This document shows positions 1 through 58,674 of a stretch of 58,674 nt of DNA, piece by piece. Under the pieces are notes generated by a model, which was not told the DNA's origin, made no database searches, and worked only from the letters and a program-made list of their open reading frames with translations. The translations under genes and the position numbers were made by a program. Position 1 is the first letter of the stretch. Each line of letters opens with the position of its first letter. The DNA comes from Lutibacter sp. B1 (GTDB lineage: Bacteria > Bacteroidota > Bacteroidia > Flavobacteriales > Flavobacteriaceae), in contig NZ_JAAZUI010000021.1 of NCBI RefSeq assembly GCF_012524075.1, positions 1 through 58,674 on the forward strand. Direction: 5' to 3'.

Positions 1-572
1 CATCATTAGCATCTATGCTTAACTCTACATCTACTATTTTTACAATGGATATATATAAGCAATATATCAATAAAAATGCAAGTGATAAAGCAACAGTAAA
101 TATGGGTAGAATTTCAGCAGGAGTTGCTTTGATAATTGCTTGTATAATGGCACCATTATTAGGAGGAATTGATCAGGCATTTCAATTTATACAAGAATAC
201 ACAGGCGTTGTTAGTCCGGGTATTTTAGCGGTATTTATGTTAGGACTATTCTGGAAAAAAACAACAAACAAAGGAGCTATTGTAGGTGCTTTAGCTTCAA
301 TTCCTATAGCAATGTATTTTAAGGTAGCACCGAAAGGATGGTCAACAAGTTCATTTTTTGTAGATGTTCCTTTTATGGATCAAATGGGATATACTTTTAT
401 TTTGACTATGATAGTGATTGCAATGGTTAGTTATTTCCAACATAAAGGAGCGGATGATGCAAAAGGAATTCCGTTAACAAAAGAGTTGTTTAAAACCAGT
501 CCGAAGTTTAACATAGGAGCTTTTGCTGTTATGATTATTTTGGTAGCTCTTTATGCTGCTTTCTGGAAATAA
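1..572 (+). CDS. Sodium/solute symporter (SSS family), C-terminal part only
   Basis: The reading frame is open at the left edge (first full codon at base 3), so only the last ~190 residues are present. The start of the visible part, SLASMLNSTSTIFTMDIYK, is the conserved SSS segment in which Ser/Thr residues line the sodium site; here it is SMLNSTSTIFTMD. It is followed by four hydrophobic helices, including one around GVVSPGILAVFMLGLFWKK and one at the very C-terminus (FAVMIILVALYAAFWK). The family couples Na+ entry to uptake of sugars or other organic solutes across the inner membrane. The substrate cannot be read from this fragment. A strong hairpin terminator follows the stop codon. Confidence 0.85.
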   Translation, partial: SLASMLNSTSTIFTMDIYKQYINKNASDKATVNMGRISAGVALIIACIMAPLLGGIDQAFQFIQEYTGVVSPGILAVFMLGLFWKKTTNKGAIVGALASIPIAMYFKVAPKGWSTSSFFVDVPFMDQMGYTFILTMIVIAMVSYFQHKGADDAKGIPLTKELFKTSPKFNIGAFAVMIILVALYAAFWK

Positions 573-592
573 AGAAATTAGTAAAATAAATA

Positions 593-628
593 AAAAAACC
601 TGTTTAAAACTTTTTAAACAGGTTTTTT
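593..628. terminator. Bidirectional intrinsic terminator
   Basis: Perfect 16-bp inverted repeat (593-608 with 613-628) with a 4-nt loop; the stem core is acctgtttaaa. The A-run on one side and T-run on the other give a U tract in both directions. It lies between the convergent symporter and nuclease genes and touches the nuclease stop codon. Confidence 0.85.
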
Positions 629-1427
629 ATCTAAAACTCCACCTATTATAGTTGCTTGATTTTTCAAGTTTGTTTTCAATATCATCAGGAAGTTCGGAAA
701 AAAAATCAACACCTGTTAGTTCTTCAATAGCATCAATGCTTGTTACAAATTTGTAAAGCGGTTTATTGGATTCTTCGTGTGGAAATAAAAAAGCAATGGT
801 TTTAACTTCCGGCTCTTTATAATCTAAAATAATTTTATAAAAATAGTTAGGAACAGCTACTTTTTCAGTTCCTATAGTTTTTAAACCGTTGGTTAAAATA
901 CCGCCGGTAACAACATATAATTTATCATATTTTGTAGCCCAATAACGTACTTTTTGTTCTAATCGATTCCAAATACCTGCATTAAACTCGTATAGTTGAG
1001 GCGATACATTTGAGGTTAAAAAAGTCTCATTATAAGCTTGTTTTGAAAATCTTCTATCACCGGCAGGACATAAATGCCCTTTATTATATCCTGAATTTTT
1101 ATAATTTTTGTAATGAGCGCTTTGAGTTTTAACTTTCAAATCTTTTTCAAAAAAAGGTCTTTTAATATCCGAATTTGAAATGTGTTCTTTTAGTAAGTTA
1201 TACGCAACCCATTCCGCTTGTTCATATTTTTCGTTATAAGAAAGCGTATAATAATTATGCTGTACTATTTGGCCAGTTGTTGAAGTAGGTAAATAATTTA
1301 TTGAGGTATTTACTGAAGTTTTTTTACCAATGTTTTTTAAATCTTCTAACGAATAATTGTCGTATAGAAAAAAACCAACAGTAAGTAGTACTGAAAAAAA
1401 GATGTAAATATTTCTTCTATTCCTCAC
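627..1427 (-). CDS. DNA/RNA non-specific endonuclease (NUC1-type), exported
   Basis: 266 aa. An N-terminal hydrophobic segment (IYIFFSVLLTVGFFLYD) should act as a signal or membrane anchor, so the enzyme probably works in the periplasm or outside. The catalytic core has YNKGHLCPAGDR, a variant of the DRGH motif whose His is the general base. About 40 residues on comes FNAGIWNRLEQ, carrying the metal-binding Asn and Glu of the beta-beta-alpha metal fold. The family cleaves DNA and RNA without sequence preference and usually serves nutrient scavenging. The N-K replacement of the usual D-R in the motif occurs in related proteins and does not by itself mean loss of activity. The start overlaps the end of the upstream thioesterase gene by 11 bp, suggesting co-transcription. 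Confidence 0.85.
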   Translation of the reverse strand: MRNRRNIYIFFSVLLTVGFFLYDNYSLEDLKNIGKKTSVNTSINYLPTSTTGQIVQHNYYTLSYNEKYEQAEWVAYNLLKEHISNSDIKRPFFEKDLKVKTQSAHYKNYKNSGYNKGHLCPAGDRRFSKQAYNETFLTSNVSPQLYEFNAGIWNRLEQKVRYWATKYDKLYVVTGGILTNGLKTIGTEKVAVPNYFYKIILDYKEPEVKTIAFLFPHEESNKPLYKFVTSIDAIEELTGVDFFSELPDDIENKLEKSSNYNRWSFR

Positions 1428-1866
1428 TTTTTAATGGTATTTCTTTAAAATTATGGGTTTTTGGCAAATCTTCAAAAATCGATAAAAATTTTTGAGGAGG
1501 TGCAGTAAGTTTTCGCTTAACTAAATCAATCCAAGCTCCATAAACTTTAATTTCAGCAGAAAGTTTACCTTTTTCATTAAAAATTTGATGATTAAAACGC
1601 CAACGTTCAATTCCTTTAGAAGCACCTTCGAGTTCCATTTTGACCGTAATATTTTCACCAATATGAATTTCTTTATAAAAAGAGGTTTCTTCTTTAAATA
1701 AAATAGGGCCAATATTAAGTTTTGCAAATTCATTGATAGACAGACCGTGTTCTTGAAAATAACGAACTCTAACTTCGGCAGCATAATCATTGTATGCAGT
1801 GTGTCTCATGTGTCTATTTGGGTCAAAATCTGACCATTTTGTTTTAAAAATAACTTCGAAATTCAT
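1417..1866 (-). CDS. Acyl-CoA thioesterase, hot-dog fold (4HBT/YbgC-like)
   Basis: 149 aa, the usual size of single-domain hot-dog thioesterases. The N-terminus FKTKWSDFDPNRHMRHTAYN matches the family pattern in which an Asp (here in WSDFDPNRHM) is followed by His-Met and a conserved Asn/Asp. The rest has the long hydrophobic helix and the five-strand pattern of the fold. The likely reaction is hydrolysis of acyl-CoA thioesters in the cytoplasm; chain length cannot be predicted. Its 3' end overlaps the nuclease gene and its 5' end is 8 bp from the ABC permease stop, so the three genes probably form one transcript. Confidence 0.8.
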   Translation of the reverse strand: MNFEVIFKTKWSDFDPNRHMRHTAYNDYAAEVRVRYFQEHGLSINEFAKLNIGPILFKEETSFYKEIHIGENITVKMELEGASKGIERWRFNHQIFNEKGKLSAEIKVYGAWIDLVKRKLTAPPQKFLSIFEDLPKTHNFKEIPLKSEE

Positions 1867-1874
1867 AGTTTAAT

Positions 1875-2969
1875 TTAATTTTTAACATCTAAAGCATCAC
1901 GCAAAGCATTTCCTATAAGCATAAAAGCCATCACTAACAGCATGATTGCTATACCCGGAATAATTGCTAAATACGCTTTGCCTAAAATTATATAACTGTA
2001 ATGATCTTTAATCATAGCACCCCATGAAGGAATTGGCGGTTGAGCACCAATACCTAAAAAACTTAATCCGCTTTCAATTAAAATTGCCGAAGCAAAATTA
2101 GCTGCTGAAATTACAATAACAGGTGCTATAATATTGGGTAAAATATGTTTAAAGATAATCCTAAAATTTGAAAATCCTAAGGCTTTTGCTGCTTCAACAT
2201 ATTGCATTTCTTTGGCGCTCATAATTTGACCTCGAACAACTCGAGCAACTTCAACCCACATGGTCAATCCAACAGCAATAAAAACTTGCCAAAAACCTTT
2301 TCCCAAAGCTAAAGTAATTGCAATAACCAAAAGTAAAGTAGGTATAGACCATGTAATATTGATAAGCCACATAATAAACGCATCAGTTTTCCCTCCAAAA
2401 TAGCCTGCAATTGCTCCAATTATAATGCCTACCACCAATGAAATAAAAACAGCGATAAAACCTATAAAGAAAGAAATTCGAGTGCCAACTATCATTCTGC
2501 TTAATAAATCTCTTCCATACCTGTCAGTTCCAAGATAAAAGGTTTTAGTTTTAATGAATTTACGAACATCATTATTTTGAAATAGTGAGAGAGGATATTT
2601 TTTTGTTAAACTTTCAGAAGTACTTTCAGTATAAGTTTGAATAATTAAATAATCATTTAAAATTTTATAACTAGAAATAGGTATTTCAGTATGTTGATTT
2701 TTGTTACCAAATAATAACTTGTTAAAAAAGGATTGATTTAATTTTTTTTCTGAAGGAATTGTAAGCATTTGTACTTTAAATCCGGGTTTTTTTGAATGAA
2801 TTTCCAAGTGCATTTGATTTGCATTACTGCTATTGTCAGGTGCTAAAGCGTATGAAAAAACAGCTATAAAACCACAAAAAACAATAAACCAAAAACTAAG
2901 CACTCCAGTAGTATTTTTTTTAAACTTCTGGAGTGCAAGTGATGTTAAAGAGTTAGCGTTAGTTTTCAA
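1875..2969 (-). CDS. Oligopeptide/dipeptide-type ABC transporter permease (OppC/DppC-like)
   Basis: 364 aa inner-membrane permease. One N-terminal helix (residues ~20-42) is followed by a ~90-residue periplasmic stretch, then LGTDRYGRDLLSRMIVGTRIS, the hallmark entry to the OppC/DppC core. The core has five hydrophobic helices and the EAAKALGFSNFRIIFKHILP coupling loop that contacts the ATPase. The C-terminus GNALRDALDVKN is typical of the family. The binding protein, the OppB-type partner and the ATPases are not adjacent, so the substrate is unknown; peptides are the most likely. The periplasmic insert is longer than in E. coli OppC, as in other Bacteroidota homologues. Confidence 0.85.
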   Translation of the reverse strand: MKTNANSLTSLALQKFKKNTTGVLSFWFIVFCGFIAVFSYALAPDNSSNANQMHLEIHSKKPGFKVQMLTIPSEKKLNQSFFNKLLFGNKNQHTEIPISSYKILNDYLIIQTYTESTSESLTKKYPLSLFQNNDVRKFIKTKTFYLGTDRYGRDLLSRMIVGTRISFFIGFIAVFISLVVGIIIGAIAGYFGGKTDAFIMWLINITWSIPTLLLVIAITLALGKGFWQVFIAVGLTMWVEVARVVRGQIMSAKEMQYVEAAKALGFSNFRIIFKHILPNIIAPVIVISAANFASAILIESGLSFLGIGAQPPIPSWGAMIKDHYSYIILGKAYLAIIPGIAIMLLVMAFMLIGNALRDALDVKN

Positions 2970-3009
2970 TAGCTTTACTTTACTGTTGTAAAGTTACAAT
3001 TTTAAACAT

Positions 3010-5124
3010 TTAATTTTTAACCAAATGATATTCTGGTTTTATTTTTAATTGACTAACAACATTTAAAGCCTCTTCTATATATATATCTTTCTTTAAATTT
3101 TTATGCCAAGCCTCTCTTTTTTCAGCTAAATCTTTATCTTCATTTAAAAGAGGTATTTCATAAAGTGGCGAAGAGAAAGTTAAATTAGTAGTATACTCAT
3201 TAATTGATTTAAATTTTAATGATTCCTTTTGATGACTTTCTAAATCCTTCTTGTAGGCTTCAAAATTCAGATATATTGAAGTATCATCTTGAGATTCTTT
3301 TAACCATTTAGCGTTAGTATCAATTAATTTAAAATATTCATTATTGGCAATTCTTTTTTTGCTGTCGTTAATTACTGTATCAAAATTTTCGTAATTATTC
3401 CATAATGTATAGGTTGCTTCGGGTACTTTATCAAACTCTAAAGGATTTTCTAAATCACGTTCACCAATTGGCATATAACTAAATCTATCCGGTAACATTA
3501 TGTCAGATTTTACACCTTCCAATTGCGTAGAACCACCGTTAATTCTATAAAACTTTTGAATAGTCATTTTTAATGCACCAATATCTTCATTTAGGTTGTG
3601 ATGTCTATTTAGGTCGTAAACAGTTTGCACTGTACCTTTACCATACGTTTGTTTGCCTCCGATAATTACAGCTCTTTTATAATCTTGCATTGCAGCAGCA
3701 AAAATTTCTGAAGCCGAAGCAGATAATTCATTAACTAAAATAACTAAAGGACCATCCCATTGAATTTTAGGATCTTTATCTTTTTTTATACTTGGCTCAG
3801 AATCTCTGTATTTTACTTGTACAATAGGGCCTTTATTAATAAATAAGCCGCTTATTTCAATGGCTGTTTGTAAAGATCCTCCACCGTTATCTCTTAAATC
3901 TATAACCAAACCTTCAACATTTTCTTTTTTCAATCGCTCAATTTCTAAAGCCATATCAGTTGTAGAGTTTCTATAATTTTTTTCATCAAAATCAATATAA
4001 AACTTTGGTAAATTAATTACACCGAAAGTTTTTCCATCTTTTTTAACTACACTCGATTTTACAAAAGTTTCTTCCAACTCAACAACATCGCGTATAATTG
4101 AAATTACTTTTATAGTTCCGTCAACTTTTTTTATAGTAAGTTTTACTTCTGTACCTTTTTTTCCTTTAATATATTCAATGGCATCATCTAGGCGCATACC
4201 TACAATATCCAAAGGTTCTTCATCTCCTTGTGCAACTTTTAAAATTAAATCGCCTACTTCTAATTCACCTGCTTTCCATGCCGGACCTCCGGATATTAAT
4301 TCTACTACCTTTGTATAGTCGTTTTTCTTTTGAAGTCTAGCACCTATACCTTCTAATTTCCCTGCCATAGAAATATCAAAACGTTTTTTTACACTTGGAT
4401 CGAAATAGGTTGTATGAGGGTCAAACTCTTCAGAGATACAATTTATAAATGTAGAAAACCAATCAGAATAAGTAAGTTCATCAATACGTTCGTAAAGATC
4501 ATTCATGCTGGTTAAAGTTGCTTCTCTCGATTCTTTTTCAAGAACTTTGAATGATTTTTTCTCGTAAGTACTATCTTCTTTTTTCTTATCTTCCTCATCA
4601 TTTAATTTATCATATAAACGAGAAAGTGTATTAAACTTTAATTGTTTATTCCATGTTTTTAAAAGTTCATTTTTGTTTTTGGCATATGCCGTATTCTCGT
4701 AATCAACATTTAAAGTATCATTAAGATCAAAATCAAATTTATGAGCTAAAATTTCTTTATAATATGCCTTAGATTCTTCGGTTCTTAGTTTTAAACGTTC
4801 GTAAACAAAAAAGAAAAAAGTTAGATCTTCATTATTAATTTGATCGTCAATTAAATCTTTATATATAGAAAACTCATCAATATCAGATTGTAAAAAATAA
4901 CGTTTTGAAGGATCTATACTTTCTATAAACTTAGTATATACTTTTTCAGAAAAAGCATCATCAATTTCTTTTGGCTGATAGTGTCCTTGTGTTAAAACAT
5001 ACTTTAATATTGTTAACAGAACCTTATCTTTAGGGTCTGTTTCGGTATGTGCTACAGAGTGGAAACTAGTAATTAAGCCTAAAACAAAAAGAATAGGCAA
5101 TACAAATTTAAATTTTCTAATCAT
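3010..5124 (-). CDS. prc: Carboxy-terminal processing protease (Prc/Tsp, peptidase S41A)
   Basis: 704 aa periplasmic serine protease that degrades or trims proteins with non-polar C-termini. Order of parts: signal peptide (LPILFVLGLITSFHSVAHT), long helical N-terminal domain, PDZ domain at about 245-335 (GIGARLQKKNDYTKVVELI, GDLILKVAQGDE), then the S41 core. SASASEIFAAAMQDY and QTYGKGTVQ supply the catalytic Ser (about 470) and Lys (about 496). DPHTTYFDP before the PDZ domain is also conserved in Tsp. Length matches the ~680-700 aa Tsp subgroup rather than the short CtpA type. It is divergent from surE; the 277-bp gap between them holds only AT-rich sequence plus the surE promoter. Confidence 0.92.
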   Translation of the reverse strand: MIRKFKFVLPILFVLGLITSFHSVAHTETDPKDKVLLTILKYVLTQGHYQPKEIDDAFSEKVYTKFIESIDPSKRYFLQSDIDEFSIYKDLIDDQINNEDLTFFFFVYERLKLRTEESKAYYKEILAHKFDFDLNDTLNVDYENTAYAKNKNELLKTWNKQLKFNTLSRLYDKLNDEEDKKKEDSTYEKKSFKVLEKESREATLTSMNDLYERIDELTYSDWFSTFINCISEEFDPHTTYFDPSVKKRFDISMAGKLEGIGARLQKKNDYTKVVELISGGPAWKAGELEVGDLILKVAQGDEEPLDIVGMRLDDAIEYIKGKKGTEVKLTIKKVDGTIKVISIIRDVVELEETFVKSSVVKKDGKTFGVINLPKFYIDFDEKNYRNSTTDMALEIERLKKENVEGLVIDLRDNGGGSLQTAIEISGLFINKGPIVQVKYRDSEPSIKKDKDPKIQWDGPLVILVNELSASASEIFAAAMQDYKRAVIIGGKQTYGKGTVQTVYDLNRHHNLNEDIGALKMTIQKFYRINGGSTQLEGVKSDIMLPDRFSYMPIGERDLENPLEFDKVPEATYTLWNNYENFDTVINDSKKRIANNEYFKLIDTNAKWLKESQDDTSIYLNFEAYKKDLESHQKESLKFKSINEYTTNLTFSSPLYEIPLLNEDKDLAEKREAWHKNLKKDIYIEEALNVVSQLKIKPEYHLVKN

Positions 5125-5353
5125 CGTCTTTCAAGTCAATAGTTATGTTTAATATAAACCACCAAAATAATGCCATTATTATAGCTGGTTGCCTAAATTA
5201 ATCTTTTTTATACATTTTACTAAGAAAACACGTATAAATTAAACTTTAATGTTGGTTTAAATATAATTTTCTTTTGCATATTAAAAATTAATAATACAAT
5301 ATTAGCTATTTATATTATCAATGTTACTTTACAAAATGTTAAAGTTTAATTGA

Positions 5354-5382
5354 TTGTAACCAGATAAAATATAGTAGTTTTG
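5354..5382 (+). promoter_or_regulatory. Flavobacterial promoter for surE
   Basis: TTG at 5354-5356, then 18 bases, then TAGTTTTG at 5375-5382, matching the Bacteroidota TTG-N(17-23)-TAnnTTTG consensus. It lies 20 bp before the surE start. Confidence 0.6.
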
Positions 5383-5401
5383 TTATTTAATTTTTAATTA
5401 T

Positions 5402-6166
5402 ATGGATAATAGACCTTTAATTTTAGTTACTAATGATGATGGTATAACAGCACCCGGTATTAGAAATTTAATTTCTGTAATGAATGAGATTGGAGATGTG
5501 GTGGTAGTTGCACCAGATGGTCCGCAGAGTGGTATGGGACACGCGGTAACAATTGATGAAACTTTGTATTGCAGCAAAATAAAAATTGATGATGGGCCAC
5601 AAAAAGAATATAAATCTTCCGGTACACCGGCAGATTGTGTAAAGTTGGCAGTTAGCCAAATATTAGATCGCAGACCCGATTTATGTGTTTCGGGTGTTAA
5701 TCATGGTTCAAATTCATCAATCAATGTAATTTATTCCGGAACTATGAGTGCTGCTGTTGAAGCCGGAGTTGAAGGAATTCCCGCTATCGGTTTCTCGTTA
5801 CTGGATTATTCTTGGAATGCCAATTTTGAACCATTAAAAGAACATATAAAATTAATTGCACTTAATGTTTTGGAAAATGGTTTGCCAGATGGTGTTGTTT
5901 TAAATGTAAACTTTCCTAAAAGTGAAGAATTTAATGGAATTAAAATTTGCAGACAAGCAAGAGCTAATTGGGTAGAAGAATTTGAGAAAAGAACCAATCC
6001 AAGAGGTAGAGATTATTATTGGTTAACCGGTAAGTTTGTAAATATGGATAAAGGTGAAGATACCGATGAGTGGGCTTTAGCTCATAACTACATTTCAATA
6101 GTACCTGTTCAATTTGATTTAACTGCACATCACTTTATTCAGAAATTAAATAGCTGGAATTTGTAA
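5402..6166 (+). CDS. surE: 5'/3'-nucleotidase SurE
   Basis: 254 aa, normal family length. LVTNDDGITAPGI near the N-terminus holds the acidic metal-binding pair. SGTPADCVKLA, SGVNHGSN and YSGTMSAAVEA follow in the standard order and complete the metal and phosphate site. SurE removes the phosphate of 5'- and 3'-nucleoside monophosphates and short polyphosphates in the cytoplasm and is linked to stationary-phase survival. It is the first gene of a run that continues through a small membrane protein into lpxB, with gaps of 24 and 9 bp. Confidence 0.95.
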   Translation: MDNRPLILVTNDDGITAPGIRNLISVMNEIGDVVVVAPDGPQSGMGHAVTIDETLYCSKIKIDDGPQKEYKSSGTPADCVKLAVSQILDRRPDLCVSGVNHGSNSSINVIYSGTMSAAVEAGVEGIPAIGFSLLDYSWNANFEPLKEHIKLIALNVLENGLPDGVVLNVNFPKSEEFNGIKICRQARANWVEEFEKRTNPRGRDYYWLTGKFVNMDKGEDTDEWALAHNYISIVPVQFDLTAHHFIQKLNSWNL

Positions 6167-6190
6167 CTTTACAGTTATTGTTTACTATTT

Positions 6191-6475
6191 ATGAAGAAGG
6201 AATTATTTATAGGTTTTTTTGTAGCCTTAATAGCAACTTCTTTCGGCTGTTTTATTTTTATAGAATTCTTTTCAAAGTACGATTTTTATAAAAGTATTGA
6301 GTTAATAAAGGAAGGTGGTTTAATAGGTAAAGTATTGGTATTAGGTGCTATTGCCAATTTTTTTGTTTTCTTTGTTTTTTTGAAAAAGAAACAAATTTAC
6401 AGAGCAAGAGGTGTTATGATAGAAACTTTTTTAATAGCTTTAATAGTCTTATTTTTAACCTTATTTTCAAAGTAA
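6191..6475 (+). CDS. Small membrane protein of unknown function
   Basis: 94 aa with three hydrophobic segments: ~4-24 (FIGFFVALIATSFGCFIFIEF), ~47-62 (VLVLGAIANFFVFFVF) and ~76-92 (TFLIALIVLFLTLF). A short charged loop, KKKQIYRARGV, lies between the last two. No catalytic motif is visible and I do not recognise a characterised family. Its tight placement between surE and lpxB suggests a role at the inner membrane, perhaps in envelope lipid synthesis, but this is inferred only from position. Confidence 0.75.
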   Translation: MKKELFIGFFVALIATSFGCFIFIEFFSKYDFYKSIELIKEGGLIGKVLVLGAIANFFVFFVFLKKKQIYRARGVMIETFLIALIVLFLTLFSK

Positions 6476-6484
6476 ATTTTTAAA

Positions 6485-7606
6485 ATGAAGTATTACATTA
6501 TTTCTGGAGAAGCTTCGGGTGATTTGCATGGCTCTAATTTAATGAAAGCATTAATTGAAAAAGATAAAAATGCTGAAATTAGATTTTGGGGAGGCGATTT
6601 AATGCAAAAAGTTGGCGGTACAATGGTAAAACATTATCGTGATTTGGCATTTATGGGCTTTGCTGAAGTTTTAATGAATATACGTACAATTTTAAACAAT
6701 ATTAAACTTTGTAAAAAGGATATACTTCAATTTAAACCGGATGTTTTGATTTTGATAGATTATCCCGGTTTTAATATGAGAATTGCCGAATTAGCTAAAA
6801 AACAAGGCATAAAGGTTCATTATTATATTTCTCCACAAATTTGGGCTTGGAAAGAAAATCGTATAAAAAAAATAAAAAAGGATGTTGATTTTATGTATGT
6901 GATTTTGCCTTTTGAAAAAGATTTTTACGAGAAAAAACATAATTTTCCTGTTCATTTTGTTGGACATCCGCTAATTGATGCCATTTCAAATAGAAAACAG
7001 GTTGATGAACATACTTTTAGAGAAAAGTATGGACTATCTAATAAACCGATTATAGCTTTATTACCGGGAAGTAGAAAGCAAGAAATAAAAAAAATGCTTT
7101 CGGTAATGCTTAAAATGGCCGATAAATTTGAGGGTTATCAATTTGTAATTGCCGGTGCTCCAAGTCAGGATTATGATTTTTACCTGCAATTTATAAATAA
7201 GGATAATGTTAAGTTTATCAGCAATAAAACGTATGATTTATTATCCGTTTCGTATGCTGCTATTGTAACTTCCGGTACTGCAACTTTAGAAACGGCTATT
7301 TTTAAAATTCCTGAAATTGTTTGTTATAAAACAAGTTGGATATCCTATCAAATTGGTAAAAATTTAATTGATTTAAAATTTATTTCACTGGTTAATTTAA
7401 TTATGAATAAGGAAGTTGTAAAAGAGCTTATTCAAAACGATTTTAATGAAATTAACTTAGAAAAAGAACTTAAAAGAATTTTGAAAGGCTACCAACGTGC
7501 AGTTATGTTTTTAGACTATTACGATTTGGAACAAAAACTTGGAGGTAAAGGCGCTTCTGAAAAAACTGCCGAGTTAATTATAAAACAAAACTCTGAAATA
7601 AATTAA
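6485..7606 (+). CDS. lpxB: Lipid-A-disaccharide synthase
   Basis: 373 aa glycosyltransferase (GT19) that joins UDP-2,3-diacylglucosamine to lipid X to make the lipid A disaccharide at the inner membrane. Family landmarks in order: GEASGDLHGSNLMKAL at the N-terminus, YPGFNMRIAELAK, the YYISPQIWAWKE block, VGHPLID, LLPGSRKQEI, and TSGTATLETAIFKIP in the nucleotide-binding half. Length is typical. It shows that the organism makes lipid A, in line with the lptC gene further on. A 9-bp stem overlaps the stop codon and may end the transcript. Confidence 0.95.
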   Translation: MKYYIISGEASGDLHGSNLMKALIEKDKNAEIRFWGGDLMQKVGGTMVKHYRDLAFMGFAEVLMNIRTILNNIKLCKKDILQFKPDVLILIDYPGFNMRIAELAKKQGIKVHYYISPQIWAWKENRIKKIKKDVDFMYVILPFEKDFYEKKHNFPVHFVGHPLIDAISNRKQVDEHTFREKYGLSNKPIIALLPGSRKQEIKKMLSVMLKMADKFEGYQFVIAGAPSQDYDFYLQFINKDNVKFISNKTYDLLSVSYAAIVTSGTATLETAIFKIPEIVCYKTSWISYQIGKNLIDLKFISLVNLIMNKEVVKELIQNDFNEINLEKELKRILKGYQRAVMFLDYYDLEQKLGGKGASEKTAELIIKQNSEIN

Positions 7607-7620
7607 TATCCCAGAGTTTT
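7587..7620. terminator. Probable terminator after lpxB
   Basis: Inverted repeat aaaactctg / cagagtttt (7587-7595 with 7612-7620) with a 16-nt loop, lying across the lpxB stop. Only four T residues follow, so it is weaker than the others in the window. It could serve both convergent genes. Confidence 0.45.
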
Positions 7621-7643
7621 AAATATATGTAATTTAGATGATT

Positions 7644-8534
7644 CTATTTACAAATTTCTTCTAGTGTATCTTCAATATCACCGGGTGTACTCATAATTTT
7701 CATAAAAGTACCCATGGTTAGTTCCGGCCAATGTAAAGCAATTCTATATTTTCCATGAAGCATGGTGGCTTTAGTTCCTTGTAAAATAATTTCGTAAGGC
7801 ATAGCAGCCACATGGTCCTCTCCAATAATTGGTAAAAAATGAGCTTCTCCATCTTCTTTATTTTGTAAACCAACTCCAAAAACAGCTACTTTTTCATTTT
7901 CGTAAGTTAATTTATAAACTAGTAAGGTATTTCCTTTTTTACTGTTTAAATTAGCTTCAATAGTTTTTAATCCTTCTTCAAATGATGAAAATTCATTAAG
8001 TACAACAGGATCAGTAAAATAAGGCATCATTATTTTGTAATGATAGGTTTTTAATTTATCAGCTTTAACTGTTCCTCCAAATTGTGAAAATTCACTTCCA
8101 ACTGCCGATAAAGCAGTTTTTAAATCGGAACTAACTTTACTTAGTGTGCTTTTATATAAGTTATAATTATCACCCAAATATGCTCTAAAAATATACTCTG
8201 GATTTGTATATGAAATTGTTACTTTTCCATCTTTTTGTACTAACCCAACTTTTAACACAGCTGCTAAAGCACCTCTGTCAGTTACTTTTATAACAGTATT
8301 TTTTAAACTAGCTTTTGTAAATGTTATTACTTTTAAACTGCTTTTGTTTGAAGGATTATAAGTACCTAAAATAGTAAATGAATTACTTTTTAAAGCATTG
8401 ATTACATTATCACTAATCTGTTGAATGCTTTCGGAAGATTCACCAACTTTTATGTAGGGTGATAATGATATATTTTGGGCAAAAGAACCCACAAAAAATA
8501 ACAATACTATACTGCTTAAAATTAGATTTTTCAT
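7644..8534 (-). CDS. Exported protein, possibly with DUF302-like domains
   Basis: 296 aa with a clear signal peptide (MKNLILSSIVLLFFVGSFAQ, cleavage after the Ala-Gln region). The first half (about 30-150) has a pattern seen in DUF302-like proteins: a helix with an ALKSNSFTILGTY strand. It also carries TNPEYIFRAYLGDNY. The second half again holds alpha/beta stretches with MMPYFTDPVVLNEF, PIIGEDHVAAMPYEI and ALHWPELTMGTFMKI. The PEYIFRAY/LHWPELTM signatures suggest a conserved Bacteroidota secreted family, but I cannot assign a reaction. It is a single-gene unit between convergent lpxB and divergent comEC. Confidence 0.7.
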   Translation of the reverse strand: MKNLILSSIVLLFFVGSFAQNISLSPYIKVGESSESIQQISDNVINALKSNSFTILGTYNPSNKSSLKVITFTKASLKNTVIKVTDRGALAAVLKVGLVQKDGKVTISYTNPEYIFRAYLGDNYNLYKSTLSKVSSDLKTALSAVGSEFSQFGGTVKADKLKTYHYKIMMPYFTDPVVLNEFSSFEEGLKTIEANLNSKKGNTLLVYKLTYENEKVAVFGVGLQNKEDGEAHFLPIIGEDHVAAMPYEIILQGTKATMLHGKYRIALHWPELTMGTFMKIMSTPGDIEDTLEEICK

Positions 8535-8703
8535 GTTTTTATAATTTATAAGAAGTCAAAATTACCTTATATTAAAGTGGCCTATACTGATATAAATCAT
8601 TATGTAACTTTAGTTACAAAAAAAGAATTTCGTAAAAGGAAAAACTGCTGTTTTTTTAAAATTAAACTGCTGAATAAAATAATTTTAGTAGTTTTATCGA
8701 GCT

Positions 8704-10746
8704 ATGATAAAGTTAGTAAGGTTTGTACCAATTCAACTCACATTCCTATTAATTACAGGGATTTTGATTGGTTTTTATTTTCCTATTCCTCCCATTTATT
8801 TAGTTCAAATTTATGGAGCTTTTATCGTTTTTTTTGGTGTAATTTACTTCCGCTCTAATAAACAATTCAATCCTTCATACTTATTTTCTGTAACCGCTTT
8901 AGTTTTTTCAGTTTTAATAGGAATTGGAGCAATAACGTTTAAAAATCAACTTAACAATAAAAAACACTATGCTAACTATCATTTATTTTCAAAAACTGAT
9001 GCTGTTAATTCAATTATTTTAATTAAAAAAGAGTTAAAGCCAACTTTATTTCATCATAAATATGAAGGGAAAGTTCTGCAATTTGAAAATGAAAAAACAA
9101 TTGGAAAAATAATTGTGAATATTGAAAAAGACAGTTTACAATCTTTGATTACAGTTGGAGATCGAATTTTAGCCAAAGCAGCATTTATTGAAATTAAGAG
9201 ACCTGCAAATCCGTATTCATTTAATTACAAGCAATATTTAGAAAATCAACAAATTCACCATCAGATTGTTCTTAAAAAAGGATATTTTTTGAAGTTGATG
9301 CCGTCTAAAACTTCTATTAATTTAATAGCAGAAAAATTTAGAAATAAAGTAAATGTTGCTCTAAAAAATAATGGTTTTACTGCTAATGAATTGGCAGTTG
9401 TTAATGCTTTATTATTAGGACAAAGACAACAAATTACGGATGATTTAATGGAAAGTTATGTTGATGCCGGAGCCATACATATTTTAGCAGTTTCTGGGTT
9501 ACATATAGGAATTATTTTATTGTTTTTAACGTTTATTTTTAAGCCGTTTCATTATTTTAAAAACGGGAAATTAATAGCATCTCTTTTAATTATCTTATTT
9601 TTATGGATGTATGCAATTATTGCAGGTTTATCGGCTTCGGTTGTTAGAGCAGTAACCATGTTTACTGCTGTTGCTATTGGAATGTATTTAAACAAACCTT
9701 CAAATATTTATAATACATTATTTATTTCAATGTTCTTTTTATTATTATTTAATCCTTATTATTTATTTGAAGTAGGTTTTCAATTAAGTTATTTGGCCGT
9801 TTTTTCAATTGTTTGGATTCAACCTAAGTTATATAATTTATGGAGTTCTAAATTTTGGTTAATAGACAAATTTTGGCAATTGTTTACGGTTTCAATTGCT
9901 GCACAAATAGGAATTTTACCTTTGAGTTTGTACTATTTTCATCAATTTCCGGGATTATTTTTTCTTTCAAATTTAATGATAATACCATTTTTAGGTTTAA
10001 TTTTAATAGCCGGAATTATAACTATACTATTAGCTCTTTTACATATTTTACCTCAATTTTTAAGTGAATCTTACATTTTTGTGATACAGAAAATGAACAA
10101 TTTTGTTAGTTGGATTTCAAATCAGGAGCAATTTGTAATTCAATATATTTCTTTCTCATTTTTACTGATGATTGCCGTTTATTTATTTGTGTTTGTAGTA
10201 TTAAAATGGTTTGAAAAAAGGCTTTTTTACAGAATAATTTGGGTGTTAATTTCAATACTCATAATACAGTTTGTTCTTATTTATGAGAAATACAAACTGC
10301 AATCTACCAACGAATTTATTGTTTTTAATAAAAATAAACAATCAATAATAGCTTCTAGATCAGGTGATAAATTAACAATTTATTCTTCCATAGATTCTTT
10401 AAAAAGAGATGAAAACCCTATAAAATCTTATATAATTGGTTCTGGAATTGGAAAGAATTTTAATATCGGAAAAGAAGAAAATGTATATAAATTTAATAAA
10501 GAAATTATTTTAGTAATTGATAGTTTAGGGATTTATAACTTAAAATCTATACAACCAACAGTTATACTTTTACAACAATCACCTAAAATAAATTTAGAAC
10601 GATTGTTGAAATTGCATAATCCTAAATTGGTTATAGCCGATGGTTCTAATTATAAAAGTTATATAAATAGATGGAAACAAAGTTGTATAAAAAATAAAAC
10701 TCCTTTTTACAGTACTATGCAAAAAGGAGCTTATATATTTGAATAA
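8704..10746 (+). CDS. comEC: ComEC/Rec2-family DNA-uptake channel protein
   Basis: 680 aa polytopic membrane protein. It begins with hydrophobic segments and a DUF4131-like soluble part (about 100-200; GDRILAKAAFIEIKRPANPY). The competence domain follows: NALLLGQRQQITDDLMESY, then DAGAIHILAVSGLHIGII, the diagnostic ComEC motif. Several further helices lie up to about residue 520. ComEC forms the inner-membrane channel for single-stranded DNA during natural transformation. The last ~150 residues are short of a metallo-beta-lactamase domain and show no HxHxDH, as is common for Bacteroidota homologues. The start ATG at 8704 begins a conventional hydrophobic N-terminus. Confidence 0.88.
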   Translation: MIKLVRFVPIQLTFLLITGILIGFYFPIPPIYLVQIYGAFIVFFGVIYFRSNKQFNPSYLFSVTALVFSVLIGIGAITFKNQLNNKKHYANYHLFSKTDAVNSIILIKKELKPTLFHHKYEGKVLQFENEKTIGKIIVNIEKDSLQSLITVGDRILAKAAFIEIKRPANPYSFNYKQYLENQQIHHQIVLKKGYFLKLMPSKTSINLIAEKFRNKVNVALKNNGFTANELAVVNALLLGQRQQITDDLMESYVDAGAIHILAVSGLHIGIILLFLTFIFKPFHYFKNGKLIASLLIILFLWMYAIIAGLSASVVRAVTMFTAVAIGMYLNKPSNIYNTLFISMFFLLLFNPYYLFEVGFQLSYLAVFSIVWIQPKLYNLWSSKFWLIDKFWQLFTVSIAAQIGILPLSLYYFHQFPGLFFLSNLMIIPFLGLILIAGIITILLALLHILPQFLSESYIFVIQKMNNFVSWISNQEQFVIQYISFSFLLMIAVYLFVFVVLKWFEKRLFYRIIWVLISILIIQFVLIYEKYKLQSTNEFIVFNKNKQSIIASRSGDKLTIYSSIDSLKRDENPIKSYIIGSGIGKNFNIGKEENVYKFNKEIILVIDSLGIYNLKSIQPTVILLQQSPKINLERLLKLHNPKLVIADGSNYKSYINRWKQSCIKNKTPFYSTMQKGAYIFE

Positions 10747-10755
10747 GTTTATTTT

Positions 10756-11331
10756 TTAATTTGTTGATAAATTTAGCCCAGTTTCAGGATTGGTTTCTCT
10801 AAATTCATGTTTAAAATTTGCAATATAATCTTCCCAAGCTTCTTTAGTTGTAACACTTTTATAGGTGTCATCTTTAAATAAATTTAGAAAAATTTCTAAT
10901 TGTTGTGGGCTTTGGTATCCTGGAATTGGACCTAATAAATTAGCTTCTTCATCTAAAAAGATAATAGTTGGATAAGCTCTTACTCCAAAATATGAAGATA
11001 ATTGATGCGGGCTGTTTCTACCTGTTTTATTTGGATCAAAATTTGGGTTTGTAAAAGTATTCCCTTTAAAATTTATAGTTTCATTTCCTTCAGCATTAAA
11101 TTTTACTGCATAATAGTTTTTATTGATATATTCTGCAACATCTTTATTTTGAAAAGTATTTTTTTCAAGCATTTTACATGGTCCACACCAAGTAGTAAAA
11201 GCATCAATAATAATTTTTTTTGGTTTATTGTTTTGAGCTATTACCGCTTCTTCTAAAGTCATCCAATTTATTTCCTGTGCACTTATTGAAAGTGTAAAAA
11301 GTGTAAGTGCTACTATTAGTGTTTTTCTCAA
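10756..11331 (-). CDS. Exported thioredoxin-like protein
   Basis: 191 aa. Signal peptide MRKTLIVALTLFTLSISAQ, then a thioredoxin fold with the redox motif WCGPCKMLEKNTF around residue 48-60 and the cis-Pro region RAYPTIIFLDEE near 120-130. An insertion around the second strand (NFKGNTFTNPNFDPNKTGRN) is typical of the DUF255/thioredoxin_7 type of periplasmic disulfide reductases. Its likely role is reduction of disulfides in the periplasm; the partner is unknown. The comEC and trx genes converge with only 9 bp between stop codons. Confidence 0.85.
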   Translation of the reverse strand: MRKTLIVALTLFTLSISAQEINWMTLEEAVIAQNNKPKKIIIDAFTTWCGPCKMLEKNTFQNKDVAEYINKNYYAVKFNAEGNETINFKGNTFTNPNFDPNKTGRNSPHQLSSYFGVRAYPTIIFLDEEANLLGPIPGYQSPQQLEIFLNLFKDDTYKSVTTKEAWEDYIANFKHEFRETNPETGLNLSTN

Positions 11332-11384
11332 TTTTCTAATTTTTTAATTCTTAATGATATGTTTTTTTGAAACAAGAATGTTGC

Positions 11385-11392
11385 CAAAAATA
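11385..11392 (-). promoter_or_regulatory. TAnnTTTG promoter element upstream of the thioredoxin-like gene
   Basis: On the minus strand the sequence reads TATTTTTG, an exact match to the Bacteroidota -7 element, 54 bp before the start codon. No clear TTG -33 box is visible. Confidence 0.4.
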
Positions 11393-11450
11393 CAAAGTTT
11401 TCTCTAATTTGCTAAAAGTATGACTGTTAACATCAAAATTTAACATTTTT

Positions 11451-13481
11451 TTATGTAACGCCATGCATTAATTTTTTTAGTACAGGAGTTAAAAGTAAGG
11501 CAATAACACCTATAGCCATTGGGACAAACGTAAATATTAAAAAGAAAGTTGAAATATCATATTTTACTGTGATATCATCAATCATTTCACCCATTTTACC
11601 AGATGTTTTATTCCCAATTGCCAATGCTAAATACCATACTCCAAACATAAAAGCAATCATTCTTGGAGGTACCAATTTGCTAACATAAGAGAGACCAACA
11701 GGAGAAACGCAGAGCTCACCCAAAGTATGGAACAGATAGGCTAGTATTAACCAAGCCATACTAACTGATGCTGTTTTAGCTCCTTGAGGAATGCCTGAAG
11801 CTCCATAAGCTAAAAAAGCAAATCCAATACCCAAGAAAAAGAGACCAATAGCGTATTTAGAAGCAGGATTTGGATTGTATTTACTTTCCCACCATTTAGA
11901 AAATAGTGGTGCAAATGCTATGATAAATAATGAATTTAAAATTAAGAACCACGTTGCAGGAATTTGAATTTCATTTTCCTTTTTTCTGAGAACATTTGCT
12001 GTAATTATTGTTGAGATTGATGCTGCTTTTTCTTCAGGCAGATATTTGAAGTTTACACCTTTTTTATCAATATCAATTATAGAAATTTTATCGTTTTTAA
12101 TAAATTCTGTTGATGCTCTAATTACGGTAGTTTTTTCACCTAAAACTGCACCTTCAGGTAATTCAGATTTGTTTATTACAGCAAATTCTTTTGTGCTTTC
12201 TTCACCTTTATCATTGGTTGATGTTATTTGATACGTTGGGTAAGATATTTCATAAGAATATGTGTTGAAGTTATTGTTAATTTTCCATATTACAATTCCC
12301 CAAATAAGTACAAAACTAAATCCTAAAATCATATTAGAAATCAGGTATTTTTTAAAAGTTTGTTTAAAAAGTAAAAACAAAACCCATGTAATAATAGCTA
12401 TTGGAACTACGGTTATAATAACATCAATTACATTAAAGATTAATGCCGAATTACCTGATAAAATTCTGTTGGTATAATCTTTAGCGAAAATACTCATAGA
12501 ACCTCCGGCTTGCTCAAAAGATGTCCAAAAGAAAATGATAAAAAAGGCAAAAAATACAACGGCAATCATTTTATCACGAGTAATTTTACTGTACCTCACA
12601 ATTCTTGAGGCTAGTAGATAAACAAACAGAAGTAGTGTGCCTATTATAGTATGATTTGAGAAATCAAAATCGCCAATACTAAGGATATTAAAATTTGCAA
12701 TTTTAGAAAGAGGATCGTTTATAATCCATGTTAAACCTGCTATAGCAATAACAGCTATAATAGTTTTATCAATAATTGTAAAAGGATTTAGTTTATCTTC
12801 AATTTTAGTGTGGTCGTCAGTTTCAATAGTTTTGTCTTCAACATTTGGTTTTTTACCAACATCACCAAAAATACTCTGTGCAAAAGTAAATTGCAGTAAA
12901 CCTAAAAGCATAAATATACCGGCCAATCCAAATCCCCAACTCCAACCTAAAATTTCACCTAAATAACCACAAAGCATAATTCCTAAAAAAGCACCTGCAT
13001 TTACACCCATATAAAATATAGTATAAGCACCATCTTTTTTCTCCGGAAAATCTTTGTAAAGAATTGAAATTAATGAAGTCATGTTAGGTTTAAAAAAGCC
13101 TGTTCCAATTACTAATAGCCCTAAGCCTAAGTACAAAAAAAACGGGTTAGATTCAATAGCCATACTGGCATGACCAAAGGTCATAACCAAAGCGCCAATT
13201 ATAATAGCTTTTCTATTGCCTAAATATCTATCGGCTAAAGTTCCTCCAATAATTGGTGTTAAATATAAAAGAGCTAAATAAGTTCCGTATAAGGCTAAAG
13301 CATTTTCTCTGGGCCAATCCCAACCACCTAAACCTAATGAGCTTACTAAAAATAGTACCAATAATGCTCGCATTCCGTAAAATGAAAAGCGTTCCCACAT
13401 TTCAGTAAAAAATAATACAAAAAGCCCAGCCGGATGTCCTAAGACCTGTGTTTTAAAAAAATCGTTTGAAGTTGTGTTCAT
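11451..13481 (-). CDS. POT/PTR2-family peptide:proton symporter with a large periplasmic insert
   Basis: 676 aa, counted from the ATG at 13481. That start gives MNTTSNDFFKTQVLGHPAG, matching the other POT proteins; an ATG ten codons upstream is less likely. TEMWERFSFYGMR carries the ExxER motif needed for proton coupling, and DGAYTIFYMGVNAGAFLG is the PTR2 signature. The family imports di- and tripeptides. Residues ~405-510 form a polar loop between two helices (GEESTKEFAVINKSELPEG onward) that is absent from the two neighbouring paralogues. It is the last of three successive POT genes, all upstream of or beside a dipeptidyl peptidase. Confidence 0.88.
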   Translation of the reverse strand: MNTTSNDFFKTQVLGHPAGLFVLFFTEMWERFSFYGMRALLVLFLVSSLGLGGWDWPRENALALYGTYLALLYLTPIIGGTLADRYLGNRKAIIIGALVMTFGHASMAIESNPFFLYLGLGLLVIGTGFFKPNMTSLISILYKDFPEKKDGAYTIFYMGVNAGAFLGIMLCGYLGEILGWSWGFGLAGIFMLLGLLQFTFAQSIFGDVGKKPNVEDKTIETDDHTKIEDKLNPFTIIDKTIIAVIAIAGLTWIINDPLSKIANFNILSIGDFDFSNHTIIGTLLLFVYLLASRIVRYSKITRDKMIAVVFFAFFIIFFWTSFEQAGGSMSIFAKDYTNRILSGNSALIFNVIDVIITVVPIAIITWVLFLLFKQTFKKYLISNMILGFSFVLIWGIVIWKINNNFNTYSYEISYPTYQITSTNDKGEESTKEFAVINKSELPEGAVLGEKTTVIRASTEFIKNDKISIIDIDKKGVNFKYLPEEKAASISTIITANVLRKKENEIQIPATWFLILNSLFIIAFAPLFSKWWESKYNPNPASKYAIGLFFLGIGFAFLAYGASGIPQGAKTASVSMAWLILAYLFHTLGELCVSPVGLSYVSKLVPPRMIAFMFGVWYLALAIGNKTSGKMGEMIDDITVKYDISTFFLIFTFVPMAIGVIALLLTPVLKKLMHGVT

Positions 13482-13513
13482 TATAAAAAAATTAATGGCT
13501 CGAAGATACAAAA

Positions 13514-13538
13514 AACGCTTCTAATATGAAGAAGCGTT
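13514..13538 (-). terminator. Terminator between the first two POT genes
   Basis: Stem aacgcttc / gaagcgtt (13514-13521 with 13531-13538), followed on the minus strand by a T-run. It would end the transcript of the POT gene at 13555-15030 before the next one. Confidence 0.65.
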
Positions 13539-13554
13539 GTTTTAGTCAACCTAT

Positions 13555-15030
13555 TTAAGAGTTTTTTTCTTTTCGTTTGATTACTTGATCATAAATAACG
13601 AGACCTATAATTGTAAGCATACCAATACCAGCAATAACAAACCAAATATTACCTGGATGATAATTATTCCAAACATGTGTAGTCATCTGCTCTTGTGTCA
13701 TTTGTAATTTTTCTGCGGCTTCAGTATAAAAATTATTTTTTGTGTAATTTTCATCTAGTTGAGGTAATTCAATATTTTTTGTGGATAATTCTTTTCGTAT
13801 CAAAAGAACTTTATCCGACATTTTTTCATATAAATCACCTGTAATCCATTTGGTTAATAAGTTTGCAAATGCAATAGGTAAAAAATAAGTTCCCATATAA
13901 AGTGCCTCTTTACCTTTTGGCGAAATTTTAGCAATATAATCTGAAAACTTTGGGTTTGAAGTCATTTCTCCAATAGCAAAAATTAAAATACCAAATATTG
14001 TGAAGAATACATTTGATGTGTAAAAAGATAAAGCAATACCAATAACTGCGATGAAAATTCCAGTCATCATAGCATTAATTGGTTTCCATTTTAATATAAT
14101 TGTTGAAACAATCATCTGTAAAATAACTATAAAAAATGCATCAAGATTTACAACCATTTCGGGATTAATACCTCCATGTTTATTTTTGAAAAATTCTGCA
14201 ATCCAAGGAGTGTAGTTTGATAAGGTGTCGTATAGTGGTTTTGTATTGACCCATTCTTCAATAAATACAGGCAAAGTATAAAATAATTGATTGAACATTA
14301 GCCAAAAACCGACCATAATTAAAAGAAGTAAAGTCAATTTCATATCAGAAAGAGCTTCAAAAATATTTTTCAAGGACTTAATGATTGTTTTGCCTAATGA
14401 ATCTTCATTTTTTTCTCTGTTTGGCTCTTTAAAAAATAAAATAACTATTATTAAGTTTATAGCTATTGCCACAGTAGCCATTATAAATACAATTTTCCAA
14501 CCATATTCATCTCTTAATTTTGCTGAAAAAAGAGGCCCAAAAAAACCTCCTATATTTACCATCATATAAAACACACCAAATCCAAACGATGAATTTCGAT
14601 TATCTGTAGATTTAGTAACTATAGCTGATGCCACAGGTTTAAACATTGCAGCACCAATGGCTACAATAAGAAACATAATAAAAACAGCAGGATATGAAGT
14701 AACGTTACCCATGTAATAATAACCAATACCTAATAGTAAATAAGCAATAATTAGTGATAGTTTATAGCCTATTTTATCTGATATAGCTCCAGTAATAATA
14801 GGCAGTAAGTATAAAATAAATGTAACATACGACATTATTTCTCCTCTTTCAACATGTGTAAAACCTAAGGCTCCCTCATCAATTGAACCAGTTAAATATA
14901 ATGCTAGAACTGCAAATAAGCCATACCATGCCCAACGTTCAAATAATTCCATTGCACTTGCTACCCAAAAAGGCTTGGTAAACGACTTTAAAAGTCCAAT
15001 AAAACCTAAATCATTATTTTCTGTAATCAT
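13555..15030 (-). CDS. POT/PTR2-like MFS transporter, divergent paralogue
   Basis: 491 aa with about 12-14 hydrophobic helices. The ExxER motif is kept in altered form (AMELFERWAWYGLF), and FGFGVFYMMVNIGGFFGP stands at the PTR2 signature. It is clearly related to its two neighbours but the most diverged of the three: it lacks the TEMWERFSxYGMR consensus, and a soluble loop of ~50 residues (about 400-450, LLIRKELSTKNIELPQLDE) precedes the last helices. The substrate is probably a peptide, though some POT members carry other solutes. A hairpin terminator follows the gene, so it may be controlled separately from its neighbours. Confidence 0.82.
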   Translation of the reverse strand: MITENNDLGFIGLLKSFTKPFWVASAMELFERWAWYGLFAVLALYLTGSIDEGALGFTHVERGEIMSYVTFILYLLPIITGAISDKIGYKLSLIIAYLLLGIGYYYMGNVTSYPAVFIMFLIVAIGAAMFKPVASAIVTKSTDNRNSSFGFGVFYMMVNIGGFFGPLFSAKLRDEYGWKIVFIMATVAIAINLIIVILFFKEPNREKNEDSLGKTIIKSLKNIFEALSDMKLTLLLLIMVGFWLMFNQLFYTLPVFIEEWVNTKPLYDTLSNYTPWIAEFFKNKHGGINPEMVVNLDAFFIVILQMIVSTIILKWKPINAMMTGIFIAVIGIALSFYTSNVFFTIFGILIFAIGEMTSNPKFSDYIAKISPKGKEALYMGTYFLPIAFANLLTKWITGDLYEKMSDKVLLIRKELSTKNIELPQLDENYTKNNFYTEAAEKLQMTQEQMTTHVWNNYHPGNIWFVIAGIGMLTIIGLVIYDQVIKRKEKNS

Positions 15031-15047
15031 AAGTGTAAAATTTAAAT

Positions 15048-15081
15048 AAAAAGCCCAAATAATTAATTATTTGAGCTTTTT
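15048..15081 (-). terminator. Terminator after the third POT gene
   Basis: A 17-bp inverted repeat with one mismatch (15048-15064 with 15065-15081); the core is agcccaaataatt. It is flanked by A/T runs and lies just downstream of the minus-strand gene at 15115-16608. Confidence 0.65.
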
Positions 15082-15114
15082 AATATCTATATAAATTGAA
15101 TTTGTAAACATATT

Positions 15115-16608
15115 TTAGTGAATACCTTTCATAGCTTTGTTTAGGAATGGAGAGAGTACCACTAGACAAATACCAGAACCTAACATCAACATTGTGATAA
15201 AAGGGTATAGTTGAAAATCATATTTATGTAAAATACTTTCTAGCATACCGGCCAAATAGTTACCGGCTGCAAAACTCGCCATCCATAATCCCATTACAAC
15301 CGAAACTAATTTTTTAGGTGCTAGTTTTGTGATCATTGAAAGTCCAATTGGAGATAACATTAATTCTCCTAATGTCAAAATTACATATACAGCTACTAAC
15401 CACCATGGAGAAACTAAATTACCTCCATTAGCAGCATGACTAGCTTGAGTCATAATCCAGAATGCAAAAGCACCTAAAAATAAACCTATGGCAAATTTAA
15501 TAGGTGTTCTTGGGTTAAACTTTAAAGCATCTAATTTTAACCACATTACTGAAAAAATAGGAGCAAAGATTAAAATAGCTAACGGATTGATATTTTGAAA
15601 CCAAGAAGCCGGAACATCCCAACCAAAAATTAGCCTGTCTGTATTCTCTTTAGCAAATAAATTCATTGTACCACCGGCTTGTTCAAATCCAGCCCAAAAA
15701 GCTATATTAAAAAAAGCAAGTACTAAAATTACAGCCATTCTACTCCATTCAGCAGAACCATTTGTTCCTTTGAAAATAACGTATGCTAAACCAATTATAC
15801 CAACAGCAAAGCCAACAGAAGTAATAATACTTGTAACATTATCAGGCAACATTCTCCAAATAAAAACTACAACAAAAGTCGCAATTACTAAGCCAATAGC
15901 ATACATAACAATATCTCTCCAATCTTTTGTATCTAAAACAAATTTGTTTTCTGGAGAATTTGGTGGAAGACCTTTTTGTTCAAGTGTAGCTTCTCTGGCT
16001 TTTAACCAAACAACACCTATAATCATACCAACACCGGCAGCTAAATAACCATAACCCCAAGAAACATTTTCACCTAAGGCACCCGCAATAAAAGGGCCTA
16101 AAATAGCTCCTAAGTTAATTCCCATATAGAAAATATTGAAAGCAGAATCTTTTCTTGGGTCATTATCATCGTAAAAATCACCTACAATGGTTGAAATATT
16201 TGGTTTAAAGAATCCGTTACCAATAATAAGCACACCTAAACCGAAGTTAAATATAAAAAGACGAGTTACAGGATCTAGTGAATGTGCTAAAAATGCACTG
16301 GCAGCCAATAAAAATTGTCCAACAGCCATAACTAACCCTCCAATGTAAACTGTTTTACGTTTACCTAAGAAATTATCTGCTACCCAACCACCAAGTATAG
16401 GAGTTAAGTAAACTAAACCTGTGAAAATAGCATAAAGAGCTAATGATTCTTCTCTGTTTAATCCAAATCCACCATTTGCTAATTCAGCAGTAAGATATAA
16501 AGTTAATAAAGCACGCATTCCATAGTAACTAAATCTTTCCCACATTTCAGTGGCAAAAAGTGTATAGAGCGCCTTTGGATGTCCTTCTTTTATAGTTTTG
16601 TCAGTCAT
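15115..16608 (-). CDS. POT/PTR2-family peptide:proton symporter
   Basis: 497 aa. TEMWERFSYYGMRALLTLYL gives the ExxER motif near residue 20, and FNIFYMGINLGAILGPFIAG is the PTR2 signature near 155. GWVADNFLGKRKTVY is the usual MFS loop between helices 2 and 3. The pattern of 14 helices and the length fit bacterial DtpA-type transporters without inserts. It imports di- and tripeptides with protons. It lies 46 bp after the dipeptidyl peptidase gene on the same strand with no terminator between, so the two are probably one transcript: peptidase releases dipeptides, transporter takes them up. Confidence 0.9.
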   Translation of the reverse strand: MTDKTIKEGHPKALYTLFATEMWERFSYYGMRALLTLYLTAELANGGFGLNREESLALYAIFTGLVYLTPILGGWVADNFLGKRKTVYIGGLVMAVGQFLLAASAFLAHSLDPVTRLFIFNFGLGVLIIGNGFFKPNISTIVGDFYDDNDPRKDSAFNIFYMGINLGAILGPFIAGALGENVSWGYGYLAAGVGMIIGVVWLKAREATLEQKGLPPNSPENKFVLDTKDWRDIVMYAIGLVIATFVVVFIWRMLPDNVTSIITSVGFAVGIIGLAYVIFKGTNGSAEWSRMAVILVLAFFNIAFWAGFEQAGGTMNLFAKENTDRLIFGWDVPASWFQNINPLAILIFAPIFSVMWLKLDALKFNPRTPIKFAIGLFLGAFAFWIMTQASHAANGGNLVSPWWLVAVYVILTLGELMLSPIGLSMITKLAPKKLVSVVMGLWMASFAAGNYLAGMLESILHKYDFQLYPFITMLMLGSGICLVVLSPFLNKAMKGIH

Positions 16609-16654
16609 ATATGATTATTTAATTGATTAATAAATGTAAGTAACTTTAAGTTAA

Positions 16655-18844
16655 TTAGCTTTTAATTTGTTTCAGATTATTTTCTTTTTCACTCAAATTT
16701 TCTTTTATAAAAGTAGTCATTTTATTGTATAAATGAAGCCTTGTATTTTTACCTCTATAAATACCATGAGTTCTGTCAGGATAAATTTCTGAGTCAAATT
16801 GTTTATTTGCTTCAATAAAAGCATTTTTTAAACGCAAAGTATTTTGCAAATGTACATTATCATCGCCACTACCGTGAATTAATAAGAATTTACCTTCTAA
16901 AAGTCCTGCATAACTCAAAGGAGAATTGTTATCATATCCACTTGGGTTTTCTTGGGGAGTTTGCATATAACGTTCGGTATAAATAGAATCGTAAAAACGC
17001 CAACTTGTTACAGGAGCAACCGCAATTGCCATTTTAAAAACTTCACTGCCTTTAAGTAAACAGTTGGTTGCCATAAATCCGCCATAACTCCAACCCCAAA
17101 TTCCAATTTCATTTTTATCAATATAAGGTTGTTTAGCTAATTCTTGAGCAACTTCAATTTGATCGATTACTTCGTATTTTCCTAATTCTTTATATGTAAT
17201 TTTTTTAAAATCAGCTCCTTTAAAACCGGTTCCTCTTCCATCAACACAAGCAATTATATAACCTTGTTGCGCTAACATTTGATACCAATAATCGTTATAA
17301 CTATTCCAACTATTACTAACAGATTGAGATCCCGGTCCGGAATATTGTGTCATAAATAAAGGATACTTTTTGTTGGCGTCAAAATTTGCAGGTTTTAATA
17401 TCCAGGCATTAAACCCACCGTTTGGTGTTTTTAGGGTAAAAAATTCCTTTTTACTTAATTTATAATTGGCTAATTGTTGTAAAAGCTGATTGTTATTGAG
17501 TATTTCTTTTAATTGCAAACCTTCACCATTGTATAATGTATAAATAGGAGGTGTATTTGCATCAGAAAAAGTGTTTATAAAATAATTGAAGTTTTTACTG
17601 AAAGATGCATCATTTGTACCGGACTCGTTAGTTAAACGCTTTTTATCTTTTCCATTTAAATTTATGGAGTAAATAGTTCTGTTAATTGAACCATCTTCTA
17701 CAGATTGATAATACAATGTGTTTGTGTTTTCATTTACACCGTAAAAATCGGTTACTTCCCAATTTCCTTTGGTTATTTGGGTTTTTAGAACACCCTCTTT
17801 TGTGTAATGGTAAATATGATTATAGCCATCTTTTTCGCTAGTCCATAAAAAACTGTTATCGGCTAAAAAAGTTAGGTTATCATTAATATCAATATAAGCT
17901 TTATCAATTTCATTCAATATTATTTTTGAAGATGAATTTGAAGCATTTACAAAGTATAATTTTAAATTGTTTTGATGACGATTTAAGGTAGTTACACATA
18001 CTATATTAGCATCATTTGTCCATTTTATACGAGGAATATATTCGTAATTTCCAACATCAATTTTAGAAGTTTTAGCAGTGTCAATATTGAATATATGTAA
18101 TGTAACTTCAGCATTTTTTTCTCCGGCTTTCGGATATTTAAAAACTTGTTGAGTTGGGTATAATCCTGTGCCAACAATATCCATTGAATACGTTGGTACT
18201 TCAGATTCGTCAAAACGTAAAAAAGCAAGGTTTTTACTGTCTTTACTCCATTCAAAAGCTTTTACAAAAGCAAATTCTTCTTCATACACCCAATCACAAA
18301 TACCATTTATAATATTATTCTTTTTACCATCAAAAGTAACTTGTATAACTTCGTTAGTTTCTAAGTTTTTAATAAAAAGGTTATTGTTTTTAGCGTAGGC
18401 AACTTTCTTACTGTCAGGTGAAAAGGTTGGTTCTTGAATTTTGTTAGAATCAATTAGTTTAAGCGATTTTGAGGCAATATCATAAATATAAAAAACGCCC
18501 AAACTTGAATGTCTGTATATAGGTTCAGAATCTACTCCTAAAATCAATTTTGTTTCGTTATCGTTAAAAGTATAACTTTCAAAATATTTTAATTCATTTA
18601 AATCTTTACTGTCAACAATAGTTTCAACTTTTTCTAAAGTTTCGTAACTGTACTTGTCAATTGATGTAGAGCGAGTATAATTATTAAAATTAAGCAAAGT
18701 ATAATAATCACCATTCATAGAATTTAGAGAGTTCATTCGCTCTGTTCTAAAGGTGCCGTTCCAAATTTCGTCTAAAGTTATGTCTTTGTTTTGAGCTGTT
18801 GCTATTGATGTTATAGCTATAAAGAAAATAAGTATTTTATACAT
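16655..18844 (-). CDS. Dipeptidyl peptidase IV (peptidase S9B), exported
   Basis: 729 aa, the usual DPP IV size. Signal peptide MYKILIFFIAITSIATAQ, then a beta-propeller (about 40-480) containing CDWVYEEEFAF, the Glu motif that binds the free N-terminus of the substrate. The alpha/beta-hydrolase domain has GWSYGGFM with the nucleophile near Ser586, GSGDDNVH with the catalytic Asp, and DRTHGIY with His near 693. It removes X-Pro or X-Ala dipeptides from the N-terminus of peptides in the periplasm. It is directly followed by a POT peptide transporter on the same strand, which fits a peptide scavenging unit. Confidence 0.94.
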   Translation of the reverse strand: MYKILIFFIAITSIATAQNKDITLDEIWNGTFRTERMNSLNSMNGDYYTLLNFNNYTRSTSIDKYSYETLEKVETIVDSKDLNELKYFESYTFNDNETKLILGVDSEPIYRHSSLGVFYIYDIASKSLKLIDSNKIQEPTFSPDSKKVAYAKNNNLFIKNLETNEVIQVTFDGKKNNIINGICDWVYEEEFAFVKAFEWSKDSKNLAFLRFDESEVPTYSMDIVGTGLYPTQQVFKYPKAGEKNAEVTLHIFNIDTAKTSKIDVGNYEYIPRIKWTNDANIVCVTTLNRHQNNLKLYFVNASNSSSKIILNEIDKAYIDINDNLTFLADNSFLWTSEKDGYNHIYHYTKEGVLKTQITKGNWEVTDFYGVNENTNTLYYQSVEDGSINRTIYSINLNGKDKKRLTNESGTNDASFSKNFNYFINTFSDANTPPIYTLYNGEGLQLKEILNNNQLLQQLANYKLSKKEFFTLKTPNGGFNAWILKPANFDANKKYPLFMTQYSGPGSQSVSNSWNSYNDYWYQMLAQQGYIIACVDGRGTGFKGADFKKITYKELGKYEVIDQIEVAQELAKQPYIDKNEIGIWGWSYGGFMATNCLLKGSEVFKMAIAVAPVTSWRFYDSIYTERYMQTPQENPSGYDNNSPLSYAGLLEGKFLLIHGSGDDNVHLQNTLRLKNAFIEANKQFDSEIYPDRTHGIYRGKNTRLHLYNKMTTFIKENLSEKENNLKQIKS

Positions 18845-18962
18845 CTAATTTAAACTTCTTAAAATGATTGCCAAGTTTAAGAAAAAAATAGCATAATTAA
18901 GGTAAAATATATCATAAAAAACAACAAAATATAGTTTAAGCAATAAATTATTATTAATAAAT

Positions 18963-18970
18963 TATCTTTG
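18963..18970 (+). promoter_or_regulatory. TAnnTTTG promoter element for the HMG-CoA reductase gene
   Basis: TATCTTTG 25 bp upstream of the start codon matches the Bacteroidota -7 element exactly. The -33 region is not obvious. Confidence 0.5.
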
Positions 18971-18994
18971 TTGCATTATTAAAATTTAAACAGA

Positions 18995-20272
18995 ATGTTA
19001 AAAACTGTTAGTGGTTTTTCAAAACTTAATAAGTTTGAGAAAATTGATTGGTTGGTTTCAACTTTTTTTAATGAAGATGAAAAAATTAAACGTGTTTTAG
19101 AGCAATATTGGAATAGCAATAAAGTATTACAAGATTTGCACGATGATTTTATTGAAAACACCATTTCTAACTTTTATATACCTTTTGCTATTGCACCTAA
19201 TTTTGTAATTAATGGTAAAGATTATACCATACCAATGACTATTGAAGAAAGTTCAGTTGTTGCAGCAGCTTCATTAGTGGCTAAATTTTGGAGTACAAGA
19301 GGAGGTTTTAAGGCTGAAGTACTTTCCACTACTAAAATTGGTCAGGTTCATTTTATGTATGAAGGTGATAAAAAAGAACTTCAAAAGTATTTCAATTTAA
19401 AAAAAGAAGACTTATTTAAAGCTACTGAATCCATTACAAAAAATATGCGTAAACGTGGTGGAGGAATTTTAGCTGTTGAACTTAGAGATAAAACGGCAGC
19501 TTTAGCCAATTATTACCAGCTTCATGTTACGTTTGAAACTGCCAATAGTATGGGGGCAAACTTTATAAATTCGTGTTTAGAAGCCATTGCAAATGAGTTT
19601 AAAAAGGATGATATTCAAATAGTAATGAGTATTTTGTCAAACTATGTTCCTGAGTGTTTGGTACGTGCTGAAGTAAGTTGTAGAGTGGAAGAGTTGTATG
19701 CTGAAAATGCTGAATTATTTGCTCAAAAATTTATTCAGGCGGTACAAATTGCTAACGCCGAACCTCATAGAGCAGTTACTCATAATAAAGGAATTATGAA
19801 TGGGGTTGATGCCGTTGTTTTAGCAACAGGAAACGATTTTAGAGCTATTGAGGCCGGAGCACACGCTTATGCAGCACGTAGTGGAAAATACAAGAGTTTA
19901 ACTAATGCAAGTATTGAAAACGGAATTTTTAAATTTTGGATTGAAATACCGTTAGCTTTAGGTACTGTGGGTGGATTAACAGCTTTACATCCTTTATCGA
20001 AATTATCGTTACAATTGTTAGAAAATCCGTCAGCAAAAGAATTAATGGAAATTGTTGCAGTTGCCGGATTGGCTCAAAATTTTGCAGCATTAAGGGCTTT
20101 AACTACTACCGGAATTCAAAAAGGACATATGAAAATGCACCTAACCAATATTATCAAACAACTAGGTGCAAGTGAAGACGAAAAACAGTTTTTAATTAAG
20201 TATTTTGAAAATAAAACGGTAACACATAATGCAGTTGTTGAGGCTTATAATAAGTTAGTACAGGATAAATAA
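18995..20272 (+). CDS. mvaA: Hydroxymethylglutaryl-CoA reductase (class II type)
   Basis: 425 aa, the length of class II bacterial enzymes rather than the longer eukaryotic type. ENTISNFYIPFAIAPNFVIN with IPMTIEESSVVAAAS carries the catalytic Glu, ATGNDFRAIEAGAHAYAARS the catalytic Asp and cofactor region, and TTTGIQKGHMKMHL the catalytic His. It reduces HMG-CoA to mevalonate. Class II enzymes are often called degradative, but in Flavobacteriaceae this gene is part of the biosynthetic mevalonate route, and other mevalonate genes are present here. The next gene, 87 bp on, is a GHMP kinase of the same pathway with an insertion at its start. Confidence 0.93.
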   Translation: MLKTVSGFSKLNKFEKIDWLVSTFFNEDEKIKRVLEQYWNSNKVLQDLHDDFIENTISNFYIPFAIAPNFVINGKDYTIPMTIEESSVVAAASLVAKFWSTRGGFKAEVLSTTKIGQVHFMYEGDKKELQKYFNLKKEDLFKATESITKNMRKRGGGILAVELRDKTAALANYYQLHVTFETANSMGANFINSCLEAIANEFKKDDIQIVMSILSNYVPECLVRAEVSCRVEELYAENAELFAQKFIQAVQIANAEPHRAVTHNKGIMNGVDAVVLATGNDFRAIEAGAHAYAARSGKYKSLTNASIENGIFKFWIEIPLALGTVGGLTALHPLSKLSLQLLENPSAKELMEIVAVAGLAQNFAALRALTTTGIQKGHMKMHLTNIIKQLGASEDEKQFLIKYFENKTVTHNAVVEAYNKLVQDK

Positions 20273-20325
20273 ATTTTGAAAATTACAGAGGAGGTTGGAA
20301 ATAGTTATAAATAAGAGAAAATAAA

Positions 20326-20692
20326 CCGGTGGCTGAGCGGAGTCGAAGCCAATCATAATATGGATATGGATAAAGGTTTTGTTTATATATTAGAATGTGC
20401 TGATGGTACATTTTATACAGGAAGCACCAAAGATATAGAGCTTAGATTAAATCAACATCAAAATGGAATAGGCGCAAAATATACTGCTGAACGGCTTCCT
20501 GTTAAACTAATTTATATTGAAGAGTTTACCACTATTTCAGAAGCTTTTTATAGGGAAAAGCAAATTCAAGGATGGAGCAGGAAAAAGAAAGTTGCTTTAA
20601 TAAATAAGAAAATTGAGAACTTGCCTAAATTTTCAGAATGTAATAATGAAACACATTATACTAAAAAGGCTTCGACTCCGCTCAGCCACCGG
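20326..20692 (+). mobile_element. GIY-YIG cassette with perfect 25-bp inverted ends
   Basis: The two ends (20326-20350 and 20668-20692) are perfect reverse complements over 25 bases; the core reads ggctgagcggagtcgaagcc. Between them lies only a small GIY-YIG nuclease reading frame. A diverged third end in the same orientation as the left one is present at 20729-20746 (gttgggcagagtcgaagc). No transposase is present. The arrangement looks like a small mobile cassette, inserted between HMG-CoA reductase and the kinase; I see no convincing target-site duplication. Confidence 0.75.
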
Positions 20693-21664
20693 AATGAAAA
20701 TTCTGAAAATAACGAAAAACAAAATATAGTTGGGCAGAGTCGAAGCTACAGCAACGGAAAATTACTTATTACAGGAGAATATTTTGTGTTAGAAGGAGCA
20801 AAATCACTAGCTGTACCTACTAAATTTGGACAAGATTTAGTGGTAGAACATATAAAAGAACCTCAATTAATTTGGGGCAGTTTTACTGAAAAAGGAAGCT
20901 GTTGGTTGGAAGCTGTTTTTGATTTACCAAAACTTCGCTTAGTAAATGCTTCTTTTAATTCAGAAGAAGAAGGAGGAAATGATAATTTTGCTGAAAATTT
21001 AAACAAAATATTACTTCAAGTTAGAGCGTTAAATCCTGATTTTTTAAATTCAGAAAATGGATTTTTGGTAAAAACGAACGTAACATTTCCTAAAAATTGG
21101 GGATTAGGAACATCTTCAACCTTAATTAATAACTTGGCAAGTTGGGCAAAAGTGAATCCGTATAAATTATTAGCAACTACTTTTGGAGGAAGCGGTTACG
21201 ATATTGCGTGTGCGCAACACAATTCGCCAATTTTATACACTAAAACAGCTACAGAACCAATTGTTGAAGAAGTGATTTTTAATCCTGAATTTAAAGAGCA
21301 ATTGTATTTTGTATATCTCAATAAAAAGCAAAATAGCAGAGAAGGCATTCAGCGGTTTAACACATTAAAAGGGAAATTAATTTCAGAAGTGAACCAAATT
21401 TCAAGTTTAACTGAAGCCATTTTAAAAGCAGATAATTTACATGATTTTGAGAAACTACTTTTTGAGCACGAAAAATTGGTTTCAAAAACGATTCAATTAA
21501 AACCTGTTCAAGAATTGTTGTTTTCAGATTATTTCGGACAAACAAAAAGTTTAGGTGCTTGGGGAGGCGATTTTATTTTAGCAACAGGTAATGATAATAC
21601 TCTTAATTATTTTAAACAAAAAGGATTTGAAACGGTGATTCCGTATCGAGATTTAATTCTGTAA
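20360..21664 (+). CDS. Fusion: GIY-YIG nuclease domain + GYDIA-motif GHMP kinase
   Basis: 434 aa. Residues ~5-85 are a GIY-YIG/UPF0213-type domain: GFVYILECADGTFYTGST, with Arg in ELRLNQH and Glu in SEAFYREKQI. Residues ~103-129 are a linker translated from the cassette's right end and flanking DNA. The GHMP kinase runs from about Tyr130: YSNGKLLITGEYFVLEGAKS, LGTSSTLINNLASW as phosphate loop and GGSGYDIACAQ near the end. The kinase has no in-frame ATG or suitable start of its own, so it must be made as the fusion. Flavobacterial homologues normally start close to the YSNGK motif. Next to HMG-CoA reductase, it is likely a mevalonate-pathway kinase, perhaps the missing phosphomevalonate kinase; that role is inferred. 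Confidence 0.85.
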   Translation: MDMDKGFVYILECADGTFYTGSTKDIELRLNQHQNGIGAKYTAERLPVKLIYIEEFTTISEAFYREKQIQGWSRKKKVALINKKIENLPKFSECNNETHYTKKASTPLSHRNENSENNEKQNIVGQSRSYSNGKLLITGEYFVLEGAKSLAVPTKFGQDLVVEHIKEPQLIWGSFTEKGSCWLEAVFDLPKLRLVNASFNSEEEGGNDNFAENLNKILLQVRALNPDFLNSENGFLVKTNVTFPKNWGLGTSSTLINNLASWAKVNPYKLLATTFGGSGYDIACAQHNSPILYTKTATEPIVEEVIFNPEFKEQLYFVYLNKKQNSREGIQRFNTLKGKLISEVNQISSLTEAILKADNLHDFEKLLFEHEKLVSKTIQLKPVQELLFSDYFGQTKSLGAWGGDFILATGNDNTLNYFKQKGFETVIPYRDLIL

Positions 21665-21679
21665 AAGAAGGTGAAAAAA

Positions 21680-21759
21680 CGTCATTCTGAACTTGTTTCA
21701 GAATCTCAATATATTGGTTATGAACTATTATGAGAACCTGAAATAAATTCAGGTTGACG
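21680..21759. repeat. Two-armed palindromic repeat, intergenic (80 bp)
   Basis: It begins cgtca and ends tgacg. Inside are two hairpins: ttctgaacttgtttcagaa (left arm) and aacctgaaataaattcaggt (right arm). Read on the minus strand, its first 25 bases are identical to 30561-30585 inside mvaD. It lies in the 136-bp gap between the kinase fusion and the next gene. It resembles the dispersed REP-like palindromes of Flavobacteriaceae. Confidence 0.8.
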
Positions 21760-21800
21760 AAAGATATGTAATAAAGGGATAACAATTATTTGTACAATAA

Positions 21801-23009
21801 ATGAAAAAGAAATTTATAGTAGTAGGTGGTGGAGCAGCAGGTTTTTTTGCAGCAATCAATGCTGCAGAATTACATCCGGAATTAGAAGTTATTATTTTAG
21901 AAGGAAGCAATAATGTGTTGCAAAAAGTAAAAGTGAGTGGAGGTGGACGTTGTAATGTTACACACGCTTGTTTTATGCCAAAAGAACTGACAGAATTTTA
22001 TCCGAGAGGAAAAAAAGAGTTGTTAGGACCTTTTCATCAGTTTATGACCGGTGATACAATGGAATGGTTTGAAAACAGAGGAGTTTCTTTAAAAATTGAA
22101 GATGATAATCGTGTTTTTCCTGAGTCAAATTCATCTCAAACTATTATAAATTGTTTTTTAGAAAGTGCCAAAAATGCCGGAGTTAAAGTTTTAACAAGTA
22201 CCAGAGTAAATTCTATTGAAAGACATCAAGAAAAATTTATGTTACAAACTGCTGAGCAGTCTTTTGAAGCTGATTATCTACTAATTGCAACCGGAAGTAA
22301 TGCTAAGGTTTGGAGCATGATTGAAGCGTTGGGGCATTCGGTTGTTTCACCGGTTCCTTCTTTATTTACATTCAATATTTTGGATGAAAGAATTAAAGAT
22401 ATTCCGGGAATTTCAGTTCCGTTGGCAACTGTAAAAGTTATAGGTTCAAAATTAGAAGAACAAGGACCTTTATTAATAACACATTGGGGAATGAGTGGTC
22501 CGGGTATTTTAAAACTTTCAGCTTGGGGAGCTTTAGAATTGTATCAAAAAGACTATAAATTTGAAATTGAAGTAAATTGGTTGAGTAAAAAATTCGATAC
22601 AGTTTTAAATAAATTAAAATCTGTAAAAAAAGAACAACCTAAAAAACAAGTTGTATTGCGTGCTGTTTTTGAAGAAATTCCTAAGCGTTTATGGGAAAAA
22701 TTTGTGGTTACTGCTCAAATTTCAGTAACTACACAATGGGCTCAATTAAGTAATAAGCAATTAGAAAATTTAGCAAGTCAACTTACAAAAAGTATTTTTA
22801 AAGTGGAAGGAAAAAGTACGTTTAAAGATGAATTTGTTACAGCCGGTGGCGTTGATTTAAAAGAAATTGATTTTAAACGTTTTGAGAGTAAACTCCATAA
22901 AAACTTATTTTTTGCAGGCGAAGTACTTAATGTTGATGCTATTACAGGCGGATTTAATTTTCAAAATGCTTGGACAGGCAGTTGGATTGTTGTTAACTCA
23001 ATCATTTAA
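21801..23009 (+). CDS. FAD-dependent oxidoreductase, HI0933/YhiN family
   Basis: 402 aa. FIVVGGGAAGFFAAINAAE is the N-terminal FAD-binding GxGxxG motif. KVKVSGGGRCNVTHACF is the family signature of HI0933 proteins, and the C-terminus ends GEVLNVDAITGGFNFQNAW, the second FAD contact. Members are cytoplasmic flavoproteins of poorly known substrate; homologues have been called aminoacetone oxidases or reductases (BaiN), so the substrate here is open. It stands alone between a REP-like repeat and a convergent xylan-utilisation gene. Confidence 0.88.
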   Translation: MKKKFIVVGGGAAGFFAAINAAELHPELEVIILEGSNNVLQKVKVSGGGRCNVTHACFMPKELTEFYPRGKKELLGPFHQFMTGDTMEWFENRGVSLKIEDDNRVFPESNSSQTIINCFLESAKNAGVKVLTSTRVNSIERHQEKFMLQTAEQSFEADYLLIATGSNAKVWSMIEALGHSVVSPVPSLFTFNILDERIKDIPGISVPLATVKVIGSKLEEQGPLLITHWGMSGPGILKLSAWGALELYQKDYKFEIEVNWLSKKFDTVLNKLKSVKKEQPKKQVVLRAVFEEIPKRLWEKFVVTAQISVTTQWAQLSNKQLENLASQLTKSIFKVEGKSTFKDEFVTAGGVDLKEIDFKRFESKLHKNLFFAGEVLNVDAITGGFNFQNAWTGSWIVVNSII

Positions 23010-23013
23010 AATA

Positions 23014-23043
23014 TAGCCCGAACTTTTTTTAAAATCCGGGCTA
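23014..23043. terminator. Hairpin between convergent genes
   Basis: Stem tagcccg / cgggcta with a 16-nt AT-rich loop, between the convergent flavoprotein and GH43 genes. It lacks a proper U tract after the stem, so its function as a terminator is uncertain. Confidence 0.4.
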
Positions 23044-23074
23044 CATGCAAAACTCAAATTAATTCAAAATTTGA

Positions 23075-24112
23075 TTAATCTTTATAAGGATTTAACGTGT
23101 TAATCTTTCCTTCTTTATCATAAGTAATTTCAGCAACTTTAACTGATCTTAAGTGGGTAACTCCTTTTGATAATGAGGAGTCGTGGTAAAATAAATACCA
23201 TTTACCTTCAACTTCGCAAATTGAATGGTGTGATGTCCACCCAACCACAGGATTTAAGATACGTCCTTGATAAGTGAATGGTCCGTAAGGATTATCACCT
23301 GTTGCATAACAAATATAATGTGTATCACCTGTTGAGTAAGAAAAATAGTAGGTACCATTGTATTTGTGCATCCATGCAGCTTCAAAAAACCTACGATCGT
23401 TATCACCTGCTAACAACAAATTTCCATTTTCATCTACAATTTCAATTTCTTTTGGCTTTTCAGCAAATTCTAATAAATCATCTGTCATTTTAGCAACATA
23501 AGGTAATAAAGCAGGTTCATCATCTTTTGGTAAATGCGCTGTAGGGCTTTCAGGTTGTTCTGCATTAAAAGTTCCTGTTCTCCAACGTTGTAATTGTCCG
23601 CCCCAAATCCCTCCAAAATACATGTAATAGTTTCCATCTTCATCTTCAAAAACAGCAGGATCTATTGAAAAACTTCCTTTTATAGCTTCGGGTTGTGGTG
23701 TAAATGGTCCTATTGGTGAATCACTTACAGCTACGCCAATTCTAAAAATTCCGTCATGTGCTTTTGCAGGAAAAAATAAGTAATATTTTCCGTCTTTATG
23801 TGCTGCATCAGGTGCCCACATTTGTTGATGTACCCAAGGAACATCTTTTGCATGGAGTGTAACACCATTATCTATAGCTTCTGCATTGATAGTATCCATA
23901 GAAATAACATGGTAATCTTCCATTGCAAAATGGCTTCCTAAATCATCAAAGGCTTCACCGGCATCAATATCATGAGAAGGATATATGTAAATTTTTCCAT
24001 TAAACACGTGTGCTGAAGGATCAGCTGTATAAATATGTTTTACTAAAGGTTGCGAAATCGCTTTTTTGTTTAATTCATCAAAGTTAATATGATCAATACT
24101 ATCTTCTGGCAT
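23075..24112 (-). CDS. Glycoside hydrolase family 43 (beta-xylosidase/arabinofuranosidase type)
   Basis: 345 aa, a single five-blade propeller domain. The three GH43 acidic residues can be placed: Asp31 in YTADPSAHVFNGK (base), Asp151 in SIDPAVFEDEDG (pKa modulator) and Glu300 in HHSICEVEGKWY (acid). No signal peptide is present, so it acts in the cytoplasm, probably on xylo-oligosaccharides or arabino-xylo-oligosaccharides brought in by the transporter encoded 28 bp upstream. Whether it is a xylosidase or an arabinofuranosidase cannot be read from sequence alone. It probably shares a transcript and LacI-type operator with the transporter. Confidence 0.88.
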   Translation of the reverse strand: MPEDSIDHINFDELNKKAISQPLVKHIYTADPSAHVFNGKIYIYPSHDIDAGEAFDDLGSHFAMEDYHVISMDTINAEAIDNGVTLHAKDVPWVHQQMWAPDAAHKDGKYYLFFPAKAHDGIFRIGVAVSDSPIGPFTPQPEAIKGSFSIDPAVFEDEDGNYYMYFGGIWGGQLQRWRTGTFNAEQPESPTAHLPKDDEPALLPYVAKMTDDLLEFAEKPKEIEIVDENGNLLLAGDNDRRFFEAAWMHKYNGTYYFSYSTGDTHYICYATGDNPYGPFTYQGRILNPVVGWTSHHSICEVEGKWYLFYHDSSLSKGVTHLRSVKVAEITYDKEGKINTLNPYKD

Positions 24113-24140
24113 AATTCAATATATTTTACTTTTATAATAA

Positions 24141-25583
24141 TTACTCAGTTTCAATTCTTCTGTCCCTTAAATCTGTTTCTATTTGTGTTTCCATTTTCTT
24201 ATTTATTTCATAAAAGAATAATAAACTTGCACCTACTAAAAATGGTACAGCCGGATAAACACTTACCAATAATTTAATGCCGTTGATGGCACTTTCCGGT
24301 TGACTTAAAGATTTTGGAACATAATCATAAAAATTTAATACAGCAGCAACGAGAGCTCCTCCAATACTTAATCCTGCTTTTAATCCTACCATCATAGCTG
24401 AAAAAATGATTGCAGTAGCTCTTCTATTATTTTTCCATTCAGAGTAATCAGCAACATCAGCAATCATAGCCCATAAAAGCGGAATGGTAATTCCGTAAAA
24501 GAACCCATGAAGAATTTGAGAAATAAACATCAAACTAACCGATTTTGACGGAAAGAAATAAAATGCAATTATAAATAGTGTTGAAATTACCAATGCAATT
24601 GCAAATACATCTCGTTTTCCATATTTATCGGCAAATCTTTTTGATAATGTTATTCCAACAATCATAAAAATAATTCCTCCGGCATTGAATAAACCAAATC
24701 CTGTAGAAACAACGTCATCTTCAAATATATTGAGTCCAACAGCCGACAGTGAATCAAGTATTGGCTGAATAAATAGCGCTAGTCTATCTTTGTCTACATA
24801 ATTTTCAAAATAGTATAAATAAGAACCACCTTTTAATGCTAAAGTTGTAAATACTAATATGGTAAGAACAAGCATTATTATCCAAGGTCTGTTCTTAAAT
24901 AAATCCTTCAAATCTTCACTTAAACTTGATTTTTGTTCAGGTTTAGGAACAATGCGTTCTCTTGTAGTAAAAAAGGTAATTATTAACATAATTGTTCCTA
25001 CAATGGCAAGTGCAGTCATTACCTTTTCAATTCCTAAAGCTTTATCTCCACCACCAACAGTAAGAATAATAGGATACATAAAAACTTGAACAAAAAATTG
25101 TGCAAACATCACAGCAACAAATCTATATGATGAAATGCTGTTTCTTTCTGCCATATCTCCTGTAATAACGCCACTTAATGCAGAGTAAGGTAAATTATTA
25201 GCGGCATAAAGAAGTAGTAATAAGCTATAAGTTGCAGCAGCATAAATAACTTTGCCCTTATAAGAAAAATCAGGTGTTGTGAATGCTAATAATGCAACAA
25301 CTCCAAGAGGTATTGCCGTATATAAAATCCAAGGTCTAAATTTACCCCATTTTGTAACAGTTCTATCAGCTAATGCACCAATAATTGGATTAAATCCAAA
25401 TGCAGCAATTAAACCTACTGTTAGCATTATTATTGATGAATGGTCTGTAGATAAACCATAAATATCAGTATAAAAATATGCCAGATATGTAATTAATGTT
25501 TGAAAAACTAAATTTGCGGCTAGATCGCCTAAACTGTATCCGACTTTTTCTCTGACGGATAATTTTTGTGAATTTGTATTCAT
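24141..25583 (-). CDS. GPH-family sugar:cation symporter (xyloside-type MFS)
   Basis: 480 aa, 12 hydrophobic helices. The N-terminus VREKVGYSLGDLAANLVFQT is the hallmark of the glycoside-pentoside-hexuronide family (MelB, XynB/XylP). ADRTVTKWGKFRPWILY is the conserved loop between helices 2 and 3, and DVADYSEWKNNRRATAI is the second family signature. It imports sugars or short oligosaccharides with H+ or Na+. Its neighbours, a GH43 (downstream) and a GH10 xylanase (upstream), point to xylo-oligosaccharides. A LacI-type operator palindrome sits 67 bp upstream of the start. Confidence 0.9.
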   Translation of the reverse strand: MNTNSQKLSVREKVGYSLGDLAANLVFQTLITYLAYFYTDIYGLSTDHSSIIMLTVGLIAAFGFNPIIGALADRTVTKWGKFRPWILYTAIPLGVVALLAFTTPDFSYKGKVIYAAATYSLLLLLYAANNLPYSALSGVITGDMAERNSISSYRFVAVMFAQFFVQVFMYPIILTVGGGDKALGIEKVMTALAIVGTIMLIITFFTTRERIVPKPEQKSSLSEDLKDLFKNRPWIIMLVLTILVFTTLALKGGSYLYYFENYVDKDRLALFIQPILDSLSAVGLNIFEDDVVSTGFGLFNAGGIIFMIVGITLSKRFADKYGKRDVFAIALVISTLFIIAFYFFPSKSVSLMFISQILHGFFYGITIPLLWAMIADVADYSEWKNNRRATAIIFSAMMVGLKAGLSIGGALVAAVLNFYDYVPKSLSQPESAINGIKLLVSVYPAVPFLVGASLLFFYEINKKMETQIETDLRDRRIETE

Positions 25584-25649
25584 TAAGTGCTTTTTTAGGA
25601 TGATATCTTTAATTGCTTATTTTAATTTTAAAGCATAAGTTTAAATATA

Positions 25650-25663
25650 GGCAATCGATTGCG
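25650..25663. promoter_or_regulatory. LacI-family operator, sugar transporter/GH43 unit
   Basis: Centre is a perfect palindrome, gcaatcgattgc (25651-25662), the classic LacI/CcpA-type core. It is followed by gtaaattta, which is shared with the second site at 26878-26891. It is placed 67 bp upstream of the transporter start, where a repressor could block transcription. Confidence 0.7.
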
Positions 25664-25732
25664 TAAATTTAATTAAAACATAGTTACAATACAAGATAAA
25701 AGTGTCTTGTTATATTAACAATTATGATTAGC

Positions 25733-26854
25733 TTATTCTTTTCCATCTTTTAATGATAAAATAGTTTTATATGCTTTTTTTGGTTTGAATTCTCTGTCAA
25801 ACAATAATGGATAATTAGTACGACCATTTATAGGCCAATTGTTTAACCAAGATTGACCGTCGTTAACACCCCAAAAAGTTATTCTGCTTATATTGTCTTT
25901 ATGTTTTAAAAGAATTTTAAATATGTCTTCATAGCGTTTTGCTAATTTATTATTTATAGAATCAGGAAGTTTGTTAGGGTATGGATTCATCGTTTCATTA
26001 TTTTCAAAACTCATATTAACATCAGCACCATGAACTTCAAAAGGGTTTGGTAATACAGTAATATCGAGCTCTGTAATTGAAATTTTTATGCCTAAAGCAG
26101 CATATTCAGTAAGGCTTTTATCAATTTCTTTTAAATCAGGAAAATTTAATCCCCAATGACCTTGCATACCAATACCATCAATTTTTACTCCTTTTTCTTG
26201 TAAACTTTTTACAAGCTTTATAGCACCTTTTCTTTTTGGGGCATCAGCCATACTGTAATCGTTATAATACAATTCAGCTACTGGATCAGCTTCTGCAGCA
26301 AGTTTAAAAGCCAAGGCTAAGTAATCTTCACCTAACGCATCCAAAAATACAGTTTTACGTAATGTGCCATCATCATTTAAAGCTTCATTAACAACATCCC
26401 AGCTATTTACTTTTCCTTTGTACCTGTTAACTATGGTTTGTATATGATTTTTCATAAAATTAACCATTTCAGTACTGTCTTTAATTTCTTTTATCCAAGG
26501 GGCAAGTTGACTGTGCCATATTAATGTGTGTCCATGAATAAACAGATTGTTTTTTTCTCCAAAGGCTACAAATTTATCTGCTTGTTTAAAGTTAAATGTG
26601 TCTTTTTGAGGGTGAATATGCATTGATTTCATCATATTTTCAGCAGTAATACTGTTGAATTCATTTATAATTAAAGCAGTTTCAACAGAGTCAGTTTTGT
26701 TAAACTGAAATTCATTCAAAGCAGCTCCAATGTAAAAATCATTTTCAAAAGTTTTTTTAAGTGATTTTTGTTCTTTTTGAATTGTTTTTTGAGTACAATT
26801 TGTAAGTAGAATTATTGAGATGAATAAGGATAGAATTATTTTAAAAAATTTCAT
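25733..26854 (-). CDS. Endo-1,4-beta-xylanase, glycoside hydrolase family 10, lipoprotein
   Basis: 373 aa. Lipoprotein signal: hydrophobic stretch then LLTNCTQ, with the Cys at about 20 as lipidation site. The (beta/alpha)8 barrel has HGHTLIWHSQLAPW, the acid/base Glu157 in WDVVNEALNDDG and the nucleophile Glu262 in ISITELDITVLP; DGIGMQGHWGL and FWGVNDGQSWL are further GH10 signatures. It cleaves internal beta-1,4 bonds of xylan, probably from the outer membrane surface or periplasm. No carbohydrate-binding module is present. A LacI-type operator is only 24 bp upstream of the start. Confidence 0.94.
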   Translation of the reverse strand: MKFFKIILSLFISIILLTNCTQKTIQKEQKSLKKTFENDFYIGAALNEFQFNKTDSVETALIINEFNSITAENMMKSMHIHPQKDTFNFKQADKFVAFGEKNNLFIHGHTLIWHSQLAPWIKEIKDSTEMVNFMKNHIQTIVNRYKGKVNSWDVVNEALNDDGTLRKTVFLDALGEDYLALAFKLAAEADPVAELYYNDYSMADAPKRKGAIKLVKSLQEKGVKIDGIGMQGHWGLNFPDLKEIDKSLTEYAALGIKISITELDITVLPNPFEVHGADVNMSFENNETMNPYPNKLPDSINNKLAKRYEDIFKILLKHKDNISRITFWGVNDGQSWLNNWPINGRTNYPLLFDREFKPKKAYKTILSLKDGKE

Positions 26855-26877
26855 AAATTAAGAATGTTTTAAGTTTC

Positions 26878-26891
26878 CGCAATCGGTTGCG
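26878..26891. promoter_or_regulatory. LacI-family operator, GH10 xylanase
   Basis: cgcaatcggttgcg: five-base arms cgcaa and ttgcg around a tcgg centre. The following gtaaattta is identical to the site at 25650-25663, giving 20 of 21 matching bases between the two. It lies 24 bp upstream of the xylanase start. Confidence 0.7.
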
Positions 26892-26951
26892 TAAATTTAC
26901 TTAAATCTTCATAATTAAACAAGAAACAATTTATATTTTAAAATTTTATAA

Positions 26952-27185
26952 TTAAGCTAACTGCCCTCTGTGTGGTTTTAATGCATCTCTGTATGTTTTC
27001 ATATCAATTTCATCAACAATTATATAGGCAATAGTGTGCATTTCTGAAATTTTTGAGAAATTAATTTCGTAATAGTGTAGTTTTTCAATTACAGCGAATT
27101 CTTTTAGATGAATGCAGTGATGTTCAGCAGTTTTTTCAGCAGAAGGACCTCTAAAATCCCAAATAAGTTTAAGTTTTCTATTCAA
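26952..27185 (-). CDS. Small conserved hypothetical protein
   Basis: 77 aa, soluble, no signal peptide. The N-terminus KLKLIWDFRGPSAEKTAEHH holds paired His residues (HHCIHLKEF), followed by HYYEINFSKISEMHTIAYI and a basic C-terminus, ALKPHRGQLA. It lies 9 bp downstream of the thiamine pyrophosphokinase gene on the same strand, which suggests co-transcription. I do not recognise a characterised family. The clustered His residues could bind a metal, but this is only a guess from composition. Confidence 0.6.
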   Translation of the reverse strand: MNRKLKLIWDFRGPSAEKTAEHHCIHLKEFAVIEKLHYYEINFSKISEMHTIAYIIVDEIDMKTYRDALKPHRGQLA

Positions 27186-27194
27186 AATTAAGTG

Positions 27195-27803
27195 CTATTT
27201 ATTTCCAACAAAAATTAATAATTCGCCGCTTTTATATGAAATGATAACTTCATTTTCTGAGGCTTTATTTCGTGTTCCAATTCGTGTTCCAAAAGTTAAT
27301 ATTTCATTTTTTAAAGGATATTTTAAGCCTTTTGTAGTTATATTTTGAGCTTCAGGAAACGGAATTAAAGAGATGGTTTTATTTTTTACGTTAGTTAAGG
27401 TAATCGATTTTTCAATAAAAAAATAGCGGCCAAAGTCATCAAAAAAAGTAATTGTCAGCTCATTTTTAAGTTTTAATGCTGTACTTATGTTTCCTAAAAA
27501 GTGATCGTGTTCCAAGCCACTTCCTCCATAAACATCAATAGCATTAAATCCTTTTTCTTTTAAAATTAACAATGTTTTTTCAAAATCGGTAAAATTTTGA
27601 TCTTCAGTTTCTATAACTTCTGTATTTGTTGGAATTTTGTTAATAGAATCAAAATCCCCGGTAACCAAATCAGGAATAATATTTTTTGATTTTAAAAAAT
27701 TGTATGCACCATCTACTGCACAAACTAATTTATAAGAAGTTAAATCTGGTAAAACAGTAGGTTTTGCTCCATTAAGTAATAAAAATGCTTTTTTAGAATT
27801 CAT
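27195..27803 (-). CDS. thiN: Thiamine pyrophosphokinase
   Basis: 202 aa. Hallmarks: CAVDGAYNFLKSKNIIPDLV with TGDFDSINKIP, the acidic Mg2+-ATP site, then ETEDQNFTDFEKTL with the second Asp pair, and DVYGGSGLEHDHFLGNIS. The enzyme transfers pyrophosphate from ATP to thiamine to make thiamine diphosphate in the cytoplasm. Length fits bacterial enzymes. It is followed by a 77-aa hypothetical gene on the same strand. Confidence 0.9.
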   Translation of the reverse strand: MNSKKAFLLLNGAKPTVLPDLTSYKLVCAVDGAYNFLKSKNIIPDLVTGDFDSINKIPTNTEVIETEDQNFTDFEKTLLILKEKGFNAIDVYGGSGLEHDHFLGNISTALKLKNELTITFFDDFGRYFFIEKSITLTNVKNKTISLIPFPEAQNITTKGLKYPLKNEILTFGTRIGTRNKASENEVIISYKSGELLIFVGNK

Positions 27804-27843
27804 TTGGTAAAATTAACTAAAAAGAAGCATTTATGATTATTTT

Positions 27844-27879
27844 AAAGACATCCTTTTATGGTTACTAAAGAATGTCTTT
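27844..27879. terminator. Weak hairpin after the ExbB-like gene
   Basis: Stem aaagacat / atgtcttt (27844-27851 with 27872-27879), extended by cttt/aaag after one mismatch. It lies downstream of the minus-strand ExbB-like gene, but the T-run in that direction is short. Confidence 0.4.
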
Positions 27880-27894
27880 TTAAAACTTTAGAAG

Positions 27895-28293
27895 TTATTT
27901 TTCTTTTTGCAGCAAAGTGAGAATAATAATACCTATTCTGGCAATTAAAAAAACAAACATTCCAAATAAAGGAGATAAAATAGCAACTTTTAAACCACCG
28001 GCTAGCATAGCGGGAGAAATATCTCCGGCGACCTGAATTGCATCAAAAGCTTCAATAAATCCAATCATTTGCCCTAAAAACCCCCAAACCAATGCAAATA
28101 AACTTATTGAACTAACTAGTTTGATTGTTCTCTCATTATTATTACGTTTGATAAATGCTTTTATCAATAGAGCAATAATTACAACTAATAAAATAAGAGT
28201 AGTGTACATAAAAAGCGGTCCACCTTCATTTAATCTGTCAAAAAATTGATTTAAAAATGAAGGTTTGTCGCTTTGTAGAACTAATAAATACAT
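27895..28293 (-). CDS. MotA/TolQ/ExbB-like membrane protein, short form
   Basis: 132 aa with three hydrophobic helices: ~32-48 (FMYTTLILLVVIIALLIKAF), ~62-80 and ~100-125 (GLKVAILSPLFGMFVFLIARIGI). WGFLGQMIGFIEAFDAIQVAGDISPAMLAGGLKVAIL matches the conserved proton-channel region of the MotA/TolQ/ExbB family, including the small-residue helix packing. The protein is much shorter than ExbB (~230 aa), lacking the large cytoplasmic part, and no ExbD/TolR partner is next to it. The proton-channel role is inferred from the family. Confidence 0.7.
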   Translation of the reverse strand: MYLLVLQSDKPSFLNQFFDRLNEGGPLFMYTTLILLVVIIALLIKAFIKRNNNERTIKLVSSISLFALVWGFLGQMIGFIEAFDAIQVAGDISPAMLAGGLKVAILSPLFGMFVFLIARIGIIILTLLQKEK

Positions 28294-28503
28294 AAGATGA
28301 ATTTTTAAAATTTATATTTTAAATATCTATTTTTAATCAAAGAAATTTAGATTATTTCGATTAGTAACAGAAAAGAAAGTATATTCAACTATTTAAAAGC
28401 CTCTTTTGTTAAAAAGAGATGAAAATTAGTAATATCAAGGTTATTATATTATTTCTATCGATAATGCAAAAATGTAATTTTAAAATATCCGATATTGCAA
28501 GTT

Positions 28504-29580
28504 ATGGATAAAAAATATAAAGTAATTCAATATCTAATTACTTTTTTAATTCACTCAATATTTTGGGTAATTATATACTTTTTTTATGCCTATTTTTTAG
28601 GTTACGGAAGTACAAATACTAAATATGTTAATTTGTTTTCAGGCTTTTTAATGCCTGTTACAATTTTTATCAGTTATTTTTTAATATATTATTTAATACC
28701 TAACTATTTATTTACCAAGAAGTACAAGCTTTTTATTTTATACAATATTTATACATTCATAATTTCTGTTTACCTAATAAATCTGTCAATTTTATATGGC
28801 TTGGTCTACTCGGAAGGTTTAATGCACAAGAGTACGGTTCCTTTAACAAAAACATTACCACTTATAATATTAGGAGTATTTTTTGTGGTTACAATTGTTG
28901 TATCACTTAATTTGATAATTTATAGTTACAAATCAATTGTTAAAAACGAAAGCCTAAAAAGTAAAATTTTGGAAACACAATTACAGCTTAAAGAGCAGGA
29001 ATTAAAGTTTTTAAAAATGCAAATTCACCCACATTTTTTGTTTAATACCTTAAATACTATTTATGGTTTTGCGCTGAAGCAATCTAAAGATACTCCCGAA
29101 ATAATTTTAAAGCTTTCAAACTTACTTGATTATATTTTGTACCAAGTAAATAAACCAAAAGTTAGTTTAAAAGAAGAAGTTACACATATAAAGGAATATA
29201 TAGCCTTAGAAAAAATAAGATTTCAAGATACTTTAAAAGTTTCATTTAAAGCCAATGATATTTCAGAAGAAAAACAAATAGCTCCAATGTTATTGATTCC
29301 ATTTGTTGAAAATGCATTTAAACACGGTAATTTAATTGAAGGATTTTTAAAAGTTGAAATTGTTATTGCTTTAGATGATGATAAATTAGATTTTCAAATA
29401 AAAAATACGGTTTTAACAAATGATGAATTGGAAGGGAATAAAGGTATTGGTCTCGAAAATATTAAAAAACGATTAAATTTATTGTATGCTAATAATTATA
29501 AATTAGATATTGAAAAAAATGATAATTGGTTTACAGTAAATCTTACTATTTATAACTTAAATGAAATAAATAATGGCTAA
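28504..29580 (+). CDS. LytS/YpdA-type sensor histidine kinase
   Basis: 358 aa from the ATG at 28504; an in-frame TTG three codons earlier is possible. Four transmembrane helices fill residues ~10-145. A coiled-coil linker (KSKILETQLQLKEQELKFL) leads to the His_kinase domain with MQIHPHFLFNTLN; the phospho-accepting His is near 175-177. The ATPase part has PMLLIPFVENAFKHG and KGIGLENIKKRLNLLY. No periplasmic sensor domain of any size is present, so the signal is probably sensed in the membrane. It overlaps its response regulator by 8 bp. Confidence 0.92.
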   Translation: MDKKYKVIQYLITFLIHSIFWVIIYFFYAYFLGYGSTNTKYVNLFSGFLMPVTIFISYFLIYYLIPNYLFTKKYKLFILYNIYTFIISVYLINLSILYGLVYSEGLMHKSTVPLTKTLPLIILGVFFVVTIVVSLNLIIYSYKSIVKNESLKSKILETQLQLKEQELKFLKMQIHPHFLFNTLNTIYGFALKQSKDTPEIILKLSNLLDYILYQVNKPKVSLKEEVTHIKEYIALEKIRFQDTLKVSFKANDISEEKQIAPMLLIPFVENAFKHGNLIEGFLKVEIVIALDDDKLDFQIKNTVLTNDELEGNKGIGLENIKKRLNLLYANNYKLDIEKNDNWFTVNLTIYNLNEINNG

Positions 29581-30289
29581 AAATATACACTGTTTAATTG
29601 TTGATGATGAGCCTATAGCTCGCGAAATTTTAGAGAATCATTTGAGTAAAATTAACGCTGTTACTGTTGTTGCTACTTGTAAAAATGCTATTGAAGCTTT
29701 TAATGAAATAAGCTCAAAACAGGTAGATTTAATTTTTTTAGATATCAATATGCCTGAGATTTCAGGATTGTCTTTTGCAAAATCCATCAATAAAAATATA
29801 AAGGTAATATTTACTACAGCTTACCGAGAATATGCAGTTGACGGTTTTGATTTACAAGCGGTTGATTATTTATTAAAACCAATTTCATTCAATCGTTTAT
29901 TACAGTCGGTTAATAAGTATTTAGGAGAAGCCGGTAATGTAAATGCAGATTTGACAACAGAAATTAGTGAAGATAAAAATGATTTTATTTTTGTACGTTC
30001 AGATAGAAAAATGATTAAAATAGATTTTTCTGAAATACATTATATAGAAAGTTTAAGCGATTATATTAAAATTCATATTGATAATAAAACGGTTGTTACA
30101 AGAGAAACAATAACCAGTATAGAAGCCAAACTTCCACAAAAAGACTTTTTAAGAATTCACAGGTCGTTTATAGTTTCGATACCTAAAATGGAGTCTTTTA
30201 CCAATGAATTTATTGAAATTAATAAAAAGGCACTTCCAATAAGTAGAAGTTACAAAAATAATGTGCTTTTTAGGTTAGAAAATGTTTAA
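29573..30289 (+). CDS. LytTR-family response regulator
   Basis: 238 aa. The receiver domain begins CLIVDDEPIAREILENHL, with phospho-acceptor Asp57 in LIFLDINMPEISG and Lys in DYLLKPISF. From about 140 on is a LytTR DNA-binding domain: FIFVRSDRKMIKIDFSEIHY, SLSDYIKIHI and FLRIHRSFIVSIPKM. It works with the LytS-type kinase whose gene overlaps it. Targets are unknown; LytTR sites are short direct repeats and none stood out nearby. Confidence 0.93.
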   Translation: MAKNIHCLIVDDEPIAREILENHLSKINAVTVVATCKNAIEAFNEISSKQVDLIFLDINMPEISGLSFAKSINKNIKVIFTTAYREYAVDGFDLQAVDYLLKPISFNRLLQSVNKYLGEAGNVNADLTTEISEDKNDFIFVRSDRKMIKIDFSEIHYIESLSDYIKIHIDNKTVVTRETITSIEAKLPQKDFLRIHRSFIVSIPKMESFTNEFIEINKKALPISRSYKNNVLFRLENV

Positions 30290-30334
30290 GCTCATTCAAA
30301 AAATTAAAAAGAAGTTAGCTTAAGCGACTTTTAG

Positions 30335-30342
30335 TATATTTG
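30335..30342 (+). promoter_or_regulatory. TAnnTTTG promoter element for mvaD
   Basis: TATATTTG 14 bp upstream of the TTG start used for mvaD. It follows the response regulator gene and separates the mevalonate group from the two-component pair. Confidence 0.6.
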
Positions 30343-30356
30343 CCAAAATTTTTGTT

Positions 30357-31514
30357 TTGATTGAGTCAGACTTTATTTTAAATAAATATTCAGTAGAAAA
30401 CATTTCAAACGGAAGTGTAACTTGGAAAACACCTAGCAACATTGCATTGGTAAAATATTGGGGAAAGCAAGAACCTCAAATTCCTGAAAATACTTCTATT
30501 AGTTTTACATTAGATGCTTGTTTTACGTTAACTACATTGGAGTTTACTAAAAAAGAAGTACGTCAACCTGAATTTATTTCAGGTTCCTATCATGAGATGC
30601 TGAAACGAGTTAAGTATGACAAGACAAATTTTAATTTCGAAGTTTTTTTTGAAGGTAAAAAAAAGGATGATTTTAAGCCTAAAATTGCCACATTTTTTAA
30701 AAGAATAGAACATTACGTGCCTTTTTTAAAAGAGTTTGATTTTGTAATAAAATCTCGTAATTCTTTTCCTCATAGCAGCGGAATAGCATCTTCAGCAAGT
30801 GGAATGAGTGCTTTGGCATTATGTATTATGAGTTTAGAACGGTTATTAAGCGGAGTAGAAATGACAGATGAATATTTCAATAAAAAAGCTTCATTTTTAG
30901 CTCGATTGGGTTCCGGTAGTGCGTGCAGAAGTATTGAAGGCGAATTGGTAGTTTGGGGAAGTCATACTGAAATATCAGAAAGTTCAAATTTATACGGAAT
31001 TAAATTTCCTTATAAAGTTCATAAGAATTTTAAAAATTATCACGATACTATTTTATTGGTTGATGAAGGAGAAAAACAAGTTTCAAGTACTGTCGGACAT
31101 CAATTAATGCACAATCATCCGTTTGCACAACAGCGTTTTAATCAGGCTAATAATAACATTTCAAAAATCTCTAAAGTGCTTCAAAATGGTAATTTAAAAG
31201 AATTTATTGCGATAGTTGAAAGTGAAGCATTAAGTTTACATGCAATGATGATGACCAGCAATCCGTATTTTATTTTGATGAAACCAAATACCTTGAAAAT
31301 TATCAATAAAATATGGGAGTTTAGAAGAGAAACAAATTCAAATATTTGTTTTACGTTAGATGCAGGAGCAAATGTTCATGTATTATTTCCTGAAAATGAA
31401 AAGGAGGTTGTTAACAATTTTATTGTTAGTGAGTTAATTCAATTTTGTCAAGAAAATCATTATATTTGTGATAGAATTGGAGTTGGTGCGAAGAAATTTA
31501 AAATTGAGAATTAA
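30357..31514 (+). CDS. mvaD: Diphosphomevalonate decarboxylase with a repeat-encoded insertion
   Basis: 385 aa from a TTG start; no ATG lies nearby in frame and TTG immediately follows the promoter. Landmarks: VTWKTPSNIALVKYWGKQEP near the N-terminus, SFPHSSGIASSASGMSALAL as phosphate loop, SGSACRSIEGELVVWGS and FTLDAGANVHVLFPE. The enzyme uses ATP to convert diphosphomevalonate to isopentenyl diphosphate. Residues 69-88, encoded by 30561-30620, come from an inserted palindromic repeat: RQPEFISGSYHEM then LKRVKYD, absent from the usual loop at this point. The frame is kept, so the enzyme is probably active. The last residues (KFKIEN) also run into the ends of a neighbouring cassette. Confidence 0.92.
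   Translation: MIESDFILNKYSVENISNGSVTWKTPSNIALVKYWGKQEPQIPENTSISFTLDACFTLTTLEFTKKEVRQPEFISGSYHEMLKRVKYDKTNFNFEVFFEGKKKDDFKPKIATFFKRIEHYVPFLKEFDFVIKSRNSFPHSSGIASSASGMSALALCIMSLERLLSGVEMTDEYFNKKASFLARLGSGSACRSIEGELVVWGSHTEISESSNLYGIKFPYKVHKNFKNYHDTILLVDEGEKQVSSTVGHQLMHNHPFAQQRFNQANNNISKISKVLQNGNLKEFIAIVESEALSLHAMMMTSNPYFILMKPNTLKIINKIWEFRRETNSNICFTLDAGANVHVLFPENEKEVVNNFIVSELIQFCQENHYICDRIGVGAKKFKIEN
30561..30620. repeat. REP-like palindromic repeat inside mvaD (60 nt)
   Basis: Exactly 60 nt = 20 codons in frame. The first 25 bases are identical to the minus strand of the intergenic repeat at 21735-21759. The second arm (agatgctgaaacgagttaag) is a decayed version of the other arm (agattctgaaacaagttcag). 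Ends are cgtca and tgaca, the last base differing from the tgacg of the intact copy. The insertion falls in a region of variable length in decarboxylases. Confidence 0.85.
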
Positions 31515-31888
31515 CAATTGATAATAGGGAAGGACAATGTTATAAAAACAAAGAGTTTTTTGTTTTTTGTTAGAATTGTTAATTTGTATAAATTTTTAAC
31601 TCAAGAAAAAAAGGAATTTATTATTTCTAAACAATTATTACGTTCAGGTACAAGTGTAGGAGCATTAGTTAGAGAGTCAGAACATGCTGAAAGTAAAGCC
31701 GACTTTATTCATAAATTATCAGTAGCTTTAAAAGAAGCAAATGAAACAGAATATTGGTTAGATTTATTAAAAGAGACAGATTATTTAAATGAATTAGAGT
31801 ATATTAGTATACAGGAAAATATAAAAGAAATTTTAAAAATTTTAGTAAGTATTATTAAAACATCAAAATAAAATTAATTGTCAATTTT
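31500..31888 (+). mobile_element. Four-helix-bundle gene cassette with inverted ends
   Basis: The left end aaaattgagaattaa (31500-31514) and the right end ttaattgtcaatttt (31874-31888) are inverted copies matching at 14 of 15 positions. A further copy-like stretch, attgtgaattgtcaattc, follows the right end up to about 31908. They enclose a single four-helix-bundle gene. No transposase is present. This interrupts what is normally a tight mvaD-mevalonate kinase pair. Confidence 0.6.
31518..31871 (+). CDS. Four-helix-bundle protein (23S rRNA intervening-sequence type)
   Basis: 117 aa. FLTQEKKEFIISKQLLRSGT with SVGALVRESEHAESKADF is the signature of the family of small proteins first found in intervening sequences of 23S rRNA genes. 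KLSVALKEANETEYWLDLL is its second conserved helix. The protein should fold as an antiparallel four-helix bundle and is thought to act with nucleic acid, but its function is not established. The start is a TTG only 3 bp after the mvaD stop and in the same frame. Lying between inverted repeats, it looks like a passenger gene rather than part of the mevalonate pathway. Confidence 0.85.
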   Translation: MIIGKDNVIKTKSFLFFVRIVNLYKFLTQEKKEFIISKQLLRSGTSVGALVRESEHAESKADFIHKLSVALKEANETEYWLDLLKETDYLNELEYISIQENIKEILKILVSIIKTSK

Positions 31889-31915
31889 CCATTGTGAATT
31901 GTCAATTCAAATACT

Positions 31916-32845
31916 ATGAAAGGACCACTTTTTTACGCAAAAATCTTACTTTTTGGTGAGTATGGAATTATTAAAGACTCCAAAGGATTGGCAATTCCGT
32001 ATAACAGTTATCAAGGAGCGTTAAAAAAATCAGAAGAACTTACTGAAGATGCTCAAAAATCAAATAAAAATTTATTGAATTTTTATACGTTTCTTAAAAA
32101 CTTAGAAAAAACAGAGCTTGTTAGTTTTAGATTAGATGAATTTAAGACTGATATTGAAGATGGAATGTATTTTGATTCAAGTATTCCTCAAGGTTATGGA
32201 GTTGGAAGTTCAGGGGCTTTGGTAGCTGCTATTTATGATAAATATGCAAATGATAAAATTACGGTTTTAGAAAATTTAACAAGAGATAAATTGCTGAAAT
32301 TAAAGGAAATATTTTCTTTAATGGAATCATTTTTTCACGGTAAAAGCTCTGGGTTAGATCCGCTAAATTCTTATTTAAGTATTCCTATATTAATCAACTC
32401 AAAAGATAATTTAGAGCCAACAGGAATTCCATCGCAAAAAGAAGGAAAAGGCGCTGTATTTTTATTAGATTCTGAAATGATTGGAGAAACGGAACCAATG
32501 GTAAACATTTTTATGAATAAAATGAAAAATGAAGGCTTTAGAAAAATGATTGATGAAGATTTTGCTAATTATACAAACGCTTGTATTGATGATTTTTTAC
32601 ATGGAAATGTGAAATCTTTATTTGGTAACGTTAAACAATTATCGAAAGTTGTTTTAGATAATTTTAAACCAATGATACCAAAACCTTTTCATAAAATTTG
32701 GAAAAGTGGAATCGAATCTAACGATTATTATTTAAAACTTTGCGGCTCTGGTGGTGGAGGATATATTTTAGGTTTCACGGAAGATTTTGATAAAACAAAA
32801 ATTATTCTTAAAGATTATAAACTAGAATTGGTTTATAGATTTTAA
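31916..32845 (+). CDS. mvk: Mevalonate kinase-like GHMP kinase
   Basis: 309 aa. FYAKILLFGEYGIIKDSKGL is the N-terminal GHMP motif with a mevalonate-kinase look, PQGYGVGSSGALVAAIY is the phosphate loop, SFFHGKSSGLDPLNSYLSI supplies the catalytic Asp region, and LKLCGSGGGGYILGF is the C-terminal glycine motif. It phosphorylates mevalonate with ATP, feeding the decarboxylase encoded upstream. The lack of an adjoining third kinase leaves the GYDIA kinase at 20360-21664 as the candidate for the phosphomevalonate step. Confidence 0.85.
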   Translation: MKGPLFYAKILLFGEYGIIKDSKGLAIPYNSYQGALKKSEELTEDAQKSNKNLLNFYTFLKNLEKTELVSFRLDEFKTDIEDGMYFDSSIPQGYGVGSSGALVAAIYDKYANDKITVLENLTRDKLLKLKEIFSLMESFFHGKSSGLDPLNSYLSIPILINSKDNLEPTGIPSQKEGKGAVFLLDSEMIGETEPMVNIFMNKMKNEGFRKMIDEDFANYTNACIDDFLHGNVKSLFGNVKQLSKVVLDNFKPMIPKPFHKIWKSGIESNDYYLKLCGSGGGGYILGFTEDFDKTKIILKDYKLELVYRF

Positions 32846-32881
32846 TCATAAAATAATTACTTCCAAGTAAAGTTTAATAAG

Positions 32882-32889
32882 TAGTTTTG
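32882..32889 (+). promoter_or_regulatory. TAnnTTTG promoter element for the UbiA-family gene
   Basis: TAGTTTTG, an exact match to the -7 element. It overlaps an earlier in-frame TTG, so translation must begin downstream, supporting the ATG at 32911. Confidence 0.55.
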
Positions 32890-32910
32890 TTGTTAAATTT
32901 TATTTTCCTG

Positions 32911-33846
32911 ATGGATTTACTCGAAATGGCTAAAAATAACAGTAAAAGAAATGCACCATTTTATATAAAGATGTTGAGTTTGTTTTCTGTTGTAAGAGGC
33001 TATAATATTTTACTTATTGTAATAGCACAGTATTTAGCATCTATATTTATTTTTTCAGCTGAAAAATCGTTGAAACATGTATTGCTGGATGTAAATTTAT
33101 TTTTTATCGTATTTTCAACTACATGTGTGATAGCTGCAGGGTACATAATTAACAGCTTTTACGATAGTGAAGCCGATAAAATAAACAGACCATTAAAATC
33201 TAAAATTGACGCAATTGTTAGTCAAAAAGTAAAGTTGCAGATTTATTTTGCGTTGAATTTTTTAGGTGTGTTAATTGCATTAATGGTTTCGTGGAGAGCA
33301 GCGTTGTTTTTTTCAGTATATATTTTTTCAATTTGGTTTTATTCTCATAAACTTAAAAAATATCCTTTAACCGGCTTGTTTTCAGGTGCCATAATTTCAA
33401 TTCTGCCATTTTTTGCGGTTTTTGTATATTTTAAAAACTTTTCTGAAATTATTTTTACTCATGCTGCATTTTTGTTTTTTATCTTATTGATACGAGAATT
33501 AATAAAAGACCTTGAAAAATTGAAAGGCGATTTTATTCAAAACTATCAAACCATCGCTGTAAAATATGGAGAGCAGTTTACAAAAACATTAATAACCATA
33601 CTTTCTGTATTTACATTAAATCCTGTTTATTTTTTATTAAAGTTACCTGAAGTTGGTGGTATGAGATATTACTTTTATTTTAGTGTAGCAGTACTTATTA
33701 TTTTTAATGTTTTGTTATGGATTGGAAAAACCAAGCAACAATATGTTAAATTACATTTAATTATAAAGTTATTAATTGTAGCAGGTGTATTTAGCTTAGC
33801 ATTAATTGATTATTCTGTTATTATAGACAGAATTCTTGTTAAATAA
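32911..33846 (+). CDS. UbiA-family prenyltransferase
   Basis: 311 aa from the ATG at 32911 (ATG at 32926 is also possible), with eight or nine hydrophobic helices. The first Asp-rich motif is NSFYDSEADKINRP (NxxxDxxxD), binding the Mg-diphosphate of the prenyl donor, and the second is LIRELIKDLEKLKGD. The family attaches prenyl chains to aromatic or other acceptors in the membrane. Similar flavobacterial proteins are often labelled geranylgeranylglycerol-phosphate geranylgeranyltransferase, but the acceptor is unproven. Its place after mevalonate kinase links it to isoprenoid use. Confidence 0.85.
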   Translation: MDLLEMAKNNSKRNAPFYIKMLSLFSVVRGYNILLIVIAQYLASIFIFSAEKSLKHVLLDVNLFFIVFSTTCVIAAGYIINSFYDSEADKINRPLKSKIDAIVSQKVKLQIYFALNFLGVLIALMVSWRAALFFSVYIFSIWFYSHKLKKYPLTGLFSGAIISILPFFAVFVYFKNFSEIIFTHAAFLFFILLIRELIKDLEKLKGDFIQNYQTIAVKYGEQFTKTLITILSVFTLNPVYFLLKLPEVGGMRYYFYFSVAVLIIFNVLLWIGKTKQQYVKLHLIIKLLIVAGVFSLALIDYSVIIDRILVK

Positions 33847-33880
33847 AATTTTATTTTCATTTAGTTAGAAGAATAAAAAT

Positions 33881-33888
33881 TATTTTTG
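33881..33888 (+). promoter_or_regulatory. TAnnTTTG promoter element for the pseudouridine synthase
   Basis: TATTTTTG 14 bp upstream of the ATG at 33903; an exact match to the Bacteroidota -7 element. Confidence 0.55.
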
Positions 33889-33902
33889 CAAAAAATAATA
33901 TA

Positions 33903-34763
33903 ATGAATACAAATAAAAACTCGTCGAGAGGACGACAACAGGGAAAAGGAAAACTTCAAAAGCCTCACAATAAAAAAGTTGTAGGTAAAAAACAATTTTC
34001 AAAAAAAACTGAGAATAATTCGGTTTCTAAACCTACTAAAACGAATACAGAAACGGAAGGTATTCGTCTAAATAAATATATTGCAAATGCAGGAATTTGT
34101 TCTCGTAGAGAAGCAGATGTATTTATAAAAGCAGGTAGCGCAACGGTTAATGGAAAAGTAGTTACCGAAATGGGTTATAAAGTTTTGCCAACTGATGAGG
34201 TTAAGTTTGATGGAACATCAATAAATCCTGAAAAAAAACGATATGTTTTGTTAAACAAGCCTAAAAACTTTATAACTACTATGGAAGATGACAGGGGGCG
34301 TAGAACAGTTATGGATTTAGTTGCAAATGCATCAAAAGAAAGAATTTATCCGGTAGGAAGATTAGATAGAAATACAACAGGGTTATTGCTTTTTACAAAT
34401 GATGGAGAATTGGCAAAAAAATTAACGCATCCAAAACATAATATTCAGAAAATTTACCATGCAACTTTAGATAAAAAACTCGCAATGAGTGATTTACAAA
34501 AAATAGCTGAAGGTTTTATGTTAGACAACCGAAAAGTTATTGTTGATGAAATTTCATATATAAATAATGAACCTAAAAATGAAGTCGGTGTTAAAATTCA
34601 CTCTGGTAGAAATAGGATAGTGCGTAGAATATTTGAACATTTTAACTATAATGTAATAAAATTAGATAGGGTTATTTTTGCAGGTTTATCAAAAAAAGAC
34701 CTTCCAAGAGGGCATTGGCGTCACTTAACCGAAATGGAGGTAAATACATTAAAAATGCTTTAA
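33903..34763 (+). CDS. rluB: 23S rRNA pseudouridine synthase, RsuA/RluB family
   Basis: 286 aa. The first ~50 residues are Lys/Gln/Asn-rich and probably disordered, a common extension in Bacteroidota. An S4 RNA-binding domain follows (IRLNKYIANAGICSRREADV), then the catalytic domain with RIYPVGRLDRNTTGLLLFTN, whose Asp (in GRLDRNT) is the catalytic nucleophile, and KIHSGRNRIVRRIFEH. It makes pseudouridine in 23S rRNA; RluB is the closest assignment but RluE/RsuA cannot be excluded by eye. Followed by a clear terminator. Confidence 0.88.
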   Translation: MNTNKNSSRGRQQGKGKLQKPHNKKVVGKKQFSKKTENNSVSKPTKTNTETEGIRLNKYIANAGICSRREADVFIKAGSATVNGKVVTEMGYKVLPTDEVKFDGTSINPEKKRYVLLNKPKNFITTMEDDRGRRTVMDLVANASKERIYPVGRLDRNTTGLLLFTNDGELAKKLTHPKHNIQKIYHATLDKKLAMSDLQKIAEGFMLDNRKVIVDEISYINNEPKNEVGVKIHSGRNRIVRRIFEHFNYNVIKLDRVIFAGLSKKDLPRGHWRHLTEMEVNTLKML

Positions 34764-34773
34764 GGCTTAATTT

Positions 34774-34800
34774 AAAATCAGGATTTACCCTGATTTTTTT
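34774..34800 (+). terminator. Terminator after the pseudouridine synthase
   Basis: Stem aaaatcagg / cctgatttt with a 6-nt loop and a run of seven T residues. Confidence 0.85.
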
Positions 34801-34834
34801 GTTTAAAAAAAGTTTTTACATTTCTTTAAAAAAT

Positions 34835-34864
34835 TTTGTTGGTGCTATTAATTTTTTATATTTG
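34835..34864 (+). promoter_or_regulatory. Near-ideal flavobacterial promoter
   Basis: TTTG at 34835-34838, 18 bases, then TATATTTG at 34857-34864. This is one of the best matches in the window to TTTG-N(17-23)-TAnnTTTG. It precedes the 101-aa acidic protein gene by 65 bp. Confidence 0.7.
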
Positions 34865-34929
34865 GAATGGTATAAAAAAATATCAAGATGAAATTAAATA
34901 TTTTTAAGTCTAATTATAACTAATTTATT

Positions 34930-35235
34930 TTGAAGAGAATAATTGTAGATTATAAAAAACTAACTCCGGAAATTTTAAATTTGTTAGTTGAGAAATTCCC
35001 AGATGGTTATGGCATTAAAGACATAGTTAAGTTTATCAACCATAAAGGGAAATACATTGAAGCTGTTGAAGTATCAACCGATGATACTAAATATTTGGTG
35101 AAAATTAGTGATGAACTAGTTGATAGTATGGAGAGTTATGATGAGGATGACACTGATACATATCCGGCAGACATTGATGATGGTGATGGTGTAGATTTTG
35201 GTGATGTTGATATTGATATTGAGGAAGAAGAATAA
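34930..35235 (+). CDS. Small acidic protein of unknown function
   Basis: 101 aa from a TTG start. The first ~70 residues form a compact alpha/beta domain (RIIVDYKKLTPEILNLLVEK, KFINHKGKYIEAVEV). The last ~35 are strikingly acidic, with repeating Asp: DEDDTDTYPADIDDGDG and DVDIDIEEEE. It resembles small acidic Bacteroidota proteins of unknown role. It stands alone between a terminator on each side, with its own strong promoter. The acidic tail could bind divalent cations or mimic nucleic acid; neither is shown. Confidence 0.75.
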   Translation: MKRIIVDYKKLTPEILNLLVEKFPDGYGIKDIVKFINHKGKYIEAVEVSTDDTKYLVKISDELVDSMESYDEDDTDTYPADIDDGDGVDFGDVDIDIEEEE

Positions 35236-35259
35236 AATATTTACAAAAAAAAATAATTT

Positions 35260-35296
35260 AAAAAAGCTATAAATACAATTGTTTATAGCTTTTTTT
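35260..35296 (+). terminator. Terminator after the acidic protein gene
   Basis: Stem aaaaaagctataaa / tttatagctttttt with an 8-nt loop. Confidence 0.85.
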
Positions 35297-35311
35297 GTAT
35301 GTAATTTAAAT

Positions 35312-35343
35312 AAAAAAAAAACCGAACGTTTAGTTCGGTTTTT
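35312..35343 (-). terminator. Terminator for the tRNA-Phe gene
   Basis: Stem aaaaaccgaac / gttcggttttt (35317-35327 with 35333-35343) with a 5-nt loop. On the minus strand a long T-run follows. It starts right after the tRNA 3' end. Confidence 0.85.
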
Positions 35344-35344
35344 A

Positions 35345-35420
35345 TGGTGGTGCCTCCAGGAATCGAACCAGGGACACAAGGATTTTCAGTCCTTTGCTCT
35401 ACCAACTGAGCTAAGGCACC
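35345..35420 (-). tRNA. tRNA-Phe (anticodon GAA)
   Basis: 76 nt including an encoded CCA end. The minus strand gives acceptor GGTGCCT paired with AGGCACC, D-arm GCTCAGTTGGTAGAGC, anticodon arm GGACTGAAAATCC (loop CTGAAAA, anticodon GAA), variable loop TTGTG, and T-arm CCTGGTTCGATTCCTGG. All stems pair as expected. It is followed by its own terminator and transcribed opposite to its neighbours. Confidence 0.97.
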
Positions 35421-35518
35421 ATCGCTTTAGCGGATGCAAATATAAACCTATTTTTTATACAATTCAAAACAATTTTAAAAAAATCTGTTGTATTTTTGGA
35501 GCTGATTTAAAAAAGAGG

Positions 35519-36241
35519 ATGAACTTAATAATAGATGTTGGAAATACAAGAATTAAAATAGCTGTTTTTGAAAATAGTGAAATGATTTATAATGAAGTGT
35601 TTACAAAAGTAAACTTCATGAAAAGTGTTTTTGATGTAATTGAAAAATATAATTGTAAATATGCAATTATTGCTTCTGTAGGTTCAATAAAAAAATCGGA
35701 AATTAATCTTTTAAAAAATAAAATCAACCTTATTGACCTTAATTTTGAGACTAAAATTCCGTTTAGAAATGAATATGAAACACCCCAAACGTTAGGTGTT
35801 GATAGAATTGCGTTGGTTTCTGCAGCAGTTTCAAAATATCCAAATAAAAACACTTTAATAATTGATGCAGGTACATGTATAACTTACGACTTTGTTGATG
35901 ATAAAGCGTGTTATCACGGAGGAGCAATTTCGCCCGGTATAAAAATGCGATATAAGGCGCTTAATAAGTTTACCCAAAAATTGCCACTTTTAGAACCTGA
36001 ATATATTGATGAGTTAATTGGGAATTCAACAAAAACAAGTATACATTTGGGGGTTATTAAAGGTGTTATAAGTGAAATTGATGGTTTTATTGAACAATAT
36101 AGAAAAAAAAATAAAGATTTAACAGTAGTTTTAACAGGTGGAGACGTTAATTTCTTGGCTAATAGATTAAAAAATAGCATATTTGCCAATCCTAATTTTT
36201 TATTAGAAGGATTGAACTCTATTTTGACATATAATATATAA
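35519..36241 (+). CDS. coaX: Type III pantothenate kinase
   Basis: 240 aa from the ATG at 35519. The frame stays open for 80 codons upstream, but that part runs across the antisense strand of the tRNA-Phe gene and is not coding. MNLIIDVGNTRIKIAVFEN is the ATP-binding start of the type III family, and NTLIIDAGTCITYDFVDD and SPGIKMRYKALNKFTQKLP are further signatures. VVLTGGDVNFLANRL lies near the end. It phosphorylates pantothenate, the first step of coenzyme A synthesis. The outer-membrane protein gene follows 3 bp downstream. Confidence 0.93.
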   Translation: MNLIIDVGNTRIKIAVFENSEMIYNEVFTKVNFMKSVFDVIEKYNCKYAIIASVGSIKKSEINLLKNKINLIDLNFETKIPFRNEYETPQTLGVDRIALVSAAVSKYPNKNTLIIDAGTCITYDFVDDKACYHGGAISPGIKMRYKALNKFTQKLPLLEPEYIDELIGNSTKTSIHLGVIKGVISEIDGFIEQYRKKNKDLTVVLTGGDVNFLANRLKNSIFANPNFLLEGLNSILTYNI

Positions 36242-36244
36242 TAA

Positions 36245-37525
36245 ATGATTAAAAAAATAATAGTAGTTATAACTCTATTTATATCAGTAGTAAGCATTGC
36301 TCAAAAAAATAATACATCAGCATATTCCTTTTTTGGTATTGGTGATAAAAATAATTCAAGTACTGTAGAACAGCTAAGTATGGGAGGTGTAGGTGTAACT
36401 TTGGCAGAAAGTTATCGTTTGAATTTATTGAATCCGGCTTCAAATGCGTCTTTAAGATTAACAACATATTCTTTAGCATTAGAAAATAAAAATACAAGGG
36501 CAAAAGACAGTAATGATAAACAACGAGCAGCAGCCACTTATTTGTCATATTTAGCAATGGGTATACCGTTAGGAGAAAAGGGAGGTTTAGTATTTGGTTT
36601 ATTGCCAAACTCTACTGTTGGATACTCGTTGTTGTCAAATAAATATGAAGGAGATGAGACTATTGAAGCTAGCCTATATGAAGGTGAAGGTGGCACAAAT
36701 AAAGTTTTTTTAGGAGTTGGATATAAGATTTTTAAAGGATTTAGCTTTGGTTTACAAGGTAATTATGTTTTTGGAAAAATAGAAAACAGTATTTTAAATC
36801 AGGTTAAAGATGCGTCTTTGGCAACAAAATACAAAACAGAATCAAATGTTGATGGATTTTCATTAAATGCAGGGATTCAATATAAAACCACATTAAAAAA
36901 TAAATTAAATTTGCATATTGGTGGAGCCTTTGAGTTTGGAAATGAAATTAATGCTGAAGGAAATGAATATTTATATTCTGTAATATTAAGCAATAGTGAA
37001 TCACCTAGAGATACAATTTTAAATAAAAAAAGTGATGGGAAATTAAAATCACCTTTAAAAACAACGTTAGGTGTTGGCATAGGAAAGCAAGATAAATGGT
37101 ATGCAGGAGTAGATTATAGTTTTCAAAATGCTTTGGAATTAAAAGGAGACGTTTTTGATAATTTTTCAAAAACTGATTACGATAATTATAGTAAAGTTTC
37201 TGTTGGTGGTTTTTATACTCCAAAAATTAACTCTATAACAAGTTATTGGGAAAGAGTTACTTATAGAGCGGGATTTAAATTTGAGAATACTGGGTTGTTG
37301 GTGGATTCATCAGGTAATGGAACTGATTTTACATCTATAAAAGATTTTGGCATATCTTTTGGTGTAGGATTACCAGTAACCAAACAATTATCTAGTTTAA
37401 ACTTTGGTTTTGAATTTGGAAAAAGAGGTAAAGCCACAAAAGGGTTAGTTGAAGAAAATTATTTTAATTTTAGATTAAGCCTTTCATTAAATGATAAATG
37501 GTTCAATAAAAGACAAATATTTTAA
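36245..37525 (+). CDS. Putative outer-membrane beta-barrel protein
   Basis: 426 aa. Signal peptide MIKKIIVVITLFISVVSIAQ. The mature part begins NTSAYSFFGIGDKN and has alternating hydrophobic strands with many Gly and aromatic residues (SMGGVGVTLAESYRLNLLNP, FSFGLQGNYVFGKI, KWYAGVDYSFQNAL), ending in a typical barrel strand, FNFRLSLSLNDKWF. This fits a FadL/OmpP1-like outer-membrane barrel. The function is unknown. It starts 3 bp after coaX and is followed 17 bp later by a TPR protein, part of a run leading to lptC. Confidence 0.75.
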   Translation: MIKKIIVVITLFISVVSIAQKNNTSAYSFFGIGDKNNSSTVEQLSMGGVGVTLAESYRLNLLNPASNASLRLTTYSLALENKNTRAKDSNDKQRAAATYLSYLAMGIPLGEKGGLVFGLLPNSTVGYSLLSNKYEGDETIEASLYEGEGGTNKVFLGVGYKIFKGFSFGLQGNYVFGKIENSILNQVKDASLATKYKTESNVDGFSLNAGIQYKTTLKNKLNLHIGGAFEFGNEINAEGNEYLYSVILSNSESPRDTILNKKSDGKLKSPLKTTLGVGIGKQDKWYAGVDYSFQNALELKGDVFDNFSKTDYDNYSKVSVGGFYTPKINSITSYWERVTYRAGFKFENTGLLVDSSGNGTDFTSIKDFGISFGVGLPVTKQLSSLNFGFEFGKRGKATKGLVEENYFNFRLSLSLNDKWFNKRQIF

Positions 37526-37542
37526 TTTAAAAGGATGAGAAG

Positions 37543-38889
37543 ATGAAAAAAATAAAAAAAACTTTAGCCTTATTATTTTTTATGATTTCAATACCGGTTG
37601 TATTTTCACAGGCAGACCAATGTCATATAAAATACAATTTGTTTAAAGGAGATTATAAAGCAAAAAAGTATGATGCAGCTTATGAAAATTGGATTTGGTG
37701 TATGGATAACTGCCCTACATTGTCAGTTAACATATATAAATTAGGTATTAAAATTGCTGAAGACAGATTGGCAAAAGCAACACCTGCCGAAAAACCAGCA
37801 GCTGAAAAACTTGTAGAGAGAGTTTATTTGCAACGTATAGAGCATTTCCCAAAAGACAAAGCAGACATCTACGATGATATGGCAACCTTCAAAGCCGAGC
37901 AAGGCGCTTCTGAAGACGAAGTTTATAGTTGGCTGGAAAAAGCTTTTAAAGAAGACCCAACTGCGTTAGGTTCTAAAAATATGTATAAATATTTTGATAT
38001 TATTTTAAATAGAAATAAAGATACTAATGCACAAAAAGTTTTTGATACTTATGATGAAGTAGGAGAAGGTCTTGAATTAAAAAGAGCTGAGTATTCTAAA
38101 AAAATTGATGCTATTAATGCTAAAGATTCAACAAGTTTAAGTGCAAAGGACAAAAAGAACAGAGATTTATATCAGCAAATTTTAACTAACCTTACATTAG
38201 TTGAATCAGGATTGGATGCAAAAATATCTGAAATTTCTACTTGTGAGAACTTGATACCTTTAAATAAAAAATATTTTGAAGAGAAGAAAAATGATCCTGT
38301 GTGGTTAAAAAGAGCAGTGTCAAGAATGTATAATAAAGAATGTACTGATGATCCTTTTTATGATACTTTGGTAGAAGCTTATGTTCATGCAGACCCTTCT
38401 CCTCAAGCATCTGTATTTTATGCAGGTATTTTAATGAAAAAAGGAGAAACAAATAAAGCGATGGATTATTTTAAGAAAGCCGTAGATCAAGAAACAGATT
38501 CTTATAAGAAAGCCGGAAATTTATTGAAAATTGCTCAAATTTTGAGTAAAAAAGGTCAAAAAAGCGAAGCAAGAAGTTATTGTTATAAAGCATTACAATA
38601 CCAACCGACTATGGGTAATGCTTACCTGTTAATTTCAACTATGTACGCTTCAAGTGCAAATTCTTGTGGTACCGATATTGTTTCAAAAAGAATGGTATAT
38701 GTGGCAGCTTTAAATATGGCTGTTAAAGCAAAATCTATTGACCCAAGTGTAAGTAGTTTAGCTAATAAATTAATATCTAGTTATTCTCAAAATATACCTT
38801 CTAAAAAAGATCTGTTTGTAGCAGGTGTTCAATCTGGTTCTACACATAGAATTGGATGTTGGATTAACGAAACAGTTAGAGTTCCATAA
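37543..38889 (+). CDS. Exported TPR-containing protein
   Basis: 448 aa. Signal peptide KKTLALLFFMISIPVVFSQ. TPR-like helix pairs are clear from about 300 on: FYAGILMKKGETNKAMDYFK, KKAGNLLKIAQILSKKGQKS and YCYKALQYQPTMGNAYLLI. The N-terminal half has QCHIKYNLFKGDYKAKKYD and WIWCMDNCPT, also repeat-like. Paired Cys residues in the mature protein suggest disulfides. It is likely a periplasmic or outer-membrane-associated scaffold. Function is not established; position before lptC hints at envelope biogenesis. Confidence 0.75.
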   Translation: MKKIKKTLALLFFMISIPVVFSQADQCHIKYNLFKGDYKAKKYDAAYENWIWCMDNCPTLSVNIYKLGIKIAEDRLAKATPAEKPAAEKLVERVYLQRIEHFPKDKADIYDDMATFKAEQGASEDEVYSWLEKAFKEDPTALGSKNMYKYFDIILNRNKDTNAQKVFDTYDEVGEGLELKRAEYSKKIDAINAKDSTSLSAKDKKNRDLYQQILTNLTLVESGLDAKISEISTCENLIPLNKKYFEEKKNDPVWLKRAVSRMYNKECTDDPFYDTLVEAYVHADPSPQASVFYAGILMKKGETNKAMDYFKKAVDQETDSYKKAGNLLKIAQILSKKGQKSEARSYCYKALQYQPTMGNAYLLISTMYASSANSCGTDIVSKRMVYVAALNMAVKAKSIDPSVSSLANKLISSYSQNIPSKKDLFVAGVQSGSTHRIGCWINETVRVP

Positions 38890-38915
38890 AATTAGATTTA
38901 AAATTTTAGAATTGA

Positions 38916-38923
38916 TATATTTG
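38916..38923 (+). promoter_or_regulatory. Possible promoter element directly before lptC
   Basis: TATATTTG, an exact match to the -7 element, ending 4 bp before the lptC ATG. If used, the transcript would begin at or very near the AUG. The -33 box is weak. Confidence 0.35.
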
Positions 38924-38927
38924 TTGA

Positions 38928-39488
38928 ATGACAAAATCAATTGTACATAAAATAAAAAACATTGCTGTTGTTTTAACAACAGCAATGTTTTTTTCATGCA
39001 CTAATGATATTAAAGAGATTAGGGATTTTTTAGCTGATAAAAACTTACCAATAGGAGAGGCGTATAATATTAATCATGTTCATACAGATTCAGGGAGAGT
39101 TGATATTAAAATGAAAGCGCCTTTAATGCTTGATTTTAGTAATAGAGATAAGCATCCTTATTCAGAATTTCCAAAAGGAATTAAAATTTCAACCATTGAA
39201 AAGAATGGAGATTCGGTTACTATTGAAGGAAGTTATGCTAAAAGTTATAGCAATACGGAAGTGTCTGAAATTAGAGATAATGTTATAATTTATAACTATG
39301 CACAAAAGCATAAGCTAATTACTGATCAGGTTTATTGGGATCAAAAAACACATTATTTTTTTACAGAAAAAAAGTTTATTTTTTATACCTTGACCGATAC
39401 CATTTATGGAACCGGTTTTGAAGCGTCAGAAGATTTAAAAACGTGGTGGGTTAAAAATCAGAGTGGAGTTATAAACGTTAGAGAATAA
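38928..39488 (+). CDS. lptC: LPS export protein LptC (lipoprotein form)
   Basis: 186 aa. Short basic N-terminus, hydrophobic stretch and FFSCTND, a lipobox-like end with Cys at about 25. The mature part has the LptC pattern of beta strands: SGRVDIKMKAPLMLDFSN, GIKISTIEKNGDSVTIEGSY and TDTIYGTGFEAS, which belongs to the LptC/LptA beta-jellyroll. LptC bridges the inner-membrane LPS exporter with the periplasmic LptA. A perfect 18-bp hairpin lies in the signal-peptide codons (38955-38992), so this start region has an additional role or is an artefact of composition. The next gene starts 3 bp after the stop. Confidence 0.82.
   Translation: MTKSIVHKIKNIAVVLTTAMFFSCTNDIKEIRDFLADKNLPIGEAYNINHVHTDSGRVDIKMKAPLMLDFSNRDKHPYSEFPKGIKISTIEKNGDSVTIEGSYAKSYSNTEVSEIRDNVIIYNYAQKHKLITDQVYWDQKTHYFFTEKKFIFYTLTDTIYGTGFEASEDLKTWWVKNQSGVINVRE
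38955..38994 (+). terminator. Terminator-like hairpin inside the lptC coding start
   Basis: Perfect 18-bp inverted repeat: 38955-38972 with 38975-38992, 2-nt loop, then T residues; the core is acattgctgttgtt. It has the shape of a strong intrinsic terminator but lies at codons 10-22 of lptC. It could end transcripts from the TPR gene or attenuate lptC. Confidence 0.55.
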
Positions 39489-39491
39489 ATA

Positions 39492-39680
39492 ATGCAAAAA
39501 ATTTGGAAAGTATTTGAAATAGGGTATTTAATAATAGCAGTAGTTTTTATTATAGAAACTATTTTAAATTGGAACTCAAACAGAGAGCGAGCATATTTAA
39601 TGTTGGTTTTTTCGGTACTGGCAGTTTTTATGTATTTTTTTAGAAAGCATTTCAGAAAAAAAAATAAAAATAGAAATTAA
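39492..39680 (+). CDS. Small membrane protein of unknown function
   Basis: 62 aa with two hydrophobic helices: ~5-22 (VFEIGYLIIAVVFIIETIL) and ~32-50 (AYLMLVFSVLAVFMYFF), with a basic tail RKHFRKKNKNRN. It lies 3 bp after lptC and 5 bp before the CNNM/CBS gene. The same gene order is seen in related flavobacteria as I know them, so it is likely real. No function is visible. Confidence 0.7.
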   Translation: MQKIWKVFEIGYLIIAVVFIIETILNWNSNRERAYLMLVFSVLAVFMYFFRKHFRKKNKNRN

Positions 39681-39685
39681 ATAAA

Positions 39686-40951
39686 TTGGAACTTCAAATA
39701 GCAGTAATATTAATTTCAATTTTACTATCGGCTTTTTTCTCAGGAATGGAAATAGCTTATGTTTCTTCAAATAAGTTTCAGGTAGAGCTACAGAAAAAAA
39801 AGGAAGGTTTTGTTTCTAAAATATTAACTAAACTTACTTCGAAATCATCAAAATTTATAACAACAATGTTAGTGGGCAATAATATTGCTTTGGTTGTTTA
39901 TAGTTTTTTTATGGGTGAACTTATTACAGGATTATTACCTGTTTCTAATTTAAATGAGTTTACAATATTACTAATTCAAACAGTAGTTTCAACTTTAATA
40001 ATATTAGTAACAGCAGAGTTTTTACCAAAAGCAATTTTTAGAATTTATGCAAATGAAATGTTATGGTTTTTTGCACCGTTTGCTTATTTTTTTTATATAA
40101 TATTTCATTTTATTTCTGATTTTATCACAGTTATTTCTGATTTTTTATTGAAACTGTTTTTCAATACAACAAAAGATGTTAAACAAACGGAGTTTAGTAA
40201 AGAAGAACTAGGAAATTACATTACAGAACAATTAGGACATGCAAACGATAGTGAAGAGGTAGATTCTGAAATACAGATATTTCAAAATGCGTTGGAATTT
40301 GATAATGTAAAGGCAAGAGAAATTATGATTCCCAGAACCGAAATAGTTGCTGTAGATATTAATGAAAGTATAACTAACCTAAAAAAACTATTTGTTAAAA
40401 CAGGTTACTCAAAAATATTGGTTTATAGAAGTTCGTTAGATGATGTTGTAGGCTATGCGCATGCATTCGAGTTGTTTAAAAGGCCTAAAAACATACGTTC
40501 AATGATACTGCCGGTAGAGTTTGTGCCGGAAAGTATGATGATAAATAATGTGCTTAATGTTTTAATAAAGAAGAAAAAAAGCATATCAGTTGTTTTAGAT
40601 GAATTTGGAGGTACTTCAGGCATTATAACTGTTGAAGATATTGTTGAAGAACTTTTTGGAGAAATTATAGATGAACACGATACTGTAGAATTATTGGAAA
40701 ATAAAATCAATAACAGAGAATTTGAGTTCTCCGCACGTTTGGAGGTAGATTATTTAAATGAAACGTACGATTTGAATATTGAAGAAAATGAAGCCTACGA
40801 AACCTTAGGCGGTTTTATTGTTTATTTTAATGAAGATATTCCAAAAGAAGGTGAAATAATTGAAATAAATAACTTGCAATTTGAAATGCTGAAGGTAGAT
40901 TCTTCTAAAATTATGGAAGTTTATCTAAAAGTTTTAGACAAAGCAGATTGA
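39686..40951 (+). CDS. CNNM-domain/CBS-pair membrane protein (HlyC/CorC family)
   Basis: 421 aa from a TTG start. Domains: CNNM membrane domain at ~1-190 (LLSAFFSGMEIAYVSSNKFQ, MLVGNNIALVVYSF, LVTAEFLPKAIFRIYAN), two CBS motifs at ~205-335 (NVKAREIMIPRTEIVAVD, SISVVLDEFGGTSGIITVED) and the CorC_HlyC C-terminal domain (LGGFIVYFNEDIPKEGE). These proteins are linked to Mg2+/Co2+ efflux; the older name hemolysin is misleading. A mistaken assignment as transporter of a specific ion cannot be excluded. Tight spacing with the small membrane gene suggests co-transcription. Confidence 0.9.
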   Translation: MELQIAVILISILLSAFFSGMEIAYVSSNKFQVELQKKKEGFVSKILTKLTSKSSKFITTMLVGNNIALVVYSFFMGELITGLLPVSNLNEFTILLIQTVVSTLIILVTAEFLPKAIFRIYANEMLWFFAPFAYFFYIIFHFISDFITVISDFLLKLFFNTTKDVKQTEFSKEELGNYITEQLGHANDSEEVDSEIQIFQNALEFDNVKAREIMIPRTEIVAVDINESITNLKKLFVKTGYSKILVYRSSLDDVVGYAHAFELFKRPKNIRSMILPVEFVPESMMINNVLNVLIKKKKSISVVLDEFGGTSGIITVEDIVEELFGEIIDEHDTVELLENKINNREFEFSARLEVDYLNETYDLNIEENEAYETLGGFIVYFNEDIPKEGEIIEINNLQFEMLKVDSSKIMEVYLKVLDKAD

Positions 40952-41065
40952 TTCATAATTTTTACTCAAAATAAGCCTTTTTTCATAATTAATATTAATT
41001 AATTCACTTTCATAATTAAATACTAAATCGTATTTTCGCACACTATAATTAAAAGAAATATTATA

Positions 41066-43228
41066 ATGGCAATTTTATCAAAAATTAGAGATCGTTCAAT
41101 GTTCTTAATCCTTATTGTAGGATTGGCGCTATTTGCATTTGTACTTGATCCTAGCTCAATTCAACAATTTTTTAGTTCAAGCAAAGTAAATGCTGTAGGA
41201 GAAGTTAATGGCGAGGAAATTGACAGAGAAGAATTTGCACGTGAAGTAGAGAATTATAGAACACAATCAGGTGGTAGAGCAACGCAAATGCAAGCTGTAA
41301 ATGCTGTTTGGAATTCTATGATAAGTGAAAAAATATTTGAAAGTCAGTTGGAAAAAGCAGGTATTGTTGTTGGAGAAAAAGATATTTGGGACGCAATGGT
41401 TGCTTTGCCTGAAATTCAAAATTCACCTTTATTTAGAAATGAAGCAAATCTTTTTAATGAAGAAAAGCTAAAAGAATATATAGCGAATATGAAAGATGAT
41501 GCTGAAGCAGGAAATAGTACTGCATGGCTAAATTGGTTAGAAACTGAAAAAAGAATTAAGCAAAACTTACAACGTCAGGCTTATACTTCATTAGTTTCAG
41601 CAGGTTTAGGAGTTTCTTTAGAAGAAGGGAAAAGAGATTATTTGTACAATAATACTAAAATGGACGCTCAATATGTATACATTCCTTATACATCAATACC
41701 AGATAGTTTAGTTACAATAACTAAGGGTGAAATTGAAAAATATGTAAATGAAAATCCGGCTAAATTTAAACCTGAGGCAACACGCTCTTTACAATATATT
41801 AAATTAAATATTGAGCCATCAGAAGCTGATGATGCAGAAGTTAAACAAACTGTAGAGAATTTTATTGAAGATAGAGAAGAATACAGTAACGCAGCTAAAA
41901 CTACCGTTAAAATTGCAGGATTAAAAAATGCTACACACTACGAAGTTTTTTTAAATGACAATAAATCTGATTTGTCTTTTGATAATAGTTATAAATATAA
42001 AAGTCAGGTAGCTTCAATTGTAGCGGATGCTATTTTTGATGCTTCTGAAGGAGATGTTGTAGGTCCATATAAAGATAACGGGTACTATAAAATTTCTAAA
42101 GTAGTTGAAGTTATACAATTGCCGGACTCGGTTAAATCAAGCCATATATTAGTTCCTTATTCAGGATCAACCAGATCTACATCAACAAAAACTAAAGAAG
42201 AAGCCAAAAAAACAGCTGATAGTATATTTGCATTGGTAAAAAATAATAAAACTAAATTTACTGAAATAGCTGATGAAATAAATACTGATGGAACAAAAGG
42301 TAAAGGTGGTGATATAGGTTGGATTCGTAAAAATCAAGCTTTCTCTCAGTCTTTTGATAAAGATTTTGCTGAATTTATTTATAAGAACAAAACAGGAAGT
42401 ATAGATGTGGTTGAAACTTCTTTTGGTTTTCATATTATTAGAATAGATGAGCAAACAAAACCTGAAAAGGCTGTTAAGTTAGCAACATTTGGACGTATAA
42501 TTGAAGCTTCTGAAGAAACTGAAAATAAGATATTTGAGCAAGCAGAGACCATAGCATCTAAATTAGCAGATGGTGTTAAGTTAAAAGAAATAGCTTCTGA
42601 AAATGATTATAAAATTCAATCTGCTTTAAATTTAAAAGTTTTAGACGAAAATATTCCTGGATTAAGTAATCAACGTCATGTTGTAACTTGGGCTTTTGAC
42701 AGCGAAAGAGAAATTGGTGACTCAAAACGTTTTGATGTTGATATTTTAGGAAAAAGAGCTTATGCTGTTGTTCTTTTAAGTGGTAAAACTGAAAAAGATG
42801 GTTCTGCTGTAAATTCAGAAGTAATTTCAAAAGTTAGACCTGAATTAATAAATAAGAAAAAAGCAGCATTGATTAAAGGAAAGATGAATGGAAACTCTTT
42901 AGAAGAAATTGCTAAAAATAATAATAGCACTATTAGGTCTGCTTCATCAGTTACATTAGCAAGTCCGCTACTTTCAGGTGTAGGAAACGAACCGGCTGTT
43001 GTTGGAGCAATGTCTACAATTAAATTAGATGAAATTTCTGATAAAATTGAAGGACAAAAAGGAGTATTTATGGTTAAGGTTACAAAACGTGAGACTCCTG
43101 TTGAATTAGAAAATTACGATACTTTTCGTAAAAAGATATTAGGTAATTTAAAAGGAAGGGAATACCAATTATATAAAGTATTACAAGAAACAGCCGATAT
43201 TGAAGATTACAGAGCTAAATTCTTTTAA
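41066..43228 (+). CDS. ppiD: Membrane-anchored peptidyl-prolyl isomerase/chaperone (PpiD/SurA type)
   Basis: 720 aa. A single N-terminal membrane helix, MFLILIVGLALFAFVLDP, places the rest in the periplasm. The SurA-like N-terminal domain has VNGEEIDREEFAREVENYR. A parvulin domain near 345-460 carries KSSHILVPYSGSTRST, TDGTKGKGGDIGWIRKNQAF and GFHIIRIDEQTK. The long C-terminal part is helical. PpiD-type proteins help fold outer-membrane proteins as they leave the Sec channel. The likely promoter, TATTTTCG, is some 30 bp upstream of the start. Confidence 0.9.
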   Translation: MAILSKIRDRSMFLILIVGLALFAFVLDPSSIQQFFSSSKVNAVGEVNGEEIDREEFAREVENYRTQSGGRATQMQAVNAVWNSMISEKIFESQLEKAGIVVGEKDIWDAMVALPEIQNSPLFRNEANLFNEEKLKEYIANMKDDAEAGNSTAWLNWLETEKRIKQNLQRQAYTSLVSAGLGVSLEEGKRDYLYNNTKMDAQYVYIPYTSIPDSLVTITKGEIEKYVNENPAKFKPEATRSLQYIKLNIEPSEADDAEVKQTVENFIEDREEYSNAAKTTVKIAGLKNATHYEVFLNDNKSDLSFDNSYKYKSQVASIVADAIFDASEGDVVGPYKDNGYYKISKVVEVIQLPDSVKSSHILVPYSGSTRSTSTKTKEEAKKTADSIFALVKNNKTKFTEIADEINTDGTKGKGGDIGWIRKNQAFSQSFDKDFAEFIYKNKTGSIDVVETSFGFHIIRIDEQTKPEKAVKLATFGRIIEASEETENKIFEQAETIASKLADGVKLKEIASENDYKIQSALNLKVLDENIPGLSNQRHVVTWAFDSEREIGDSKRFDVDILGKRAYAVVLLSGKTEKDGSAVNSEVISKVRPELINKKKAALIKGKMNGNSLEEIAKNNNSTIRSASSVTLASPLLSGVGNEPAVVGAMSTIKLDEISDKIEGQKGVFMVKVTKRETPVELENYDTFRKKILGNLKGREYQLYKVLQETADIEDYRAKFF

Positions 43229-43251
43229 ATTATATTTAAAAGTATGAAAAT

Positions 43252-43281
43252 AAAAAAGCGAGCTTAAATGCTCGCTTTTTT
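43252..43281. terminator. Bidirectional terminator between ppiD and rho
   Basis: Perfect 12-bp stem aaaaaagcgagc / gctcgctttttt with a 6-nt loop, flanked by A and T runs on both strands. Confidence 0.9.
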
Positions 43282-43304
43282 ATTTTATATAGTTAAGAGT
43301 TATT

Positions 43305-44972
43305 TTATCCATTCATTGAGATTAAAAACTCTTCATTAGAAGTTGTATATTGAATTTTATCTTTAATAAATTCCATAGCTTCAACAGGATTCATATCGGC
43401 CAAATATTTTCGTAATACCCACATTCTTTGTACTGTTTTAGCATCTAAAAGTAAATCGTCTCTACGAGTACTTGATTTAACTAAATCAATAGCAGGGTAA
43501 ATTCTTCGGTTAGCAATATTTCTTTCTAATTGTAATTCCATATTACCTGTTCCCTTAAATTCTTCAAAAATAACTTCGTCCATTTTTGAACCTGTTTCGG
43601 TTAATGCCGTTGCAATAATAGATAACGAACCTCCATTTTCAATATTACGAGCAGCACCAAAGAAACGTTTTGGCTTATGTAAAGCGTTGGCATCAATACC
43701 TCCCGATAAAATTTTACCGGAAGCAGGAGCTACAGTATTGTATGCTCTAGCTAAACGCGTAATAGAATCTAATAAAATTACAACATCGTGCCCACATTCT
43801 ACCAATCGTTTAGCTTTTTCTAAAACAATATTAGCTACTCTTACGTGTTTGTCGGCAGGTTCATCAAAAGTTGAAGCCACAACTTCTCCTTTAACACTAC
43901 GTTGCATATCTGTAACCTCTTCAGGTCTTTCGTCAATTAATAAAATAATTTGATACACTTCAGGGTGATTTGCAGCTATTGAGTTTGCAATATCTTTAAG
44001 AAGCATTGTTTTACCTGTTTTTGGTTGAGAAACAATCATACCTCTTTGACCTTTTCCTAATGGTGAAAATAGGTCAATAATTCTAGTTGATAAAGTACTC
44101 GATCTTCCTGCTAAATTAAATTTTTCTTGAGGGAAAAGCGGAGTCAAATGTTCAAAAGAAACACGGTCTCTCACAACATTTGGGGGTAAACCATTAATTT
44201 TTGATACTCTAATTAATGGAAAATATTTTTCTCCTTCTTTAGGTGGTCTAACAATACCTTTAACAGTATCTCCGGTTTTTAAACCAAATAATTTAATTTG
44301 AGATTGAGATAAGTAAATGTCATCTGGTGATGATAAATAATTATAATCTGAAGAGCGTAAAAAACCATATCCATCAGGCATCATTTCTAAAACCCCTTCA
44401 CTTTCAATTATTCCCTCAAATTCATAATCCGGATCTCTATATCTGTTTCCATTAGATCTTTGTTGTTGGTTTTTTGGGTCCTTTTGTTGCCTTGTTTGAG
44501 GCTTATTTTGTGGTCTGGGTTTATTTACCTGTTTAGGTTGAACCTGTTTTTTTTCTTGTTGATTATTTGAAGTGTCAACTTTGTTTTCTGTAGTAACAGT
44601 ATTTTTTTTAGAATCTGGTATCACTGTATCAGAGTTAGTAGTTTGTTTTACGTGTTGTCTAACTTCTTTAGTAGCTTTAGGAACATTAACTTTGGTTTCT
44701 GTTACATTTTCTTTTTCAGGAAGTTTAGTAGGTATAGCCTTGTTTTCTTTGTTAGGAGACACTTTCTTTTGTATTCTTCTACGTTTAGGCTTATTTTCAT
44801 TTGTTAAAGGCTCTTGTTTTGCAATTTTTGTTGGTTTAGCTGCCTGTATGTCTAAAATTAAATATATTAAATCTAATTTTTTTAACTGACTATATTTTTT
44901 TGCTCCAATTGTTTTTGCAATCTCTTGTAATTCCACAAGAGTTTTCTCCTTTAGTTGGGAAATTTCAAACAT
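43305..44972 (-). CDS. rho: Transcription termination factor Rho with polar N-terminal insert
   Basis: 555 aa. Rho_N helix domain first ([20 protein letters not shown]), then ~130 residues rich in Gln, Asn, Lys and Pro, the kind of disordered insert typical of Bacteroidota Rho. The cold-shock RNA-binding domain follows ([20 protein letters not shown]), then the RecA-type ATPase with Walker [14 protein letters not shown], arginine-finger region and Q loop [19 protein letters not shown]. It is a hexameric RNA translocase that ends transcription. A hairpin lies in its leader at 45074-45103. Confidence 0.95.
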
Positions 44973-45073
44973 TATGTTAATTTGTAATAATTGTTAATGT
45001 ATTAATATTTTCTTCTTGTTATATTAAGAATATTATTGTGAATTATAAGTGGTGATAGTTGTTTTAGTTGTAG

Positions 45074-45103
45074 CTACTGTATAGCTGTTTAAAAATACAG
45101 TAG
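45074..45103 (-). promoter_or_regulatory. Hairpin at the predicted 5' end of the rho mRNA
   Basis: Stem ctactgta / tacagtag (45074-45081 with 45096-45103) with a 14-nt loop, directly after the rho promoter. It would form the first ~30 nt of a leader of about 130 nt. A 5' stem can protect an mRNA or take part in autogenous control. Confidence 0.5.
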
Positions 45104-45105
45104 TG

Positions 45106-45113
45106 CAAATATA
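45106..45113 (-). promoter_or_regulatory. TAnnTTTG promoter element for rho
   Basis: Reads TATATTTG on the minus strand, an exact consensus match ~130 bp upstream of the rho start. It lies 48 bp from the diverging element of the next gene. Confidence 0.55.
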
Positions 45114-45160
45114 TAAATTTATTTTATATAAGTTATATATAAATCTTTAAAAATAAAACG

Positions 45161-45168
45161 TATTTTTG
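45161..45168 (+). promoter_or_regulatory. TAnnTTTG promoter element for the DUF4293 gene
   Basis: TATTTTTG 18 bp upstream of the ATG at 45187. It overlaps an earlier in-frame ATG (45166), which therefore is unlikely to be the translation start. Confidence 0.65.
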
Positions 45169-45186
45169 CACTCAATTATTATAATT

Positions 45187-45621
45187 ATGATTCAAAGAAT
45201 ACAATCAATATATTTATTAATTGCTACCTTACTGTCAGCGGGATTAATATTTGTGTTTAATCTTTGGGTAGAAGAATCTGGAAACAAGTTTTATGTAATA
45301 GATTCATTTAAGTCAGAAAATATAGTTTTAATAATTACGTCTGCACTATTTTTTGTGTCTGCTTTAATTACTTTTATTGCAATTTTCAAGTATAAAAACA
45401 GACAATTACAGTTTGTGTTGGGGCGATTAGCAATTTTGATCAATTTTATTTTATTAGGATTACTCGTGTATTTTTCACAAAATTTATCTGGAGAAATTAA
45501 CGTTTCTGAGAAAGGTATTGGGTTGCTCATTCCAATTTTTACAATTGTATTAGTGGTTTTAGCCAATAAAGCAATTAAAAAGGATGAAGAACTTGTAAAA
45601 TCTGTTGATAGATTACGGTAA
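45187..45621 (+). CDS. DUF4293 membrane protein
   Basis: 144 aa from the ATG at 45187, chosen because the promoter element covers the earlier ATG. The start MIQRIQSIYLLIATLLSAG is characteristic of the DUF4293 family in Bacteroidota. Four hydrophobic helices: ~7-25, ~40-60 (IVLIITSALFFVSALITFIA), ~75-95 and ~110-130 (IGLLIPIFTIVLVVLANKA). Function unknown. It is very often beside rho in this phylum. A terminator follows. Confidence 0.82.
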   Translation: MIQRIQSIYLLIATLLSAGLIFVFNLWVEESGNKFYVIDSFKSENIVLIITSALFFVSALITFIAIFKYKNRQLQFVLGRLAILINFILLGLLVYFSQNLSGEINVSEKGIGLLIPIFTIVLVVLANKAIKKDEELVKSVDRLR

Positions 45622-45649
45622 GCCTAACATCTTAGTATATTTAGTGCAC

Positions 45650-45683
45650 AAAAACCATTTCAATTTAAATTGGAATGGTTTTT
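45650..45683 (+). terminator. Terminator after the DUF4293 gene
   Basis: 17-bp inverted repeat with one G-U pair (45650-45666 with 45667-45683); core ccatttcaattt. T-rich tail follows. Confidence 0.75.
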
Positions 45684-45775
45684 ATTTTTAACGGTTTTCA
45701 GTGATGTAAAAATATCATTACATTTGGGTATAATTAAAGTTTAGAAATTAAATACTTTTGAATAGGGGGAATTTC

Positions 45776-46435
45776 ATGAAAAAGATTAAAGTTCATATTG
45801 CAGATGACCACAAGATATTAATTGATGGTATAATTGCAGTTTTATCTTCTGAAGAAAACATTGAAGTTGTTGGATACTCTCTAACAGGTAAAGATGTTTT
45901 AAACTGGTTTGCTTCCAATGAAGCCGATATCTTAATTTTAGATATCAATATGCCGAAAGTTGATGGAATTGGAGTTCTGCAAAATTTTTTAGAGCAAGGT
46001 TTTCAACAAAAAGTAATAGTGCTTTCAAGCTATGATGAAACAAAACTAATTAAAGAAGTGTTGAAAATTGGTGCTAATGGTTTTTTGGCTAAAAAATGTG
46101 CCGGAGAAAATATTGTTGAAGCAATAAACGCAGTTTATAATGGGAAACAATATTTTAGTAAAAGTATTCAAGAAAAACTCTTGTCAACATTTACAAAACA
46201 ATTAACGAAAAGTGATTTACCCTCACAAGATGGTTCATTTTTTAGCTCATTAACCCCTCGAGAAATAGAAGTTCTTCGTTTAATAGCAAAGCAATACAAT
46301 TCTAAAGAAATAAGTAAATTACTTCATATTAGTGTAAATACAGTTGAAACACATAGAAAAAATTTAATTAGTAAGTTAAATGTAAAAAATGTGGTAGGAT
46401 TGGCTATTTATGCAGTTAAAAATAATATTGTTTAA
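45776..46435 (+). CDS. NarL/FixJ-type response regulator
   Basis: 219 aa from the ATG at 45776, which has a rare clear ribosome-binding site (aggggga, 45764-45770) at a good distance; an in-frame TTG six codons upstream covers that site and is unlikely. The receiver domain has IADDHKILIDG, phospho-acceptor Asp56 in LILDINMPKVDG and Lys near AKKC. The LuxR-type helix-turn-helix is at the C-terminus: LTPREIEVLRLIAKQYNSKE and HISVNTVETHRKNLISKL. Its partner is the TPR kinase encoded 21 bp downstream. Confidence 0.94.
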   Translation: MKKIKVHIADDHKILIDGIIAVLSSEENIEVVGYSLTGKDVLNWFASNEADILILDINMPKVDGIGVLQNFLEQGFQQKVIVLSSYDETKLIKEVLKIGANGFLAKKCAGENIVEAINAVYNGKQYFSKSIQEKLLSTFTKQLTKSDLPSQDGSFFSSLTPREIEVLRLIAKQYNSKEISKLLHISVNTVETHRKNLISKLNVKNVVGLAIYAVKNNIV

Positions 46436-46456
46436 TTTATTAATTAAGCGTTTAGC

Positions 46457-48172
46457 ATGAAATTATTTAAAAACATTACACTACTAATTTCGTTCGTATT
46501 TTTTAGTATAAGTTCTTTCGCATATAGTTATGATTTAGATTATTTAATTGAAAATAAATTATTTAGCACGGATGATGTTAGATTAAAAGAAATTAAAAAA
46601 TTACTGGAAAGTGGAAATACAGAGGATGCTTTAAATAATTTGTATGCTTTTATTAATGAAGCTGAAAAAAAACATGATACGTTGCTGATAATTGAAAGTA
46701 ATAAACTTTTAGCTGATATTTTAAGAGAAAACGGCGATTATTTAAAATCGAACAGATATTTCGATAAATTGTTACCATTGGTAAAAGAAGATTACAAAAA
46801 TTTGCAAGATATTTTTTTTAAAAAAGGAGGTAATTTTCAATTAGAAGGAGAGGTTGACAGTGCAATGATAAATTATGAAAAAGCATTATTAAACAGTGAA
46901 AAAATTTCTAATGATGAAGATTCAAAAGCTAAAATTCATGCTAATTTATCAGGAATTTATTACTTAAAAGAAATGTACGATAAAGCTATTGAGCATTCAA
47001 AAATAGCGGCAAGTTACCAAGAAGCTTTAGGTAATAAAGAAATTGAAGCAGGAATACTTAATAATTTAGGAGGTATTTATTACATGCAAGGTAAATACAA
47101 AGAAGCTTTAAATTCTTTTCAAAAAGCTTTAGATATTGTTGGATATGGACAAGATGAACTTCAAAAAAAAACGAGATGTACTGCATTTATTAATATGGCT
47201 TACGCTTATAGTGGATTAAATGATTTTGAGAAAGCTTTTGAATTTCAAGACAGGTATTTTTCTTTGAACGATTCTTTACAACAAGAATTAAAATATAAAG
47301 AAATAGCCGAAATAGAATCTAAATACAATGTTGCAACTAAAGAAAAAGAAGCAGAAATTGAAAAATCAAAACGTTTAAAAGCAGAGTATTTATCAATTGG
47401 TTTAGGTTTAGTTACCGGTATTTCACTTTTAGGATTGTATATTCTTTACAAACTTTACAGGTTAAGTAAAAAGAATTATAAATTACAAATAAATCAAAAA
47501 CAATTAATTCATCAAAGTAAAATAGAAAAGATCAAAAGCGAATCACAATCTAAAATATTGGTAGCAACATTAGATGGAGGTATTGAAGAACGAAAAAAAA
47601 TTGCAACAGTTTTACACGATAATGTTAGTGCCTTACTTTCGGCCGCAAATTTGCATTTATATGCCAGTAAAAAACAGTTAAAAGGTGATGCGCCTATTGA
47701 AATAGAAAAATCTCAAAAAATTATTGAAGAAGCATCAGAAAAAATAAGAGATCTTTCTCATAAATTAATTTCGTCTGTTTTATTAAAATTTGGTTTGGCT
47801 ACTGCGGTTCAAGATTTGTGCGAAAAATCATCCAACTCGGAAATTCAGCTACATTGTAAATCAAAAAATATAGAACGATTTGATCAAAATTTTGAAATTA
47901 AAATATTCAATATTATTACTGAATTGGTAAATAATATACTAAAACATAGTAAAGCTAAAAACGGTACAATTAAATTGGAGCAGTTAAATGGGCAATTGCA
48001 AGTTATTGTATTTGATGATGGTATTGGTTTTGATACTGCTATTTTAGATGAAAAAAACGGAATTGGGTTAAGCCATGTTGAAGCCAGAGTAAAGGCATTA
48101 AAAGGATTATTTGAAATTAAATCTGCCAATACAGGAACACGAATTTTTATTTCGGTTCCAATTCAGTATTAA
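46457..48172 (+). CDS. TPR-sensor histidine kinase (HisKA_3-type)
   Basis: 571 aa. Signal-like N-terminus (ITLLISFVFFSISSFAYS). Periplasmic TPR repeats at ~50-290, for example LSGIYYLKEMYDKAIEHSKI and NNLGGIYYMQGKYKEALNS. A single membrane helix at ~310-332 (LSIGLGLVTGISLLGLYILY), a coiled coil, then the dimerisation box ERKKIATVLHDNVSALLSAA with His ~387. The ATPase has TELVNNILKHSKAKNGTI and FDDGIGFDTA, NGIGLSHVEARV. It is the sensor of the NarL-type regulator upstream. The stop codon overlaps that of the convergent phosphoesterase gene by 4 bp. Confidence 0.92.
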   Translation: MKLFKNITLLISFVFFSISSFAYSYDLDYLIENKLFSTDDVRLKEIKKLLESGNTEDALNNLYAFINEAEKKHDTLLIIESNKLLADILRENGDYLKSNRYFDKLLPLVKEDYKNLQDIFFKKGGNFQLEGEVDSAMINYEKALLNSEKISNDEDSKAKIHANLSGIYYLKEMYDKAIEHSKIAASYQEALGNKEIEAGILNNLGGIYYMQGKYKEALNSFQKALDIVGYGQDELQKKTRCTAFINMAYAYSGLNDFEKAFEFQDRYFSLNDSLQQELKYKEIAEIESKYNVATKEKEAEIEKSKRLKAEYLSIGLGLVTGISLLGLYILYKLYRLSKKNYKLQINQKQLIHQSKIEKIKSESQSKILVATLDGGIEERKKIATVLHDNVSALLSAANLHLYASKKQLKGDAPIEIEKSQKIIEEASEKIRDLSHKLISSVLLKFGLATAVQDLCEKSSNSEIQLHCKSKNIERFDQNFEIKIFNIITELVNNILKHSKAKNGTIKLEQLNGQLQVIVFDDGIGFDTAILDEKNGIGLSHVEARVKALKGLFEIKSANTGTRIFISVPIQY

Positions 48173-48663
48173 CGTTTTTCTAATTCAATAATTTCTAAGT
48201 TACTTATAGCTCCTTTATCTATTTCAAAACGCAACATGGTTCTTACATTGTGAAAACCTTGTTTGCCTGCTGCGCCAGGATTCATATGAAGTATGTTTAA
48301 TTTTTTGTCAAAAATAACTTTTAATATATGTGAATGACCACATATAAATAATTTGGGTGGATTTTTAGCTAACTCTTCTCTAACTCTAAAATCATATTTA
48401 TTTGGATAACCGCCTATGTGAGTAATCCAAACAGAAACATCTTCAATAATAAATTTAGTATCTAAAGGGTATTCAGCTCTAATTAATTTACCATCAATAT
48501 TTCCATAAACGGCTCGTAAAGGTTTTAAATTTGCTATGGTATCAGCAACTTCAATAGTACCAATATCTCCGGCATGCCATACTTCATCAGCTTGTTTTAT
48601 AAATTTTAAAATCTGGTCATCAATGTATCCATGAGTATCAGAAAGCAATACTATTTTTTTCAT
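48169..48663 (-). CDS. Metallophosphoesterase, YfcE/MJ0936 type
   Basis: 164 aa. Motifs: VLLSDTHGYIDDQIL (DxH), WHAGDIGTIEV (GD), VYGNIDGKLI (GN-D), CGHSHILKVI (GHSH) and LHMNPGAAGKQG. These hold the two metals of the phosphodiesterase/phosphatase site. Small cytoplasmic proteins of this group act on various phosphodiesters; the substrate is unknown. The stop overlaps that of the convergent histidine kinase. Confidence 0.9.
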   Translation of the reverse strand: MKKIVLLSDTHGYIDDQILKFIKQADEVWHAGDIGTIEVADTIANLKPLRAVYGNIDGKLIRAEYPLDTKFIIEDVSVWITHIGGYPNKYDFRVREELAKNPPKLFICGHSHILKVIFDKKLNILHMNPGAAGKQGFHNVRTMLRFEIDKGAISNLEIIELEKR

Positions 48664-48697
48664 AAATCCCTAAAATCCTTAACTCACAAATATGCTG

Positions 48698-48705
48698 TAT
48701 ATTTG
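48698..48705 (+). promoter_or_regulatory. TAnnTTTG promoter element for truA
   Basis: TATATTTG lies just after an in-frame ATG at 48692, so the truA transcript would start downstream of it. This supports the TTG at 48731 as the translation start. Confidence 0.55.
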
Positions 48706-48730
48706 CGCCAATACAAAAATAGTATTTCAA

Positions 48731-49483
48731 TTGAGATATTTTATCGAATTAGCATATAAAGGAACAAACTATCATGGTTGGCAAGTGCAACCTAATGCAA
48801 CTACTGTTCAAGAATTAATAAATAAAGCTCTTTCTACAATATTTAGAACACCAATTGAGGTAGTTGGTGCTGGTAGAACTGATGCCGGAGTACATGCCGA
48901 ACAGCTTTTTGCACACGTTGATGTTGAAAATGAATTTAAAATTTCTGAAGTACTTTATAAAGTAAATGCACTTTTACCAAATGATATTTGTATTTACAAT
49001 ATTACTGAAGTAAATGAAAATGCACATGCCAGATTTGATGCGTTAAGTAGAAGTTACGAATATCGAATATATATAGGCAGAAATCCGTTTTTAACTGAAA
49101 CTACATGGCAGTTAATTAATAAAAAGTTAAATATTACTAAAATGAACGAAGCTGCAAAAATTTTGCTAACTTACACCAACTTTAAGTGTTTTTCTCGTTC
49201 TAATTCTGATGTGAAAACGTATGACTGTGATGTAATTAAAGCTGAATGGATTTTAAATGATAAATTACTTGTGTTTCATATTACTGCTGACAGATTTTTA
49301 AGAAATATGGTTAGAGCAATAGTTGGAACATTATTAGATATTGGAACAGAAAAAATAAGTATAGAACAGTTTAAGCAAATAATTAAAAGTAAAGATAGAA
49401 GTATGGCCGGACCTTCTGCACCGGCACAAGGGTTGTTTTTAACCCAAGTAACCTATCCAAAAACAATTTTTATACATGAGTAA
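48731..49483 (+). CDS. truA: tRNA pseudouridine synthase A
   Basis: 250 aa from a TTG at 48731, which places RYFIELAYKGTNYHGWQ right at the N-terminus as in the family and lies behind the promoter. VVGAGRTDAGVHAEQ carries the catalytic Asp. DALSRSYEYRIYIGRNPF and ADRFLRNMVRAIVGTLLDIG are further signatures. It isomerises uridines 38-40 of tRNA anticodon stems. The gene overlaps the ABC exporter gene by 8 bp, so translation may be coupled. Confidence 0.93.
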   Translation: MRYFIELAYKGTNYHGWQVQPNATTVQELINKALSTIFRTPIEVVGAGRTDAGVHAEQLFAHVDVENEFKISEVLYKVNALLPNDICIYNITEVNENAHARFDALSRSYEYRIYIGRNPFLTETTWQLINKKLNITKMNEAAKILLTYTNFKCFSRSNSDVKTYDCDVIKAEWILNDKLLVFHITADRFLRNMVRAIVGTLLDIGTEKISIEQFKQIIKSKDRSMAGPSAPAQGLFLTQVTYPKTIFIHE

Positions 49484-51239
49484 AAAAGTTACAGGAAAAG
49501 CTTTTGATGCCAAAATATTTATGCGTCTTATGACGTTTGCACAAAAATACCGTTGGCAATTTATAATTGGAACCTTGTCTGCAATTTTACTATCGTTGGT
49601 TTCTGTAGTAAAACCTATTTTATTAGATGAAATAGTTAATTTATATTTTAAAAATAAAGATAAAGAAGGAATCTTATATTTTTCTTTATTAATGTTATTG
49701 TTTTTATTACTTGAAGTCTTTTTACAGTTCATTTTTATATACAAGGTAAATTGGTTGGGGCAGCATATTATAAAAGATATTAGAGTAAAATTGCAAAAGC
49801 ATATGTTGCAGTTTAAAATGGCTTATTTTGATAACTCTTCAGTAGGAAAATTGGTAACCCGATTAGTTTCTGACACGGAAACTATAGCTGATTTTTTTGG
49901 ACAAGGGTTATTTATGATAATAAGTGATTTGTTAAAAATGATAGTTGTAGCTGCTGTTATGCTTTGGATGAATTGGAAATTGGCACTAATTGCATTTATA
50001 ATACTTCCAATATTAATTTATGCAACCAAAATATTTCAAATAGCAATAAAATCAACCTTTCAAGAAGTTAGAATACAGGTAGCTAATTTAAATGGTTTTG
50101 TTCAGGAACGAGTTACCGGTATGAAAATAGTACAACTGTTTAACCGAGAAAAGATAGAGTATGATAACTTTGTTGAAATAAATAATAAGCATAAAAAAGC
50201 TCATGTAAAAACGGTATGGTATTATTCAATTTTCTTTCCAATTGCAGAAATTTTATCGTCAATTGCTATTGGTTTAATTGTATGGTATGGCGGTTTAGAT
50301 ATTGTTAATTCCGGAAATACAAATGCAGGTGAAATTATTGCATTTATTATGATGTCTCAAATGTTGTTTAGACCTTTACGTCAAATAGCCGATAAGTTTA
50401 ATACCTTGCAAATGGGTATGGTTGCCGGTGATAGAATTTTTGAAATATTAGACACTCAAAGTCAAATTACCAAAACAGGTAATGTTGAAGCTACTCACTT
50501 TAGAGGAGATATGGCTTTTAAAAATGTATACTTTAGTTATGTTAAAGGAGAAGAAGTTATAAAAGGAATTTCTTTTAATGTTAAAGCCGGTGAAACTGTT
50601 GCAATTGTTGGAGCTACAGGTGCAGGAAAATCTACTATAATAAATTTGGTAAATCGTTTTTATGAAATTGATAAGGGAGAAATATGTATTGATGGTCATA
50701 ATATTGAGCAATACACTTTACAGACACTAAGAAATCAAATTGCAGTAGTTTTACAAGATGTTTTTTTATTTTCAGACACTATTTACAACAATATTGTATT
50801 AAGTAATAATGAAATTACTTTAGATGAAGTTAAAAAAGCTGCAAAAGAAATAGGAATACATAAATTTATTATGAGTTTGCCTGATGATTATAATTACAAT
50901 GTAAAAGAACGTGGTATAATGCTTTCGGCAGGGCAACGTCAATTAATAGCGTTTTTAAGGGCATATGTTAGCAATCCAAGTGTTTTAATTTTAGACGAAG
51001 CTACATCATCAATAGATTCGTATTCAGAAAAATTAATACAAGAAGCAACCGATAAAATTACAAAACATCAAACTTCAATAATAATAGCACACAGGTTAAC
51101 AACAGTAAAAAAAGCAGATAGAATTATTGTAATGGATAAAGGTAGAATTGTTGAGCAAGGTTCACATTTAGAACTTTTAAATAGAGATGGATACTATAAA
51201 AATTTATACGATATGCAGTTTGCAAATGAAGTTGCTTAA
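49476..51239 (+). CDS. ABC exporter half-transporter (MsbA/MdlB-like)
   Basis: 587 aa. Six-helix membrane domain (residues ~1-330; GTLSAILLSLVSVVKPILL at ~30) and NBD with Walker A VGATGAGKSTIINLVN, Q-loop AVVLQDVFLF, signature LSAGQRQLIAFLRA, Walker B LILDEATSSIDS and H-loop IIAHRLTTVKKADR. It acts as a dimer exporting lipids, peptides or drugs; MsbA-type lipid A flipping and multidrug export are both possible. The signature motif starts LSAGQ, a mild variant of LSGGQ that is common in this family. Confidence 0.93.
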   Translation: MSKKVTGKAFDAKIFMRLMTFAQKYRWQFIIGTLSAILLSLVSVVKPILLDEIVNLYFKNKDKEGILYFSLLMLLFLLLEVFLQFIFIYKVNWLGQHIIKDIRVKLQKHMLQFKMAYFDNSSVGKLVTRLVSDTETIADFFGQGLFMIISDLLKMIVVAAVMLWMNWKLALIAFIILPILIYATKIFQIAIKSTFQEVRIQVANLNGFVQERVTGMKIVQLFNREKIEYDNFVEINNKHKKAHVKTVWYYSIFFPIAEILSSIAIGLIVWYGGLDIVNSGNTNAGEIIAFIMMSQMLFRPLRQIADKFNTLQMGMVAGDRIFEILDTQSQITKTGNVEATHFRGDMAFKNVYFSYVKGEEVIKGISFNVKAGETVAIVGATGAGKSTIINLVNRFYEIDKGEICIDGHNIEQYTLQTLRNQIAVVLQDVFLFSDTIYNNIVLSNNEITLDEVKKAAKEIGIHKFIMSLPDDYNYNVKERGIMLSAGQRQLIAFLRAYVSNPSVLILDEATSSIDSYSEKLIQEATDKITKHQTSIIIAHRLTTVKKADRIIVMDKGRIVEQGSHLELLNRDGYYKNLYDMQFANEVA

Positions 51240-52012
51240 TTCAAATCGTACCTAATAGTTTCAATTAATTCATTTGTATTTTTAAACAACACAAATTCAC
51301 CATCCTTTATATACGATATTTTTCCGGTTTCTTCAGATACAACTATACAAAGTGCATCCGTTTTTTCGGTAATTCCAATAGCTGCTCTGTGTCGTAAACC
51401 AAATCTGGAAGGCAATGCTTCTTTAGAAAGGGGTAAAATTATTCTGGTTGCAACTATAATATTCTCTTTTATAATAATAGCACCATCATGTAAAGGGCTG
51501 TTTTTAAAAAAAATGCTTTCTAAAATTGGTTTGTTAACTTCAATATTCATTTTGTCGCCTGTAATAGATTTTACAAAATCTAAATTGTGCGTTCTTTCCA
51601 ATACAATTAAAGCTCCGGTTTTGGAAGCAGACATACTTTCGCATGCTGCAATTATCGATTCAACATCCATTGTTGTATGAATCTCGGTTTTTAAAAATTT
51701 AATTTGCTTTAAAAAATTACGTTTATTGGTAAAATTAGTAGAACCAATCATTAATAAAAACTTACGTACTTCAGGTTGAAAAACTATTAAAATAGCTATG
51801 GCACCAACACTTATTAACGTGCCTAATAAACCGCTTAACATTTCCATTTGTAAAGCCTGAGTTATTTTCCAAATAAGCACAACTAATGCAATTCCAATAA
51901 AAATATTTATGGCAACAGTTCCTTTAAGTAATTTGTAAACATAGTATAATAGAAGTGCAACTAAAACTATATCTAATATATCGAGAAAAGAAATGTTTAA
52001 AAAATCTAACAT
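51236..52012 (-). CDS. cdaA: Diadenylate cyclase CdaA
   Basis: 258 aa from the ATG at 52012, which gives MLDFLNISFLDILDIVLVAL. Three N-terminal membrane helices, then a DAC domain with LHDGAIIIKENIIVAT (DGA) and PSRFGLRHRAAIGITE (RHR), the two conserved motifs for ATP binding and catalysis. It joins two ATP into cyclic di-AMP, a second messenger for osmotic and potassium balance. The downstream end overlaps the convergent ABC exporter stop by 4 bp. No CdaR-like partner is next to it. Confidence 0.94.
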   Translation of the reverse strand: MLDFLNISFLDILDIVLVALLLYYVYKLLKGTVAINIFIGIALVVLIWKITQALQMEMLSGLLGTLISVGAIAILIVFQPEVRKFLLMIGSTNFTNKRNFLKQIKFLKTEIHTTMDVESIIAACESMSASKTGALIVLERTHNLDFVKSITGDKMNIEVNKPILESIFFKNSPLHDGAIIIKENIIVATRIILPLSKEALPSRFGLRHRAAIGITEKTDALCIVVSEETGKISYIKDGEFVLFKNTNELIETIRYDLN

Positions 52013-52060
52013 TGGGTTTGTTTTTTGTAAAAATAACAAAAAGATTGTATACTATTTAAG

Positions 52061-52771
52061 TTATTCACAGCCACAATCCGGAACTTTATTTTTGTCGAAT
52101 ATAAATTCAATATTATTTGTAGCAATACTATTGTTACTTATACTGTTTATGAGTGTTTTATAATACAGATAATCTTGGTATAAAATATTTTGGTTAAAGT
52201 TTAGATGAAGCATCGTTTTATTATTTTCAGAAGAAAAATCAATGAACTCTAATAAGGTTTCCTTAAACTCATTTTTTTCAATTTTAGCATCATCAATCCA
52301 AACAGAATTTGGATTAAAAGTTAAACTTATATTATTGTAACTTAAAAAAGTATCACTGTTTTTTTTGATATAATTTTTTGAGATAATACTGTCTTGCATG
52401 TATTCAACTTCATCAAATTCTAAAAAGGAGAGTTTTTTTGAAATAGTATCAGAATAACTAAAATAATTATGCATTCCTTCTTCAGAATGTAAAGAATTGG
52501 AGTGTTTGTATTTTAATTTTTTTATTGAAGGAATGATTGTTTTTAAAGGTAATCTTTTGTCTATGTTAAAAAGCCAATGTGTTGTACTAATGGTATTTTT
52601 TCTGTTAATATTAGCCAATGTGTCATTTTCTTCAACTTCAAAAAACATCCAAACTTGTGAATGATTATATATTTCTTGGATTCCTTTTTCAGAAAGCGTA
52701 GGAATTTTAACTTCCTTTTTTGCACAGCTGAAAAATAAAATAGAGATTAAAAGTATAAGTAACCTTTTCAT
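52061..52771 (-). CDS. Lipoprotein of unknown function
   Basis: 236 aa. Signal peptide with lipobox LFFSCAKKE, Cys at about 16. The mature part is rich in Asn, Lys, Ser and Ile, with WMFFEVEENDTLANINRKN and HSEEGMHNYFSYSDT, and ends FIFDKNKVPDCGCE with a paired Cys. No known domain is visible. It sits 1 bp after folP and 48 bp before cdaA on one strand, so it is probably co-transcribed with them. An extracytoplasmic sensor role is possible but there is no direct support. Confidence 0.7.
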   Translation of the reverse strand: MKRLLILLISILFFSCAKKEVKIPTLSEKGIQEIYNHSQVWMFFEVEENDTLANINRKNTISTTHWLFNIDKRLPLKTIIPSIKKLKYKHSNSLHSEEGMHNYFSYSDTISKKLSFLEFDEVEYMQDSIISKNYIKKNSDTFLSYNNISLTFNPNSVWIDDAKIEKNEFKETLLEFIDFSSENNKTMLHLNFNQNILYQDYLYYKTLINSISNNSIATNNIEFIFDKNKVPDCGCE

Positions 52772-52772
52772 T

Positions 52773-53600
52773 TTAATTATTTAATAATTCAACAATTTTT
52801 ATGGCTTCAGCGGCTTCTTTAACATCATGTACCCTTAAAATATTTGCTCCGTTTAGCAACGCAATGGTATTTGCTGAGGTTGTTGCATTTAAAGCCAGTT
52901 CAGGTGAAATCTTTAAAGGTTTGTAAAGCATCGATTTTCTAGATAAACCTACAAGTGTTGGACAATCTAAATTTTTGAATAATTCCAAATGTTTTAATAA
53001 TGTGTAATTATGTTCAATGGTTTTTCCAAAACCAAAACCTACATCTGTAATAATATCATTAGCACCAAGTTTACGCAATTCAGCAATTTTTTTTGAAAAA
53101 TAAAATAGAACATCAGTTACAATGTTTGTGTAATTTGGATTGGCTTGCATATTTTGAGGCGTACCTTGCATGTGCATTATTATATAGGGTGCTTGCATTT
53201 TAGCAATAATGTTAAACATATTTTCATCCATATCACCGGCAGAGATGTCGTTTATAATACAAGCACCTTTATCAATACATCTTTCTGCAACATTGCTTCT
53301 AAATGTATCTATTGAAATAACGATTTTAGGAAATGTGTCGGTCAATAATTTAATAACAGGTAAAATACGTTCAAGTTCTTCTTCTTCGGAAATATGTTTT
53401 GCTCCAGGACGTGAAGAGTACGCTCCAACATCAATAAAAGTAGCTCCATCATTCAGCATTTTTTCAACACAGCTTAAAATGGTTTCGGAATTATTGTATT
53501 TTCCACCATCAAAAAAAGAATCGGGTGTTATGTTTAAAATTCCCATTACTTTGGGAGAAGTTAAGTCTATTAATTTTCCGTTACAATTTATACTACTCAT
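52773..53600 (-). CDS. folP: Dihydropteroate synthase
   Basis: 275 aa from the ATG at 53600. MGILNITPDSFFDGGKY is the pterin-loop signature, IDVGAYSSRPGAKHISEEEE the second loop, IINDISAGDMDENMF and DVGFGFGKTIEHNYTLLK follow, then LVGLSRKSML for the sulfa/pABA site and NGANILRVHDVKEA at the end. It joins pABA with 6-hydroxymethyl-dihydropterin diphosphate. The LOG gene stop is 1 bp upstream, and the cdaA neighbourhood is common for this phylum. Confidence 0.95.
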   Translation of the reverse strand: MSSINCNGKLIDLTSPKVMGILNITPDSFFDGGKYNNSETILSCVEKMLNDGATFIDVGAYSSRPGAKHISEEEELERILPVIKLLTDTFPKIVISIDTFRSNVAERCIDKGACIINDISAGDMDENMFNIIAKMQAPYIIMHMQGTPQNMQANPNYTNIVTDVLFYFSKKIAELRKLGANDIITDVGFGFGKTIEHNYTLLKHLELFKNLDCPTLVGLSRKSMLYKPLKISPELALNATTSANTIALLNGANILRVHDVKEAAEAIKIVELLNN

Positions 53601-53601
53601 T

Positions 53602-54183
53602 TTAACTAACAACTTTATTAATTACTTTACTCATATCCGGAGCTTTGTATGTGTACATTTTGGTAATTAAATCTTCAACAGAATTGCTAACTATTAACAT
53701 TTCTTTATTAGATTGTTTTAAATAACCTTCAGTTACCATTACATCAAGCTGTTTAATTAAATGGTCGAAAAAGCCATTGGTATTTAAAATACCAACGGGT
53801 TTTTGTTCAATACCAAGCTGACCTAGTGTAAGTGCTTCAAAAATTTCATCTAATGTTCCAAAACCTCCGGGTAAAGCAATATAGCCATCAACCAATTTGC
53901 TTATCTTTATTTTACGTTCACTCATGGTTTTAGTAACAAACATTTGTGTAATTCCATTATGGGCAACTTCTTCATGCCTTAATAAACCCGGGATAACGCC
54001 AATCACTTCACCTTTGTTTTCAATAATTGTATCGGCTAAAACACCCATCATTCCAATTTTGCCACCACCGTAAACTAAGCCAATAGTATTTTTGGCAAAA
54101 TAATTTCCTAACTTTATTGCATCATTTTTATAAATTTCTTTAAAGCCTAAACTTGAACCACAAAAAACCGCAATCTTTTTCAT
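53602..54183 (-). CDS. LOG-family protein (nucleoside 5'-monophosphate phosphoribohydrolase)
   Basis: 193 aa, Rossmann-type. AVFCGSSLGFKEIYKNDA near the N-terminus, VYGGGKIGMMGVLAD and ALPGGFGTLDEIFEALTLGQ are the three motifs of the LOG family, the last carrying PGGxGTxxE. Plant and some bacterial members release cytokinin bases from their ribotides; others cleave AMP or other NMPs. It is often annotated TIGR00730. It heads the minus-strand run LOG-folP-lipoprotein-cdaA. Confidence 0.9.
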   Translation of the reverse strand: MKKIAVFCGSSLGFKEIYKNDAIKLGNYFAKNTIGLVYGGGKIGMMGVLADTIIENKGEVIGVIPGLLRHEEVAHNGITQMFVTKTMSERKIKISKLVDGYIALPGGFGTLDEIFEALTLGQLGIEQKPVGILNTNGFFDHLIKQLDVMVTEGYLKQSNKEMLIVSNSVEDLITKMYTYKAPDMSKVINKVVS

Positions 54184-54210
54184 TATTTAAATAATTGATT
54201 TTTATTTCAT

Positions 54211-54218
54211 TAAATTTG
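54211..54218 (+). promoter_or_regulatory. TAnnTTTG promoter element for the DUF1599 gene
   Basis: TAAATTTG in the 65-bp gap between the divergent LOG and DUF1599 genes, 30 bp before the ATG at 54249. It could be read only in this direction as an exact match. Confidence 0.4.
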
Positions 54219-54248
54219 TCCGAAATTTACGGAAATAATTAAAGTTAC

Positions 54249-54788
54249 ATGCAACAAACTTCAAAACAATACGACGAGGTTATTGAAAAGTGTCGTTCAT
54301 TATACATCAACAAGTTAAAAGATTACGGTAGTGCTTGGAGAATTTTAAGGTTACCATCATTAACAGATCAAATTTTTATCAAAGCACAGCGTATTCGTCA
54401 GCTTCAACAAAATTCTACCAGAAAAGTTGATGAAGGTGAAGTTTCTGAATTTATTGGTATTATTAATTATTCTGTAATGGCTTTGATACAATTGGAAAAA
54501 GGAATTGTTGAGCAGCCGGATTTAACTATTGATGAGGCCGTAGAATTGTATGATAAGCATGTAACAATTACCAAGCAATTGATGGAGGATAAAAATCATG
54601 ATTATGGTGAGGCTTGGAGAGATATGCGCGTGAGTTCACTTACCGATTTAATTTTGCAAAAATTGTTAAGAGTAAAACAAATTGAAGATAATAAAGGAAA
54701 AACACTAGTATCTGAAGGAATAGATGCAAATTATCAAGATATGATAAATTATGCGGTTTTTGCTTTAATTCATATTCATCAAAAATAG
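54249..54788 (+). CDS. DUF1599 protein with an internal duplication
   Basis: 179 aa, helical, cytoplasmic. Two halves are similar: KLKDYGSAWRILRLPSLTDQ (about 22-41) and KNHDYGEAWRDMRVSSLTDL (about 117-136). Each is followed by a helix with FIKAQRIRQLQ or LQKLLRVKQIE and later INYSVMALIQLEKG or INYAVFALIHIHQK. This is the DUF1599 or nucleotide-modification-associated type 1 domain, of unknown reaction. The duplication suggests a pseudo-dimer. It is followed 5 bp later by the DoxX gene and is probably co-transcribed. Confidence 0.85.
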   Translation: MQQTSKQYDEVIEKCRSLYINKLKDYGSAWRILRLPSLTDQIFIKAQRIRQLQQNSTRKVDEGEVSEFIGIINYSVMALIQLEKGIVEQPDLTIDEAVELYDKHVTITKQLMEDKNHDYGEAWRDMRVSSLTDLILQKLLRVKQIEDNKGKTLVSEGIDANYQDMINYAVFALIHIHQK

Positions 54789-54793
54789 AAAAA

Positions 54794-55756
54794 ATGAAAT
54801 TTTTAGTTCAATTAGCTCGTTTAATAGTTGCGTTAACATTTATTTTCTCAGGTTTTGTAAAATTGGTAGATCCGTTAGGCTCTGCATATAAATTTGAAGA
54901 ATACTTTGGAGCTGATGTTCTTAATTTAGAGTTTTTAATTCCGTATGTAATACCATTTGCAATAGTTTTAATATTGGTAGAAATAATGCTTGGGGTAATG
55001 TTGCTTGTTGGTTATTTACCAAAATTAACGGTTTGGAGTTTATTGGGTATTATGTTGGTATTTTTATTTCTAACATGGTATTCAGCTTATTATAATAAAG
55101 TGTCGGATTGTGGATGTTTTGGAGATGCGGTAAAATTATCACAATGGGGAACGTTTTATAAAAATGTAGTATTAATAGTTATTGTACTGTTGTTGGTTTT
55201 TCGAGTTAAAGATATTAAGCCTTTATTTAATGTCAATTTTTCAAAATGGGTAACTTTTTTATCGTTCTTTGTTTTTTTATATCTGACATATCATGTGTTG
55301 GTACATTTGCCAATTATAGATTTCAGACCCTATGCAGTTGGTAAAAATATACCTGAAGGAATGGAGTATAAAGGAACTGAAGAGCCTCCAATTCACGATT
55401 TTTATTTGGAATCAAATGAAGGTGAAGATGTAACCGATAAAGTTTTAGCGGGTGAAAATGTACTGTTAATTATAGCAAATACTTTGAGTAAAAGTGATGA
55501 AAATGGATTTTCTGATATTAAAAATCTGACTGATAAAGCTTTAGATAAAGGGTGTCATGTTTATCTGTTGTCATCATCTTCAAATGAAGAGTTTATTGCT
55601 TTAAAGAACAAATATAATTTTAATTTTGAAATGTTGTTTGGAGATGAAACTACATTGAAAACAATTATAAGAGCAAATCCGGGTATAGTTAAACTAAATA
55701 AAGGTACTGTAACCGGTAAATGGAGTTGGGTTGATGCAGAGGATGTAAAATTATAA
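54794..55756 (+). CDS. DoxX-family membrane protein with C-terminal thioredoxin-like domain
   Basis: 320 aa. An N-terminal DoxX-type four-helix part (RLIVALTFIFSGFVKLVDPL, ILVEIMLGVMLLVGYLPKLT) contains YNKVSDCGCFGDAVKLS, a CGC motif typical of DoxX/MauE proteins. A membrane-external segment follows (IPEGMEYKGTEEPPIHDFY), then a thioredoxin-like domain without a CxxC motif (LLIIANTLSKSDENGFSDI, VYLLSSSSNEEFIALKNKY). It could be linked with redox chemistry in the periplasm. The partner is unknown. It is tightly placed with the DUF1599 and crcB genes. Confidence 0.8.
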   Translation: MKFLVQLARLIVALTFIFSGFVKLVDPLGSAYKFEEYFGADVLNLEFLIPYVIPFAIVLILVEIMLGVMLLVGYLPKLTVWSLLGIMLVFLFLTWYSAYYNKVSDCGCFGDAVKLSQWGTFYKNVVLIVIVLLLVFRVKDIKPLFNVNFSKWVTFLSFFVFLYLTYHVLVHLPIIDFRPYAVGKNIPEGMEYKGTEEPPIHDFYLESNEGEDVTDKVLAGENVLLIIANTLSKSDENGFSDIKNLTDKALDKGCHVYLLSSSSNEEFIALKNKYNFNFEMLFGDETTLKTIIRANPGIVKLNKGTVTGKWSWVDAEDVKL

Positions 55757-55759
55757 GAT

Positions 55760-56131
55760 ATGAAATATTCTTTTTTAGTTTTTGTTGGTGGAGGTTTGGG
55801 TAGTGTTGCAAGATATTTACTGGGAAAATGGTTAAATAATATTGAGAGTGCTATACCGTATGGTACAATGCTTTCAAATATTTTAGGCAGTTTTTTAATT
55901 GGATTGATTTTAGGGTACTTAGCAAAAACATCTAACGTGTCTGATAGTCAATCATTATTGTTGGCAACAGGATTTTGTGGTGGATTTACTACTTTTTCAA
56001 CATTTGCTTATGAGAACCATCTATTTTTAAAGAACGGAGACTTTTTGAGTTTTATTCCATACACACTTGGTTCACTTATTTTAGCTTTTTTAGCGGTTTT
56101 TTTAGGTTTATACTTCTCAAAACTCATATAA
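55760..56131 (+). CDS. crcB: Fluoride channel CrcB (Fluc)
   Basis: 123 aa with four hydrophobic helices. GGGLGSVARYLLGKWLNN at the N-terminus, LSNILGSFLIGLILGYLA in the second helix and GFCGGFTTFSTFAYEN in the third are the family landmarks, including the Phe and Asn residues that line the fluoride path. It is a small dual-topology channel that lets F- out of the cell. It lies 3 bp after the DoxX gene. I see no fluoride riboswitch upstream. Confidence 0.93.
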   Translation: MKYSFLVFVGGGLGSVARYLLGKWLNNIESAIPYGTMLSNILGSFLIGLILGYLAKTSNVSDSQSLLLATGFCGGFTTFSTFAYENHLFLKNGDFLSFIPYTLGSLILAFLAVFLGLYFSKLI

Positions 56132-56265
56132 ATCTATGTTTTTTTCTTAAAATTAAAGTAAGATTTTATTTTTTTTATCATTTTTTTAACAAAAAAATCA
56201 ATTTTATTTTCTATACCCATAAAATTACGGGGCTATAATTAAAAAAATATAAAAATTAATAGTTG

Positions 56266-56285
56266 ACCCCTAAAAAATTAGGGGT
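56266..56285. promoter_or_regulatory. GC-rich palindrome ahead of the PII/Amt genes
   Basis: acccctaa and ttaggggt, 8-bp arms around a 4-nt aaaa centre. It stands out in an AT-rich leader, 56 bp upstream of the PII start. It could be an operator or a leader hairpin. Confidence 0.5.
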
Positions 56286-56341
56286 TGAAAATATATATAC
56301 ATACTTTTGATACGAAATCAATTATAAAAAACCACTTTATT

Positions 56342-56680
56342 ATGAAAAAAATTGAAGCAATTATTCGAAAATCTAAATTTGGTGAAGTTAAAGAAGCTTT
56401 ACATCAAATTGAGGTCAATTTTTTTAGTTACTGGGATGTAACCGGAGTTGGCAATGAAAAAGAAGGACATGTTTATAGGGGAATAACTTATAGTACCTCA
56501 GATATTCAGAGAAGATTTTTGTCAATTGTTGTTTCCGATCCATTCCTTGAAAGGACTGTAGAAGCAATTCTTAAAACGGCTTACACAGGCCAAGTAGGAG
56601 ATGGTAAAATTTTTGTTTCTGATATAGAGGAAGCGTACAGAATTAGAACCAAAGAGAAAGGGTCAGATTCTCTTAAATAA
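56342..56680 (+). CDS. glnB: PII-family nitrogen regulatory protein
   Basis: 112 aa from the ATG at 56342; the frame is open for 19 codons upstream, but that reading runs into the palindrome and is not family-like. Landmarks: KKIEAIIRKSKFGEVKEALH, the T-loop HVYRGITYSTSDIQRRF, and TAYTGQVGDGKIFVSDIEEA with RIRTKEKGS. A Tyr is kept at the position uridylylated in E. coli (GITY against GAEY), but the loop tip is unlike GlnB/GlnK. It senses ATP/ADP and 2-oxoglutarate and probably blocks the Amt encoded next. Confidence 0.92.
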   Translation: MKKIEAIIRKSKFGEVKEALHQIEVNFFSYWDVTGVGNEKEGHVYRGITYSTSDIQRRFLSIVVSDPFLERTVEAILKTAYTGQVGDGKIFVSDIEEAYRIRTKEKGSDSLK

Positions 56681-56725
56681 TCAAAATTTACAACTAATCA
56701 ATAAACTTTAAAAAAATATAATATT

Positions 56726-57925
56726 ATGGATGCTAACGCTGTATTAGACTTAATGTGGATTTTAGTCGCGGGAATTTTGGTGTTTTTTATGCAAGCTGGA
56801 TTTACTCTTGTTGAAGTAGGATTTACCAGATCAAAAAATGCCGGGAATATAGTAATGAAAAATTTTATGGATTTATGCATTGGTAGTCTGGGTTTTTGGG
56901 CTTTAGGTTATACCGTTATGTATGGAGAATCAATAGGATCTTTTATAGGTAAACCGAATTTGTTTTATGACAATGCTGAAGATATGCACAATTTATTCTT
57001 CCAAACTGTTTTTGCTGCTACTGCTGCAACTATTGTATCAGGTGCTGTAGCCGGAAGAACTAAATTTTCCACCTACATTATTTTTTCATTTATAATGACG
57101 GTTATAATTTATCCAATATCAGGGCACTGGGTATGGCAAGGAGATGGTTGGTTAACTCAACTTGGATTTATTGACTTTGCCGGTTCAACTGTAGTTCACT
57201 CGGTAGGTGGATGGGCTGCTTTAGTAGGAGCTATTGTAGTTGGTCCTAGAATAGGAAAATATACTGATGGAAAATCAAATGCAATTCTTGGTCATAATTT
57301 AATATTTGGCGCTTTAGGTGTGTTTATTTTATGGTTAGGTTGGTTTGGATTTAATGGAGGTTCTGAGTTAGCTATTTCAGGAGATAGCGCAAATAATGTT
57401 TCACGAATTATCATTACAACAAACTTAGCAGCAGCAGCGGCAGCTTTAACCGCTATGATTGTTACTTGGTTATATTATGGAAGACCTGATATTTCAATGA
57501 CACTTAATGGTGCATTAGCAGGTTTAGTTGCTATTACTGCAGGATGTGCTGCGGTTAGCCCAATGGGAGCTTTTATTATTGGAATAATAGCGGGTGTTGT
57601 AGTTGTTTTCTCAATTGATTTTATTGATAAAAAACTTAAAGTTGATGATCCTGTAGGTGCAATTTCTGTACATGGTGTAAACGGTGCTTTAGGTACTTTA
57701 TTAGTAGGTGTTTTTGCAACAGATGGTGGACTTCTTTATGGAGGAGGCTTTACGCAATTGGGTGTTCAGGCAATTGGAGTTGTTTCAATAGGAGTTTGGG
57801 CAGTAGTAACGTCATTTATTGTATTTTATGTTTTAAAGAAAACAATAGGTGTAAGAGTTCCTAAAGAAGAAGAAATAGATGGTTTAGATATTCATGAACA
57901 CAAAACCAATGTGTACAACGACTAA
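56726..57925 (+). CDS. amt: Ammonium transporter
   Basis: 399 aa, 11 hydrophobic helices. FMQAGFTLVEVGFTRSKNAG near the N-terminus, GHWVWQGDGWL, and the two pore His in TVVHSVGGWAALVG and ISVHGVNGALGTLL mark the family. It carries ammonium into the cell. Its gene follows the PII gene by 45 bp and is followed 36 bp later by an outer-membrane protein gene, so the three are likely one unit. Confidence 0.95.
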   Translation: MDANAVLDLMWILVAGILVFFMQAGFTLVEVGFTRSKNAGNIVMKNFMDLCIGSLGFWALGYTVMYGESIGSFIGKPNLFYDNAEDMHNLFFQTVFAATAATIVSGAVAGRTKFSTYIIFSFIMTVIIYPISGHWVWQGDGWLTQLGFIDFAGSTVVHSVGGWAALVGAIVVGPRIGKYTDGKSNAILGHNLIFGALGVFILWLGWFGFNGGSELAISGDSANNVSRIIITTNLAAAAAALTAMIVTWLYYGRPDISMTLNGALAGLVAITAGCAAVSPMGAFIIGIIAGVVVVFSIDFIDKKLKVDDPVGAISVHGVNGALGTLLVGVFATDGGLLYGGGFTQLGVQAIGVVSIGVWAVVTSFIVFYVLKKTIGVRVPKEEEIDGLDIHEHKTNVYND

Positions 57926-57961
57926 ACAATACAATTAATTAACTAACCAAAGATTTTTACC

Positions 57962-58570
57962 ATGAAAACAATTACAAAAATAATAGTAGTTTTAGTTGCC
58001 ATACTTTCATTTTCAAACATGAATGCTCAGGATGAAACTCCTAAAGCTACCTTCGATATAGGTGTTGATTTTGCAAGTAGATATGTGTGGAGAGGTCTTG
58101 AATTTTCAGATTCTCCTGTATTACAGCCTTATGCTGAATTTGCAACCGGAAATTTCACATTAGGAATTTGGGCTTCTTATGAAACTGGTGGTCAGGTTGT
58201 TGGACAAGAGTTCGATTTTTATGCTGGGTATTCTTTTGGAGCAGTATCTTTAGGATTTACAGATTATTCATTTCCTGTAGATGGTTTTTCAGATGGTTAT
58301 TTTCAAATGAAAAATCATATAGGTGAAGCAACAATTAGCTTTGGTGGAGTTGAAACATTTCCTTTAACTGCAATGTGTGGTGTAAATGTGTATAATGATG
58401 ATGAAAATTCAATATATGCAGAACTAGGTTATCCTTTTTCAATAGGAGGTACACAATTAAGTGCTTTTGTTGGTGCAGGTAATGAAATGTATACTACAGA
58501 TACTGATTTTACAGTAACAAATTTTGGTATTTCAGCTTCAAAAGATATTAACCCAAGTTGCAGCCAATAA
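57962..58570 (+). CDS. Outer-membrane beta-barrel protein, TorF-like
   Basis: 202 aa. Signal peptide KIIVVLVAILSFSNMNAQ. FDIGVDFASRYVWRGLEFS, with the VWRG motif, and FTLGIWASYETGGQV and YAGYSFGAVSLGFTDYSFP fit strands of TorF-type putative porins. The gene is probably nitrogen-regulated given its position behind Amt, and it may be a porin for a nitrogen source such as ammonium or nitrate. The C-terminal end is KDINPSCSQ, a short tail. Confidence 0.72.
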   Translation: MKTITKIIVVLVAILSFSNMNAQDETPKATFDIGVDFASRYVWRGLEFSDSPVLQPYAEFATGNFTLGIWASYETGGQVVGQEFDFYAGYSFGAVSLGFTDYSFPVDGFSDGYFQMKNHIGEATISFGGVETFPLTAMCGVNVYNDDENSIYAELGYPFSIGGTQLSAFVGAGNEMYTTDTDFTVTNFGISASKDINPSCSQ

Positions 58571-58674
58571 GTTAAAATACTGTTAAATTGAGTCAAAGAA
58601 AATCCATAAAAACGCGGACTTCATGCTATTAATCTTGAATATTCCAATAAAATAAGGGGTTGCGTTTTGGAATT

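Follow-up and report, generated by a model that had tools for sequence, protein, structure and literature searches.

Rickettsia palindromic elements (RPEs) are short palindromes inserted in frame into the genes of core proteins. A second group of small palindromic repeats, the CGTC REPs, has been described by Di Nocera, De Gregorio and Rocco (2013, PMC3733652). According to the excerpted text of that survey, these repeats have a 5' CGTC tag, an 8-bp stem and a 5-nt loop, occur mostly as head-to-head dimers, and are located within genes in some cases. Bacteroidetes are among the phyla that contain them, and RPE-4 and RPE-6 of Rickettsia correspond to the CGTC-4 and CGTC-1 repeats. The same excerpt gives one case, the recB gene of two Xanthomonas species, in which different REPs occupy about one site, and states that CGTC REPs seem to be without a dedicated transposase (PMC3733652).

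The window considered here, a stretch of 58,674 nucleotides from Lutibacter sp. B1, contains a dimer of this kind within a gene of the diphosphomevalonate decarboxylase family, mvaD (Table 1). The encoded protein matches the Pfam families PF22700 (MVD-like_N) and PF18376 (MDD_C), both over their cut-offs, and scores 156.7 bits against TIGR01240, under the cut-off of 171.35. It is thus a predicted decarboxylase by its family domains, and with this TIGR01240 score its exact substrate is only tentatively assigned. Elsewhere in the window, a 62-nt direct repeat (74 percent; 25640-25701 and 26868-26929) that includes AATCGRTTGCGTAAATTTA is present upstream of two ORFs and is possibly an operator.

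Table 1. Positions of the repeats, the nuclease region and the host gene in the window.
Feature	Position	Strand	Description
ERS repeat, left copy of perfect 25-nt inverted pair	20326..20350	+	
Type-A GIY-YIG nuclease region	20360..20647	+	PF01541 E 6.9e-20; within ORF 20360-21664
ERS repeat, right copy of perfect 25-nt inverted pair	20668..20692	-	
Intergenic CGTC-REP dimer	21680..21759	.	Arms 21681-21705 (+) and 21734-21758 (-); 25 nt in common with mvaD insert
mvaD, diphosphomevalonate decarboxylase family	30357..31514	+	385 aa, intact ORF, TTG start according to the ORF tool
In-frame CGTC-REP dimer in mvaD	30561..30621	+	61 nt, CGTC to GACA
REP arm 1 of mvaD	30562..30586	+	0 mismatches to degenerate REP pattern
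REP arm 2 of mvaD	30596..30620	-	2 mismatches to degenerate REP pattern

The original prediction described a REP-like palindrome that had been turned into protein in a core enzyme, and the dimer is indeed located inside the intact 385-aa mvaD reading frame. The 60-nt in-frame segment of that prediction stands insofar as 30561-30620 begins on a codon boundary and supplies 20 codons (69-88, RQPEFISGSYHEMLKRVKYD); the whole element is, however, a 61-nt dimer in which two REP arms are arranged head-to-head. Its 60 nt are read in their sole stop-free frame, so the enzyme gains 20 codons and is otherwise undisturbed. The first 25 bases (30561-30585) had been said to match an intergenic palindrome on its minus strand, and they do so exactly (21735-21759); this is the one other exact copy in the window, where a mean of 0 is expected from 100 shuffles. 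Chance or artefact as the source of the shared 25-mer is ruled out by the shuffles and by copies in relatives. The intergenic dimer is about 80 nt long and its second stem differs from that of the insert, and for this reason it is a relative of the mvaD insert that need not be its template.

When the protein is aligned with solved homologues, the inserted residues have no counterpart, and their position is best explained as the tip of a predicted beta-hairpin loop. The alignment would place this loop on the protein surface, where the insert is presumably harmless. Relative to a hand-typed consensus, arm 2 has three changes before its last base, all of which alter an amino acid (Q>R, Q>K and H>Y). 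Lost pairing in this arm had been read as a sign of selection on the protein, but these three differences fit neutral decay equally well, and arm 2 is still a REP.

The repeat family is well represented in the 3.42-Mb draft genome of Lutibacter sp. B1, in which 56 REP arms were found, and none with a reversed control pattern. As in other CGTC REPs, there are many copies per genome and most form head-to-head dimers, the lengths of which have modes at 61 and 76-81 nt. The tag of arm 1 in the mvaD insert is CGTC, and that of arm 2, on the minus strand, is TGTC, a variant listed in PMC3733652. The arm 1 hairpin, AACCTGAA-TTTAT-TTCAGGTT, is within the range of 8-9 bp for the stem and 4-5 nt for the loop, and the arm 2 stem includes one G-T pair and one mismatched pair. 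The combination of AT at the first two stem positions with a CCA tail is not seen, as arm 1 has AA and a CCT tail, although arm 2 does begin with AT; both traits are frequent but not obligatory in the published repeats, as far as the excerpted text goes (PMC3733652). Around 85 REP dimers there is no clear target-site duplication, only a weak excess at k=4 (5 seen vs 0.9 expected).

A search for other coding copies of the repeat, which had been suggested together with the prediction, was productive. Among 54 distinct REP contexts in Lutibacter sp. B1, three further long ORFs contain REPs, and by Pfam these encode AMP-binding, PRAI (phosphoribosylanthranilate isomerase) and methylmalonyl-CoA mutase proteins. 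At two other loci of this genome (L172 and L181) the REP is near the upstream end of a long frame and is probably untranslated there. At these two loci, as at L203/L237 (genome G023) and L205/L238 (G036), the repeat lies just upstream of or overlaps the likely ORF start, and an effect at the level of translation is possible. A peptide search of 38 genomes gave, among the matches listed, REP peptides in the mvaD long frames of G022, G007, G000, G015 and G010, and REP-derived inserts in a glycosyltransferase gene, so named from the Pfam match of the G023 copy, at L230 (G023), L233 (G010), L234 (G009) and L232 (G022). The G022 gene has a frame of 675 aa that reads through many REPs, and in G010, G009 and G022 a GIY-YIG gene adjoins the glycosyltransferase gene. 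L235 (G016) and L236 (G006) are the same ORF, and in both the REP-derived RHPELVSGSHQ follows a RYDLFT motif. A word-based protein search with the 44-residue region around a REP-derived insert gave 25 candidates, of which 22 were retained, each of them carrying the Pfam domains of mvaD; its filter is strict, and these mvaD-only matches do not speak against such peptides in other proteins.

GIY-YIG nuclease genes are found with these repeats both in the window and beyond it. The segment 20326-20692 is an ERS-flanked GIY-YIG cassette, sister to a REP-bracketed type. Its ORF stays open across the right ERS copy and continues in frame as further protein, and the downstream part matches no Pfam family. 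Lutibacter sp. B1 has two type-B GIY-YIG genes of its own, on contigs C114 and C115, each located inside a REP pair about 320 nt apart. The GIY-YIG protein scores 61.8 bits against PF01541 (cut-off 22.6), and all 40 aligned rows, among them the query, have Y7, Y18, G20, R28 and E65. Of these, Y7, Y18, R28 and E65 are residues with catalytic roles in GIY-YIG nucleases.

Across the genus, 71 GIY-YIG rows were compiled, 69 of which were scored against both one type-B and one type-A protein (one row was unscored against type A and one against either). With cut-offs chosen from gaps in the sorted list, a REP lies within 400 nt of 16 of the 18 rows with at least 88 bits to type B, vs 2 of 53 rows at lower scores, and an ERS is present at 7 of the 8 rows with at least 120 bits to type A, vs 0 of 63. 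At a preset 80 bits, the corresponding counts are 17/28 vs 1/43 for REP and 7/30 vs 0/41 for ERS; one locus, L318, is counted as a non-match (its GIY-YIG frame was misplaced) although it holds 10 ERS copies. There is no crossing within the genus: no type-B row has an ERS, and no type-A row (at least 80 bits) has a REP.

The pattern extends beyond the genus. When the best type-B match was taken from each of the 30 best-scoring genomes (30 genera, that of the window included) among 199 Flavobacteriaceae genomes, all 30 loci had a REP within 400 nt; REPs were present on both sides in 26, and the nearest copies faced inward in 19 of those 26. Judged by copy number, a random point would have a REP nearby in about 2-3 percent of cases. 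REPs were found at none of 20 low-scoring Flavobacteriaceae GIY-YIG genes (61-68 bits), in a family-wide comparison that covers GIY-YIG loci scoring up to about 70 bits and from about 97 bits upward, and at none of 20 uvrC genes. A phylum-wide sample had a REP at 21 of 29 type-B loci, with the pattern lacking at the other 8. For type A the link across the family is weaker (ERS at 5/30 loci, an ERS core at 13/30).

A plasmid collection contained 33 records with a type-B relative, of which 16, mostly proteobacterial replicons, were examined. Under a hairpin rule (stems of at least 7) that was tightened after a first pass on the same loci, 11 of the 16 have their GIY-YIG gene enclosed by two inward-facing CGTC hairpins: Sinorhizobium meliloti, two Shinella, Rhizobium CIAT894, Neorhizobium, Azospirillum, two Sphingobium (which have the same neighbours and are therefore not independent), Novosphingobium, Aeromonas and Neisseria. 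The inward pair is absent at the Sinorhizobium K101, Rhizobium tumorigenes, Spirosoma and Planktothrix loci, and the Photobacterium locus has a single hairpin on one side only. Such a pair occurs in 56 of 2496 control windows and at none of four further GIY-YIG genes, of which one shares the S. meliloti replicon. The annotated neighbours of these cassettes vary (gltA/lpxB, amidohydrolase/hydrolase, sufB/sufC, fnrL). On the Azospirillum lipoferum plasmid AZO_p3 (L505), the hairpin-bracketed gene is located between sufB and sufC. Specific GIY-YIG subtypes are thus bracketed by their cognate repeats.

A model can be built on this association in which the nuclease would mobilise the REPs. The mobile element would be a single-domain GIY-YIG nuclease gene between inward copies of the same CGTC REP, and a REP dimer would be that element minus its gene. 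The nuclease would recognise REP hairpins and cut, so acting at the REPs or copying them, and repair from another copy would spread the repeat, either alone or together with the gene. Dimers as short as 60-61 nt could also enter genes, since they have one open reading frame; the mvaD insert may have been made by such a nuclease. Given the lack of a clear target duplication, a cut-and-repair path fits better than a classical transposase, although this is not proof, and the bracketing could instead reflect a gene that merely inserts into REPs. We consider it likely that mvaD carries a non-autonomous REP dimer, probably spread by a type-B-like GIY-YIG nuclease and tolerated in a recurrently invaded loop. 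It also seems reasonable, on balance, to extend this to the CGTC REPs of Bacteroidota and Proteobacteria in general, as the non-autonomous progeny of a family of GIY-YIG elements in which type B serves REP and type A serves ERS, and which keeps writing peptides into the loops of core enzymes such as MvaD.

Inserts in this loop recur among relatives. An mvaD match is present in 34 of 38 Lutibacter genomes, and in 19 of the 34 genes the same loop carries an in-frame insert that clearly derives from a repeat, contrary to the earlier expectation that other decarboxylases would not have the extra stretch. The loop is REP-derived in 13 (at most 4 mismatches) and ERS-derived in 7 (1 mismatch), with both in G010, and in each case 0 of 300 shuffles were as good. 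Three loops that look like relics (G028, G011 and G018) are left out of the 19, and 12 loops have no recognisable repeat. The two repeat families are unrelated, with no sequence in common. A plain loop has 9-14 residues, invaded ones have up to 64, and the loops of close relatives are mutually unrelated in sequence, at 10 to 64 residues. A loop of this kind made of unrelated DNA in genomes free of the repeat had been named as the counter-case, and was not seen in that form: where other Lutibacter loops hold unrelated DNA, it is another repeat, which is multi-copy in most of those genomes. Beyond these 34 genes, 51 of 54 loci could be scored: the loops at L101 and at the Polaribacter locus L142 are REP-like (4 mismatches, 0/300 shuffles), and that at L114 is borderline (5 mismatches, 1/300 shuffles). 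In another flavobacterial MAG (L109), the mvaD loop carries yet another sort of palindrome (CCCGATAGTTATCGGGA).

Frequent invasion of the loop could also reflect nearby donors, with repeats from the repeat-rich stretch upstream of mvaD copied locally by repair or slippage. Other repeats occur close to mvaD in 17 of 32 neighbourhoods, all upstream and none downstream, where the scan reached less far (mostly about 2-5.7 kb, and 28 kb for the window), and in seven genomes a GIY-YIG gene is located 3.6-13 kb upstream. G025, G015, G031, G013 and G030, however, have the insert with no other repeat in the scanned 14 kb upstream. In the window, the GIY-YIG gene about 10 kb upstream is of type A with ERSs and not of type B with REPs, and therefore cannot simply be named the source of the mvaD REP. 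Local donors are possible, if tentative, as a general explanation, and they complement nuclease-driven spread more than they compete with it.

It may also be that a single ancestral REP insertion was followed by gene conversion by other repeats, decay and deletion, with no new insertions. On a tree of mvaD minus the loop (44 rows), presence or absence of an insert changes 9 times, repeat family 13 times and finer type 15 times (7-11, 11-15 and 15-16 over 1000 bootstrap trees); these counts mix gains with losses and depend on how states were coded and on the outgroup rows, some of which are loci picked for their inserts. That the counts are blind to the direction of change would suit a single insertion, as would the weak support for the deep branches of the tree and the short loops of G008 and G003, which could be relics. 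REP and ERS have no common sequence, however, and conversion cannot turn one into the other. Presence and absence alone, moreover, require the 7-11 bootstrap changes, in a coding with 24 positive rows that include relics and insert-selected outgroups. In the clearest single contrast, G031 and G034 differ at just 48 of 996 nt outside the loop, yet the loop holds a REP in G031 and an ERS array in G034. A single insertion is therefore unlikely. The mvaD loop in Lutibacter is a recurrently invaded site, in which REP and ERS have replaced one another many times.

If the inserted peptide were useful to MvaD, through stability, partner binding or regulation, it could have been kept by selection. The pairwise evidence for selection on the peptide is mixed. 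Two sister pairs have proportionally fewer differences in the loop than elsewhere in mvaD (3/87 vs 82/996 nt for G022/G007; 2/51 vs 121/993 nt for G029/G030), and this, like the repeated use of one loop in 19 of 34 genomes, would be expected of a useful peptide. The third pair, G031/G021, shows the opposite (9/60 vs 94/993 nt). The unrelated sequences and uneven lengths of close relatives' loops, the 12 of 34 loops without a recognisable repeat, and the fact that all three arm 2 changes in the window copy alter amino acids also argue against such a role, which we regard as very unlikely.

That the REPs are instead moved by a RAYT-type (Y1) tyrosine transposase, with the GIY-YIG gene a passenger inserting near them, is highly improbable: according to PMC3733652, GTAG REPs have RAYTs as their accepted partners, and a Y1 match is present in 20 of the 38 genomes of the genus, but there is no such match in Lutibacter sp. 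B1 or in the REP-rich G022, G002, G003, G008 and G009, neither REP nor ERS is found within the examined flanks of any of 30 genus Y1 loci, and CGTC units flank no RAYT or IS200-type gene according to the same paper.

The REPs and GIY-YIG genes described here are best compared with several known systems in turn. REPtrons and REPINs likewise combine many gene-less dimers with a small gene, for a nuclease or transposase, that sits between REPs facing inward. The REPtron gene is a Y1 transposase (PF01797) and its repeats have a GTAG tag, whereas here the gene encodes a GIY-YIG nuclease (PF01541) and the tag is CGTC; a REP-bracketed Y1 gene, which defines the REPtron, was not seen in the genome of the window or at the 30 genus loci. 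Single-domain GIY-YIG proteins and homing endonucleases have in common with the nuclease a match to PF01541, and there is a weak, sub-threshold match to TIGR01453 (group I intron endonuclease). The 92-aa protein here differs in that it has no intron and no partner domain and is bracketed by REPs. No description of an association between GIY-YIG genes and REPs was found in the titles and abstract openings listed by searches of open-access papers, bioRxiv excluded, and earlier publication elsewhere is possible.

The CGTC REPs of PMC3733652, as excerpted, have tag, stem, loop and dimer form in common with the Lutibacter REPs, which differ in their tail (CTC/CCT, vs CCA in the published repeats). 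The published repeats also seem to be without a dedicated transposase, whereas those described here bracket a GIY-YIG subtype. What moves the widespread CGTC REPs was left open by the 2013 survey, and the REP-bracketed subtype is a concrete candidate. If true, this would supply a mobilising enzyme for CGTC REPs and add a nuclease class to the routes by which small repeats spread. The mvaD loop, in turn, is a natural repeated experiment on mobile DNA becoming protein: with unrelated repeats in one loop of closely related species, it becomes possible to compare directly how far such peptides are tolerated, how they decay and whether they may be put to use. Recurrence at this one loop across the genus is far denser than in the recB case, as the excerpt of PMC3733652 presents it. 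The mvaD insert and the RPEs are alike in being protein-coding palindromes in the genes of core proteins, and differ in sequence.
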